From the NCBI GenBank assembly GCA_950295325.1, contig OX485803.1, forward strand, positions 39,137,554 to 39,201,553: a DNA stretch of 64,000 bases, written 5' to 3'. The stretch is from Polytrichum commune (taxonomy: Eukaryota > Streptophyta > Polytrichopsida > Polytrichales > Polytrichaceae). A program made the position numbers and the translations under genes. The notes under the pieces are model-generated. The model ran no database searches. It was not told where the DNA came from and saw nothing but the letters and a program-made list of their open reading frames with translations. How positions within the stretch are numbered: the first letter of the stretch is position 1; each line of letters begins with the position of its first letter. Positions 1-64,000 of the stretch are shown here, piece after piece.

Positions 1-2930
1 CATGAGAGGATGAGGAAGACCTGGCAGTTTTGTTGTTGCCAGAAATGTTGCGAGTGTAGACTTCAAACCAGAGTATTACGGTCTTTAAGATCTTTAACAT
101 CATTGATCAATGTTTCATCTCGATGTCAACTATTAACATCGAGAGATGAGAGGCACGCATTTTCTTATGATTTGCGTGAAAAGTGTGCCAGGTACTTATA
201 AATTAATGAGAATATGTTTAATGGCTATGCAACCAGTATGATAAGGCACAGAGATTTATGGCTTATAAACCAACACTTGTCCGGTTGCCACTGTAAGTGA
301 CCTCTTAGTGGTGTAATGTATGTAAATGGTACCATCGTGGTTGGACTATGAATGTGCTGCGTCTGCAGGCTGGTAAGATGTGATTCTAGAGCCTCTTTTG
401 AAACTGCTGTGTACTCTTTGATGATAGATGAGGATATCGGCGGCTTTGGAAAATTTATCCTGAGATGTACAATGAGGTCGGCTTTACTTTTTAACTGCAC
501 TGACATCTATTATTTTATGATTTATTGTGTTGTAGGGGTTCTGGTGTTTTTTACTCTTTATAGCAGTTGTTGTGCCTTCCTGTTTCTCATACTTGTCTTT
601 CTTGACTTTGTCTCATATTTAGTACATTGTAATATACTAAAAAATAATTGGGAAGGAGATGAAGACAGGAGAATAATCTCCACTTCGGCATGCGATTTTT
701 TACTCTTCAAATTTGTTATCTAGATTCTGGTATGCCAGGCACACATTGCCTAGAGCAAGTTTCCAATCTTGTCAGACTGTTCAAGGCAACTTTTCTGTTG
801 TGCTTCTTCCAGCAGGTGGTTGTTTCACTCATGATTCAGAAAGGGTTGAATGCATGGAAGTCAAACCGTCAAATGCGAAGGTTTCTCAGGACGACTTCCA
901 GAGGTTTAACATCTTTGGAGATATGAATGAAGTGATGATGGTTAAATTTAGGTAATTGTTTTGCAAGGTTGGCATCAAACAGCATTGCCCATTTTGATGA
1001 TTGATCAGGTTCGAGTTGCAGCAATCAGTCTGCCCCAATGTTACTAGTGTGCAGGTGATGTGCTTGGACCAGCGTGTGGCTGGGGAGTGGCTAGTTTCCT
1101 GGATCAACAAGGGGTTGTGCTCTGCTTCTCAGTTGGTCGAGACTGAAGTAGGTTAGTCTGATTTCCGTGTGATATTGTTTGTAAATATCCTCAAATTTCT
1201 TGGGATTCAGAATTGATGGGCAATATGGTCCCAAGCTATCAGAATGACTACATTCTAAAAATTCTAAGATTACATTTTTTGGGCAGGTCCTTTAGTTTCT
1301 GACCTCCTGTTGATCTTCCTCTCCCTCAACTTCCATGACATTGGAGTGAGTTCTGCTTTTCTTCAAGTATTAATGTCAGGCATCATTTTGATACTTTTGA
1401 AGGAGATACAGTGGGGTCACATGCGCAAAGTGTGGCGTTGGGTGCTCATGTGGGTGTTTTAGGAGAAGTTTGTGATCAAGTGTAGTTTTTAGAGGCTCTT
1501 GAGAGTCGCTTCCAAAAGAGTGGTTGACATGTAGGTCATGACATGACAGCAAATGCCTAAATTTATCATGAATTGGATTCGTTGTCACTGAGGCATGGCT
1601 AAGAGAACTCTGAAGTTTGCATAACGACAGTTTCTAACAGGTTGATTGATGATGGTCACATCTGTGCTCATACATCATCTTTCCCGCCTCTCATTGCTAT
1701 CCCTTGGAAGCACTTTACTTGATGAAAGCCATCATTGGCGAAGTGGTCAAATCAAAGACTCCTGAAGCTTGATTTCTGGGTTTGGTGACAACTGCGTTCG
1801 ATAGAGTTTTTCCTCGGACGGCCATGGTGGCGTACACTTTTGCTACAACTGTGAAGATGTTTTACCTTGCATTTGTCTTTGACGAAGAGCCAGGGCATCA
1901 GGTGTTTTTCTAATCAAGAAACCCCAACAGCAGACTCAATTATTGAGTTTGGTCTTGTTCAGATGACGCTGCTATGTACCCAAGACTCTCCACATGTATT
2001 CAGGTTGCCCACATATTCGACATCTTGGAGGGATAGAGTGTTGTAGCGGGGATCTCTTGATCTCTATCTTTCTCTGTCCTTGGAGCGTCCCCACCAGACC
2101 CCCCTGACGTCATCCAATAAATATTGTATAATATCGGTGTTTGCGAGGTTGCCATATGTGGATTCAAGAACCAAAAAAAAAATTCCAAAAATGACATATG
2201 TTCAAGAGAGATTGGATAGCATGCTCAAAACATGATATCCATTCTTAAATGCAATGTTCAGCATAATTGAGAGAAATCTGTCTAACCATTTAACGAGTCC
2301 CAAGAGTTTCCACTTTGATAATGAACGAAATATTCATGCGAGCTCCAAAAATCATGCAGACAGTGGCTATGGCCTCGATTGGAACTGCTAACCATCTTGC
2401 ACTAATCTCGTGTTGTTTCCATATCTCAGGAGAAGTGGGCTGCTAGTCGGAAATGCTGTCTATTTCATGGATGGAGACATGATCCTCTGGTCCTCTTCTT
2501 CACCTAATCAATCGTGCGCATGTTAAAACGAGGCGATGGCAACCTCTGTTGATTTGTGGCAGACTTCTTCCTCCTCCACCACTGCTGCCACCTGACTCAG
2601 TGTCCGGGCAGAATTTTGAGCCTAATCGGCCGAGATCTTGGTAGTGTTCCACTTCCAACCAGTTGCATGTTGTGATTCTTCCGGTAATTCTCTGATAACT
2701 TGAGGTGTATTCCATATATTCCTCTAGAATGCTCGGTTAAATTTTTCCTCAAGTCTTGAACCTCAACCAGTTCGTTTGTAACTAAGTGGTGGGGTTCTCT
2801 TGAATACTTTTGCGTGCAACTGACTGACCGGGCTCGTTGAGAAGGAGAGCCTGGGGAAAATAATAATGTTGATGGTGATGCAAGTTAGGTGTGTGATTTG
2901 ACTTGACGTCTGAACCGAATCTGCGGCTGG
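1..2930. other. Gene-poor stretch with short coding-like segments
   Basis: No complete gene could be recognised. A few plus-strand stretches read like exon scraps by amino-acid composition: about 713-955 (80 codons open) and 1773-1913 (47 codons, ending in TAA, containing FDRVFPRTAMVAYTF). None carries a motif I can assign, and no convincing splice pairs link them. The stretch looks slightly less AT-rich than the 5-9 kb region, so it could be a decayed gene or an untranslated part of a gene outside the window. Confidence 0.3.
2093..2107 (+). repeat. Solo Harbinger-like terminus
   Basis: GAGCGTCCCCACCAG here is identical to the first 15 bases of the Harbinger element that starts at 32402. No matching inverted end was found within a few hundred bases, so this is a solo end, a deletion relic or chance. 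The flank is TTG rather than TTA. Confidence 0.35.
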
Positions 2931-2937
2931 GGCAAAT

Positions 2938-3260
2938 AAAGAAAGAAAGAAAAAGAAAAAACTAACTAAATAAAAAAAGAGTAAGAGGGGGGGAGGTTGA
3001 CGTGAGACGTGCCTACTTGCAAAGCTACACTTCAACTTGGGGAAGCTTTTTTCACTTTTGCTCTTTCCTCCTCTTGACCGATTGAGGTGATGGGGAATTG
3101 TTGGAGGAAGCGACATGATTGATGGAGGGAAGGGAATGATCCATTCTCCTCCTCGCCTGTGTGTTGGTTGGGTCATGACAAGTGACAAGTGATAAGACAC
3201 TCACTCCCCACTTGGACACACGCCCGACCGACCCACCCACCCACCCACCCACCTTCCTTC
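2938..3260. repeat. Low-complexity tract with (ACCC)n
   Basis: An A/G-rich run (about 2938-2995, GAAAGAAAG-type ending in a G run) is followed by anonymous sequence and then a tandem ACCC tract at about 3226-3252. Minus-strand open frames over this interval are explained by the biased composition. Confidence 0.7.
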
Positions 3261-4251
3261 ATTTATTTCAATTCCGGTGGAAGGAGGTGCCTTTGGAAAA
3301 TGCCGATTGAATAAGGGTTTACTTGTGGCACCGTTAATTACTTGAAGAAAGAAGAAGAGTGATCACACATGTCACGAAACTAAAATGGACATGGATTTTA
3401 CTAATTCAAATTCTTTTCATGGACTCCTCCACCGACAATGTATAATTGATGTAGCCGATGGAAAATCCTTGGCTATGTTGTGATCTTCATGAGCAAATTA
3501 TGTACACTAATATGTGCAATTGGGTTGTCCCACCTGAAGTTATAGACATTCCACACTATTTTGAGTGCTTATGGCCATGATAACAAAATATAATTTGTTT
3601 TTGAAAATTGTGGTTGCTATATGGATGAGTGAATAAAGTTGCCCAAAGGCAACTAAACTGCACATTGATCAGTGTAGCTTAGTAGTTGATGTTACAATTG
3701 GTATTTCCCCTCGACGTCAGGGGGACATTGAAATATTTACCAAATTTTGGGCTTTGTATTGCCACCAAAAAGATGGTGCGCCTAGTTGCTTTATATTTTA
3801 GTTTGATTATAAGATGAGAACTAAGATAATGCGCCTAGTTCGATTAATGATCTTAATTGGACGCTTATCCCACACCTATATGTGAGTGATACGTGGTTGG
3901 GCATGGTTCCAAAAACATGTGTTTAAAAAGAGATTGGATTGCATGTTCAAAATATGATAACTATTCTAGACCCAATGACCAACATAATTGGGAGGACTTA
4001 TATGACCATCTAATGAGCACAAAAATTTGCAGTTTGGTAATGAATAAGATATTCATACGAGCTCTGGAAATTATGAGGAAATTAGTAGCGGCTACGGCCT
4101 CGATTTGGATTTTGTCACCATCTCGTGTGTTTCATATCCTAGAAGAAGTGGGCTAGTTGCAACCATTTCAGACCCATGTACCTTATCAGTTTCACTCTAA
4201 GTAGGTTAGTCTCACGAAAGTGGGCAAGAACTACACTTTTTTTTAGTCTAA
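3261..4251. other. Stretch with no supported gene
   Basis: AT-rich sequence with no coding signal I trust; the 87-codon open frame at 3893-4156 has no recognisable motif. A tRNA A-box-like string (GTAGCTTAGTAGTTG near 3677) has no good B box after it. Confidence 0.5.
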
Positions 4252-4430
4252 TTAGTGTGGGTTACCATTTGGAGTTATGCATTGCTATAACGTTTTAGTA
4301 AGAGTATCATTTCTTGCCCACATAACACATGTAGTTTGTATGCATACCGAAGAATATGATACAACTTAGTTGGTAAAATGTTGGTAAAACGTTATAGCAA
4401 CACGTGACTCCCAATGGTAACCCACACTAA
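4252..4430. mobile_element. MITE family A, copy 1 (Tourist-like)
   Basis: A 179-bp element with terminal inverted repeats of about 45 bp: TTAGTGTGGGTTACCATT at the left and its near-perfect reverse complement ending CCCACACTAA at the right; homology extends through GCTATAACGTTTTA. The TTA/TAA ends fit the 3-bp target preference of PIF/Harbinger-derived Tourist MITEs, though TSD and TIR cannot be separated here. A second copy lies at 27679-27868. No coding capacity. Confidence 0.75.
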
Positions 4431-4557
4431 TAGGACAATTTGGTGTAGACCGGAACATAACATTAGTCAACAAATACTACAGGATGGATGGGGCCGGGAA
4501 TGGGATGGGTATTCTAAACTGTACCCTGCTCATTCTCTCTTACCAGCAAATTCAACC

Positions 4558-5534
4558 TATTGAACTCGGGTAAAGCACTCTCACTAATGTTATTAGGATG
4601 GAATGACAGATAGTAGTTGAATAATGTTATAAACACTTAGGGCCACTTCACATGAGACTGAGAGCCCGTGACCATTACACTTCAAGCACTCTCATTAGAG
4701 GAAAAGGTGGAGCCGGTATGCTTGAGGGACCAATGGAGTATGTGAATGCAAGATGGATGTAAAGTCGACACAGATTCCTACATGGCATCAAATGGATCAT
4801 GTTTCATGGTCACTTGGATTATTTTCAAAAACCACCTCTTGGAGATAGGCCTAACAAAAAACCAGGAGACCATGGCACTTTGAATGCTCACAACCATTGG
4901 TTTATTCTATTTTATCATGTGTGAGGACCTGCATGAATAAAAATTCCTTGAAATAACATTTGGTTGAGGGTTTGGTCACATATGACTTCACGCTACTTTT
5001 GAGGATCCGTGACCACACTACATGATTTTGGAGGTGTGTTGGGACGGCCTTTGGACACTTTCTTTAGCGCTCTCACAATTTCATGGTCACGGCTCGTGGC
5101 TCGTGTGTGAAGTGGCCCTTATACAAACCCTCTAGATATGCCAAGAGTCAGAGTGCGACCCACTGACCCGCCCGTGCATGCATACCACATGACATATTGT
5201 TTACATTTTTGCTCTTATTATCTTACTTTTGAGTATTTTAATTCAATTTTCAACTTGTACTTGTGTGTTGTGTTGCTTTTTATCTTTAGTTAAAGTTTAA
5301 TGCATGTCATTTTAATAGTCTTGTACCTAGTAAAGGATGTGCACCTTAATATTGGATTAGTTAGTAGGTTTGTCTAGATTCTAGAAAAGTAAGAGTTTGA
5401 GACGGGCTTAAAGTGGTTGGTAATAATTATTTATAGTAGAAACCTTTATAGTTTGTTTACATAACATTATTCAGCTACTATCAACCGTTCCATTCTAATG
5501 ATGTCGGTGTTTTGTTTCACCCGAGTTTTCAACA
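4558..5534. mobile_element. Inverted-repeat element family J, interrupted by another MITE
   Basis: The left arm (about 4558-4630, containing AACTCGGGTAAA, ATGGAATGACAGATAGTAG and TTGAATAATGTTAT) is the diverged reverse complement of the right arm (about 5460-5534: ATAACATTATTCAGCTACTA through CACCCGAGTTTTCAAC). Arms are about 75 bp. Family B copy 1 lies directly inside, so J is probably the older insertion. A solo arm of the same family is at 23601-23674. Confidence 0.65.
4639..5119. mobile_element. MITE family B, copy 1 (nested in J)
   Basis: A 481-bp non-coding element with inverted ends: AGGGCCACTTCACATGAGAC at the left and the reverse complement of AGGGCCACTTCACACACGAG at the right. The interior (for example TGGTCACTTGGATTATTTTC and ACCACCTCTTGGAGATAGGC) recurs in the copies at 12174 and 26253. 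I could not fix the target-site duplication, so the superfamily is open. Confidence 0.75.
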
Positions 5535-8500
5535 TGAATTAATCAATGCAATGCTCCATTGTGAGAATCAATATATTATAATTCCAAATAGAATTTGGCT
5601 TATTCCGACTCCACCCAATGTTGAATAATGTTGTGTATAAGTTTTAAGCCTAAGTTTTTAGAATAAATGCACATATCTCTAGATCCATATAAGAATGACA
5701 TACGGATCTAGTTAGTTGAGAAGAATGTGTAGGAACTTGCATAACAATCTTCAACTAGAGGGTAGATTTTGGTGGGGTAAGCACTTAGCCTCATATGCTT
5801 ACATCAAATGAATTTATATTTCAATATTGGTTAAAGTCCACACTGATTTCAAAAATGAAGAGGGCATGTGATTACTATAAACATTAAACTCAACAGTTCA
5901 CACATCCAAAAACAATGACTATCAATGTGAATATTCAACAATGAACAATGAACTGTCATTTTCAAGCTAGGATCATGTTGTGAATAAACAATGGGGACTA
6001 TTAATGTTATCTACTTCTATATCATACACTATATCAAAAAGAAAATAAAGTCCATTTACGTTGGAAACTACCATAAGTAACAAGCTCATAATGACCTCCT
6101 CAAAAGAGCATTAAACCGGTACACATTGCTCTGATGCTCCTTGTTTAGTAAAGGTAGCCCTACCTTTGAGTTTTCTTAGGGTTTCTTTGATTTATTTGAG
6201 TAGTTACTTTCGCTACTTATAATTAATTATGTTGGTTTCTAGGACAAACTTAATGTCAAGTGGCGGTAAAGGTCCTAAGTTAGGCTAGAATAGAAAGTAA
6301 TTGTAGTTTGAAAAAGTACTATGAAATTTGCATTACCTTTTCAACACCTTTTTGAAGCAATTGTTTTTACTTACTTTCCCATTCATTTCATCTTGCTTTG
6401 TAACTTTTTCTCATCTTCTCAAAATACTATTGCGGGTACTCAATGGGTACACTGCTAGCATTGCTACTTAATGTTGTGATTCCACATGATTTCTTCTTTG
6501 GTTTGTTGGGAAAAAAACCAATTAGGAATATATGGGGTTGATGCTTACTTGGGCCTAATCTCTACCCCAATTTTCATTTTATTTATTTGGATTGTCAAAG
6601 TCAAGCACAACATCTAATTCATAGTAAGGCCGAGATCAAGAGAAATTGCCACTAATTATGGATTATTGTCACAAGATTAAGACATGAGCCACAATACAAA
6701 TTTGCTAAAAACAATTAAGGTTTGTATGCTCAAAACCAACGCTCAACCTAAACCTAACACTATGCACGACAATCGTACACTTAGGACCTCCATCACATAA
6801 TTGCAATAGAGAGTGTGAATTCTAGGCTTGGTGTTGATTTGGGGGATCTTTACCTTACACATTACATTAGTCTTCAAACCTTCTAACATATTCGTAATGT
6901 ATCTCAATAGACATGTCATTATCCTTGGTGTTTCTAGATGCATATCATTGAGAAATCTTTCTTTTCGAATATATTTTAGCCTTCTTTAGGTTTTCTATCA
7001 TTCTAAAACACAATTATTTCATCATAACATTACTTAGCGATGTGGGCCATTGGAATATAATAATCAGATTTTGAGAGCTCAATCAAAATTTGAGTCTCAC
7101 TACACATCTTTCCGAGCATCCAACTGCTCCATTATGAAGGCCCACTGAACAAGGACTAATAGTTCAACAATGTTATGACTACGAGCATAAGAATCCTAAA
7201 CAATGTCATCTCGGGGAGTTCATTGCAATAATATTAGAAAACAACGTGCGGGAAAATATAGGGTAATTTATATTCACAAAAGGAAAAAACTTAGAATTTT
7301 CTTAGAAGTAATATAGGTGAGTATGTATGATAAAATTTGTATTATAAATAATATAGGCTTGATACAAATAACGCATATTTTTAAAATATTTGTAAAAATA
7401 AACCGTAGGATTTAAGGATCCTAGGTTTTTTTTGAAATAGGGTGTTCTTTGTGTTCAGAGGCAGGAAGATTTTGGATGAAAAACTAGGAGTTTTGGTTGG
7501 TATTGTGTCTATCTGCTTCAAGCATGATGTTGTAGTATTAACTCTATATCCTTCTACATTATTGCATGGACCCTATTTTTCTTGCTTTGTTGTTGGTGTT
7601 TAAATTGTTTTTTTTTTACACTCAATACCATTGTGTTTAATTGTGCGTGTAACTTGATTGAGGAACATGGGCTGATTTTGTTGTTTGAAACTATTTATGA
7701 ACACTCTTAATGTAAAACCTTGTTGTGCCTTGGATTTTGGTGACTTAGTACTTTGAATGCTCTTAAACCCTTTGAAGCAAAATCAAATAATTATAATGAA
7801 CATACCTAGCTTAAAATTAGAGCTTCATCAAATTTAAAAGTAATTATAGGGTCATTTTAAAAACAAGAAATTAGCAAATTATATAATAATATGGTACAAA
7901 AAATTAAGGATGGATAATTAAATACCCCTTGAATAAATACCCTTGTCACGCACGTGTATACATATATACATGTCTAGTGAACTCCCCGAGAATGTCATGC
8001 ATCAGTAAAAGAAATATGCAAATCTATCACAACAGTAGATTTGTAGCTTTTTCCAATCACGTAAGACAATATCCTAGTGACGGGGGTTTATTGTCTAGGT
8101 TCCATATGCTTGTAGTGTTTACACAACCTATGTTGCTAGAGCACTTGCGAAATCTACTCTCCATCATTGATAACTTGGAATCACTTACCCATTCAGGTCC
8201 ACTAAACACGATATTCAATATCGCTTAATATTTGGAACCACGCAGTGCTATATCTATAAATACTATAACACGTATTCTACCAACAAATGTCAAATTGGTT
8301 GTTTGAACATTATAGAACATCAACAACTTTTACTTGGTTACAAAATACATCATTTGGTAAAAACAAAAATCTAAATAGTAAGTGACACTAGATTCTTTCT
8401 TTTTCTCAATTAAACTATCGAGGCAAGACCCTTTATGGCTACATGGCAAAAGAGTTAATGCTATATATGGGAATGTTCTCTATAAAGCTTAGTTTGCACA

Positions 8501-9647
8501 TCCGTTCCTCTTCCCAAAAATCTCATCTGCAAGTTGATACCTAACTTCTAAGCTTATGTATTTCTGAAACTTCAATGTGTCAGTGTTTGTGATTGACATT
8601 GTAAAGTCAAATGCCACTCACTTTTTCACTAACATGGGAGAGCTAGAGGAGGTCTCCTTGCTGTGTCAGTTGGGCACTAATTCAATTGTTTCAAAAACTA
8701 CTTTATTTTATTTCTAGACATTTTGAACATGCAGGTTCTATTTTCAAATATAAAGTAAATGCGTGGCACGTAAGGCAGGGTGCTAAACCTGTCACTTTAA
8801 GCACTCCAATATTAATATTATTAGTATTAGATTGAAAATAAAATAACTTATCTCTTGCTAGCAGTTGAAAGGGGATTCCAACGCACCAAAGTATGTCTTA
8901 TTTTAGACTCGTATGTAAAAGTTATGAAAGTTTAAAGTTTCATTGGTAGATTACCCAGATCCAACACAGGACATGATGTTCACATGATGGGTGAGTGTTC
9001 TCATGATCAATATGTATTTATTGATTGTGCAAGATTTCAAGGTGTTGGTTTTGAGTTGGGGTATCGGTTTTAGCGCCCTCTATCTACCTTAGATGCCGAA
9101 CTGGATTGATGATGTGGTATGGTATGAAAATGACACCCGATTTGTAAAACTATCTTTGCATCAAGATTCGAGACGATTGCAATAGAAAACCAGTTATGAA
9201 ATATTCACCTATTAAGGTGCTTATGTGGGCCATGAACGTATATATTTAGCTATGCAGCCACTCCTCATACTAGGATTTGGAATACACAATCACTACCAAC
9301 ATCATAACATCGCTCAGCATGAAGCTCTTGCACCGTGGAGTCGAGAATAATACAGGCCTAATACCCCTTCTATGTTTAAGAGGAATGTCTTACAAAATGA
9401 ACAAGTACTCAGCCTGAGTAGTGTTCATTTTGACTATGTGAACCAACAACTCTATGATTTTGAATTAGGTTTGTTATGTATTTCAAGGGTTTTTTTTAAA
9501 AATATATATATTCTTAGAGCCATTGGTCGGGGGACCACGTGAGGCGGGGTACATGTTCATCAAGTCACCGAAGGCACCAACCTCATTGGCTGAGAATCAA
9601 AAAGAAAAAAGAAAAAAAAGGAGGTATTGGTGGCAAGAAAGCACACC
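5535..9647. other. Long AT-rich stretch without a supported gene
   Basis: No recognisable coding sequence, RNA gene or intact element. Open frames here (for example 6743-6943 minus and 7929-8228 plus) lack motifs and codon-like composition. Around 8225-8400 there are fragments resembling the family I MITE interior (GTAAGTGACACTAG, ACATTATAGAACATCAACAA). Confidence 0.5.
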
Positions 9648-9794
9648 CATAACATTATTCATATCCATAACATTGTTTTGTCGGACTATAAATATTCCCA
9701 AGAATATTTTCCATATTCAATATGAATGTGGGGAATAATCCAGGGATCATTTTCAATCCCACAAAACATTGCTATGGATCTCAATAATGTTATG
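9648..9794. mobile_element. Short inverted-repeat element (family K)
   Basis: A 147-bp foldback. Left arm CATAACATTATTCATATCC then ATAACATTGTTTTGT; right arm ACAAAACATTGCTATGG then ATCTCAATAATGTTATG. Arms are about 34 bp with a few mismatches. The middle is itself AT-rich and partly palindromic (GAATATTTTCCATATTC). Confidence 0.65.
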
Positions 9795-10019
9795 CTAGAA
9801 GGCAAGGTTCAAGGCTAAAAACTTAATCCTATGGCATGCCCTCCCTCTTTGAAAGGGAGCACATACCATAAGCTTAGCAATGTTATGATATGAGTCCTAG
9901 GCAATCGATTTGCATCATTGAAATAATTATGCAAATTTATCATCGTGGTGGGTTTACGTTTTTTAACGTGACACGGACCAATTCCCCATGAGACATGTGT
10001 ATATAGTGGATTAGAGAGA

Positions 10020-10335
10020 GATTATTAGCAAATCCAAATTGTGCATGTAGTCATTGAGAGTGTGCAGTGTTGCAAGTTCAAGGAGAGGGTCCTTGAATGT
10101 GTGTGAAAAGTTCCTAAGACTATCTTGTTCATTGTCAAAGTGAGGATTCTTTTTCCACTTAATGATCATATACGACCTGTCAATTTTGTTGACCAATGAA
10201 CCTAGAATGGTTAACAAATTTTGAGAAAGTAGTCCAATCTCTTCTAAACACATGTCTTTTTGGTGATAGTTTTCATATCCATGCCTAACCACACACCACT
10301 CAAATGAATGTGTATGTTTAGGATGAGCACTTGAA
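10020..10335. repeat. Dispersed repeat family N, copy 1
   Basis: This segment shares ordered blocks with 14481-14790 and 40600-40750: GAGCAAATCCAAATC-like, a CTTAATGATCATAT-like block, GGTTAACAAATTTTGAG, CTCTTCTAAACACATG and the TTTTGGTG...ATCC.CACC block. No terminal inverted repeats were found. The minus-strand 117-codon frame across this copy has no motif I recognise and is not kept open in copy 2, so a protein is doubtful. Confidence 0.6.
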
Positions 10336-12173
10336 CTAGGGCCACTTACCTTGGGTTTTTCCAAGCAACCACTAACCTTGTTGAAGCTATAAATCTTGTG
10401 TTGAACAAGGTGCTACCCACATAAAGCTTTGTCTAGATACATTATTCATGATCGGTTGGTTGGAGATTCTTGTGCCCTAGTGTATGAAGGGAAATGGAAA
10501 CGGAAACGAGTGATGTAATTTGGCAATCTAAATTGGATGACAAACACATTCATGTCGGATTGTTGGTTCCAAACCAAATTTCTATTGATTGAGAATTAGA
10601 AACCACAACACATGTGCTTATAAACACAATAATGGTATTATAGTTAGGAAGTAGATACCATGTGGTCCTTTATATACTTTCAAATGTAATGAGCTTTGAA
10701 CTATAAACTTTTTAAGAAAGAGAAAAATATGGAATCGTATATAGTTACCCTTTATTATGATCTGTACCATATTAGAGGTAAGAACATATGGACAAGCTAC
10801 TAGAATTGTTGCACACAAGTAAGTCTTGTCCAATCTACTTCCACATATTTTCATTGTATTCTTTTGGTTTATGTAAGACCCTTCATTGAATAGCCTTCTA
10901 CGTAGATTAACAAAATGGAACTTGGAAACAACATAAAATATGATATGGAAGTCATTTGTGGAAGCCAATTTCATCCATTCGTGAAATTGACATCCACTCA
11001 ATTGAACATATCCATTCACGATTAAGTGTTGGGCCTAAAAATGCTAATTAAAACAAAGAGCTTTGCTCCAAGACATAGGCAACAACATGTCAAGTTATGT
11101 GTGCTTATTGTGGGCACTCAATAAGTTCAAAGTTTGGCCATTGGATCAATGAGGTCAAGTGCCATTTCTGCAAACATCTTCAGATGAGGAAGTATGTTGA
11201 TGAGAAATGTGCGTTCAAAGTTGGTGTGCTCATGCGATGTCCTATTCCATGTTTCACACAAAGGTTGTGTTTTTTTAAGGGGGGGGGAGGATATTCCGAA
11301 GTTGTCAAGTGCTTGAATTGACATTTTTGTGTGCCTCCTCGGGTGTCTAACAATGCATAAGAAAATAGTACACCAAATTTAAACATAAATGTGTTACGTT
11401 TTTATATTTGCCTTTGAGACGCATATGGAAGTGGTCCAAAGGCGGTTGCAAAAGAAGACTCCACTCCTTCAATCAATAGTGGTTCCAAAGTGATTCCACT
11501 CCTTCAACTATTGGCATCAATGAATAAAAGTGCCTTGATCCGCTTTAAGGTTGCGTAACTATACCTATATTGGCACGATCACTTCTCATATGCACAAAAA
11601 TCAAGTTGCCAATTGATGTGTGCTCAAAGTCCAATTAAAACCCCAACGTAGCTAGCCACATGAGACAAGTGACCAAATAAAGTAAGCAAACTCTCTTAGC
11701 GAACCTACCTCACAAGAATCTTCATATGGAAGGCCCGCTATTGATTTGATGCACATGAACCATGTCGTTACAATGCATGCGTATCGAGCATGGTTGTTGT
11801 GGCTAGTGGCAACCCACCATTGCACACTAAAACCGATTGCCCACACTTCATTTTTTAGTGTGGACTAGTGGGTTGTCACTCCATTATACACATAATTTTT
11901 GGTGGTGGGGCTCAACTTATACATCATCGGCCCACAACATGAACGTCGGACTTCACAAGTGACACACATTATTTTCTAGTAACAACTTATCTTAATATCG
12001 TCGTCTTTATTGTTATAGGTCATATGATGTATCATGAATGTAGATCAATGTGGGTCGGTAACCTTGCAGGGTAAGTAAACTTGTGTTCAATGAAGGAGAA
12101 ATTACGATATGTGGCCAAACAAAAATAAACAAAAATGCGATGAGTGGCACAAACAACATCACATGTGGCACTA
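10336..12173. other. Stretch with no supported gene
   Basis: AT-rich; it includes a poly-G run at about 11279-11287. The 133-codon minus frame at 10618-11019 and the overlapping frames at 11097-11386 show no motifs and are probably chance. Confidence 0.45.
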
Positions 12174-12679
12174 AGGGCCACTTCACACACGAGCCAAGAG
12201 CCGTGACCATGAGATTGTGAGAGCCCAAAAGAAAGTGTCCAAAGGCCGTCGCAAGAAACCTCCAAGATCATGTAGTGTGGTAACAAATCCTCAAGTGTAG
12301 TGTGATGATGTATGTGACCGGACCCTCAATCAAATGCTATTTCAATGAATTTTCATTCATGCCGGGCCTCACACATGATAAAATAGAATAAATCAACAAC
12401 TGTGAATGTTCAAAGTGCCATGGTCTCCTGGTTTTGTTGTTAGGCCTACCTCCAAGAGGTGGTTTTTGACAATAGTCCAAGTGACCATGAAACACGATCC
12501 ATTCGATGCCATGTGAAAAGAAATCCATGTAGACTTTACATCCATCTTGCATTCACATACTCCGTTGGTCCCTCAAGCGTAGTGTGAAGCGAACTTGGAC
12601 CGGCTCCGCCTTTTCCACCAATGAGAATGGTTGACATGAAATAGTCACGGGCTCTCAGTCTTGTGTGTGAAGCGGCCCT
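12174..12679. mobile_element. MITE family B, copy 2
   Basis: A 506-bp copy bounded by AGGGCCACTTCACACACGAG and, at the right, the reverse complement of AGGGCCGCTTCACACACAAG. It lies in the opposite orientation to copy 1 in its interior (GCCTACCTCCAAGAGGTGGT; GACCATGAAACACGATCCAT). Confidence 0.75.
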
Positions 12680-12886
12680 ACACAAATAAGAAAGTCCAAT
12701 AACTAGAACACGAAGATAGAATCAATGTGTGATGAGATCACAACACATCAAATTTTCCATTTATTTTTTGGGAAAATGCGGGAACGTTCATTGCGAAAGA
12801 AACCAACACGTCTATTATTTTGAGGAGTTTGAACAGTCCCACGCACACAACAAGTGTCGCTTGAGAACGGGGCAATCAAAAAGGAC

Positions 12887-12911
12887 TCTTCTTCTTCTTC
12901 TTCTTCTTCCC
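12887..12911 (+). repeat. (TTC)n microsatellite
   Basis: About seven perfect TTC units followed by a pyrimidine-rich tail. Confidence 0.9.
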
Positions 12912-14480
12912 TCCAATTTTTTCAAAACCCTTTGTGACCCCGGGTCACCAATTCAAAGGGGCTCTTGTCGTGTTGTGTATAATAACAACGAGGTGAGAAA
13001 TTTGAGGTGGTGACAAGGTGATGAGACCGAAGGGGCAAGAAGAGGACAAGGGAAAAGAAGATTCAAGGTGTTGGAGTCCCCCCCTTCGATACCAATTCAC
13101 CCACTCCTCCGGAGCCCAAAGCCGTACATAGAAGAAGGCCTAGCTTATAGGTAATAGTAATGTCCATACATGTCTACAAAACCAACCGTCATAAATATCT
13201 TGTCTAGTAATATTTAGCTCCTTCCCCACACATGTTTCCCACATCCAACAAATGTACGTGTGGGGTACATTTGAGGGTGGGCCCCGCCCGGCTCCCGTAG
13301 AAGGAAATGGCCCGAAAAGTGTGGCAACAAGGGGAAGGGACTTAAAGGCCTTGGCAGAGGGTGAGGGTATGGAGTGAAGCCATTTTTGGGGGTGCCCTTG
13401 CTTTCCTCCTTTTAACATACTTATTTAATACTCTCAATTATATGACATCCCTCGCGTTTGTCTCCATGGGATTATGACGCCTTGCTATTTGGAAGGGCTC
13501 CTCGGAATCAAGCGAAGGAAGCTAGCTCTATATCTATCCCCGATCATCATCACTCGCTCTTTGCTTTGTTGCGCCTTTAAGTTATTTTTGTTGTTGTTGT
13601 TTGAGGTGCTTGATCACTTTGGAGGACATTTAGGTGGTCAAAGTGAAGAACTCCAAACAAAATGATACGGCTATTGGGAGCTCGTATTGGGTGGTCGTAT
13701 ATCATCTTCATTCCATTCCCTCACAAGCATATTCTGCCCCTTTTGTGAGGAGCCTTTTCACTCAACCTTTTTATGGACGAGGAGGGTGTGGGTGTGGGGG
13801 GCGGAATGAATTTAAATGTTGGGTAGTTTGGTTGCACCGTGTCTTTTAAGGCACGGGGATCAATGACAACACGGGGCCTTTGTGAGAGAAAAGGCTTCCC
13901 CCCCCCCCAAGGACTTTTCTAGGTTGAAAGTATGCGCTCTTATTGAGGGGCACTCCTCCCCTCCCCAAATACATTTTGGCCGTTCGATTGGATCGAGAAT
14001 CGTCTCGTTTTGTGGGTTTCAACATCCACGTTGAGATGCATAAGTTGTTATAAGTGGTCAAAGTGAACATGTCTTCTGGTGTCCGTTCTTAACAACAAGT
14101 CGTTTCATGTACTACTCAAATATGAGTGTTGGACGAAGAAGAGTGACCACATAAGGTCCATATATCTTATGACTTCATGCAAGAGTGGATGCCAAAGCCC
14201 ATCAACAAATAAACAAAGGGGAAAAGACTTGTCCTTGCGTAAATAAATGTCCTTGATATCAAAGTTCTTGAACTCAAATGCATTCAAGTCCTCATGGATT
14301 TTTATTTTTTTATTTTTATTTTTTGTTCATGAGAATTTTTTTAACATACCCAAAACTCTCAATTGTTGAAAGTGTATGCTTAGGTATAGGTGATTCCAAG
14401 ACATGTGGTTCTCAAATAGTCTTCTTTCCCCCTAATATTTTGTTTCTCGGAGGATATTAAACATGAAATTAGTAGGAGAA
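12912..14480. other. Stretch with no supported gene; poly-C run
   Basis: Mixed composition with a GC-rich island around 13270-13310 and an 11-base C run at 13898-13908. No conserved protein was recognised in any of the short open frames on either strand. Confidence 0.45.
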
Positions 14481-14790
14481 GATGAGCAAATCCAAATCAT
14501 GTACTAATATTCCCCTCACAATTTTCAAACATCTATAAGAAACGACTTATTTCATTGTATAAGTGAAGATTCTCTTTCTTCTTAACCGATCTTATAACCC
14601 CCCCCCCCCGACCACCTTCCCCCAACGATGTTACACAACCATTATATTGATTATTGAACTTTAAACAATTAACTAATTTTGAGCAAATAGTTTCAACCTC
14701 TTTTAAGCACAACCTTTTGCGGTCTTAATTCTTAGATCCGCACATACTTAAATTAACCACATAAGTTTCAATTAACGTCGGTAACCAAAT
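14481..14790. repeat. Dispersed repeat family N, copy 2
   Basis: Diverged copy of the 10020-10335 repeat in the same orientation: GAGCAAATCCAAATC at the left, GAAGATTCTCTTTCTTC, TAACTAATTTTGAGCAAATA and CTCTTTTAAGCACAAC in the same order. It carries a 12-base C run (14598-14609). Confidence 0.55.
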
Positions 14791-14825
14791 CATACCCAAT
14801 TATTAACCTTAAGTTCAACTTATCG

Positions 14826-14975
14826 CCCACCCACACTTACTGGTGCAGGCCACTAGTGAACGGTTCCTACCAACAATGGTTACATCCAGTGACTCTCACT
14901 GGCTAAACCAACTCTAAAAGTGGCCCGTGCTGGTAGGCACCGTTCACTGGTGACCCGCACCAGTAAGTGTGGGTG
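14826..14975. mobile_element. Compact foldback MITE (family E)
   Basis: A 150-bp hairpin-forming element. Left arm 14826-14872 (CCCACCCACACTTACTGGTG...CGGTTCCTACCA) and right arm 14929-14975 (TGGTAGGCACCGTTCACTGG...GTGTGGGTGGA) are reverse complements with few mismatches, leaving a loop of about 56 bp. No coding capacity and no second copy in the window. Confidence 0.75.
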
Positions 14976-15205
14976 GACTATTCCTTTGCGGTTTGCCTTC
15001 AGTTTGGGGGGATGGGCACATAACATGCTCTTGACTAGGGGTTTAGAGTGAAGGCAAATGGTGGGGCCTTCAACTCACTATTTTCCATCCCAATGACAAT
15101 CCATTAGGATATCATCCGCCTTCGGCACCGCCGAATCTTCTCACGCATCCGTGCTTGGTTTGTCGGCTATAGTGTTCGTATATAAGCTAAGTTAACAAGT
15201 TATAG

Positions 15206-15231
15206 ATATATATAGATATATATATATATAT
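15206..15231. repeat. AT dinucleotide tract
   Basis: ATATATAGATATATATATATAT-type tract just before a GC-rich CCCGGGGC motif. Confidence 0.8.
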
Positions 15232-15505
15232 GCCCGGGGCTTGCCTTTTTTCCCCCTCATCCTCAAATTGTGATGAAATGACGTAGCTTATCTTGGCTCC
15301 CTCCGTCCATCCGTCCCCCCTCCTCGCCACTCCCAATGTGGCCTCCACTCAAAAGTGACGGTGGCAGGAAAAGTACGTCCCAAGACATGCCGACCACCCT
15401 CACCATCCACTTGACTCGACTTCTTAAAAGCCACCAAAATACCATTTTACGACTCGTAAACGCTAGTTTAATAGAAAGAAGCCCTAAATATCTTCTTCAA
15501 CTATG

Positions 15506-15578
15506 TTATGTTGTGTTGTGTTGTGTTGTGTTGATGAGACCCTCTCCTTCCTACTACTACTACTCCTCCTCCTCCTCT
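15506..15578 (+). repeat. (TTGTG)n followed by (CTA)n/(CTC)n
   Basis: About five TTGTG units (15506-15533), then a CTACTACTACTACTCCTCCT run at about 15553-15578. The plus-strand frame through here ends in Tyr and Ser homopolymers and is a product of the repeats. Confidence 0.85.
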
Positions 15579-15754
15579 AGCTAGCCTAGCTACCTTGTTA
15601 CTTTGTTGGGAAAAAAACGGTTCCCTTCTAACACACTTCACACGCTACGTGGCCACCTTGTCAGCCCACCCGCAGAGTTGTACGTTAATAAGGCGAGCCG
15701 ACTCATGTGGAACATGGAAATATCTCATGGCCACTCGGAATACACATGAGAGGC

Positions 15755-16154
15755 TAAGGGCCGGTTTACACTACGGTGGAGAAGGCCTCCGGTCGGTCAA
15801 GAATGCTTGGCCAAGACATGGTTATATGAGGCAAATGGTGGATGTGCCGGAGAAGAATTAAAGGCAATAAAATATTGTTATTGAGTTGGGCTTCTCCGGA
15901 GGAGGAGTTTCTTGTCCGGCCTCTTCAGGCCGGACAAGAAACTCCTCCTCCGGAGAAGCCCAACTCCAAAAAGTGATGCCATGTAGGCGGCCATGTCATT
16001 TTATCATCCATAAGAAAAGTTCACCATCATTGTTTTCTTCACCTAGTGTAAACACCCACCGGTCAAGAGTTGCATTTTCGACCAATCACAATTGAGAAAC
16101 GCCCTTTTTTTCATGACCGGTGGACTTCTCCACCGTAGTGTAAACCGGCGCTAA
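15755..16154. mobile_element. MITE family C
   Basis: A 400-bp element. Inverted ends: left TAAGGGCCGGTTTACACTAC (continuing GGTGGAGAAG), right the reverse complement of TTAGCGCCGGTTTACACTAC (continuing GGTGGAGAAG). The terminal 30 bp match almost perfectly. The interior holds a separate perfect hairpin at 15883-15966. The GCCGGTTTA core resembles the family D ends at 28966, so the two may be related. Confidence 0.8.
15883..15966. repeat. Perfect 40-bp-arm hairpin inside MITE C
   Basis: Positions 15883-15922 and 15927-15966 are exact reverse complements with a 4-nt loop (CTTC). The stem contains GGGCTTCTCCGGAGGAGGAG and TTTCTTGTCCGGCCT. An 84-nt uninterrupted palindrome is rarely retained by chance, so it points to a recent origin. 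Confidence 0.95.
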
Positions 16155-18532
16155 GATTACCCTTGGGTCAAGTATAATGCTATGAACCCCCGAGTTCAGT
16201 CTTAGTAACAATGAGTTTCGGAGTTTCGGAAATGCAAATGACGCTATGCAGCACCAAGGTGATGATGTATGTGTCCCTCGTGTTGTGAGTTTTGGAAGAA
16301 TCATTCTTCACTTATGTTGGGTCAGTACTCGCTTTTCGAGTGTTGTTCACTATGCAAGGGTGAACATACATACGTGTGAGCGTATGTTGTCGAAATAGGA
16401 TGGTTGTTTAGTTTTGATTAGTTTGCGAGCATGAGGTGTGGCATCGGTGACACACGTTAACGCTAACGGTACAAAATACTACAAGGCTTCATTCAAGGAG
16501 TGCTACTGACATGGTATATAGGTTTTTTTTATTTTCTTTCTGTTTGTTCTTTTTGGTAAGAGACCAAGTGATGTAGGCTCAGTAATGTTACGCATGATCG
16601 ACTTTGTACTGACAAATTCTACGGGTTTAGGTATGAGATAAAATGTAAAGGTCCTACCTTCGCATCGAGCTTGAGATTAATCTACCTTAATCTACCTTCC
16701 AAGACCTTTACAATTTCAAAGGAGAGTACATGAAATCAAAGTTCCAAAGCATCTTTATTTTCATTATACTTATTCACCTCCACATCTAATATTGGCCTCC
16801 TTTAGCATTATCCCTTAAATATTAAAGACAAAGGTATAAAGGGTTCCCCCCCCTCCTCCGGGCGCCCCTCCGCCAGAATGTGATAGTAGTCTATGGGTGA
16901 AAAGGTTTTCATGGTGTCAACATTTCTAGCTATTCATAGAGGTGAACAAAGATTACATTTAGTCTAACAAAAAGTAAAAACAAAAACCCAACAACGAAAT
17001 ACCACCCTCCATTCCTTCCAACTTCATAAAGTTATTGGGTCTAACCTTGTCCTGATATGCAATACATTTATCAAGGCTTTCGTAAGTTCTCAAGGAGATG
17101 ACAATCATGATCATTGGAGGGGGAAAACGAACAAGTCATTATGCACTTGTGGCCGACAATCATGTAATATCATACAATAAAGTTTCTTATATTTTATTAT
17201 CCTTGATTATTTCATCACTACTAGCACACCATCGCTAATTAAATACATCCAAAGATATTCTAAATCACGGCAACGACACATGGAAGTCATCCCATGATGC
17301 CCTAGCCCCAACCCCTCCAAAAATCACGGAAATAGGTCCACTTGCATTATTGTTGTGTATCACAAATTTTCCCAATAGGAAAGTAACCTCCCCCCCCCCC
17401 CCTTTCCAATGCTTTGGATTTAGAGCATCAGTTATAATATTGTTTGGAGTGGTCAATAATCCCTATCACTCTTTTGTAGAAAAATGTTGATCTTATTTTA
17501 CTTTACATTTTTGGTTCAAGTCAACTTTAACTCCTTATATTCTTAAAATCATGCTTGTATGAATGAATTGAATTTAGATCATTCCTTCGCTTTTGGTGGG
17601 CAAGGGCGGCGTTGGTCCAAGCGTATTCTTTCGTAACACCCAAGGCGCCACATAGAATACATCGAAGCAAAGATTTTTACTTGGTCAAAGGAGATAGGTG
17701 ATTCCCTATAAAGGAGTTGATATCCTCTCCTTTATATGTTGCACACTCGAAGAAGGGGAAGAGCTTGAAGGAAGAGGATAAAAACTCATCCCCTTTAGTG
17801 TGGGCTTTTAGTATTGTTCTAAGCTTTTGTTACCAATTTCATGTCCTTATTTAATGTGGTTCACATTGTAGTTTAACAACACAATATTTCACCCAAAAAA
17901 GACAAAAACAATGCAGTGTGCAAAATGACACATGTCACAACATAACACATACTTAAACTCGACTTGGGGGGTCAAAGGTCTTATTATGACATGGAGTAAC
18001 TTAGTGATCATGTGGAAGGTTAGGCCCTAGATGGGTATTACTTCTTTAATTCCCCTCGGTTTGCACTGGTTCTCCCAAGGGTGGTTGTCTTTTGGTTATA
18101 TTCTTGCAATTAGTTTTTCCAATTTGTGCCAAGGTAACACAAACTTAAACTTATGGTACATCATTTAAGAATGCGGATTCAGCCCATTTGTTTTTTCACT
18201 TTGAGGGTGGTGTGAAAACGGTGTTACAAAGAGTCTCAAGATTTACACAAAGAAAGGGCTAATTTTACACACCTTTGCTCACTTCACCACTAATGGCACC
18301 ACGTACACATGCCATAAGTCCCACACGTTTGCAACGACAATTAGTTTAGCAAGACACTTTATTTCACCAACAATACTTCGATCAAAGTAATCCACCGTAA
18401 TATATCCATGGCGCTTGCCGTAACTACCCACACAAAAGAGATAAATATTATCCTTTGTTCGATTTCACCTTTAAATTGGTGGTATGAGTTTAGATGTGTT
18501 TGTGATAGAATGTGTGGGGCCTAAAGCCACTT
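16155..18532. other. Stretch with no supported gene
   Basis: AT-rich; a 13-base C run lies at 17390-17402 and a C/T-rich patch at 16846-16870. The 72-codon minus frame at 16086-16304 and the 63-codon frame at 17265-17456 show no motif. Confidence 0.45.
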
Positions 18533-19011
18533 TACACACAGACCAAGAGTCACGACCACGAAAATCCAAGGGCCCTTGAAAATCATCCAAAGGCCGTAAT
18601 GCAGGAAATAGGTACCAATTGTCAAACGATAGGCTCTCAAGCTTAATTCAAAGTAAAAGTGGACCACGTCGAGGGTCACAACACGTGTTCAAGTTTGGAT
18701 CCATGTCGGACCCCCCCTCCATGGCAAAAACAATATGTGTACAAGCCATCATCCTAATTCATTCCAACAACCTCTAGTTTTGCGTTAGACCCACCTCAAT
18801 TTGATAAGCCCGATGCAATATCTTCAAAACGATATAATATTATGCACTTGCTACCACGTAGTTTCCATCCATTTGAGTCTCTTTGGTCCCTTAGACTCCT
18901 CATGATGTAGTCTAAAGTGAACTTGGACTGTCTCCAGCTTCTCGACCAATCACATAATTTGCATATCACGGGTCAAGGGCCCTCAAGCTCTAGTGTAGTA
19001 AAAGTGGCCCT
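18533..19011. mobile_element. MITE family B, diverged copy
   Basis: The left end TAAAGCCACTTTACACACAG and the right end, the reverse complement of AAGGGCCACTTTTACTACAC, resemble family B in sequence and spacing (about 480 bp). The interior is only patchily similar (AAAGTGAACTTGGAC, ACCAATCAC). Confidence 0.5.
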
Positions 19012-19384
19012 TACACAAGGACCACGACCAAATATGCAGGGGCACGGAGCTCAAGTACTCACAAGAGCAAGCCTAGCTAAGGAGCAGGCAAAATGAAGCC
19101 CGGGATTCATGAAATCCGAGATAGGAATCCCATAGCACCCTAAGTTTGAGGGCATGGCAGGAGACGCGCAGACATTCCTTCAGCCCAAAGTCCCACTGCC
19201 AGCCGCATCATAGCTTAGCTTACATTAGATACAAAGGCAAGGCGAGGTAAGCGGGTCTTTAACGGACACTAATTCTCCCTCTTGGCACCCACCTATCGTG
19301 GAAACATGCGATTAGTGCGGCATGATTAGCCATTCGCCTCATAATTTACGGAGTTCTCATGAATATCTTGTTCGTTATCAAAGT

Positions 19385-20052
19385 GAATAAGGTAGAGGGG
19401 CCCTTTCCCGCTCGAATTTCAGATTGGCATGTTCATTGGGGAGTTATTAAGGGGGAATCAATCTTGGAAGATGTGCAAAGTACATTGGAATAATTAATTT
19501 TGGATTAATATTGAATTAGTTATGAATTTTGGAAGGAGAACTCATAGGGGTACCCAAAACCACTCACCCCAAAAAGGATAACATTACCCAACCCAATACT
19601 CTTAACTCCGGCGCGGAGTTCAATGCGGCTCCGGGGAGGTTCGGATGCCAGCTCCGGTGGGTTCGGGTGGGTTGGGGCAAAAATTGCCCCCTATTTTTTT
19701 GATTGGGTGGGGCCTTACTTGATCTCATAAGGGGCCTCCTAGAGTAATTTGGGGCCGTAGAACCCAAATTTAGCAAAAAAAACCAAAAAAGTCATCAAGG
19801 GGCCAAAACGGGGAGGGCCAAAAAAATGGACCCACCGGAGCTGGCATCCGAACCTCCCCGGAGCCGCATCGGAGCCGCATCGAACTCCGCGCCGGAGTTA
19901 AGAGTATTGGGTTGGGTAATGTTAGGGCCCCAAAAATGTACACCATGATTACATAGAAATTTGAGGTTGGAAGCTATAATGTACCTCTTGTTTGGATAGG
20001 TCTAGTGAGCGGTTTAAGGACCCGAGCGGGAAAGGGCCCCTCTACCTTATTC
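19385..20052. mobile_element. Nested foldback element with perfect 30-bp inverted ends
   Basis: 19385-19414 and 20023-20052 are exact reverse complements (core AGAGGGGCCCTTTCCCGCTC). Inside lies a second inverted repeat of about 85 bp: 19580-19666 (ACTCCGGCGCGGAGTT, GAGGTTCGGATGCCAGCTCC) against 19828-19923. The inner arms are GC-rich and CpG-rich, unlike the surroundings. The 70-codon minus frame within it is a by-product. Either two elements are nested or this is one foldback with a two-tier arm. Confidence 0.8.
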
Positions 20053-20297
20053 TCTTCTTTACTGAGCGGTCATGTAAGGGTGAGTTCCCATGCAAGCCGC
20101 TTGTCCACTAGATTCTAGAAAGCAGTGGGTCAGAGGTGTTCGCGTGTACTGAAGCGCAAGCCGCCATCCAATGACGTTCTGGTGGTCCGCTCGAATGTGG
20201 AGGGCCATGGGACATGTGCCACCGGACATATGTGAGTCCACTAAATAATCTTTAACCTACAAGTGCCGGTCATCGGAGGTTTTGAAAGACCGGTTTT

Positions 20298-20320
20298 AGG
20301 AGGAGGAGGAGGAGGAGGAG
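20298..20320 (+). repeat. (AGG)n microsatellite
   Basis: About seven AGG units, then AAAGG. Confidence 0.9.
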
Positions 20321-20737
20321 AAAGGTTAGTAGGTGGGCCCGGATTTGAGAAGATGGGAGTAGCTACACTAAATATGATGTTGAGTGTCACAAATTGTAAT
20401 TGTCTTGCTCGATACTCGTTGTAAACCGTGGTTTAATGTCACCAAAGACATCCTTAGAAGCAACATCCGGTGCTTTTCAAATCCGTGAGAGTTTGTTGCC
20501 ACTCAAGTCTACCAGTCTTTAGTAAGGAATCCCCCACACAACTTGGTGTGTTTTCTTCACCGGCCAATTGAAGAGCATTAAAAACCATATCGTTCTATTG
20601 ACGTCAAATAATCCATGGAAGACCATTCCCCAAGACGAACCAAATACGATTGAAAGATTTCAATGATTTGTGAAGAGGTTGATCAAAGAGGTGTATAGAA
20701 ATTGTCAAATCAAGCACTTTGATTTATGGTTAACTAT

Positions 20738-21180
20738 TTTCGAGCATTTTGAACTCAAAATTGCTTTAATATGTATATTGTTGGAAAGTCTTGAAATTTC
20801 ATTTCTTTTGGTGGTAGTTTTGTGCAGTTCCGAGTTGTATTGGCATAGTTATAAGCATTTGAAGGCACGTTAAGTTTATGCATTTCATTTCTAGATAGTA
20901 ATCTACTTTTGCATATTTTGAGGTGAGTTTTGATCCAATTTTCTTCACTATTGAAAAGTTATTGGGAATTGCACAACTTTTGGTATGAGTTGTATTGATA
21001 GAATCATGTCCATTTGAAGGTTAATTGAGTTTTAAAAGTTGATTTCAAGGTAATGATCTACTTTTACACATTTTGAGGTCGATTCTCATCCAATCCTTTC
21101 AATATACTTAATGTTGGAAAGCTACTATAACAATGCATCATTTGGTGGAGATTTTGCTCAATTTTGATAGAGGTATGAAA
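20738..21180 (+). repeat. Diverged tandem repeat, period about 155 bp
   Basis: CTACTTTTGCATATTTTGAG at 20903 recurs as CTACTTTTACACATTTTGAG at 21058, each followed by a GATCCAAT-like or CATCCAATC block, TTCACTATTGAAAAG or TTCAATATACTTAATG, and GGAAAG. A weaker third unit precedes them near 20748. The repeat sits immediately upstream of the pogo-like remnant and could be its 5' region. Confidence 0.5.
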
Positions 21181-21257
21181 TTTATGGGTGATGTAAAAAT
21201 GGTACTTTAGTGATTTTATTGTGCGGTTGGAGTTGTGAATGACAAGGTGGAACTACT

Positions 21258-21535
21258 GGGAAGAGAAAGAGGATAAGTCCGACATTAGATGATAAGAGAG
21301 AGAGAGTTGGTGCAACTTTATCGATCAAATCCTAGTTTGACTCAACAAATGATAGCAATTGACTTCAACAAGAGGCATAAGGGGAAGGAAGTTCGGAGAA
21401 ACATCATCGGTCACATTCACAAGAACTCTACAAAAAAAAATTGGAGGTTGGTGACAACCACGAAGAGCTTAAGAGAGAGAAAGGGCCAAAGTATCAGGCC
21501 TTGAGGATGATTTGATTGCATAGTTCAAAAATACC
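21258..21535 (+). pseudogene. pogo/CENP-B-type transposase N-terminus (broken)
   Basis: The reading starts as GKRKRISPTLDDKRE, shifts frame inside a (GA)n run near 21290-21302, and continues ELVQLYRSNPSLTQQMIA, IDFNKRHKGKEVRRNIIGHI, HKNSTKKNW. This is the layout of the CENP-B N-terminal helix-turn-helix shared by pogo/Tigger transposases: K-R-x-S/T start, NP.L(T/S)Q..(L/I)A..FN, then the recognition helix. After a second frame change it reads LEDDLIA, an in-frame TAG, then FKN, where this family usually has Trp. I found no DDE catalytic domain downstream before 22500. Two frame breaks and one stop make it a dead fragment. It could alternatively be a domesticated CENP-B-like gene relic, but no exon structure supports that. 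Confidence 0.7.
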
Positions 21536-22517
21536 TTTATTTCATATAAATGTGAATGTCATGACTATACATCTTCATTTTTTTTTAATGTTGCTTAAGG
21601 TCAAACTCTGAATTGTCATTATAGTTTAGTAGATTTGTGGAAGAGATGAATTAGGTTCAAAATTCATGATATAATTTTGCATGTTTGTAAAGACATTCAA
21701 AAGAATATTTATTTTGTACATGTGGCAAAATATCTAATGTGTGTTTTCATGAAGTACCTCATTACTATAACACAGAGGTCCGATTTGTCATACTATTTAA
21801 AATGTGATACTTCCACAACACGACGGTTTTCTAGTTTCCCAAACACGTCATATTAAAGAGGTAGGATTGTAGTCACAAATGGAATGGTCTTCGACTGCCA
21901 ATTATGTAAGGTAGATGAGGCTAATGTGACACCTCCAACTTTGTGGAATCATCCAACCGATGTATTCAAGCATTAGAAGTTTGAGCAAGTTAGCAACTGC
22001 GAATTAGGACCAAAAATTTAAAATCGCTAAAAACGGAGTTGAGGAAGTTGTTGATCTAGTCTCCATAATAAAAGATTCTTTAATTCCCAATGCGGTGTCG
22101 TAGGAGGAACTTTTTAATAGTTCAATTTTATATAAGTGGACAACATCACTAGCAGATTCTACATGGGTCACTTGCCAATGAATACCAAGTTTGATGCCAA
22201 TATTGGATGTGTTGTGTCTTTAAAGTGGTCACATGTAAGATAAAAAGTTGCCGAATTATTTTTTCATTATAGAATGCCCACAATACAAGTTGGTTGGCAC
22301 CTCACATCCACATGTTGCCTCCTAATTTGCCCACCTCGGGCACAAAATCAAGGGTGTCATAGCTTGGTGGATATCACTCCTAATTATGGAGATGGTGGGT
22401 GCAGTTTGACTTTTGCAAAGGTGACTAACCCAAATATTATCAAGGCAGCGTTTATTGAAACTCAACTAGACTAGAGATGAGATTGCACAAGCAAGAACAC
22501 ATACACAAAGGCATATG
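21536..22517. other. No supported gene
   Basis: Downstream of the pogo-like fragment. I looked for the DDE domain in all frames and did not see it; the 66-codon frame at 22274-22474 has no motif. Confidence 0.45.
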
Positions 22518-22715
22518 AACAATGCTTGGAGTGAGATGGTCATCCTCACCCCTTGCCTTGCCCTTTAGTGCTCATTTTCAACTTGGTTCTCACAAACAAT
22601 ATGGGATAACTCTTCTCCCACCACGGACTAGCCTTGTAGGCTTATTACAACCTCATTCTTTCTAGTATTACATTTCTATGACTACGAGCAATCTAGTGCT
22701 CCACCTTCAACATTG
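22518..22715. repeat. Dispersed repeat family F, copy 1
   Basis: A 198-bp segment (AACAATGCTTGGAGTGAGAT at the left, CACCTTCAACATTG at the right) that recurs in inverse orientation at 52104-52302. Read with this copy on +, the peptide NNAWSEMV..TPCLAL.CSF, TIWDN.SPTTD, LHFYDY.QS.APPSTL appears in both, which suggests descent from a coding exon; this copy has an in-frame stop after SPTTD. Confidence 0.7.
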
Positions 22716-22884
22716 TTAAATCACCATATCTTATTCAACTACCACATTAAAATGATTGTACCGCCAATTAGGAGTCAAAAATAGGTGTATGATTAAGGAA
22801 GCTAACCAAATTAGCCTCATCTACCTTAGGTTACAATGGTCCCAAGTTTGGGATCCAAACCGCTCTAGGAAAGAAGTGGCATTC

Positions 22885-22947
22885 AATATGGTCAATTTGG
22901 TATAAGGAAATTCACTCTGCCATTCCTTATACCAAATTGACCATATT
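22885..22947. repeat. Perfect 25-bp-arm hairpin
   Basis: 22885-22909 (AATATGGTCAATTTGGTATA then AGGAA) is the exact reverse complement of 22923-22947, with a 13-nt loop. It sits between family F and a family I-like end. Confidence 0.9.
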
Positions 22948-22978
22948 CACTAAGCAATTTACTCTTTCCGTCCTTGAC

Positions 22979-23330
22979 ACTACACCCTTTATGGTATTTA
23001 GTGTCATGTACACTATTTGTGAAGGGCCTAAACTAGATGCCTAGAGGTCTCAAAGTGGCACGTTCTCTAATTGCCAAGATGATTCCATTTATCAACATAA
23101 GTAATTTTTTAAGTGAAAAAACATCTACATATGACATTTAGAGCAACACATTGAGATACTTCAGATGATAGTCGTGCACTTTAGTATGCAAGGGGAAGAT
23201 ATTTTGAGCATACTAATGGCAAGTGTCATTTGTGTATACTTTAGTTAACTTGTACGATGTAACCTAGCATATGCCTCAAAATTGGGTAAGTGACACTATT
23301 ATGCAATGAGACCTCATATATCACAACTGG
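22979..23330. mobile_element. Family I-like MITE, diverged
   Basis: The left end CTACACCCTTTATGGTATTT AGTGTCA resembles the family I terminus. The interior shares ordered blocks with 31735-31999 (GTACACTA, AAGGGCCTAA, CTAGATG, TAACCTAGCATA, GCCTCAAAA, GTAAGTGACACTATT). The right end is degraded. Confidence 0.5.
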
Positions 23331-24459
23331 TGTTGTGAGTTTATTGAGCACAAGTTTTGGGAATGTGTTCAAGCTAAGCATGAGTGCGGATGGTCCTTCC
23401 ACATCATATGTGAGTTCAATGGGGGTGGTGGTGAGCAACTTTGACTGGAAACAAGCTTTCTTTGGTAAAAGCTTTAGGAATTATATTTTTCCAAGTAGCA
23501 TGACATTTGGCATCCTCTTCCCTCACATCACTTCATGGTCGATCTAGATTGAGAGAAACAACATATTTTTTCAACTATATATCCTTGCACACTACTAAAC
23601 ATAACAATGTTCAATCACTATCAACCATTCCATTCCATTAATATTAGTGCATTGCTTCACCTAAGTTTTTCAACATGAATATGCCAGTGCAACAAACTGC
23701 TGATGTTATGAATTTTAACTACATTCTTCAGGGCAAATTGATCATGGTTGGTAAGACGTATGGGTTCGGACCTCAAGTACACATGGTTGGTAACTTTCCA
23801 ATGGGGGGTGGGGTTGGTTGTATGTTACTTGGTCTCTTGGTTTTCTAATGTGGGGTGTGGCATGCTTGAGGGACCCGCCTCTGCTCAAAGTGGGGGTCTT
23901 TTCTTGATTTTATCCATGCTTGACGTTGACTTGTTGGCCTCCATCTAAGAAGAAGAAGAAGAAGAAGAGGATTCCATGTCTCTTCAGGCACCACATAGGC
24001 CCTCCCTATTGTTCTTAACTAATTGTATTTAGAATGGTTGATATAGTTTGATCACATAGTCTAGTCTCATTTTGACACGTGTCTTACTACATTTTGACAC
24101 ATGCCCATTCTTAACTACAACATTGCCAAACACCACTCACACATATGTGTCCCAATAACAAGGTTGACCACATGATTCCCACTTACCTTATATATATACA
24201 TGGAAATTTCTTTCTATACACTTGGCGACACGTGTAGAAATGTTTTATGAGAGACATGGCTTTTCCTCATGTAAGGCACTAGTGCAAATAGAGGCTCTTT
24301 AATTAAGACACTTGGTCACCTTGTCAAATGAGCATGGTCCTTCTAATTGGGTGTTGGAGCTATTGTATCGGTTTAGGCAAGTTGTTATTTATTGCCATAT
24401 ATTGTTGTAAGTTGATTATTGTGTTCACTCATTTTATGGCTAGGGGTGGTGTTTCGCGT
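23331..24459. other. No supported gene; solo family J arm and (AAG)n
   Basis: 23601-23674 matches the right arm of family J (ATAACAATGTTCAATCACTA, TCAACCATTCCATTC, TTCACCTAAGTTTTTCAAC). A perfect AAG microsatellite lies at 23947-23969. Open frames at 23290-23547 and 23748-23948 have no motif. Confidence 0.5.
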
Positions 24460-24870
24460 CCGAGGCCCAGTGTCCAAGATTGAAGCCCTCGTATGAGTTT
24501 CATTTTGAAGGGCTCTCAAATTTCAACCCTTCAGTGGAAGGGCCGGTTCAAATCCAAGACGTCAATCCAAAGAATATAAGAATGAAATACAAAACTTGTA
24601 TTAAACTTGTGTATGAATTATACGGTACATGTTTTTAGTACAATGTGAAGAACTAAGAATCAACCATGTAACTCCACTTCTTGTAGTGACAATACCCTAC
24701 TCTTGTTAGTTCTTATGGCGGGCAGATTGTATTGAGGACTTCAAGTGATGTCTTCACTTTCAATTTGGGGTTGCGTTTTGAAGGGCTATTTTGAGAGAGG
24801 TATATTTTGAAGGGCCAAATCGCGTTTGAAGGGCATTGAAGACTTCAATCTTGAACACCGTCGAGGCCCC
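24460..24870. mobile_element. Inverted-repeat element (family P)
   Basis: The left end CCGAGGCCCAGTGTCCAAGA then TTGAAG pairs with the right end, reverse complement of CCTCGACGGTGTTCAAGATT GAAG. The subterminal TTGAAGGGC motif is repeated at both sides (TTTTGAAGGGCTCTC; TTTTGAAGGGCTATTTTG; TTTGAAGGGCATTGAAG). About 411 bp, no coding capacity. A C run and a (TATT)n tract (24902-24926) follow. Confidence 0.65.
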
Positions 24871-25218
24871 CCCGCCTCCCCTCGGTGAGGGCCCGCTTGT
24901 TTGTATTTATTTATTTATTTATTTATAAATTACACATTTGACGTTGGCTTTGTTGGCCTTCTGTCTCATAAATTAAAAAATAAAATTAATTAATTATGGC
25001 CAGGTCCAACTCTGGCTTTTTGTAAGCCTTCCCTTTCTGACATATCCGCATGTGTTGCTCCACTACCTATACATCAATGTTGCTATCGCCTTTTTACCCA
25101 ACATTGTGTCCATCTTCCAGATTATACTACTGTAGTGTACCATGGTGGCAGGAGGTTTCCTTTACCCTCTATATACAGATCCCATATTTGCCTAGTGTAT
25201 AAAGATTTGGTCATGCAA

Positions 25219-25600
25219 CTACACTAAATATGTTATTTAGTGTCATATGGTATTTTATGTCACTATGTAACTTTTCGGTTGACGATTCTCATGAATAAGT
25301 TTAGAAATACTATCATGGATGATGGATGAGTTAATCCATTGGCCAAACCCCTACCTTCTCTTGTGAGCAACTTGTGATGAAATATTGTCATGGATGATTG
25401 AAATTTGGATGAAACATCACTTGGCAAGTGTCAGTAATTACAACACAACAAATCGTTAATCCCCCCACCATATTTTTTTTAAAAGGAATGATAAATAATG
25501 TTGGGTTAACATTTAGTGTTGGTGACACTATACTGCGGCTTAGTATTAGTATTGAGCAAGACTATTAGAATTGGTGACATTAAATATCATATTTAGTGTA
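25219..25600. mobile_element. MITE family I, copy
   Basis: The left end CTACACTAAATATGTTATTT AGTGTCA is mirrored at the right by the reverse complement of TACACTAAATATGATATTTA ATGTCACC. About 382 bp. The terminus is itself partly palindromic (AAATATGATATTT), a trait of the whole family. Confidence 0.6.
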
Positions 25601-25798
25601 ACTTGCTTTACTCTTCATGAAAATCACTGTACAATTGGGTACAAGTGCCCTTCCAAGGCTAAATATAAACCACCCGGACTTACCTCAAACCATCCATGAC
25701 TCACCCACCTAGACTTACCTCAAGTAATTGGACCATAGGCAACTAAGTTTCATCATTATCCAATGTTTAAACTAACACATGTCCGAGTGAACATGCAT

Positions 25799-26042
25799 AA
25801 ATAATTAAATAAATAACCAATGTCGGACAATCTGACGTGATTTTGAGTCCATTGGCTTTACCGTGCTCAAGAATCCTCTTAGTACATGATGGGGTTTACT
25901 GCCTACCTTGTGGTGGATGGGCTATTGGCTTCCTACTTATTTAGCTAGTTTTTCCCAGCAAGTAGAGAGAAGATTTCACAACGGAAATCGAACTGCCAAC
26001 CACTCCACTATCACCTGGAAGTTTAAGGTCATCTCGGACCCA
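25799..26042 (-). mobile_element. tRNA-derived SINE, copy 1, with 13-bp TSD
   Basis: Read on the minus strand: head GGTCCGAGATGACC, an A-box-like GGTGATAGTGG, a B-box-like GGTTGGCAGTTCGATTTCC, a unique body (CTAGCTAAATAAGTAGG, AGGCAGTAAACC, TTGAGCACGGTA) and an A/T-rich tail at the low-coordinate end. It is flanked by exact 13-bp direct repeats AGTGAACATGCAT (25786-25798 and 26043-26055), the mark of LINE-dependent insertion. Compared with copy 2 it lacks about 20 bases between the two boxes. Confidence 0.8.
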
Positions 26043-26252
26043 AGTGAACATGCATGTTGTTCTTACACAATTGATATTGCTAATGTCAAATCCCATAATG
26101 CAATGATGCTATAAACATGACATCCATAACCTACATCTATTTATTTTCTTCAAGTAATTTGTGGTAATTGATCCACTGAAGCCTTCTCAATTATGTGCCC
26201 CTATGAGTTTCCGTCAGGTGGTCTTGAGCTCCTTCCACAATCATTGCCTCTT

Positions 26253-27048
26253 AGGGCCACTTCACACATGAGACTAAGAGCCCGTGACCATTACACTTCA
26301 AGCACTCTCATTAGTGGAAAAGGCGGAGCCAGTCCAAGTTCGCTTCACACTACGCGTGAGGGACCAATGTGGTATGTAAATGCAAGATGGATGCAAAGTC
26401 TACATGGATTCCTACATGGCATCAAATGAATCATGTTTCATGGTCACTTGGATTATTTTCAAAAACCACTTCTTGGAGGTAGGCCTAACACAAAACTGGG
26501 AGACCATGACATTCTGAATGCTTACAACCCTTTGTTTATTCTCATTTACCATGTGTGAGGACCCGCATGAATAGAAAGTCAATGAAATAGCATTTGGTTG
26601 AGGGCCCGGCTCGGGGTTCACTGGCGAAAATCGTAGAACAACGTGTGATAAAAAAATAGGGTCCAATATATTCATTGTAGATAAATTTTGTAAAAAATGT
26701 ACATGTAAAATAGGGGATTTTAAAATAGTGAAACATGTTTACATGTAAAATACCATCACATATAATAATTTTCAGGGTTTTTACATGTAAAATACCATCA
26801 CCTTATGATCTTTTGTGCAAGGTAAATAACCCCCCCAATAAATAGGTCCCGAACGCATGTGTATGCAAAATATAAGAGGGAGTGAACCCCCCGAGGGGCC
26901 CGGTCATATATAGCTTCACACTGCACTTGAAGATCCGTGACCACACTACATGATTTTGGAGGTGTGTCGGGACAGCCTTTGGGCACTTTCTTTTGGGCTC
27001 TCACAATTTCATGGTCATGGCTCTTGGCTCGTGTGTGAAGTAGGCCTT
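26253..27048. mobile_element. MITE family B, copy 3, interrupted
   Basis: Full-length family B copy with the same interior order as copy 1: ends AGGGCCACTTCACACATGAG and, inverted, GGCCTACTTCACACACGAG. Its length (796 bp) is accounted for by a 286-bp hAT-like insertion plus one 8-bp duplication. Apart from that it is close to copy 1 (for example GATTCCTACATGGCATCAAA). Confidence 0.8.
26610..26895. mobile_element. hAT-like MITE with 8-bp TSD, nested in family B
   Basis: A 286-bp insertion flanked by the 8-bp direct repeat GGGCCCGG (26602-26609 and 26896-26903). Ends are CTCGGGGTTCACT and, inverted, CTCGGGGGGTTCACT. An 8-bp duplication and short imperfect ends are typical of hAT elements. The interior has two copies of TTTACATGTAAAATACCATC and a third partial one. 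Comparison with copy 1 of family B shows where the empty site was. Confidence 0.85.
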
Positions 27049-27678
27049 AGAACGCTCCTCTCCACTTCGGACTCTTCCAAACTTATCATAGACTATTTTT
27101 TCTCATCCACTATATGCTTGCTCATAGCCTCTTTTTGTATGACCACACTCCATGGCAAATTTACCACCTTCATGAACAAAAAATTACTTGCGTGGATGTC
27201 TTTTAGTCAGATCTTCTTATGAATTCATTGCCCCCCCCCCCCAACCTCAATAAATAGTCTAAATGTCTTACTTGATGCGGAAGTATGCACCCTTCGACTA
27301 AGGATGGCTCCCTCACACCCATTTGTGCAAGCCAAAAACCCGATTGGGTCCCTTGTCACACTACAAACGCCATTCCTTTCCTTTGGAAACCCATGATCTT
27401 TTCATCACTATTTTCATTGTTTACATGTGAGGCACCACTACTATGGAGCTCAACATACGCACTCTATACAAATTGGCCTTCAATGTGTTCCCTCCCCATT
27501 CACCAAACATTCGACCACGCTCCCCTTTCACGGTGATTCCGGAAACATTGGTAATATGCCCACTAGACCACACTACTCCCTTTGATCTATGTGTGATTTC
27601 CATGTGTCCACATAGAGTTGTATGACTTGGATCTCCTAAAAGGGGGTGATGACAACCTCACTACATTTTTTTGTCTCG
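27049..27678. other. No supported gene; poly-C run
   Basis: A 12-base C run lies at 27231-27242. Overlapping short frames on both strands (27285-27625) have no motif. Confidence 0.45.
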
Positions 27679-27868
27679 TTAGTGTGGGTTACCATTCGGA
27701 GTTACGCGTTGCTATAAATTTTCACCAACATTATCGTTTTTTACCAACTGATTTATTTATCATATTCTTTAGCATACATACTAACAACTCATGCTATTTG
27801 GGTAAATACATGATACTCTTAGTAAAATGTTATAGCAATGCATAACCCCGAATGGTAACCCACACCAA
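27679..27868. mobile_element. MITE family A, copy 2
   Basis: 190 bp. The left end TTAGTGTGGGTTACCATTCG GAGTTACGCG and the inverted right end TTGGTGTGGGTTACCATTCG GGGTTATGC match copy 1 at 4252. The interior shares GTTATAGCAA and ATGATACTCTTAGTAAAA-like blocks. Confidence 0.75.
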
Positions 27869-27949
27869 TTAGATAAAGTTGTGTAGTTCATATGCCACTA
27901 TAAATTTCTTGATTTTTGTGTCAAAACCACTTGTCTAGGGGTGGAAAAG

Positions 27950-28172
27950 CTACACCAAATATGATATTCAGTGTCACGCATTGCTTGGGTTCATATACTG
28001 CTATATATTTTTATTACTGATGTAATTTTTTGATCAAGTAAAGTTTTTGATGTTCTATAATGTCCAAACAACCAATATACCATTTGTTGGTAAAAAAAAC
28101 ACATATACATTACATTGTTATAGCATTCGTAATTCCAAATAGTAAGTGACACTAACTATCATATTTAGTGTA
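27950..28172. mobile_element. MITE family I, short copy
   Basis: 223 bp; the left end CTACACCAAATATGATATTC AGTGTCACGC and the inverted right end CTACACTAAATATGATAGTT AGTGTCACTTAC are well matched. This is the best-preserved copy of the family here, so its ends define the family. Confidence 0.75.
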
Positions 28173-28503
28173 GTTCCGTCTCTTTTGTCCCGTATAGCTC
28201 TAACATAACATGCCTGTCACCCTCATATTGCTGGGCACAATTCTCCCAAACCATATTCATCGTTGTCAAATTGCCTTCATAGCCCACACTTCACATTCTC
28301 ACTTATTGTGAATGCTGGAATTTTTATATATAAGTTGCCTAACTTACCTCATCGTCCTCGATGTTGATGTTAAATTCCTTAAATTTTTTTTATATATAAA
28401 TGGATGCTATCCTCTTCACCTATATATGCTCATTATACGGGTCCGAGCTCCTCCCTCCACCACCTCTCTTGCCGTCCATTCATCTTTACTAGATTCCCAC
28501 AAT

Positions 28504-28768
28504 AATTAACTAATTAATTAAATAACATCGGGCAATCCGACGTGAATTTAAGCATGTTGGCCCTACCTTGCTCAAGAGTCCTCTTGGTGTAGGGTGTGGT
28601 TTACTGCCTATCTTGTAGTGGGTGGGCTCTTGGCTTCCTACCTACCTAGCTAGTTTTTCCTGTCAAGCAGAGAGGAGATTTCATAGCGGGAATCAAACCG
28701 CCAACCACTTCATTTAGAAATGGGAAGCTCTCCACTATCACCTGGTAGTTTAGGATCATCTCGGACAA
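28504..28768 (-). mobile_element. tRNA-derived SINE, copy 2, with 11-bp TSD
   Basis: On the minus strand: head GTCCGAGATGATCC, A-box region GTGATAGTGGAGAGCTTCCC, B box GGTTTGATTCC, then the body shared with copy 1 (CTAGCTAGGTAGGTAGG, AGGCAGTAAACC, TTGAGCAAGGTA) and a TTAATTAATTAGTTAATT tail. Flanked by ATTCCCACAAT (28493-28503 and 28769-28779). It keeps the A-to-B spacer missing from copy 1, so it is closer to the source sequence. Confidence 0.82.
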
Positions 28769-28965
28769 ATTCCCACAATTTCCTCCTCACATGAGCATTC
28801 AAAGACATAAATTCAATGCAAAATCCCAGAGCCTCCATCCACATAAATCCCTTCGCCATGGATCCTTCCGGCTTAACCTTGTTTTGGTCATAGCCCTTTG
28901 ATATGCCGAGGTGCCTTCCTAGGGGACAACACTCATCGGGCCGCACATCGTAAATTTATCTATTG

Positions 28966-29492
28966 AGGGCCGGTTTATGCCATGGACCATGACACTATCC
29001 CAAGGCCTTGTAAAATCTGTGATTGTACGGTGAACTTGTCCCGGGACCACTTCGGTTTACACCGAGGAAGAAATGTCAAAGAGACCATGGAGTTCAAGGT
29101 CCCCAAAAGACATATGTTGAGGCCTACATTTATCCATTGACATAGTCTAATGGGTTTTGCGGTGGGAGAGGTAAAAGAGGTGCTCTGGTAGAAAAAGGCG
29201 TCCTTGGCAATAAAAAATATTGTTACAATTATTTTTAATGAAATTTCTTTTGGAGAAGAGAAGATGAAGATAAGAGAAGGCAAAAGAATGGTCAAACTCG
29301 ATCTTCTTCTCTCTTTTTTCTTTCCAAACTGCCCTTTTTGGACACATATTTGAAAATGAGCACATTCACTTTTTGATGTATGGTCATTCCTCTTGGTCCA
29401 CATTTGGTTTACACCTAGTGAGAAGCCTAGAAGCTTTGCAAAAAGGCCATCTTCCACGGTCCCACTTCATGGTCCATGGTGTCAACCGCCCT
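28966..29492. mobile_element. MITE family D, copy 1
   Basis: 527 bp. The left end AGGGCCGGTTTATGCCATGG ACCATGA pairs with the right end, reverse complement of AGGGCGGTTGACACCATGGA CCATGA. The interior includes CACCGAGGAAGAAATGTC and GGTGCTCTGGTAGAAAAAGG, both recurring inverted in copy 2. The 160-codon minus frame across this element is a by-product: it is not open in copy 2. Confidence 0.75.
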
Positions 29493-30599
29493 AAGTGCAT
29501 GACTATATGCTCCATGTTATAAATAAGGATGTTGGCAAAACATGCCTCAAGTTTGCCTAAAGTCTCCACTACTTAGAGTTGTAAGCTCAAAGTTGTCTAT
29601 GACTTTGGCACATATTCTTGCAAAACACTTCCCGGATCTAATAGTTGTTGGTTCTTTAGGCAGAAGGTAGAAGATGCTTCACACACACATACGGCTAGAA
29701 TTTGTTACATCACCATCCAAGGTAAGGTAAATCATGTAATTGTAGACCATTTTGTTTGTCTTTCTCTACTTGGTCGGCTAAACTAGACCCATAGCTAGTG
29801 GGTGTCCTAATTTTCTTACTATCAAGTCCCCCCCCCCCTCCCCCCCAAAAAATCCGTGCTCAAGCTTACGAAGTCACATAAGGCGCACTTGGCTTTAAAC
29901 AAATTCCCATTCTCAAATGTAAATCATGCATTACCCGAACCTCCCACAAATCACGCATGCTCTCTCTCTCTCTCTCTAAACTATCCTTCTCTTTCATTAT
30001 AACTCTAAATCACAAGTCATGCACGATTTTCTACATGCATTATATCCAAATATGGTGGACCGCCGGCAATCCATGTAACAACAACAACAAACATAAAAAA
30101 ATCAGTATGCACCGCTTTCCCATAAACCCTACTCTAATCATCAAACACTTTTATACTTCGGGCAAGAATTTATTTTATCAAGAGACCAATGCGTGCCTTC
30201 CAATTTGGTAACAAAAACAATGAATGGCACATGATTTACACTGGGAAGCCGTCATTGGGCCTATTAGGTCCACCATTAACTTATGTTTCCAATATTCTTC
30301 TCTCGACAGGGTCCACCTTAAACGGTATGGAATCGCATAGCATTCCTTCAGTGCTTCTCATATCTCAATGAGATTGCCACGTCAGCCCTAATTGGATGAT
30401 CCAACGGCAACCACGTTTGGTGTTGCCTGCCATACACAACCTCCCTTCATGACTTTGGCGATCGATTTGGTATTCCGGACCCACATATTGGGCATGTTGC
30501 ATGTCCTAAATGCCCTTTCCACACACATTCTGGTCCAGCTTCCATGGTTTGATCTCTTAAAAAACCAATGTACAAAGTCTTTGGGTTCCTCTCTGATTG
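29493..30599. other. No supported gene
   Basis: Contains a C run interrupted by one T (about 29828-29846), a (CT)n tract at 29959-29977 and short motif-less frames. Confidence 0.45.
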
Positions 30600-31051
30600 T
30601 GAACTGTATGTGAATCAAGAAGAATGACCATGCACTCAAAAAGTGAATGTGCTCATTTTTTTGATATATGCCCAAAGAAGGCGGTTTTGAAAAAATAAAG
30701 TAAAATAAAGTTTGACCTATTTTCTTATCTTCTCTTGTGGTCATCTTCTCTTCCCCCCCCCCCCCCAAAAAAAAATTTCAAAAAATTATTATGACAACAT
30801 TTCTCTGCCATGGGCCCTTGTCTTTTTCTACAAGAGCACCTCTTTTGCCTCTCCCAGTGCAAAACCCGTTGGACCATGTCAGTGGATAATGTAGGCCTTA
30901 AAATATGTATTTTGGGGACCTCAAACTTCGTGGTCACTCTGACATTTTTCCTTGGTGTAAACTAAAGTGGTCCCGGGACGAGTTGGACAACCAATCACAA
31001 ATTTTACAAGACCTTGGGACGACTTCATGGCCCATGGTGTAAACAACCCCT
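30600..31051. mobile_element. MITE family D, copy 2 (inverted relative to copy 1)
   Basis: The right end is the reverse complement of AGGGGTTGTTTACACCATGG, matching the family D terminus. Internal matches to copy 1 are GGTCCCGGGAC, TTGTAAAATTTGTGATTG, GAGGCAAAAGAGGTGCTC and AAAGTGAATGTGCTCATTTT. The left end could not be located and may be truncated. A 14-base C run (30753-30766) sits inside. Confidence 0.6.
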
Positions 31052-31734
31052 AAGTAAAAAGACTCTTCCCATGCTGCATCAAAACACATGCCCCTGGGGC
31101 TCCAACACTCAAACAACTCCCCCATCCATTATGTATTCAAACCAATACCATGTTATAGGTTGATGGTTTAATCATCTCAATTGAATCCCACTAGAGTAAT
31201 TTCAGGGTTTGGAAGCTAATTACGATGTTGAAACAACTTTCAATACTAATATATTATGGGACCGACATTGGCAAAGGCCCACTTTCCCCACTCACACCAA
31301 GGCCATTTTATTTCCATGTAACTTCCTATAGTTAATGAAATGTTTCAACCATAATCAATGTGAAACTGGGCTATATTTGTCCAACTCCGGTATAAATAAT
31401 GTTGCAGTATTCATTTGAACCTCAAAGACTTGAATCTTCAAATGTTGATGTGGCCCATTTCAAGGCTACCTAACATCATGCGAATGGGTCAAGGCTTTGA
31501 CTATCATTGGACTTTGGTTAATGAAGCTTGAGACTCATGGAAATCTTTAGGAAATTGGGCTACATTTGTCCAACTTCAACCGTAGTCTACATAATGCTAT
31601 TCATTTGAATATCAAATGTTGATGTGGATTCCGAGACTATTGTTATATGGAAGGGTCAAGGCTTAACCATCATTGGACTTTGGTAGATGAAGCTTGATAT
31701 TCATGGGAATCAAGCCATTTTGTAAGGTGTACAT

Positions 31735-31999
31735 AGTTTTATCATATTTGGTGTCACGTACACTACTTGCAAAGGGCCTAACTAGATGTCTTGTAGACCT
31801 TGAGTAACATAGGCATACACCTTAAGACCATTATCGAACATACTCATGCCAAGATATTAATCAACACACTTGAATGTCAAGCGTCATGAGGTGACACTAA
31901 TGGTGAAGTTTGGATCGTTAGTGTAACCTAGCATACGCCTCAAAAAAGAGTAAGTGACACTATTCTGCATGTGACACTAAATATCATAAATGGTGTAGT
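31735..31999. mobile_element. MITE family I, copy
   Basis: The left end TATCATATTTGGTGTCACGT and right end GTGACACTAAATATCATAAA TGGTGTAG are the family I terminus in inverted arrangement. The interior matches 22979-23330. Confidence 0.55.
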
Positions 32000-32620
32000 C
32001 CTGTTAAGAATATGCTACAAATGACACCTGGAAAACACAATGATATTGTATTACTTTTCCAAGATTGATAGGCTTGGGAAACTACTCTACATTGATATAG
32101 TTGTGCAATTAGGTTGCCGCAACACTAATTTATTGGCATTCCACACTATTTGGATTATTTACTACCACATCATAATTATTTCATTTATTTTTGAGTAGCT
32201 ATATGCATGAAAGGTATAACTTATTGTGATCCGGTTTTGACTCAATGTAATTTGCATGGGTAAATAGGCAGGCAACCTATTCGCAAAGGCGACCTATTTG
32301 CACACACCAGTGTATAAATTTGAAAGCCATCTCCATGACCATTAAGATGATTACAATACTCTCAGTTCAAGGAAGTAGAGTGCAAAAACGCATAGCCCTT
32401 AGAGCGTCCCCACCAGGCTGGGTACATGGCAGGTGAACGCCACTCCGGGTATATCGATGCCGGGGCCGCCAAGTCCCAACGTCCACCAGTCACCGCTATC
32501 TGGTAAAAGGGTCCCGGGGCGGGCATTTCAGAGGAGTTCATTGGGTATTTTCGCCTCAGGTACCGAGCTTCCCACGCCAACGCCATCACCCATATTTCCT
32601 TTCTTTGGATTTATTCTACT

Positions 32621-33915
32621 ATGTCAGCAAGGGGAGAAGATGTGGCTGCAACGGGTGGGAAGACAAAGAAGGGCAGGTGCTTCTGCTCGGAGGAGGAAGA
32701 ACAGTGTTGCAGGAGCTTCATGCACACTTCCACAGACTCTAGGAGAGGGAGAGGGCAGAAGAATGCGGCCTTTTGGACATATGTTGCTCTACACTATGCA
32801 AGGCACAAACCAGAGGGAGGAGTAGATTGTCCTGCTAGGTCTTTGGAGACAAAGTGGAGTGATTTAAAGGCTGTTGTGGCCAAGTTCACTGGTTGCTATT
32901 GGACAATCAAAGATCTTGATGAGAGTGGGAAAACAAAGGATGATATTGTATTGGATGCTATGAACTTGTACAAACAAAAATGTGGGAAGGCATTTGTTCT
33001 TAAACATTGCTGGTTGTTGTTAAAAATTATCCTCGTTTTGCAACAATCTTCACGGGCAAGCGTAAGGCTGGAGGGTACAATGTGCATGCTCCAAACCAGT
33101 TGCCAATTGATCGTCATGATGTTGTCTCCCCTAATGGTGATGTTCTCCCCACCGAATCAGCACCTGCACAGATTCGGCCCCAAAGTGCTAAGTATTCCAA
33201 GGTTGAGCACCTAAACACTGAGGTGAAAGAGCAAGTTTTGTGTGCTAATGCAAAAACAACCATTGATTTTGTTGTTGTTACATTGAAGAAAGCTGAGCAA
33301 ATCGCTCAGCAAAACACATTTAGTTTGTTTACACTCGAGGATAAACTCATTACTTGTGACCTCGCTCGGCAGTGGCTCCGCCTCCGCAGGACCCAAGAAC
33401 TTGCGAAGCTAAAGGCCGAGGTTGTTGCCGATGCTGCCGCCGAGGTTGCTGCCTCCAACGTGCTTGCTCCTCCCCCGGTTGGAGTCTGCTCCTCCCCTAG
33501 CAACATGACTCCTTCGTGTGATCAGCAGACGCCTCCTTCGATCTCACTTGCACTTGCACTTGCACTTGCACCTGCACCAAAACAACACCAATGGTTAGGG
33601 TTTGCAGATTTGAACGCTGATGTTGTTGATGTTGTCGATGACGATGATTGTGTCGAGTTAGACTGCGATGATGAATCAATTGACATCTTTGGGGATTGTC
33701 GATATGATGTGGTGCCGTTGAGGGACATGAGGAGGGCAACTGATCTCAATTGCTTTGGGAATGACTTCGCCCAAACAACTTTGGATCGGGAGGAAGACAC
33801 CACAATCATCCTCAATTCAGAAGTGAGTGACTTCCAAATTAACCCTCCCCCCTCACAATGTCGACGCCTCTCTATAGATCCTCATGATATGCATTATGCT
33901 CATGTCCAGTTTTAG
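32621..33915 (+). pseudogene. Harbinger ORF1: Myb/SANT-like DNA-binding protein (frameshifted)
   Basis: In PIF/Harbinger elements the ORF1 protein binds the ends and helps the transposase into the nucleus. The ATG at 32621 opens a Myb/SANT-like domain: SEEEEQCC, NAAFWTYVA, TKWSDLKAVVAKFTGCY, YKQKCGKAFVLKHCW. The frame then breaks in the AAAAA run near 33018-33023 and resumes in frame 1 as NYPRFATIFTGKRKAGG, the usual sequel to HCW..L. The remainder has RPQSAKYSKVE, like the RP.G.K.AK motif before the NAM-associated C-terminal region, a coiled coil (LARQWLRLRRTQELAKLKAE), a Leu-Ala run from a CTTGCA repeat, and an acidic tail (VVDDDDCVELDCDDESIDIF). A single missing A would account for the break, so a sequencing slip is possible; the partner transposase is independently dead. 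Confidence 0.85.
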
Positions 33916-34078
33916 AATTCTGGAATTCGCGAAGATTATGCAAATAGGCATACATTCTCTCAACAACCTCACATCCCCTCTCCTCACAATTCACACACTT
34001 CAATCGCCTTGGTTGCAGGGTGCGAGGGCGTAGGAATCAAACTTGTCAGCAGCTTGATCTCTTAAGTATGTAACTCAA

Positions 34079-34800
34079 TTGCTTCAATTGCAACATGTTT
34101 TTTTGTCCACATTGGATTCCACATATTGTTGTGTGTTGTGTGTTGCATGTGATATGTCCATTATGGTTGTGCAATGTGTCTCATTCTGCCTAAACCCAAA
34201 CACAACCTCATTATGGTTCAAACCCAAACACAACATGATTCTGCCTAAACCCAAACATAATTTGCTTGCAGCTAAACACTCACAACATGCTACAGCTAAA
34301 CAATTGCAGCTACAGCTAAACAATCACAACCTGCTTGCAGCTAAACACTCACATAAACACTCATAATCTGCTGCAGCTAAACACTCATAAACCTGCCTAA
34401 ACCCTGTCCAAACCCTGCCTGGTATGATGTTAAGATGGCTGCAGTCTGATCTGATGTTAAGGTGGCCACAGTTTGCTGCATGATGATTGAACATGATTCC
34501 ACACCATATCAGATTATCTACAACTACACACCCTTCAATCATATTAATAATGTGATTAACAATGTGATTAACAATTTGATTAACAATTTGTTTAACAATG
34601 TGTTTGACAATGTGTTTAAATTTATGTCTAACAATGTGTTTAACTTTGTGATTATCAATACGTTTAATAATATGTTTAACAATGTATTTGGTAAACCCCC
34701 AAACAATTTGATTGCACACAGTGATTGTAATCCAAAAGCAAGCACAATACTCCTATGACTTGCAAACCCTCTCGCAATGCATTTATTGGTTAACCATATA
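34079..34800. repeat. Short-unit repeats between the two Harbinger ORFs
   Basis: About 34195-34400 is built of CTAAACCCAAACA and CAGCTAAACACTCACA units. About 34540-34690 is a degenerate 12-bp tandem repeat, ATTAACAATGTG / TTTAACAATTTG. Open frames on both strands (rich in Asn or in Ile-Val-Asn) arise from the repeat. It acts as the spacer between convergent genes. Confidence 0.8.
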
Positions 34801-34970
34801 GTGTGCAATAATGAGAAGTGCACAATCTCAAACATCATATATGTATGTTTTATAATAATCCTAATACAATATGTGACCACAAAATCCCTATAAAACAACC
34901 GATTGCTAATGTAAGGAACTAAAAAATAATATGTGGGTGCAAAAGGAACTAAAAAAAATTCAAAAAAATT

Positions 34971-36286
34971 CTATTGATAATGAGAACCTTTTTCATTCCA
35001 CAAATGTTGAACCAAATCATCACACAAAGAGTAGTAAGTTTCCGAGTCTTGCAGGTTTGATGTGCTAACTTGAAGGTCGTTGAAAGTGAAGCCCCGCCTC
35101 AATGTAGAGTGAGATGAGTTTGCAGCATGTAGGACCGGAAGATCTTCATCAGCCTCATCCTCAATGATCATATTATGCATAATGATACATGCGTACATGA
35201 CATCAGCCATATCGGATGTGCTCCATAATCTGCAAGGATGTGCAATCATAGACCACCTTGATTGCAATACACCGAAACATCTTTCCACATCTTTTTGGGC
35301 GGATTCCTGGGAAGCAGAGAAGTTGCTTTCTTTTTGGTCTTCTGGATCTTGTAGACTTTGCACGAAACAACTCCATTTAGGATAAATCCCGTCAGCAAGC
35401 AAATAGTATTTATCATATCAATTTCCATTAACCCAAAAACCCACTCCATTCGCATGGCCAGTAAGTAGATTCCATACGAGAGGGCTCCTATCGAGAACAT
35501 TCATATCATTATTCCTACCAGGAATGCCAAAGAATGCATGCCAAATCCACAACCTATAATCACACACAGCCTCCAAGATGATGGACCTATTTTTGTTCTT
35601 ATCTTGATATGAGCACTGCAAAGCAACATGACATAGTTTCCATTTCCAATGCATGCAGTCAATACTACCAAACATACCAGGCCACCCCCTATCTTGGTTC
35701 ACAGTCATTTGGCTCACAATGTCATTATGAGTGGGTTGACGTAAGTATTCATGTTCAAAACACCTACAAACCTCCCTGCACCAACGCAACATGGATTCTT
35801 GAGCAGTGTCAGGTGCCATCCGACAACATTCTTCTTGCGCCTTGGCAGGTGTACCAATCGAGAGCATGCTGTTGTTTTTTGCAAGGAGGACAAACCAATA
35901 GCACCCGCACAATTTGTTTTCTGCTCAAAGTAATTGTCACTTGAACACACAACATCTTGCAGTCGCAAAAATAGACACTTACGCATCCTATAAACCTCGC
36001 GAAAGGAGGCTGCATCAAACATGGGTGTTGTGGAGAAGTAATCATTGTAAAGCAATTATGCATGAAACAATGCAAGTCTATCTTTGTTTGGTTGTCTACC
36101 TGGTCGACTACCACCTCTTTGAATAGGCTCATCATCCGATGAGTCTAAATGATTCATGTACACTAATTGGTTCATCATGTATTCTTCTTCCTCATCATCT
36201 TCTAGGTTGTCCCTGATACTCTGGTTATAAGCCCTCCACTGCTCAGACATTCTAACAAGTTGCACAATGGCCCAAACAACGTACAA
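34971..36286 (-). pseudogene. PIF/Harbinger DDE transposase (two stops, one frameshift)
   Basis: Cut-and-paste transposase of the plant ALP1/Harbinger type (DDE_Tnp_4 fold). Order on the minus strand: acidic start (LEDDEEEEYMMNQLV), LALFHA, in-frame TAA at 36058-36056, LLYNDYFSTTPMF, MRKCLFLRLQDVV, CAGAIGLSSLQK; a frame break at a T6/A6 run near 35880; IGTPAKAQEECCRMAPDTA, EYLRQPT, RGWPGMFGSIDCMHWKWK (first Asp near 35660-35658), ILEAVCDYRLWIWHAFFG, NNDMNVLDRSPL (second Asp), FWVNGN, in-frame TGA at 35420-35418, LLADGIYPKW, KDVERCFGVLQSRW (Glu), IIMHNMIIEDE. All three catalytic residues are present and the length (about 438 codons) is normal. The two stops make it inactive. Confidence 0.93.
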
Positions 36287-37059
36287 AATTCAAACATAGG
36301 GAAGGAAAAAAACACTAAAAGACCTTAAACGTTTGAGAATGGAAATAGAACTCAATGACGGACAATGGAGATGGGTAGGGCAACCTTATACACGATAAAT
36401 CAAACCCCAAACAATAATTGAGGAATAATGATGACTCCATATTAGAGCTTTGATAGCACCAAATTATTCAAATAACAGGTGGTCGTGCCATTCATGCGCA
36501 CGGTCCGCTAGAGACAATTATACTAAATCCATTGGTATCAATAAACGAAGGGTGTGACATTGACAAGAACATGTCAAGGTCAAGAGCACGAAAAGTTTGT
36601 GGATTTTGTGGAATTATCTTAACTAATTGGTCAAAGAACCCAATAATTCCAACATAAACAAACCATGCATGCACCGACAATTGAGTAGTATGTGGATAGG
36701 TATATGAATAATAGGGATATAAGAACAACCATCCGCTAAACACAAACCCCCACATGAATTGGATTTGCTAATTATCTCGTATTAGTGTAGTGTTTTATTT
36801 CATTCCCGGGTGGGGCAATAAAATTCATGCAGTGAAACCGGGCAGAAAATATATTCACGGGCAGGGAATCGAGCAAGGCATCGGACATGGCATCTTATCA
36901 CGGGCATGGCTTCGGGGCTTGCTTATTCCGGGCGGGGGTCGGCCTCGGACCAGGTTTGCAAGTTGCTCAGTACCAGGGCTAGTAGGCCTCAGAGGATGTG
37001 CCGGGGCTGCCACCGAGGCCATTATGCCCGGGGCCGTGCCCGGGCTAGTGGGGATGCTC

Positions 37060-37952
37060 TAAGGTGGTATTGTGGTACTAAGTGCTTTTCCAACACAATA
37101 TCTTTATTAAAAAAATATTAATGATTAAGTCAAATTGTTAATAGAAATAAATATCTATAATATAAATCTAGGCTTTGTTGGCCATGAATGACGATGTGTA
37201 GTAATATATCGAGATTGTAGTATGAATCCCCTCACAATGTTTCCTCCTAGATAGTAATGATTGTTTTTTCATGTTCGCTATACATATAGATATATAATAG
37301 ACAAACGTTGGCTCTAGAACAAAGCGAGCATAATTGAAGAGCCTCTTTGAAATCGGGCTACTTCCCCATTTCAAAGGTGGGTTCTATATGTGGTATCCAA
37401 ACAATGGTTGCCACATGTCATGGAATGTATGTTAAAGGCCATGATCATGTGGATTTGATCACCTTGGGGCTGAGTGAGTTGGTTGTGGGTGTCTTGATGT
37501 AATGTTTGTCAAGGTGTAGGTTCAAAATCATGATAGATCCCTTAGGAAGCTAGTGTTGCAAGAAAGTTATATCCATTAACTGAGTCTAAATGGTGGCATC
37601 CATCAACTATTTTCACACTTTACGGGTTCCGTTGGGGGTTATGGGGGCAAATGTGAAGGGTGAGTTTTTGTTTCAAGTTGTCGTTTGTTGAGGATCAATG
37701 CGGACAATGATATAATGGTGGTTGTGTGTAGGTGATTTTGGAGGCATTGATCATGGTGTGGGGTGGGAGTTTGAGTTGAGCAATGAGAATGTTGGAACTA
37801 TCTTTACGGATTACACCTCTTTGCCCTACAATGATGATGATGAGTGGTTGGACTCTCCACCCATGTGTGGCGATGGCAGTCATGAGGGGGTCTACTTGTC
37901 ATGTTTGCGTTGGACGGCTATCTTTGGAAATTTCTCATGCCAGTGTGTAAAT
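37060..37952. other. No supported gene; weak SINE-like segment
   Basis: Around 37468-37535 GGCTGAGTGAGTTGG resembles a tRNA A box and GGTTCAAAATC about 45 bases later resembles a B box, as in a decayed tRNA-derived SINE. I saw no target duplication or tail. Confidence 0.3.
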
Positions 37953-40402
37953 TCAATGAATTGTAGGGAGAAGGTGTTGGAGGGGTGTGAGGGGGCGGGG
38001 CATATGTAGGGAAGTCATTGACCAAGAGCATGTTGGGGTATAGGTCATGTAGGCATTGACAATGTGTGTGTGTGGGGGGGGGAAGTGCATTGGTTGGGCA
38101 CTGTATTTGGACAGGAAGTCTAAGGTGGGGTTGCTATTTATGAGGCATTTCCATCTTGCAAGATGGTGAGTGAGAAGCATTTCTTTGATGTTGAACAATG
38201 TTTTGTTGTGTCTATCTATTTGGGGTCCATTGATGACTGGGTATCTGCATGTGGCCAGAAGGTAAGGCCATGTGTCCATGTTGTGAGGGCCTCTACTGCA
38301 TAGTGTACAATACATGGAGGGGAATTTTGTTGGCCAAAGGAGGTGTTTATGGAAATTGCCCATATATGGACCATTGAGAAACCATAAGGTCTGTGAGACC
38401 TCAATAAGGGTGATGAATAGAGTTTTCCATAGAGTATTGGATAGACTAGGGTCGAGGTGCTCATTGTCCAATGATTTTTGGATGGAAGGGTGTTTTGGTA
38501 GTATCCAACCATGGTGGATACTTTAGATTTGTTAACCAAATCGTTTGTGTATATGCTATAGAGAGGTGAGTGTTTTAGGGGGGGGGGGGGGGGGAAGGGG
38601 GAGGGGAGGGGGTTCAATAGGGAAGTGTGGGAGTGGCGGGGGTAAGGGGAGAGGCTGTTTGTGTTCGAATTTGTCAAGGAATCCACTTTTTTTTTCAACT
38701 TCTTCATGAAGGTCAGTTTGCTAAGGGGTGTAGGGAGGGGGAAGGAGTTGGGTAGGTGTTTGGAGGATGGGGGAAAATAGAGGTTTGTGAGGGAATGTGT
38801 GTCCAATAGTGGATACATATGACCGACATTGCTCTTGGTTCAAGATTGTGTATGTACTTGGGGAAAGGGGCGTCAACATGGTATTGAAGGGTGTAGTGTG
38901 GGAAATGTGCAAGGATTTGGATGTCAGAGTGGGGTGTGTTGATTGGGTTGAATTGTTCTTTCCAATTGGTGTATGGGATGAATAGTATTGTGATAACTTC
39001 CAAGTGGTGCACGGCTACTAGTTGTGCCTATTTGATAGCTTTTGGGGCTTCTCGTATGGGGGGAATTGCCACCCATTTGCTTGCCATTTGTGAGTCATTT
39101 GTGCCTATTGACTTAAAGATGCAGTCTCTAAGGTGGGGGCTTCGGAAGGATGAGAGTGAGGTTGAGCATGTAAGTGGGAGATGCCGAATATGGTCATGAT
39201 GAGGTATAGTATTTAAGGAGTTACCGTGGAGTTTGAGAGAGCGTATTCAAGTTTTGTTTGTGAATTGGAGGGTTTGGGGAGGACATATTGTAGGTATCTT
39301 TTGATTAGCCAAATGATTTCCGCGTTGAAGTTTTGTTTGAGGGGTTGTAGTTCAGAGTTTGTGGTTGTGGTGTGGTATTGTTGTTGTAACTAGAGTAGTC
39401 AAGTATGGGATGGAGCCAAGTTTGGCGCCAAAGGGTGTATGGAATATGTGCCATGAATTGGGAGAGGTGGAGGGGGGCCATGGTTAGGGTGAGCTTCTTC
39501 AATATTCGTGTGGGACGTTCATCTTGGGGAGGATCTAGTTAATGTCTTTGGGTTGTGGAAATGATATGTTTCTTTGGTGTGCAATGGTGAGGGTGTTGTT
39601 GAGGTGAGTTGTGTAGTAGTATTTGATGAGGGTTTTGTGGATTTCATGGTTGCTTTCTGTGGGGTCCCCAAATAGGTTGTCATTTGGTTCTATGGTATTT
39701 TTTGAATTTGGTACCCTTGCCGTTTCATTTTGTAGTAGGTTTATGGGTGGGTGATGCCATAGTCATCAATGGAGTTGTTATAGGTGGTGTAGAGGATTCC
39801 GCCAATTTGTAGTCCATGTTCCGGTGGGTTATTATTGATGGTATTGGCATGGCGGGTTTGGATGAGTGAGGGTATGATTGTGGCTAAGGGAATTTCCCTG
39901 GGTGTGTATATGAAAGATATTTTGGTGTGTGGTGTATGGGGGGTGTTGGGACAGGGAGCATGTTCCTCTATGTGGGTGGTTTGTTTGGTAGCAGAATATG
40001 ATGGAAATGATATGTAAGGCTTCTTTTATGGGTATTGTGAGGGTTTTGTGATGTATTTTGAAATTCTAGAAAGAGAGGAGTGACTTGGCCTAAGCCTTGA
40101 GTAAGATGAGAGAGATGTGTGATATAAAGTTTGTTGAAAGTTTTGAGGATTATGGTTTTGCATGTGGATTCTGCAAGGTCAAGTTGGTTTTGATGTGGGC
40201 TTGTACCCAAAGGAGGTGGAGTAGTCCATACCGTGTTTGGGTGGGGATCTAGGATTAGTGGGAGAAGGGTGAAGTTGGATGGGAGGTGTTTCCAGGATGT
40301 GACTTGAGATGTCCACGAGTTGTAGGATTTGTAGACTTCTTGTGAGAGGGAAGTGAGAAGATGTGGGATGGGTGAGGAATGGTAGGGTGGCGAGATGTTC
40401 AC
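37953..40402 (-). pseudogene. Decayed non-LTR (LINE-type) retrotransposon, 3' part
   Basis: Minus-strand frames broken by several stops and shifts. The clearest piece reads LWFLNGPYMGNFHKHLLWP, YCTLCSRGPHNMDTWPYLLA, TCRYP, then IDRHNKTLF. C..C, TWP.LL..C and RHNK in this order resemble the Cys-His finger after the reverse transcriptase in LINE-type ORF2 proteins. Upstream, in other frames, are IYTPREIPLATIIPSLIQTR, IGTNDSQMASKWVA (possibly an RNase H-like DS block) and long Pro/His/Thr-rich stretches. I could not find a YADD box, so the core RT is either lost or too degraded. The coding strand is strongly A/C-rich, and a 17-base G run (38578-38594 on +) interrupts it. Alternatives: another retroelement, or a low-complexity reading with one real finger motif. 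Confidence 0.55.
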
Positions 40403-40599
40403 ACTATAAAATACAAGTGCGATTTGTGAACTTAAAATTTAGTTAATCCACAAACGTGGATGGAGAAGCTATGTTCAATTACAAAGATTTTGGAGCATGT
40501 CTTCAATTGACATGAATTTCTAAAAGTGATGACCACAGTGCCACACCTTGGCCACACATACCTCCCCCTCCCCTAAATTTTAATTTTAATTTTGTTGTT

Positions 40600-40750
40600 G
40601 TTGATATTACTCTAGATTGGTTAACAAATTTTGAGTCCGTAGTCTAGTCTTTTAAATACATTGCCTTTTGGTGTGAGGTTTTAGATCCACACCAAATCAC
40701 GCATCATTTATAAGTATCATATACAAGTGTCCATTTAAGATAAGTAAATG
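40600..40750. repeat. Dispersed repeat family N, copy 3 (partial)
   Basis: GGTTAACAAATTTTGAGTCC, CTTTTAAATACATTGCCTTT, TTAGATCCACACCAAATCAC and GTGTCCATTTAAGATAAG follow the order seen in copies 1 and 2. Confidence 0.55.
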
Positions 40751-43700
40751 ACTTTGGTGCATCCACCTTCATGGAGCGTGATTGTCATGAGAAAGTGAGC
40801 CGTTGATTCCTCAAATTGTCATCCATCAACTTCTAGTGACCAACTTATGTGGTCACTAGTCTTATGTGGCTAGCTAGTTTTGGGTTTCCATTGAAGTTTA
40901 AGCACATATGAATTGGTCAAATCCTATTTTGTGATTTTAAGGGAGCCTCAAATAGGCATGCATGAGTGCAATTCTAATCACATGAAAACAATGAAATCGG
41001 TCCCCTTACACCACCACTTTGCAAATCATGAAATATGCACTTTAATTGCAACAATTGTTGACATGCTCCCCAGTTAAGAAATGCTAGCAAAATGAGTTGT
41101 TCAACTCCATGGTTCAATGGTCATATTGGTATGTGGAGTTGGAAGTACTCACAATAAGCATACTTATCATGAAAGAAGTGCCACTCATTTAATACATTAC
41201 GGAAAGATTTAATGATGATCTTGAACACCAATCCCTATGGCATTTGAGGGTCTTAGGGTCATTTTGACCATAATGTTAACTATTGACAAACAAGTACTGA
41301 ATCAAACTACATACATGTGAGGGTTTTATTTCTAAATTGGAGTTTATGTGTCTCTTCTAGAGGTGGTCAAAGTTTATGGATTGGATGATAAGCGTTCCTC
41401 TTCATGAACACGAATGTCATTTTTAGATCTTTGCTTTGGGATGTTGCTTTAAATGCTAAATTTGTTGATTTGACATGGAAAACACCAACATGATGAAAGT
41501 TTGCCTCCTTGCACAAGTTTTTATGCAATATGGGATATGGCGCATAGATGTCTTGTGGGTTGTTGCATGCCACCAAGGTGATTGTTGTTTAATCTTATAA
41601 TACATAGTTAAAGAATTTTTGTGAGTTATTACGTTATTGGGAGTATATTCGAGACATAATGTAAGTGATAAGTCCTTCAGACATAAGACATACAATATTG
41701 ATACTCGAGGAGGTATACGAATTCTCGCACTATACTTTGGATGATAAAAGTGGTGTGATAATCTCAACTGCAATGCTCAAACATCTACTTAAGTTCAATT
41801 GATCACCATGATTTGTAAATGGGGTTACTAGACAACCAATGCTTACATGCATATAGAGCACATCAAACCCACCACCTTATCTTAAACTTGTGCTCCATTT
41901 CCACTTACTTTAATTCTACTTCAAAATGCATAAGGTATGCCATATTAGGGGCACTTCCAACTCCACATGCAATCTTGGACGTTGGCTCAACTCGGGAGTT
42001 ATTTCATCTAATCAGCAACTATGATCCACGAAGATTGTTGTTTTATAGTTCAACATTAGAATTCACATAGAATAGCTATAAAAAGTTCAAGTAAAGACTA
42101 TTTAAAAAGAATTGACCACTTTCACCTCTGTAATTGTGTGAACTATTGAACCCAATATCATATCTTTGGTATCAACACGTAGCCGAATCTCATCGTAACA
42201 CATGTCTTATTTCCATGCTCAATTTAAACCACGAAACAACATAGGTGTCCATTTAAGAAAAGAGCGACAGCATAAGACCAACACACCCCTTACCTAGCTA
42301 GCACACATCACATGCACTTGAGTGCCCAACAATGAACTTGATCTCCATGGTGTGACATTGAAGCAACCTTGGGGCACGGCGTCCGATGAAGACGGGTCTC
42401 TTTCTTTCATGTAAATGCATTTGGGGTTAAGTCGGGCACTTTTGTGTGAATGATTAGCGAAGTAGTGATGTCCCCATGTGCACAACACGGGCCGTAAGAG
42501 AGTACGTGGGCGGCCACGGGTGTGTGCGGGACCATACAATACATTCCAAGCAAAGTGGATGTGCAATCATGCGGGGTGTCCCTAGATACCTTTTCCCAAT
42601 CACCCATCAAATGGCATCCCGTACCGACTTGAATACCCGGGTTTGGTTTCCTTACACTTACCGAGGGGGTAATAGTAAAACTCGATCTTTTACACTAGGT
42701 TAGTTGTCGTGCCATCCCAATTTCAGTTCGTAAGATTAATTTAGAATCTTTGACATCAGTCTAGGAGTTAATTCAGTTTAAAAAATGATAAACTTTTGGG
42801 AGCTATAATAGTGATTAGTGTTTTTACCCTCCCCCTTAGTAGGTGTTGTGAACACTCACGATATTTACTCACTTACCTACCGACTGGCCTTGTGTGTATG
42901 GAGTATTATGGAATCAAATTAAACGTAAATGGATGGGACGGAAGCTGCCGAAGAATCCTTCTTTGCAAATGATGGTGATTGGCCACTTAGGTTTCACTTA
43001 GCATTGACGTGGTGGGGAGCTTGCCAACATCAATTGAAACTATTCCCTTCGCACTCTTCACAAAGAGTTTTTTTTGGGTAAGTACCTTAGCTTTGCTCCA
43101 TGTTTACATGTGTAGATCTCATTTGAGTATTTCAACTTAAAGCATTGAGTTGGTTGTGCACGGCACTCTCTCTTTGTTGGTAAACAATTGCATTTCATCC
43201 GTAATGGTTGGTCATCCATCTATTGGAACACACATCATTGTCATCCATAGGTAGATGAACTTGTTATTGACAATGACCTAATGGACGCTATTGCAAGGTA
43301 CGTAAACAAAGTACTATGAAATTTCTCACCCCTATGGTGACTTAGGAGCCTTTCCATCCAATTGGATGGAGTTCATTGTCTAATTGGGTACACTATCCAT
43401 TTGCATGCAAGGGGTATGGGGCACTATAATGTATGGGCATCATATGGGAATGTTTCGTCATATTATAAGTTATTTTGGAAGTATATAGATTTTTGTTTCT
43501 TTTATCGTGAAATACCATGTGTTGTTTATAATCTTTGTCATCACATTGTTGGCTTGGGTACCTATATGAAAACTCATGTATTGTAATGACCTAGTAAAAT
43601 AATTAAAATATAGTATTCACTTCCAATGAATCTTAGGGATCCTTTATTTGTTTGCAAGTGGTTTGTAATTTGCAATCAAAGTGATCTCTCTTAGCACCAT

Positions 43701-45442
43701 TATGATCATGAAAACCCAGTTGCCATAATCCACTCTTACTAAGGACCAACACCAAACCTATGACCACTCAAATGAAGGGGCAAAGGGACCTTTAGTTTAG
43801 AGCAAAGTGACCTTTAGTTTAGAACATGAATCGAGGACCTCCAAGGTATGGGGGGGATAAAGACATGAGTCAAAATTGAGGGTTTAGTTTATTATTGAGG
43901 GATAAGTATTATACTCAAAATGTAAAAGAACATCAAGAAAGTTCATAGTTCCCATTCATGCAATGAATTGTTTCATTAAAAAGTTGAAGTTAGAAATATA
44001 CATCTTCTAATTTAGCATATGCTTAATGTATATCCCTAAACACCGCCAATAGTGAAGTCTTGGAAATTCTCACTTTTAGAGTGCTAGTAGGAGTATTACA
44101 CATTCTTAAGGAGATACTTCTAGGACTCTTACATAATAACTTAATGTTGTATATTTCATTTGGCATGATTATGCTCTAAATTCAAAGTGATCAATGTTGT
44201 TCAACACTCTAAGAATACATAGTTCTACATTTCATACTCAAATCATTTTCATTTCAATATCATGTTTAGTATGTGTAATCTTGTTGGTTCAGGTGAATAC
44301 ATTTCATTGATACTTTGTCATTGTTGTGTGTTTAGTTCTTTAATTGCTTGTTCTATTTATAGATGGGGTTAGACCCAACATACTTATTTCTCCTTGGATT
44401 TAAAAGTATTGTAGCTCGTTGGAAAAACAAGGGCCCCGAGATCTACAATTGATCAACGGTTACCCAAAATTGCATCAAAGTGCAATTATTTAAAATTCAA
44501 GGGTCTCAAAAACTCCTAGGATTTAGGGTGGTTGCATGGGTTGGTGTCTCACTGTTGGCATGCATGGGGTTTGTAAGAAGTCTATTATAAGGACAATTGG
44601 ATTTGCCGTTGGCCTAGGTGTACAACTGTGAGTTATTGAGGAGAGGACATGTTGAACCTAGCATGGGTGTATTTGCTTGCATGTGCTAGTATAGTGGCAT
44701 GCTTTGAAGTTTGCCCGCTCACGTCTCAGGGGGGCAATGTGTTAAAAAGTTAAGGATATAGGTGTGAACAACCACTATTTTATAGGGGGGTATTACTTTC
44801 AATTTTTTTTTCACATGCTATCATCATGTAAATTTCTACTTTGGGTTAATAGAAAAATGGCTTGCATCACTTATAATTCCAAATTACTTATTATTCCATA
44901 CCCTATAGTACTTTAAAGATGTCTAGTGCCATTTTTGATACCCTATATTACTCTTAAGTCCATTTATAAAATTTTGCCCCCATGTTTTTAAAATACCCTA
45001 TCATTTGTTTGCACGTATGTTGCTACTCCAACCAATGACTACCCCCCCCCCCCCCCCCGAGGCTCACGTATGCTCATTGCCCACTATGTAATGCACACCA
45101 TCAAATTGCTAGGGTTTCAAAATGGACGCCCATGTTGCATAATCGTTGTCTCTCTCTCTTCCAATCTTGCACTTTTGGTATGATCTCACTTCTGCTTTAA
45201 ATCTTGCAGGATAACTATTAATGACTCTTTACGGTTGCACTCAAGTGCTTTCCTAAGTTAAGGCTTTGATTCATTTTGTTGTGTTGGATGTAATTAGCAA
45301 TGTCAAATTTGATTAATATGGATGGATGGGAGTGCTTCAGGTGGTAAGGTTGAGAGGGAAACAACTTCATACGTTAGGCCTCTCTTTGCTATGGTGCTCA
45401 AGTTTTATTTTATTTTATTATAATTTATAAAAAAATTATCAT
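40751..45442. other. Long AT-rich stretch without a supported gene
   Basis: No motif-bearing coding sequence and no intact element recognised. Minor marks: a GC-richer patch at 42290-42660, a 17-base C run at 45042-45058, and near 45330 a GGTGGTAAGGTTGAG-type string that could be a SINE head. Confidence 0.5.
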
Positions 45443-45992
45443 GTCTACCCAACTTCCATGACTCGATTTGCAAAAAAATATGGTCTCCATAATGGTGGTA
45501 TTGGCCCCAAGCAATTGCGGCTTGGAACACATTGCATTGAGGCGGAAGTAGAGCGTTGGTTTGCCTTGTGTGAATCAAAATGGCTACGAGTATTGTTATT
45601 TAGATGATGAGGATCAAGGAGGTTGAGTTGAACTAGATGATTTGCCATCGAAAAACAAGTGTGCCAATTACATGACTTATCAACAAAGCCGAAGCTCGTG
45701 GAATTACATGCGAGAGGTTGCCTCGTAGCCAAAAGACAGAGGTAGACTTTTGCAACTATTGATAGCGTCAACTATACTTACTCTATAATATCGTGAGGTT
45801 GTCGAAGGGAACGTAGCGGAGGGGTGGGAATACCTCTGTGTCTTTGAGATAGACATGCCTAAACAAGAAGGGCTTGTGAGAAGCTTCCTGCAACAAAAGG
45901 CGGACTTGGCATTGGAGGTCATGAAGGTGCAATCGCAACTAGAGGGCCAAAGGCAGTTGGTTGCAACCGCGAAACCCAATTGCCAAAGTTGA
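45443..45992 (+). pseudogene. Degraded coding-like segment with coiled coil
   Basis: Not recognised. Two plus-strand frames have protein-like composition. 45443-45607 reads MTRFAKKYGLHNGGIGPKQL, IEAEVERWFALCESKW, ending in TGA. 45789-45992 reads YREVVEGNVAEGWEYLC, VRSFLQQKADLALEVMKVQS, QLEGQRQLVATAKPN, then TGA; heptad-like Leu/Val/Ala spacing suggests a coiled coil. Between them are stops and frame changes, and no plausible intron pair joins the two. It may be a relic of a coiled-coil gene such as those at 59.9-64 kb, but I see no direct sequence match. The 136-codon minus frame opposite (45704-46114) is Cys/Ser-rich and looks like a shadow. Confidence 0.35.
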
Positions 45993-48623
45993 AGGCAAAG
46001 TTGGATGTAGAAAATGTCACGTTCTTGGCATTGCAAACCCAAGTTTATGTTTTTGAAGGCAATGTCGGAGCATGGGTGGGTCATTTCGTGTAATTTACAA
46101 ACAAAAGGTGGCATAATATAGGGAAGATTAAATTCATTTATTTTTAATTTTATAAAGGAATTGCAAATAATGAAAGGATCATTTCAAATAAATTAACCTC
46201 ATTATAAATAAAGTAAATGGGTATGGAATGTGGGCCATTTTTTTTATAGTAGAACTAATATAAGGGTTGGAGTTTAGGATCCTAGGGTTTATGCTTAGTA
46301 TGATATGTTTGTATGCATGCACTAAACTAACTAGTGCCAATAGAGTTGGAATTGCTACTAACATTTTGTCTGGAGTAGATGAGGGTTCACGGTGGGTGAG
46401 AGGGTGCAAGCCATGAAGCAGCGTAATGGGCATATGTTTGGGGTACTAAGGTAGCCGGTTGACCTCTTGGTCTGAGTCAAAGAATCTACGAGGCAAAAAT
46501 CTCATAATCCCTTTATTGAAGTGATGTTGGAATAGTACACGAAACATTTGGGCTGTAACAAATTCAAATATGATCACACTAATAACAAATAAATTGATGT
46601 GGATTGCATTATTGTACTAAGACCACAAGCTTCGATGCTAGCAACAAAGTATACATACTAGATAGGATTAATGTGGAGGAATTGGAAAAAAATTATGACC
46701 AAGAGAAATGTATAGGGTTCATATATGAGGTTTGTGCTTGTGTGTAGACTCCTACAAAGCAATTGTTGTGTTTTTAAGCACATAATCAATCTATTTTTTT
46801 GGTGAAAACACCTATACTTTTGTAATGCATATGATGTATGATATTTTATTTGTTGATATGGTTGTGTATAACACGCAAGTGTGATGTGGTTGTGTTTTGT
46901 TTGAAGCCCCTTTGAAGTTCATGACTGTAGGAGTTGTGTTTGCAATAGTATGTATGGACATGGATTACTTTATTACTATTTATAAGGAATATATACTATA
47001 ATAAGTTACATCGGCATGGGAAATATAAGTAATGGTAGGGTGCAAACAAAGAGGTTGTTTTAAAGAATGAAGTAATACTAGGGAACCTTTAAATCATGTC
47101 TTGGAAGTAAATAACCCTTAAACAAATACCCATCCGTCACACATATAGAGTGACACATCCCTATAGAGTGACACACATGTGTGTTGGAGCACAACTTGCA
47201 GCCATGAAGAGTGTCGAATGGAAGCTTGACTCACAGTGAGGGATGATGGATGCATTTGAGGAAATGCTAAGTGAAGGAGAGAGGAATTTTGGTGCTTATG
47301 GTGTGAAGATGTCCAAGGCAAAGGTTTTGTGGGAATTGGCTATGGAGAAGTAGTCAATGCGATGTCACAAAAAGACTTTGTTGAAGCAACGTGAATAATA
47401 CAAGTGCGCAATCGGCATCCAAGATTTGAGCCTTCTCCACCTAATTTTACTTTGTTTGCTTTTCAAGAAAACATTAATTTTGTTATTCCGCTTTGCCCCT
47501 TTACTCCAACGAGTTGGGAGCCAACCTAGGAGTTGAAATTGGCATCTTCTAAGTGTGCCCATCAATCTTGGTGTGCCTTGATGCACTTCTCTAGTTCTCT
47601 GAAATGCTTTGCAAATAATTGTGCAAAGGAGCAACATCCAAAATGATGGGCAAAACCTAGAATCAAGAAACTTGTAGTGGATGAGCAGGGTGCAGTTCCA
47701 ACATCTTGGGATGTGCACAAAGATGCCAATAAGCAAGCATCATAGGGTTTGTTTTTCTATTTTATCTTTTTTCCTATTCTGTTCTAAGCTATTGTACTGC
47801 TATTAGAAGTCTATGGATTGGTTGTTGGTTTTGAATTGGTTGTGACTATAATTGACTAGGGACTTGATGTTAGTGGAATGTGGATTCATGTTGGTAACTT
47901 GGTACTCTTGTGATTTGCAGGGGGGAAAGGTTTTAAGTCATTGTTTCTCACTATAGTTCTATGTTCATATTATTTCCTTGGGGGCCTCAAACATTGGATA
48001 TGTGGTGGATTGTAGTATCTTGTTGTCATTGATTCTTGCTGAAAATCATATGAGTTAATTCAACACCCTTGTAAGCTGATATCTCTCAAACACAATCCAT
48101 AGGTAGTTGCGAGAACACATTGAAGTCCATACAATTTATTAGTATTTCAATAGAACATAAGTGTCATGACTTCTCCCTAGAGTCTATTTGAAATCCCTAA
48201 TTTGTTTCAGTTCAATGATCGGGGAGAACCGACAGTTAGTTACAAATGAACCAGTTGAGTTTGAGAAATCACCGGTTGAAGATCAAGATTGCAAGAAAAT
48301 TACCGATCATTTTAGAGGAATTTATAGAATATACCCCAATTTAATAAAGGAAAACCGGAGGATGTCAACATGTAACCGGTTGGACTTGCAAACACTAGGA
48401 TCTCAACCAATTATGCCCAGAAATCTCCCCAATCACTGGTTCAGTTTTCCATAGTTTCCTGTTTTAGTTGACTAAACTCCATATTATACTCTACTAATTT
48501 CCTACTGTAGTCAACATGGTGACTGAAGCCACTTTCCCATGCTTGAGATTAAGTGCTGTGATGTTGGCCTTCCTTGTAGATCCAATTTCTAGGTCGATTT
48601 CTTACGGTCTTGTGTAGCATTAG
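45993..48623. other. No supported gene
   Basis: AT-rich. A short plus-strand run around 47230-47355 (DAFEEMLSEGERNFGAYGV, KMSKAKVLWELAMEK) reads like a small exon or transposon scrap but has stops on both sides and no known motif. Confidence 0.4.
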
Positions 48624-49044
48624 GGAGATGCATACCCCATCCGCTCAAATACATTGAGCCCATCAGTAGACGAGAAGGCATTCTCCTTCTTGAAGCCCCG
48701 AGAAGAAGCATGGGAACAAATTTCTCAAATCCAAGACCAACAGCTAGGAACCCCGGAGAAATCTCGCAAAGGAGTGTGGCCAATCTGCAGATGCCAAGCG
48801 CGAGAAATCTCGTCACCTTTCCCCTGAGGTGAACCAAGCGGTGATTGAAGAATTTGCCGATGCTGTGGACAAAGATCACTACACAGGAACCACAAACCAA
48901 GCAACTGAGGGAAACCCACTTCATGAAGTGATTGCTACCTCTCCGCTAAAGAGGCGCAAGAAGGATGCCAAGAAAGCCTCCGAAGTACCAGTCGCTAAAC
49001 GAGTTTCTACAGCAACGGAACACTTGAGCCGGCAAGAATACTGA
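48624..49044 (+). pseudogene. Exon-like segment, unrecognised protein C-terminus
   Basis: Frame 3 opens right after a TAG that could also be an acceptor AG: GDAYPIRSNTLSPSVDEKAF, SFLKPREEAWEQISQIQDQQ, LGTPEKSRKG. The reading then has to move to frame 1, which runs AKREKSRHLSPEVNQAVIEE, FADAVDKDHYTGTTN, SPLKRRKKDAKKASEVPVAK, RVSTATEHLSRQEY and stops with TGA at 49042-49044. GAGAAATCTCG occurs twice at the junction (about 48756 and 48802), suggesting a local duplication or slippage. KRRKKDAKK would serve as a nuclear localisation signal. Composition and codon use are more gene-like than anything nearby, and the sequence after the stop could be a 3' UTR. No family recognised; it could be the last exon of a real gene with one error, or a decayed copy. 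Confidence 0.45.
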
Positions 49045-49789
49045 CCTCGGTGGTGAGAAGAGGTCTTCTTAAATTGAGGTGCCAATGCAAGTAACTTATC
49101 ATAGATTCTATACCAGGGTGTTTTGTTCAGGCTCAATGGCTCAAGTTACAGTTGTGAGTAGAAGTGAGAGCTGCCGACCGCGAGGTAAGAGATTTCGGTG
49201 CAAAAATTCGAGACACAACATGCTGTTGGTGTCCTTCACAAGTTGTGTGTTCAGTGTGCCTGACAATCTGCAATCAACTCCTATTTTCAGTAAGCCGCAT
49301 TGAAGTATGTCATTTTCATTGCAAGGGATGAGATGCTTTAAAGCACGGTAATGGAAGACTGAAAGCTCGGATGAAATTGGATCTGATATGTGTGTGCTTC
49401 TCTCTTGTCAGTGACATTTGGATCCTAAAAAAGCATTGCATCATCTCATTGTATCTTGACAAAGTGTACAGATAACATAAGTATTGGATGGTTATATAGA
49501 AAGATGCATACTTTGCTGATTTGAACATCCATGTCCACATGACTGGGAGGTTGCGTTGGTTTATGTGGCAAGAGTCCTGTCACAAGAAAATTACTAGGGT
49601 GAATTGTTGAGGTTCAATGGCTCAAGTTATAGTTCTATTATGACCTTTCTTTGTGGTTGCTTAGTCATGGCCCACATAACACCGTGGCTAAGTTGAGTAA
49701 TGTTATGTGGGCAATGGGCATAAGGCATATTTCTAAGGTTTTCTTTTTCTTCTAGTGCGCACAGGTTCCTGAAGTTAGCAACTAAAGTT

Positions 49790-50153
49790 CACCCTGGACA
49801 AAATCACATCTTCATTTGGCTGGGCCTCACCCCTCCCACGCCTCCTTCATTGCCCGGTCTTCTTGCCAGCACCTGTGTGGGAACTCTTCCCCGTTGGGAA
49901 CCAATGTGACAATACCCGGTCACTTAAGTCATTAAGCTCCTTTGGCATGTGAAGGAACTCCATCAATTAACTTGGGAATAATGAAAATGATGTCAACTTG
50001 AATATTTTAATTTTGACCGGATATTATCACATTGATTCCCAACGGCGAAGAGTTGTCATGCATGTGCGGGCAAGAAGACCGGGCAGTGAAGGAGGTGTGG
50101 GAAGAGGGGGGTCCAACTGAATGAAGATGTGATCTAGCCCGGGGCCTAAAGTT
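49790..50153. mobile_element. Large foldback MITE (family M)
   Basis: 364 bp, nearly all stem. Left arm blocks ACTAAAGTTC, AATCACATCTTCATTTGG, CACGCCTCCTTCATTGCCCG, GGTCTTCTTGCC, CCCCGTTGGGAACCAATGTG, then the centre, then the same blocks inverted (CACATTGATTCCCAACGGCG, GGCAAGAAGACCGGGCAGTG, AATGAAGATGTGAT, CCTAAAGTT). Arms are about 160 bp each with roughly nine in ten bases matching by eye. Confidence 0.8.
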
Positions 50154-50934
50154 CCACTTTTTTTTTAAGCAATGGGTACATTTTATATGATATGTATAGC
50201 TTGTGGACTTTTTTTTGTTTGTGCTTAGCTCTCATGTGTAGTGGGTTGAATTCAAACATGCCTGCTCTAGTTTGGACAATGAAGGTCATTTAAATAAAAT
50301 AAAATAAAATAACTAGACAATCACCTTTCAGGCTTGTAATAGATGTTTGTTGAAGTGGATGGGTCCCCTAGATAACCCATTAAAGATAAGTTTTCATCAC
50401 TATTTGAGAATGTAGTATTAGGGAGCCTCAAAACAAAAAAATAATTAATTTTTTTTTTCCCCACTTTGATCATCAAGTTGACAATAGGTTGACATTAGCC
50501 TCTATCTCACATTCTGCCACTGTAGGGAATTAATAAAACATGGCCTTGATCATGTCTTCTATTGACACTATGTAGCCCATAGCCCCAAGGCCTAGGAATG
50601 GGCAACCTGCAACAAATGCATCTTGTCTTCCTAAGTGGAATATTGCATCTATCTCCCACCTAGCAACAAAGATATGTTGCACAAAGAAAGAAAGTTGGGG
50701 TTTTAAGTATACAATCAGCTCATCACTTCTTGTTTCCTTATGAACATGGTGCAATTTTTTTTTTTTTTTCTCCTTTCCTCACCGTTCTTTGTTTTGATAT
50801 TTTGCAAAGCATAGTGTTTCCGCTTGACCTTGCAGGGCAAGGTACCTTGCTCCTCTACTGGGCCAAATACAAAGTTATCAATTCCACATTGATCATATTC
50901 CCTGTAGACACATCTTCTATCATGCGCACGGGTA
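50154..50934. other. No supported gene; open minus frame
   Basis: An (AAAAT)n tract lies at about 50291-50310. The minus frame 50530-50754 (FVARWEIDAIFHLGRQDAFV, GLGAMGYIVSIEDMIKA) is protein-like but unrecognised. It lies on the same strand as the open stretch at 51865-52310, across the large inverted repeat, so both could be parts of one interrupted unit. Confidence 0.35.
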
Positions 50935-51886
50935 GATCACTCCATTGTCAAGTTGAACACCACGTGCGACCAAAAAAAATCTTCTTTTGGTAAGTTGCAC
51001 CACCAAAATGGGTCAAAATTTTATCAAATTTTTTTCATGAGTAGATATACACAGTACCTATGACATAGTCAAAAGTGGTAACTAAATTTGATGATTTGTT
51101 TTTTTCATAAAACATACCATTTCTAACTAGAACGACACATACTTGAACTAAAAAAATTACTAAAAAAATTAAAGATGACTAAAAATTTCAAAAAAGTATA
51201 CAAAAGATACTATCAATGGTTATGTATATGTAGAAAAAATATCATAAATTTTAAAATTATATATGGCATGTAATATAGGGGTAGCAAACTTTGTCCGCAC
51301 GTGGTGTCAACTTGACAATGAAGTGACCTCCCCGTGTAATGGATCTGAATCGGAAGGATGTGGTCAACCACATGATTGGTGGTGGGGTTTACACAAAACA
51401 TCTTGCTTGGTTCCTCTGGGGTTTACACAAAGCATCTTGCTTGGTTCCTCATGGAATCTAGGGTATTTATGCTTCCCTCATTTTCACGGGGAGGTCACTT
51501 CATTGTCAAGTTGACACCACGTGCGGACAAAGTTTGCTACCCCTATATTACATGCCATATATAATTTTAAAATTTATAATATTTTTTCTACATATACATA
51601 ACCATTGATAGTATCTTTTGTATATTTTTTTGAAATTTTTCGTCATCTTTGTTCTTTTTAGTAATTGTTTTAGTTCAATTCTCTGTCATTCTAGTTAGAA
51701 ATGGTATGTTTTATGGAAAAAACAAATCATCAAATTTAGTTACCACTTTTAACTATGTCATAGGCACTGTGTATATCTACTCATGAAAACAATTTGATAA
51801 AATTTTGACCCATTTTGGTGGTGCAACTTACCAAAAGAAGATTTTTTTTGGTCGCACGTGGTGTTCAACTTGACAATGGAGTGATC
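50935..51886. mobile_element. Giant inverted repeat: two ~400-bp elements head to head
   Basis: Left arm 50935-51336 and right arm 51485-51886 are reverse complements over about 400 bp with only scattered differences; spacer 148 bp. Each arm is itself bounded by a short inverted motif: GATCACTCCATTGTCAAGTT at the outer end and GAGGTCACTTCATTGTCAAG inverted at the inner end, with CACGTGCG or GCACGTGG next to it. The structure is thus two copies of one MITE in opposite orientation, or one long foldback. The spacer carries a 34-bp tandem duplication (GTTTACACAAA.CATCTTGCT at 51387 and 51421). Confidence 0.92.
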
Positions 51887-52097
51887 TCCCCGTAATCCAT
51901 TATGATTTCTAATGCCCGCCAAGCTATTACAACAACCTTCCAAGACTCAAAGACAATGTCCAACTGAACCTTGTGCACCAACAAGACCCAAGTGAACTCC
52001 TTTGCAGCATCCATTGCATGTTTTCGTTTAGTGTCTGCAACAAGGTTCCTTGGTTGCACCTACAACAATCCCCCCAACTCTCTTTGCGAAATAGAGA
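51887..52097 (-). other. Protein-like open segment, unrecognised
   Basis: On the minus strand: MQPRNLVADTKRKHAMDAAK, EFTWVLLVHKVQLDIVFESW, KVVVIAWRALEIIMDYG, then the giant inverted repeat begins. Composition suggests descent from coding sequence cut by the insertion. No domain recognised. Confidence 0.35.
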
Positions 52098-52103
52098 TCA
52101 ATC

Positions 52104-52302
52104 CAATGTTGAAGGTGGAGCATTAGATTGCTTGTAGTCATAGAAATGCAATGCTAGAAGGAATAAGGTTATAGTAAACCTACAAGGCTGATCCGTAGTG
52201 GGAGAGAAGTTATCCCATATTGTTTGTGTGGACCAAGGAGGAAAAGAGCAATAAAGGGCAAGGCATGGGGTGTAGGAGACCATCTCACTCCAAGCATTGT
52301 TT
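52104..52302 (-). repeat. Dispersed repeat family F, copy 2
   Basis: Inverse of 22518-22715, about 199 bp. On the minus strand it is open: DINNAWSEMVSYTPCLALYC, TIWDNFSPTTDQPCRFTI, LHFYDYKQSNAPPSTLD. Where copy 1 has a stop after SPTTD this copy has Gln. Shared peptide with divergent third positions hints at an ancestral coding exon. Confidence 0.7.
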
Positions 52303-53709
52303 ATATCCATTCTTTAAAACAGTAATGGGGGGCATTCACGGTTGGGTAACTACTTTTGGGTGTCTAACGGTTAAAGGACTATTTTGAATAACTTCACATA
52401 CTTGGTGTGCTTAGATTTGTATTGTGAAGCATATTTTGGATCATACCTACATTTCATACTCCGTATTGAGTACACCGACAAAGTTAATTTACAAGGAATA
52501 GGGTTATCTAAGATATCATTTTGATTCCTTAAAGGACATTCATGGGTGTTGTTACATTTGTTCACCTTAGGATCAAGGAATGAAAAGGACACCAAAAATT
52601 AATCGAAATGATCCCAATTTTTTTCCTCACAATCATCGTTCAAGTGTGTACCAATAAAACCAAAAATGTATTCCATACCAATTATATAACTTTACATGTG
52701 GCACCAAACATGGCCAAAAATACATAAATCATGGCTACATGAGAAAAGAACGTTTAGTATTACAATTGGACATAAAAAATTATATGTATGGACACATGAC
52801 ACTTATACCAAGGTACTAAGATGTAAAACAGGAAATAATTGACCTCCAATGCACACCTAAATAGCAAAAAATGCCATTGATGTGGCCAAATTGTCATTTT
52901 TTATATTGGATTCATGTTGCTATGAAAATCCCGTCACCTTCCCGTTGACGCTTAACCGAGAAGATCTCGGCCGTTGGTTCTTCCCGAGATCTGTTCAAAC
53001 GATTCCCAAAGATCTCATCTTGGCCGCTTGTTTGGGCGCCATGGAACAGTGGCCACCCACATCAACCTAAACCTTAAAACACATTTTCTTCGTCTGTCAC
53101 TTCGAAATCATGGAGCTGCTGCGGTGGGTGTACTCTAATATTCTATGTCTGTACATTATGTGTTGTGTATTGAGTCAAATCCATGATCTTTTGAGTATTA
53201 TGAATCATGAGATGAGGTTTTCATACACCACCTTAAACTCTTCCTCATAGAATTTTGGGGAATGACAAGGGTCAGTTTGAGAGTCTTTTAATGAGAAAAT
53301 GGATCTGTGGAGCAGTACTTAGGTTGCACAAGAATACAATATGCCAATTTTTGAACTGCAAATGTGTTCCTGTAGCAAACTTCCCAACTACAAAGTGAGT
53401 GCCCAAAATTACTTTGTCAGATGTTTAGGGTACACAATAGGTTTAAGCAACTCCTATCATATCTTGAGGTGAAGAATTATACCACATGCTTTCAAGTAAC
53501 ATATCATTACTTTCATGTTTTGTGTTTTTGGTATGGAATGGTAGGTGTCTTGAAATTTCAGTGAGGTCCTAGGATATTATTGATGCGTCACCATAACAAT
53601 TTCGTTGTCTGTGATGCAAGTGACGAAACCACATATGTTTGGGCTAACCGTAAACACGATTGTTTGGTATAGGTAAGATCTTGAGTTCAACATCATTGTC
53701 GAGGATACG
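52303..53709. other. No supported gene; possible 5' region of the DDE gene
   Basis: AT-rich, with a GC-richer patch at 52930-53110 that includes GCCGTTGGTTCTTCCCGAGA. No inverted end for the downstream gene could be identified here, so the element boundary is unknown. Confidence 0.4.
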
Positions 53710-54518
53710 ATGGCAAACAAACGAAACCGCCAGGTCCTAGGTCAACATAGTAGGAAGTTATTGGGCGCAATTGCAGCTAAGAGGATCCAGAATACACAAG
53801 CTAAGCGTAAAATTAATGCACAACATAGGAAGCACCAACAAAACTTGAGATTGCAATCTGAAAATGCGGACCATGTTTTTCACATACGTCTAGCTCAGAA
53901 TGTCCTGGAACCCCCATAGAAGGTCCATCATCCTCAACAAAAACTGCATCCCGATTCGGTAAAAGTTGGGTTGTATCTTTGTTACAAGCAACCAACACAA
54001 GAGGGTTGGACTTTCAAAAATTGGTAGTTGAAAGCATCTTGGGTAGTACGGTTCTGCAACATTTCATGCCAGAATATGTACTGAAACGCAAGAAGTTGTT
54101 AGGGTGTGAGGTTGTGAGGTTGTTTGTAATAGTATTGCATCTGCCTAGGACCACTTAAAATTTGGGAAGGGTAAGGATAAATATGTGGCAAGAAATGTGG
54201 TTGAGGTTGCAGTAGTGTCCACAACCTCTGGGTCCAACATGCTGGGTGCTGGAAAATGCATTGGACTCAATAAAACAACACTTTTGAGAGCTAGTCATCG
54301 TAGGCAACTACTTGATGCTGAGGAGGAATACGAATGTTGGGCAAAGGGCGATAGAAAGCCTAGAAAAGACTCCATTCCAGAAGATGTCAAAGATTTAGTT
54401 GGGAAGTGGTATCTTGAAGAGACAAGAACGAGTCCAAACATGGATAATGTAGTTCGGCACCTTATTGGTCGTCATCAATGGGAGCACTATGCTACACATT
54501 TGCTCCAAGAATCAGAGG

Positions 54519-55515
54519 TAAGAGTCATTTTCTTCTTAATTTTTGTTACATTTTCCAAAGTTCATGCTTAAAGTTGATTATACTCAGTTTCTCATGTATT
54601 ACTGGTAGTTCAAAGTACATGCTCCGTTCCTCACAAATCCTTCATGGGATGAGTACATAGGTCATAGTACTTGTTTGGAAGTTTGTATGTATTGGTTTCA
54701 TAGTCATTTTTATAGGCTACATTGTTCACTTTTGGTAAGGACTTTTGCCAAACTCGTAGCTTCCTTACAATCCCCAAGTAACCTCTGATATTCAATGGAT
54801 TTCCAGGGAAATCTTAAGGAACTTTATCATTTTCATGACGCTTCCTTGGGAATCTAAAGTACTCTGTAATTTTCATTTCACTTCCTCGAGATTCTTAAGG
54901 AACTCTCAAATTTCCTTGAAGATTCCTTGGGAATGTAAAGTACTTTCTAATTTTCATTACACTTCTTGGAGATTCTCAAGGAACTCTCAAATTTCCTTGA
55001 AGATTCCTTGGGGATTTAAAGTACTTTCTAATTTTCATCACACTTCCTGGAGATTCTCAAGGAACTCTCAAATTTCCTTGAAGCTTCCTTGGGAATGTAA
55101 AGTACTTTCTTATCTTCATTACATTCCTTGGAGATTGTTAAGGAACTTTCAAGTTTCCTTCAAGCTTCCTTGGGAATTCAAGGTAACTCTTTGATATTCA
55201 TGAGACTTCCTGGAGATTTGTTAGGAACTCCCAAATTTCCAAAAGTTTCCTTGCGAACCTTCAGTATTTCTTTAATATTGATGTACCGTCACGTAAATTA
55301 TTATATTATTGTACATTCATTGGATCCCAAATGCAAAATATCCTTATTCCTTGATCTCCATCTACTCCTTCAAGACACAGAATGAGGCACATCATGATTT
55401 TTCCTCATTTTATTACACTCCACAATACTTATGTATATTATTTTCATAGCAGTACCTAACATGACTCTCACCTGCATGTGTACTAATGTGTACGATGTTT
55501 TGCATGCAAGCATAG
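54519..55515 (+). other. Phase-0 GT-AG intron in the DDE gene
   Basis: 997 bp. Donor GTAAGAGTC follows QESE; acceptor GCAAGCATAG precedes VDFYTRF. Both flanking exons are coding-like and join without a frame change, and the intron interior is non-coding apart from the minisatellite. Confidence 0.75.
54844..55248 (+). repeat. 81-bp minisatellite inside the intron
   Basis: CCTTGGGAA/CCTTGGGGA starts recur at 54844, 54925, 55006, 55087 and 55168, exactly 81 bp apart; the last unit is diverged, and a poorer unit lies upstream near 54781. Each unit has TAAAGTACTTTCTAATTTTC, CACTTCCTGGAGATT and AAGGAACTCTCAAATTTCC. Because 81 is a multiple of 3 the array stays open as a 27-residue repeat peptide (119 codons, 54835-55194), which is a by-product, not evidence of a protein. 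Confidence 0.92.
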
Positions 55516-57494
55516 GTGGATTTCTACACTAGATTTAAAGTTGCACATCCAACACTGGATATTGGATTCATTTCCTTTCACAAGCTGAAGCCTTATTTTG
55601 TGAGGAAGTCAAAAGATTTCAACACATGTTGTTGTAAATATCATCAAGAGATGATAGAAATCAAGGTGGGCTTCAATAACTTGAGGGCCCCAATAGTACA
55701 TCAACAAGGTTTGAATTCTCCTTGTGCTTGTTGTTGTGAATCCACTTGTGGGAATCCAATCAACGGAGCATGTCAAGGGCAAGGAATATCATGTCAAGCT
55801 ACTTACCATACCTACAAATCTTGTTCAGATTTATGGGAAAAGTTTTTATGTCCCAAAGTCAGGGGACACGAATGGTTCAATTTAAAATGTTTGACAAGTA
55901 GTTGTGTCAAATGTGGTGTTCAACTACTCCTAGCTTGCAGCAAGGAATTGGATTATGAAGACACTACTTTAGTAGCTTGGAGAAGATTTGAGAAAACTCT
56001 TGCAAGGGAAAACTAAGAAGGGAGAGGATAAGTTTGTCACTAGGCTAGAGAGAAAAATGTCGAGCCCTAGAGAGTTCGTGATTTATGCAACTCCCAAAAT
56101 TCAAAAATTTATCATGCATAATTTTCTGGCACAATGGCAGGATAGACAATTCAGGATTAGTAAGGAAAATTTAAAGAGGATGAGATCATGTCCCTTATAG
56201 ATTTCTCTGAGAATTCCTCCTTCAAGACACAAAATGAGGTGCAAGAGCAACATTGGTATAATTTCCAGCTTTCGATTTTAGTGCACATTAGATATAGGGT
56301 GAACCCAAAGTATGACCCTAGTGATAGTAAGAGCCTAAGGTTAAACACTGATTATCACTATTACATAAGTGATGATCGCAAACACGACAACCTGTTTGTC
56401 CAACATTGTCTCAATCTACATTGGCAATATTTAACATCACTAGGGTTCTATCCAAAACGCCATATAGTCTGGAGCGATGGTTGTGCAAGCCAATTTAAAG
56501 GTACAAGGCCTTGGTTTTTTGTGTCACGTTATCCCAGTTTGACATCATGTGATCAATTGCCACTTGGTTGCGCAATGCAATGGAACTATTGGGGGTCCGG
56601 TCATGGAAAGGGACCTCATGACGGGGCAGGTACTTGCCTTAAGCAAGCATTGTGAAAGGAGCAACTAAAGCCGTATGGAGCACGTTTGCAAAATGCATTT
56701 GATGTTGTTGACTTCCTCAAAAACTCCATGAATAAGGACCATGCAGCATATGTTGGTGCTCGAAGGGAGGTGAAACGAAACTTCCATGAGATCAAAGAGA
56801 ACATGGTTGATCGTCAACATGGATTCAATTGCTGAACAGTAAAATGGTCACATAGTTTGCACTCAGTGCGCTCCATGAGTCTATCCAACAATGTCTTGTT
56901 GGAAACCAGAGCATTGGCATGCTTTTGTGATGGATCTGTTGACCCTAAACCTGGATTATTTTGTGTATCTACATCACATGTGCCTCCTTGGAAGTTAGTG
57001 ACATTGCAACCATGTGCAGCTGATGATGCTGAATGTGATGTAGAACTACACACTAATGTTTGGGGCAATCCAGGAGATAGTAATGAGTTTGCGTCCATAT
57101 TGGATGTTGGAGACAACTTTACTGTCAAGGTTGACTCCGCTGATGGAGAAGGAGCATCATTCTACATAGTCCAGTGTTTCAAAAGACTGCATGTTGTCAA
57201 CAAAGCTGAAGGACCAGATCCATACGGTATAAAAGTGGACCAAGGTGATGAGGTAGTGCTCGGTGTGTACTATAAGCAGTCTGGACAAAGTCCTACATCG
57301 TTTGTTCTACAATCAGACGTGGGTCCATGTTTTATTTACACCCATTGGGTAATTGCGTCAAAGTTCCCCATGGTGCAAGCTCATCACACACAAAAAAAAG
57401 GGACAAAGTTGTGTATGCACTCCCACAAACTGCACTACATGAGATAGAAGCAGCTTTGGAGGAGTGTGGAGGATCCGATGACGATGAATGTTGA

Positions 57495-58558
57495 CCCAAG
57501 TAAGTACTTCCACTAAAGAACATATTTTCTCATTCACATTTTAATATTTTATCTATTCTTTCAATTATGTTCAGTGTTCAAATGTTTAGGGTATAATGGT
57601 GAAAAAATTGTCAATAAGAAATTGTGTGATCTAGAAGAGTTGCATTATAACCACATGCATCAGCTTCTTATCTAAAGGTTTTGTATTCACCATTCATCAA
57701 AAACCAAGGATTATGTACTAGGTCATTGGTTTAGTATATGAGCAATCCCAAGAGGTACTAGTATTTAAGGCATGTATTTCATCATTCTCAAATCTAGGGA
57801 GTTGTTGTGGTTTTATATGAGGGCGTGCCTTATATGCCAAGTAGTTGTTGAATTGATTGTCTGCTAAGGTTGTTGATATGTACAGTGGTATGGTTGCATG
57901 GTAGGGAACACAATTACAAGGGCTAGGAGGACTCAACTCATGGAGACTTCCAGCCTCAAGCAGTCATCTACTGTAACCTGAACCAAAACCAATCTTGCAC
58001 TCCCTTGAGTGAAATCCCGGATGGTGTCTTCATGTGGCCAAGTTGCATGCATATGCTCTTAGAGCATGTTTAAAGCGTTTTTGGTACAATTTTATAGCCT
58101 TATCATATACTATGTGTGACAATGCGTGCTCACTATTGAATGAAAAAGACACCATGACAAGGGTCTTACCATTTTATGTGTAACGAGCATGGGATTTGCT
58201 ATGTAGACCATTTAGTTTCAAATGTGTAACCATGCTTCTCTATGCCTCACATGTCTCGGATGATAGCGTGTGCAATTGTTTTTCATATCCTTTGCTTTGA
58301 ATTTGGAGGTTGGAATTGACAAAAAGATTAGCCCATTCATATTTCTTAGACCTCATATCATTCCACTTTTCCATCATGTGTAGCCCCTCAACCCTTGTCC
58401 CCTTCTTATGTATGTTCACAGAAAGCTAGAATGGACAACAAAATTGGAGCACTTAGTCCAAGTGACAAGCCAAGCTTTTGAAGCATTTGATTGACGTAGC
58501 ATGTGACAAAATTGACCTAGCATGTGATTGAGCAGAATTTGGACTATGACAAATTGGA
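57495..58558. other. No supported gene
   Basis: 3' flank of the DDE gene. TTAGAGCATGTTTAAAG near 58058 resembles a Harbinger-type end, without a partner. A partial copy of the hairpin arm below (AAATTGGAGCACTTAGTCCA) occurs alone at 58441-58460. Confidence 0.45.
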
Positions 58559-58668
58559 GCACTTAGTCCAAACTTGCATATGACAAAATTGGAGCAATTA
58601 CCACAAACTTTGAGTGTGAACTAGACTAAGTGCTCCAATTTTGTCATATGCAAGTTTGGACTAAGTGC
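58559..58668. repeat. Perfect 38-bp-arm hairpin, miRNA-precursor-like
   Basis: 58559-58596 and 58631-58668 are exact reverse complements (core CACTTAGTCCAAACTTGCAT, ATGACAAAATTGGAGC), with a 34-nt loop; pairing extends a few bases further with one G-U. A related half-arm lies at 58441-58460. Size and shape fit either a very small MITE or a young miRNA/siRNA hairpin. Confidence 0.93.
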
Positions 58669-59987
58669 TTCATAAAATTCAAAGTCTTATAACATTCAAA
58701 GTATGGCTTAGAGCACTTAGAGTTTTATGAGTGCAAGTCTGAGTGACACAAATAAGTATATACTTTTCTCATTTGCTTATACAACATACACATTGAAATG
58801 GACAGAGTTCCATAACATACAGTTGTTGAGGTGTATACTACTTTGTCATCCTAGAGTGACACAAACACTAGGAGTGGGCTGAAAGATAGTTTCAAGGGGG
58901 AACATGCATAACTTACAACAATATTTCTGAATCAAGGCTCTTCCCAAAAATTACTTCCATACAATGTAGCATTACAGTTCTCCATCACAGTCTAGGCTCA
59001 ATACCAAGAAGTGGAGCATTGCAACTGAAGATTGGAACACAGTATCAAAATTGTTTTGTCTACAATTTCTCTAGGAACTATAACTATTCATATAGTAGAT
59101 GGTAGAGAATGAACTTCATTTTAGAAGAACTCCAAAAACATTCTTGTACATGCAAACAACAAATGTGTCAGGAGTGACCCACCGTATTAAACAACTTCAG
59201 TATGATGCAACATGAACCCTTATAACATATTATCATGCTTGTTTTGTCTGCATGTAAATCCTTTGTCAATTGCAAACAATGTAAATATGAAAACTTTGTG
59301 CATCATCTACCTAAATCTAGGAATAAACTTACCTTCAGGGTTGATAGTGTTTTAGTTGTAGAGGACTTACCTTTAGGGTTCATAGTGTTTTAGTTTCATA
59401 GGTGGAAACCCCCATCCTCAAATTGCGTCTTGTCCTTGATGCTGGTCCAGATGAGGATGCATGACCTGTTGTAGGAGTGGATGCCACATCACTCAACAAT
59501 GAAACTCATTTGTTGTTGATGAAGGTTGTGCAAGTGCACCTCTATCTGCATAATCACAACAAATGAGTATAAATGGTAGTGTTGGTGCAGTTGCTAGCAA
59601 AAATTTGTGCACATTTGCTAGCAAAATAGCAAAATAGCACAAACATGACTTGAATTGACCCAAAAAAAAAATGTGAACCTAAAAATGAAGACTACTCTAT
59701 ATGTTCAACATGGTGTTGTTGATTGGGTTGGCAAACATCTGCAACATCACAACTTATGAGTACAACTGGAAAGTAGGAAGAAAACACTACAATCAAATAA
59801 GAATAGCATGTATATGTTAAATCATGTGGGTGAGTGTTAGGTGTTTACCATGCTACCTTGGCACAATACTATGTTGCAGATCAGAAGATGATGACTATTA
59901 AGTCATCCCAACAAATCCCCAATCTTGCAACTAAAACTTATGAAGTCCTCAATTCTGCAAAAATTGAGTGTTTTTATTGGCACCAAT
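58669..59987. other. No supported gene
   Basis: AT-rich spacer between two convergent units. The 122-codon plus frame at 59834-60202 lies antisense to the coiled-coil gene over most of its length and is a shadow. Confidence 0.45.
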
Positions 59988-60856
59988 TTAAACATCCAGT
60001 CTTTTTTGTATGGAATCAATGTTCTTTTGAAGAGTACCACCTTCTCCAACAAGGGAAACTAATTCATCAAGAGCATGTTTTACTTCCAATGCACAAAAAA
60101 TGTGAAAGTCTGCATCAGCCTCAGGACCACAAGCAGTTTGTTGCGCACGTGCCACTTCAAGGCGATCCTTGCACTGCAAGGTTTGGTATCCAATCTGGCT
60201 AAGATTACTTTGAACAAGCTTAATCTCTGCCCTTAGCCCAATGACAAACGCATCTCTATCACTCAACAACCTCATCAGGAGTTCTATTTTCTTTGCAAGT
60301 GCTTCTTTCTTCATATTGCAAACATGATCTTCATTTACAAATGAGGGATTGGGAGATTTCATAGGAGCATCACTCACTCTCTCACAAGTTGGAAACTTAG
60401 GAGAGGTAATAGGAGATTTACCCTTTCCCTTTATGTTTGTTGTGACAAGTGAAGTAGTAGGAGAGCTAATTGTCACAAAATCTGAATGTGGACGTTTATG
60501 TGCTTTATAGCCAAAGACTTGAACCACAACTGCAAATAAGGCCCAATTGATTGTACTACCTCTCCTCTCAGCGATGACTCCAAGTGCAATGGAGAGGCCA
60601 ACTTCTTTGGCTTGTGGCCATTCTCTTTGGTAAACCAAGGGCCACAAGGTAAGGATCCTCTCCTGCAGTTCCTTGGGATCTTTGTCCATGAAATGGTAAC
60701 CACCGTGACCTTGCCTAATTCCCCACAGACTATCACATTCTCGAATCAAGCCATCTCGCCCCTCAAAATCAACCTTCCTAGGATTCAAACCCACAATAGG
60801 AAGACCCACATGGTCCCTGAACCACTCAAATGAACCCCAATTACTCTCAACCATCC
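59988..60856 (-). CDS. Uncharacterised 289-residue protein with C-terminal coiled coil
   Basis: Not recognised. The open frame reaches up to 61001, but I start it at the ATG at 60854: the preceding sequence is a pyrimidine-rich tract ending TTGTATTCCAG, a good intron acceptor, and its translation (Pro/Leu/Phe-rich) is unlike the rest. Residues about 1-115 form a compact Trp/aromatic-rich region: SNWGSFEWFRDHVGLPIVGL, NPRKVDFEGRDGLIRECDSL, LTLWPLVYQREWPQAKEVGL, INWALFAVVVQ. A Ser/Thr/Pro/Lys linker follows (SPTTSLVTTNIKGKGKSPIT). The last 120 residues are heptad-like: KKEALAKKIELLMRLLSDRD, FVIGLRAEIKLVQSNLSQIG. No stop or shift interrupts it, unlike its neighbours. It lies on the same strand as, and 585 bp downstream of, the decayed gene at 61.4-64 kb. 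It may be the 5' half of the same gene family, or an accessory ORF of a mobile element. Confidence 0.6.
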
Positions 60857-62035
60857 TGGAATACAAAGTGTAGATATGGAAGTGAAGGGGAGGAAGCTGA
60901 GGAAGAGTGGGAGGGGGCTGACAAAATGGAAAAGACCTGGTAGAGAAAGAAACTTTACATAGTAGGTTGGGTTGGAATAGTTTCTCACATAGAACTAGCA
61001 ATTATTTCATGCAACTTGCACATTATGTCCACATTAGTCGTTAATACATAGATGTACGATGAACTCGACTACTCCTAATGAGATGGTCGTTTGAACTTGA
61101 TTAAGGCAAGGGGAAGTTCTCCTAAACTCAAATGATATTCATAAATTGAAATGATACCAAGGGGGGTTTGCAAGGAAATGTACCTTGTGCAATTGAGGCC
61201 ATTTAAAGGCAATGATGATTAGGAAATTCACCATCAGGTGCATTATTGAACACTAGTAAAACATGTGGAATGAGGATCAAAGTAGACATACAAAGATTAG
61301 TTGGGGAATTAACACATGCAATGATGAGAGTCCAAGTGCAATGCTCTTGAATTCAAAAAATGGCTTTCCATTTTGAACAAATAACCAAATGGAAAAACAA
61401 TGTTTTGTTGATCTACATTGACTAAATTCCTCAATATACTAGAGCCTATGAAACCAAGAAAGAGAACTTGAAAGCTCTAAGACAATTTCATCATTTTTTG
61501 GCCTTTTCTGGGAGCAAGAGGCCCTCGTAGCCTGGTTTGAACTCTTGGAAAGGGGGCAGGTTGTGTTGGACTTTTTTTTCCTTTTTTTCACCTCCCTTGT
61601 TATGTCTTCTTGTGTGCCTTGACTTTCATTATGAAGAGCAAGACCATCAACTGTATTATCTACAGTTGTAGTCAGTTGATGCTCCGACTCCAGATTATTG
61701 ACCTGGGTTTCACGATCTTTCTCTAAACTTGCAACCCAGGTCAGTAATCCTGCATCATCATCATCACTATCAGTAAGATAATTGTTACCTAGGATTGGAT
61801 CATCCCCTGCAATTTCTACACATTGCAACCCTCATTTTTTATTCTTTCTGGTCATCTGGTTGGAATTGTTGCAGATGATGAAGGAATTAAATGTTGCCGA
61901 CAGAGATAGGACCAAGGGATGTACAGGAGGGGAGTTAGGTTGTAGAAGGTGCCACCCTTTAATTGTGGTTGAACATGTTGGGCACCTTGTTAGTCCTTGA
62001 ACACATGCGAAACAAAAATCAGCATTTCCACAATC

Positions 62036-62141
62036 CTGCAGCCATCCACACATCATGTTAATGGCGTAAACAATTGAAATAGAAACTACAAAGGTCATTG
62101 ATGAAGCAACTCCTTTGAACTAACACAAAAAGGGATCGTAC
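62036..62141 (-). other. 106-bp intron splitting a RING-like finger
   Basis: Donor CAG|GTACGATC, acceptor GGCTGCAG|GATTG, phase 0. Removing it joins CKICAINPAKVCLQ to DCGNADFCFAC and completes a regular Cys spacing, which is the evidence that it is a true intron. Confidence 0.8.
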
Positions 62142-62413
62142 CTGAAGGCAAACTTTGGCTGGATTTATTGCACATATCTTGCAAGGTTGAAGTATTTTTT
62201 TTGCAATGTTGGGACTGGTCGCACTATTGGGTGAATCATCATGTGATAGATGAGGTGAATCATCAGGGGAATCTTGTTGTGACTCCTCAGGTATTTGGTG
62301 AGGTGTGGGGAGTCCAGGTATATGAGCAGTAGCCAATGAATGTGGTGATGCAGTCGAAGGTGAGCTGGATGGAGCATAGCACGATGCCCCATGTTCCACA
62401 ATAGTTCCTGAAT

Positions 62414-63083
62414 CTGCAAAAACAACAAGTACTTGGAAATCAATTTTTTATTTATTGATTTTATGGTTCAAAGGATTTTTTCCTGAAATTTTTATGCAAG
62501 GTAAAAGTAGTAAGTCAGGAATGTTAAAAGTACTTTGGCATGCAAAAGGAAGGCAACATGTCACTCAAGGAAAGTTCAGGAATTTGTGAACTAGTTTTGG
62601 TATGATTTAGGACCTTTGAAGTACTTTAATATTGAGAGGAGGAAAAAAAAGTAAAGTACTTACAAGGCAAGTAATCTATGAAAATAAGAAATAAATAGCC
62701 GGAAGTACCAAGTATTCATAAAGGACTTTGTGCCGATGGCAAAGGGTTTAGGAAGTTCCTGAAGATTGAAAAGGACTCCCATACATCCTTAGGCTTTACT
62801 TTCGCCTAAACCCTAAACCCACAGAATTCACCCATGACTTCCAAGGAATTCATTGAACTCCAAACACATTCCATGCATGTCAAGAATGGGTTTTTTGTTC
62901 TTGCATGAAGCATACAAAGAAAGGACTTTGTCTTGAATATACTCTAAAGCATGCAGAAGATATAAGGAGAAGGGAATGAAAACAAGTAGTACTAGGAATG
63001 TTTGCAAAGTTATTTAGGTCATTTATTTCACTAAACAAGAAATGAACACATAAAATAATGCAAGTTAGAGTAAGTGTGCTCAC
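62414..63083 (-). other. 670-bp phase-1 intron
   Basis: Donor CAATCTG|GTGAGC, acceptor TTGTTGTTTTTGCAG|ATTCAGG. The join gives an uninterrupted NNISPQSDSGTIVEHGAS. The interior is AT-rich and carries CCTAAACCCTAAACCC near 62803. Confidence 0.7.
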
Positions 63084-64000
63084 CAGATTGAGGAGATATG
63101 TTGTTTAAGGCAAGAATTGTAGGCTTCCGCCCATGTTCTCCATAAGGTCTTATTCCCCATGTTGTGAGGCATTTGATGTCAATATCTTCTCCACGATCAG
63201 GAACTAAACATGCTAGCGAATTTCTAGCATGTTATGTAAAAACACCGTGGATGGTAGGTGTGGCCACAACTAGCTGCCAAATGCTCATGACATTCATACC
63301 ACAAATTGCAAACACGACAAGGGTTGAGTATGGAAATACTCTCTTTTGGGGAGTCTGGATGTGAGGGAAGGGGTTGTGGATAGAGGATTGCACCTCCACC
63401 CTTCTCCATTCTCAAAATTCGTTGTTGGAAAGCAGGTTGCAAGGACTCCAAGGACTTCATGATGACCAAAATAGATTTGTATTCCTTCCCGTCTAAGCCC
63501 TCGCCTTCATGTAGGGCATCACACTCCTCTCTGGTAACCCTAAGCTTCTCTACTGCATACCTCTCAGTCATCCTTTCACATGCTTTCTGGCATTCTAATT
63601 CCTTAAGGGTTTCAGAAGCCAACCTCAGCGCATCTTTCTTTTGAGCAATTTCAGAATCAAAGTGCCCAATATCAGATCCACTGTATCCAATGTCTAAACA
63701 AGCGGATTTTTTTCACTAAAAGGTCTTTAAGCACGGTCTCTAAGTTCTCAACAACCACCTTGGCTGCAGTAACTTTAACATCATATTTCTCAAACTCAGA
63801 CAGGGTTGCATTGTAAATGGCTTCATGCTAGGATAACAAAAGTTGAATCCTTTGAGCCCCAATAGTTTTTTTTCTCTCCTTCTAATTTGAGGACCTCTGC
63901 CTTCTATTTTAGACTTGCACACAATTGTTCTTTACGAACCAATGTGGCTTTCATGCCCTCAATGTCCAGTACAGACCAATTAGGAGGTGTTATAACCTTC

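Follow-up and report, generated by a model that had tools for sequence, protein, structure and literature searches.

The question raised by this locus is what kind of gene occupies positions 53710-57494 of the analysed stretch of Polytrichum commune DNA (64,000 nucleotides, referred to below as the window), and to what larger unit it belongs. In a preliminary description it had been read as the decayed transposase of an unplaced DDE lineage. With good confidence, the locus can now be regarded as a decayed, once autonomous copy of a cut-and-paste DNA transposon of 12.75 kb, most likely of the Sola superfamily. The transposase gene itself is laid out as follows:

53710-54517, forward strand: transposase exon 1, decayed, with a basic N-terminus (tblastn with the sister-family exon 1: three collinear pieces, E 1.6e-20)
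54518-55515, forward strand: predicted transposase intron, GT..AG, 998 bp (splice ends from the sequence)
55516-57494, forward strand: transposase exon 2, decayed, with a Cys-rich part, the D/D/D core and a beta-rich C-terminal part (sequence and alignment)
56164-56655, forward strand: core with three conserved Asp (IDFSEN, WSDGC, HGKGPHDGAG), closed by an in-frame TGA (sequence, genome search and alignment)

Exon 1 opens at 53710 with the basic peptide MANKRNRQ, and the predicted splice junctions read CAGAG/GTAAG at the end of exon 1 and AG/GTGGATTTC at the start of exon 2, in phase 0. The Cys cluster is located within 55516-56016, the motifs IDFSEN, WSDGCASQFK and SGHGKGPHDGAG all lie in frame 56164-56655, and the beta-rich C-terminal part reaches 57494. 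The ordered motif set of the preliminary description (basic start, GT..AG intron, Cys cluster, core motifs and beta-rich end) is therefore recovered in full. Its claim of decay holds as well, given frame breaks in exon 1, near 56000, near 56185 and near 57400, and in-frame TGA codons in exon 2 at 56653 and 56833. Inside the intron, at 54812-55240, an 81-bp unit is repeated ~5.3 times in tandem.

The unit to which this gene belongs is considerably longer, and its left part falls into the window:

52324-52327, unstranded: left target-site duplication AATG (right AATG at 65079-65082 equivalent, beyond the window; L022 1079-1082)
52328-64000, forward strand: section of the transposon inside the window (12,751 bp in all; its right end, at 65078 equivalent, is L022 position 1078)
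52328-52360, forward strand: left terminal inverted repeat GGGGGCATTCACGGTTGGG..., ~33 bp, imperfect (comparison with the right end)

The focal element (family A) thus measures 12,751 bp, is bounded by imperfect inverted repeats of ~33 bp (GGG…CCC) and is flanked by AATG on either side. The left boundary at 52328 is common to the focal element and three other copies; two lines of evidence, homology with copy A3 and the inverted repeat, place the right end 1,078 bp past the window. As a span, 53710-57494 remains valid for the transposase gene; the whole element, from 52328 to 65078 equivalent, with its ends and a cassette of RING-type genes, had been overlooked. A separate repeat of ~410 bp at 51484-51893 of the window is 95.6% identical to a stretch that flanks copy B3 on its right-hand side.

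Four copies of sister family B, each with its own flanks, are 99.3-99.6% identical from end to end in three one-piece pairs, with 98.7-99.8% identity by block for the copy carrying an insertion. The termini of this family start with GGGAGGAAGCATCC and end with GGATGCTTACACCC, and the family B end was found at 16 places in the P. commune genome. In a third family, D, the ends read GGGTAGAAGCACGC or a close variant of it, and the elements measure 8.5 and 8.8 kb. Another repeat of ~1.8 kb, 92.6% identical between the two, is inserted in both copy A1 (L019) and copy B2 (L018).

Perfect 4-bp duplications were found for 12 of 13 elements (eight large, five short), namely those with both ends retrieved; copies A1, A2 and A4, without a usable right end, were left out, and in scoring, a shift of the right end of at most 6 bases was permitted so that it met a CCC. 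For copy A3, the start on the left was moved one base earlier after inspection of both ends. The single exception is the short copy L101, whose right end is eroded and which was not scored as a match. The 12 readable duplications (GTAT, CGGA, ATAA, GCTG, AATG, TCAT, ATAA, ATGT, CAAT, CTTC, ATGT and GTCT) vary in sequence and reveal no fixed target site. Across the elements, the imperfect inverted repeats span ~16-35 bp; seven large elements measure 8.5-13.8 kb, and one with an insertion 15.6 kb. The edges of the blocks common to L012-L015, four copies that represent two further families, displayed no inverted ends.

When the leftmost 300 bp of the focal element served as query, all 40 places that were scored, its own among them, matched at 93-100% identity; they belong to a set of 595 candidates of which most were unscored. 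All five short copies that were opened measure 808-811 bp (~810 bp), carry both family A ends, with the right end eroded in one of them, and are 95-97% identical to one another. These copies are non-autonomous derivatives of the focal family. The elements have been mobile in the past, and the interpretation of the gene as the decayed transposase of a DNA transposon is confirmed by its multiple copies, ends, target duplications and non-autonomous derivatives. Terminal repeats and target duplication, which the preliminary description had left to an alignment of genomic copies, are both defined by that alignment.

For the protein itself, the 163-aa core gave at least 90 match rows in the P. commune genome, itself included (408 Mb in 64 contigs, seven of them large; counts are rough). 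With an E value of 6.7e-108 for the best match elsewhere in this genome, the similarity is, as judged from sequence, far above chance level. Core identity amounts to 91-94% for four near-full matches and to ~30-66% for further families, some of these matches being short or broken; the reading frame around several other core matches stays open for 560-690 codons, and others are truncated or broken. In an alignment of eight transposase ORFs (38-47% identity to the first row), the core motifs are among the invariant columns, and so is a CFC..C motif; the Cys-rich N-terminal half is mostly conserved among those members that include it. The three acidic core positions proposed earlier were indeed recovered at the named motifs, since D232, D324 and D372 (B-copy numbering), spaced by 91 and 47 residues, are invariant in all eight proteins. 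E244, D288 and E544 are likewise invariant in 8/8; hence, the three candidate catalytic Asp were picked by motif and position.

Profile and structure searches added little. The Pfam search with the eight transposase ORFs returned nothing useful and no BAH profile on the tail, so that the BAH-like, chromatin-reader-like tail of the preliminary description finds no counterpart there. In NCBIfam, four ORFs gave no match, and PDB sequence searches yielded no relevant match (a single irrelevant one at E 5.2). AlphaFold, run on the window protein alone without relatives, returned mean pLDDT values of 32 and 37, and structure prediction thus gives an RNase H fold no support. Chou-Fasman averaging over the alignment indicated that D324 is immediately preceded by a strand and D372 followed by a helix; near D232, it gave a two-residue strand only and another strand where the RNase H fold expects a helix, a weak and mixed signal. 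An RNase H fold of the transposase is thus putative.

As to its placement, the element probably belongs to the Sola superfamily by published description, because 4-bp duplications, DDD pattern, terminal repeats and size all agree with it; the lineage is thus probably not unplaced, as had been claimed. Kolobok elements duplicate TTAA, and so do piggyBac elements; none of the 12 readable duplications is TTAA, and both were rejected (for the piggyBac target, see PMC5199201). A Ginger element was rejected in the absence of a Gypsy-like integrase core, no integrase profile being among the Pfam matches of the eight proteins. KDZ/Zisupton was likewise discarded: Pfam includes a KDZ transposase profile, and none of the eight proteins matched it. 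Sola elements are described as having a DDD transposase, 4-bp duplications, a size of 2-9 kb with some above 15 kb, and terminal repeats of 11-1124 bp (PMC10741241). The repeats of ~16-35 bp and element sizes of 8.5-15.6 kb found here lie within these ranges, and the 4-bp duplication is present in 12 of 13 elements, the remaining one having an eroded right end.

It is somewhat unlikely that the DNA transposon, otherwise as described, belongs to another superfamily with 4-bp duplications, such as AcademX, or to a yet undescribed one. AcademX makes 3- or 4-bp duplications (PMC10045372), which fits the length observed, no Pfam profile places the transposase, and the Sola match is one by description only. 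However, duplication length, DDD pattern and sizes agree with Sola, and AcademX is implied to encode a nuclease (PMC10045372), whereas no nuclease profile was found in the eight transposase ORFs or the scanned accessory ORFs.

Downstream of the transposase, on the opposite strand, the focal element carries traces of three accessory genes:

59991-61001, reverse strand: g2, 337-codon ORF with a ~100-aa N-terminal domain common to g4 (sequence comparison)
61835-62447, reverse strand: presumed g3 remnant, two pieces with RING-like Cys pairs (by eye only)
63227-64000, reverse strand: g4, broken in the focal copy (63227-63712 encodes the RING-H2 end; the N-terminal domain, at 64021-64551 equivalent, falls beyond the window)

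The arrangement is best read from a fully read family B copy, in which g2, g3 and g4 follow the transposase on the opposite strand, i.e., in convergent orientation. Here, g2 is an acidic, coiled-coil-like protein of 568 codons, g3 a RING protein of C3HC4 type in two ORF pieces, and g4 a protein of 552 codons with a RING-H2 end; the N-terminal domain of ~100 residues is common to g2 and g4. A g4 laid out in the same way, 506 codons long, is present in family D, so g4 is found in three transposon families (A, B and D). In three g4 proteins, one per family, the RING-H2 ligands C476, C479, C493, H495, H498, C501, C512 and C517 are invariant and in cross-brace order, the last Cys pair being Cx4C, while the A and D proteins are otherwise only 30% and 25% identical to that of B. 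Pfam RING scores fell below the cut-offs, with 12.9-20.7 bits vs 27.3 for g4 and at best 26.3 bits vs 27 for g3, the latter with a query joined across a presumed intron. With the sister-family g3 as tblastn query, nothing at the focal locus reached E 1e-3; in another focal-family remnant (L033), a match at 3e-5 was obtained. Beside a further focal-family remnant, a long open leucine-rich-repeat array was noticed by eye (L034 8239-9498).

Whether these genes belong to the element was addressed by their genomic association. Among the matches listed, 33 of 55 g4-like loci lie at most 15 kb from a core match. When loci were placed at random on the same chromosomes 2000 times, an average of 0.34 and never more than 4 fell within that distance; transposon clustering is not modelled in this control. 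For this comparison, 90 core rows were merged by hand to 75 loci, a lower bound, and 84 g4 rows to 55 loci, 29 being dropped as extra pieces or paralogous g2 of counted loci; the g4 counts are lower bounds as well, 79 of 149 candidates having been scored. From the 22 g4-like loci without a core match inside 15 kb, four were opened. Two of them are focal-family remnants in which element DNA extends as far as the right end; for the other two (L107 and L108), no tie to any element was found. The latter contain open frames of 510 and 500 codons (L107 3140-4669, L108 3499-4998), relatives of g2/g4 with no transposase match in the 9 kb retrieved, and represent either divergent elements or host genes; in the L108 relative of g4, the first pair is Cx3C.

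Selection was assessed by comparing a B copy with two relatives (proteins 79-91% identical). Both comparisons gave the transposase a dN/dS ratio of 0.15 and g3, of which 231 and 243 codons were compared, one of 0.27, with g4 at 0.24 and 0.31; in two further transposase comparisons, between B and family D, dS was saturated. The 552-codon frame of g4 is open in all five places where g4 is present at 99-100% identity, and the 292-codon frame of g3 is intact at four of these, the fifth being split by one stop. Given the low dN/dS and the linkage, the accessory RING-type genes appear to be retained by selection.

That the RING genes are captured host passengers without a role in transposition is unlikely. 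DNA transposons commonly capture genes (PMC6431247), and two of the four opened transposase-less g4-like loci show no tie to an element. Against this stand the recurrence of one g4 layout in three families, with transposase identities of 42-47% to that of family B, the g4 dN/dS of 0.24-0.31 and the frames preserved in 5/5 (g4) and 4/5 (g3) places. A domesticated, immobile host gene family with transposase-like motifs is practically untenable, as the long open frames retained in some copies are set against target duplications, inverted ends, differing flanks and non-autonomous copies, and the idea is refuted for the 12 of 13 copies with ends and duplications read.

Within the P. commune genome, four LEAFY matches mark the host as a land plant, whose LEAFY sequence appears bryophyte-like. 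Outside this genome, viral, phage and prokaryote searches brought to light a single relative. Profile-based scans of viral contigs found no relatives of the transposase, and phage records contained no match to it. A DNA pattern for HGKG..DG hit 61 viral stretches, only one of which (L047) matches the family profile, weakly (E 0.009); it was rejected as a viral relative, its genes looking like phage tail genes. Among prokaryote genomes, one locus (L030; contig CAKZGI010000474.1 of a MAG named uncultured Trichormus) carries a transposase relative. Part of this contig reads, by eye, like a LINE, and Trichormus is the cyanobiont of Azolla; the contig is therefore probably fern host DNA contaminating a cyanobiont MAG.

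Long tandem arrays occur in two focal-family copies and one D copy; in copy L006 of the focal family, the period is 81 or 163 bp (~7.7 or 3.9 copies). One B locus is covered by L008 (its first 8.5 kb) and L016 (the remainder). No long array was found in L008, where two diverged 164-bp copies were detected by BLAST only; L016 holds short-unit arrays only. With this distribution, a VANC-like role for the arrays was set aside.

By the mechanism proposed, a spliced transposase of ~890 codons (estimated from the sister-family copy) would bind the GGG...CCC inverted ends, a putative RNase H-type active site of three Asp would excise the element, and the enzyme would insert it at sites of varied sequence with a 4-bp stagger, giving rise to the 4-bp duplications. 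The opposite-strand downstream genes would encode element-borne helper proteins, and the RING proteins would most likely be ubiquitin-ligase-type factors that aid expression or transposition, e.g., by countering host silencing; the helper role is suggested by analogy to VANC of VANDAL, and both ligase activity and its target are predictions. More tentatively, one possibility is a giant plant transposon lineage with its own ubiquitin-ligase-like system, in which mobility requires co-inherited RING proteins that tag host factors of silencing or repair for elimination. If true, such an arrangement of two to four components would be a new design for a eukaryotic DNA transposon.

The identity of 99.3-99.6% among family B copies, together with open transposase and g4 frames, suggests that this sister family was recently active. 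With the short, non-autonomous derivatives of the focal family as ready substrates, the role of transposon-encoded RING proteins can be tested directly, which bears on the means by which mobile elements counteract silencing in plants. In addition, ends and duplications are now defined for a transposase unrecognised by Pfam. To our knowledge, large DNA transposons with conserved helper genes seem to have been little studied in non-flowering plants.

Among known systems, MuDR of maize has transposase and helper genes transcribed towards each other. This convergent layout is shared by the present element, whereas MuDR has a Mutator transposase and longer target duplications. Sola has been reported from moss and ferns, and also from Capsicum (PMC10741241, PMC9033089, PMC6786969, PMC6890710); it is present in Physcomitrella and uncommon in flowering plants (PMC10741241), and SOLA elements are more numerous in Azolla than in Salvinia (PMC6786969). 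Compared by description only, Sola (Sola1 of Physcomitrella, also named for Capsicum; SOLA of Azolla and Ceratopteris) resembles the present element in 4-bp duplications, DDD-type pattern, inverted ends, large size and occurrence in non-flowering plants. In contrast to the element described here, a RING cassette is unmentioned in the available parts of those accounts; nor was a RING-bearing transposon cassette of this type found in searches of the open-licence literature, and a literature search with the peptide motif found nothing relevant. In VANDAL of Arabidopsis, VANC is a helper protein encoded by a DNA transposon, as proposed here; it strips methylation from DNA, and the sequences it targets are often arranged in tandem repeats (PMC5735166). 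VANC is, however, a different protein from the present RING proteins, which are known from their genes alone. A further comparable element is Sola1-1_Ec32 of the brown alga Ectocarpus, a giant Sola-1 of 21.5 kb with an accessory gene opposite the transposase strand, whose product combines a ParB-like part with a DNA methyltransferase instead of a RING (PMC12477816).
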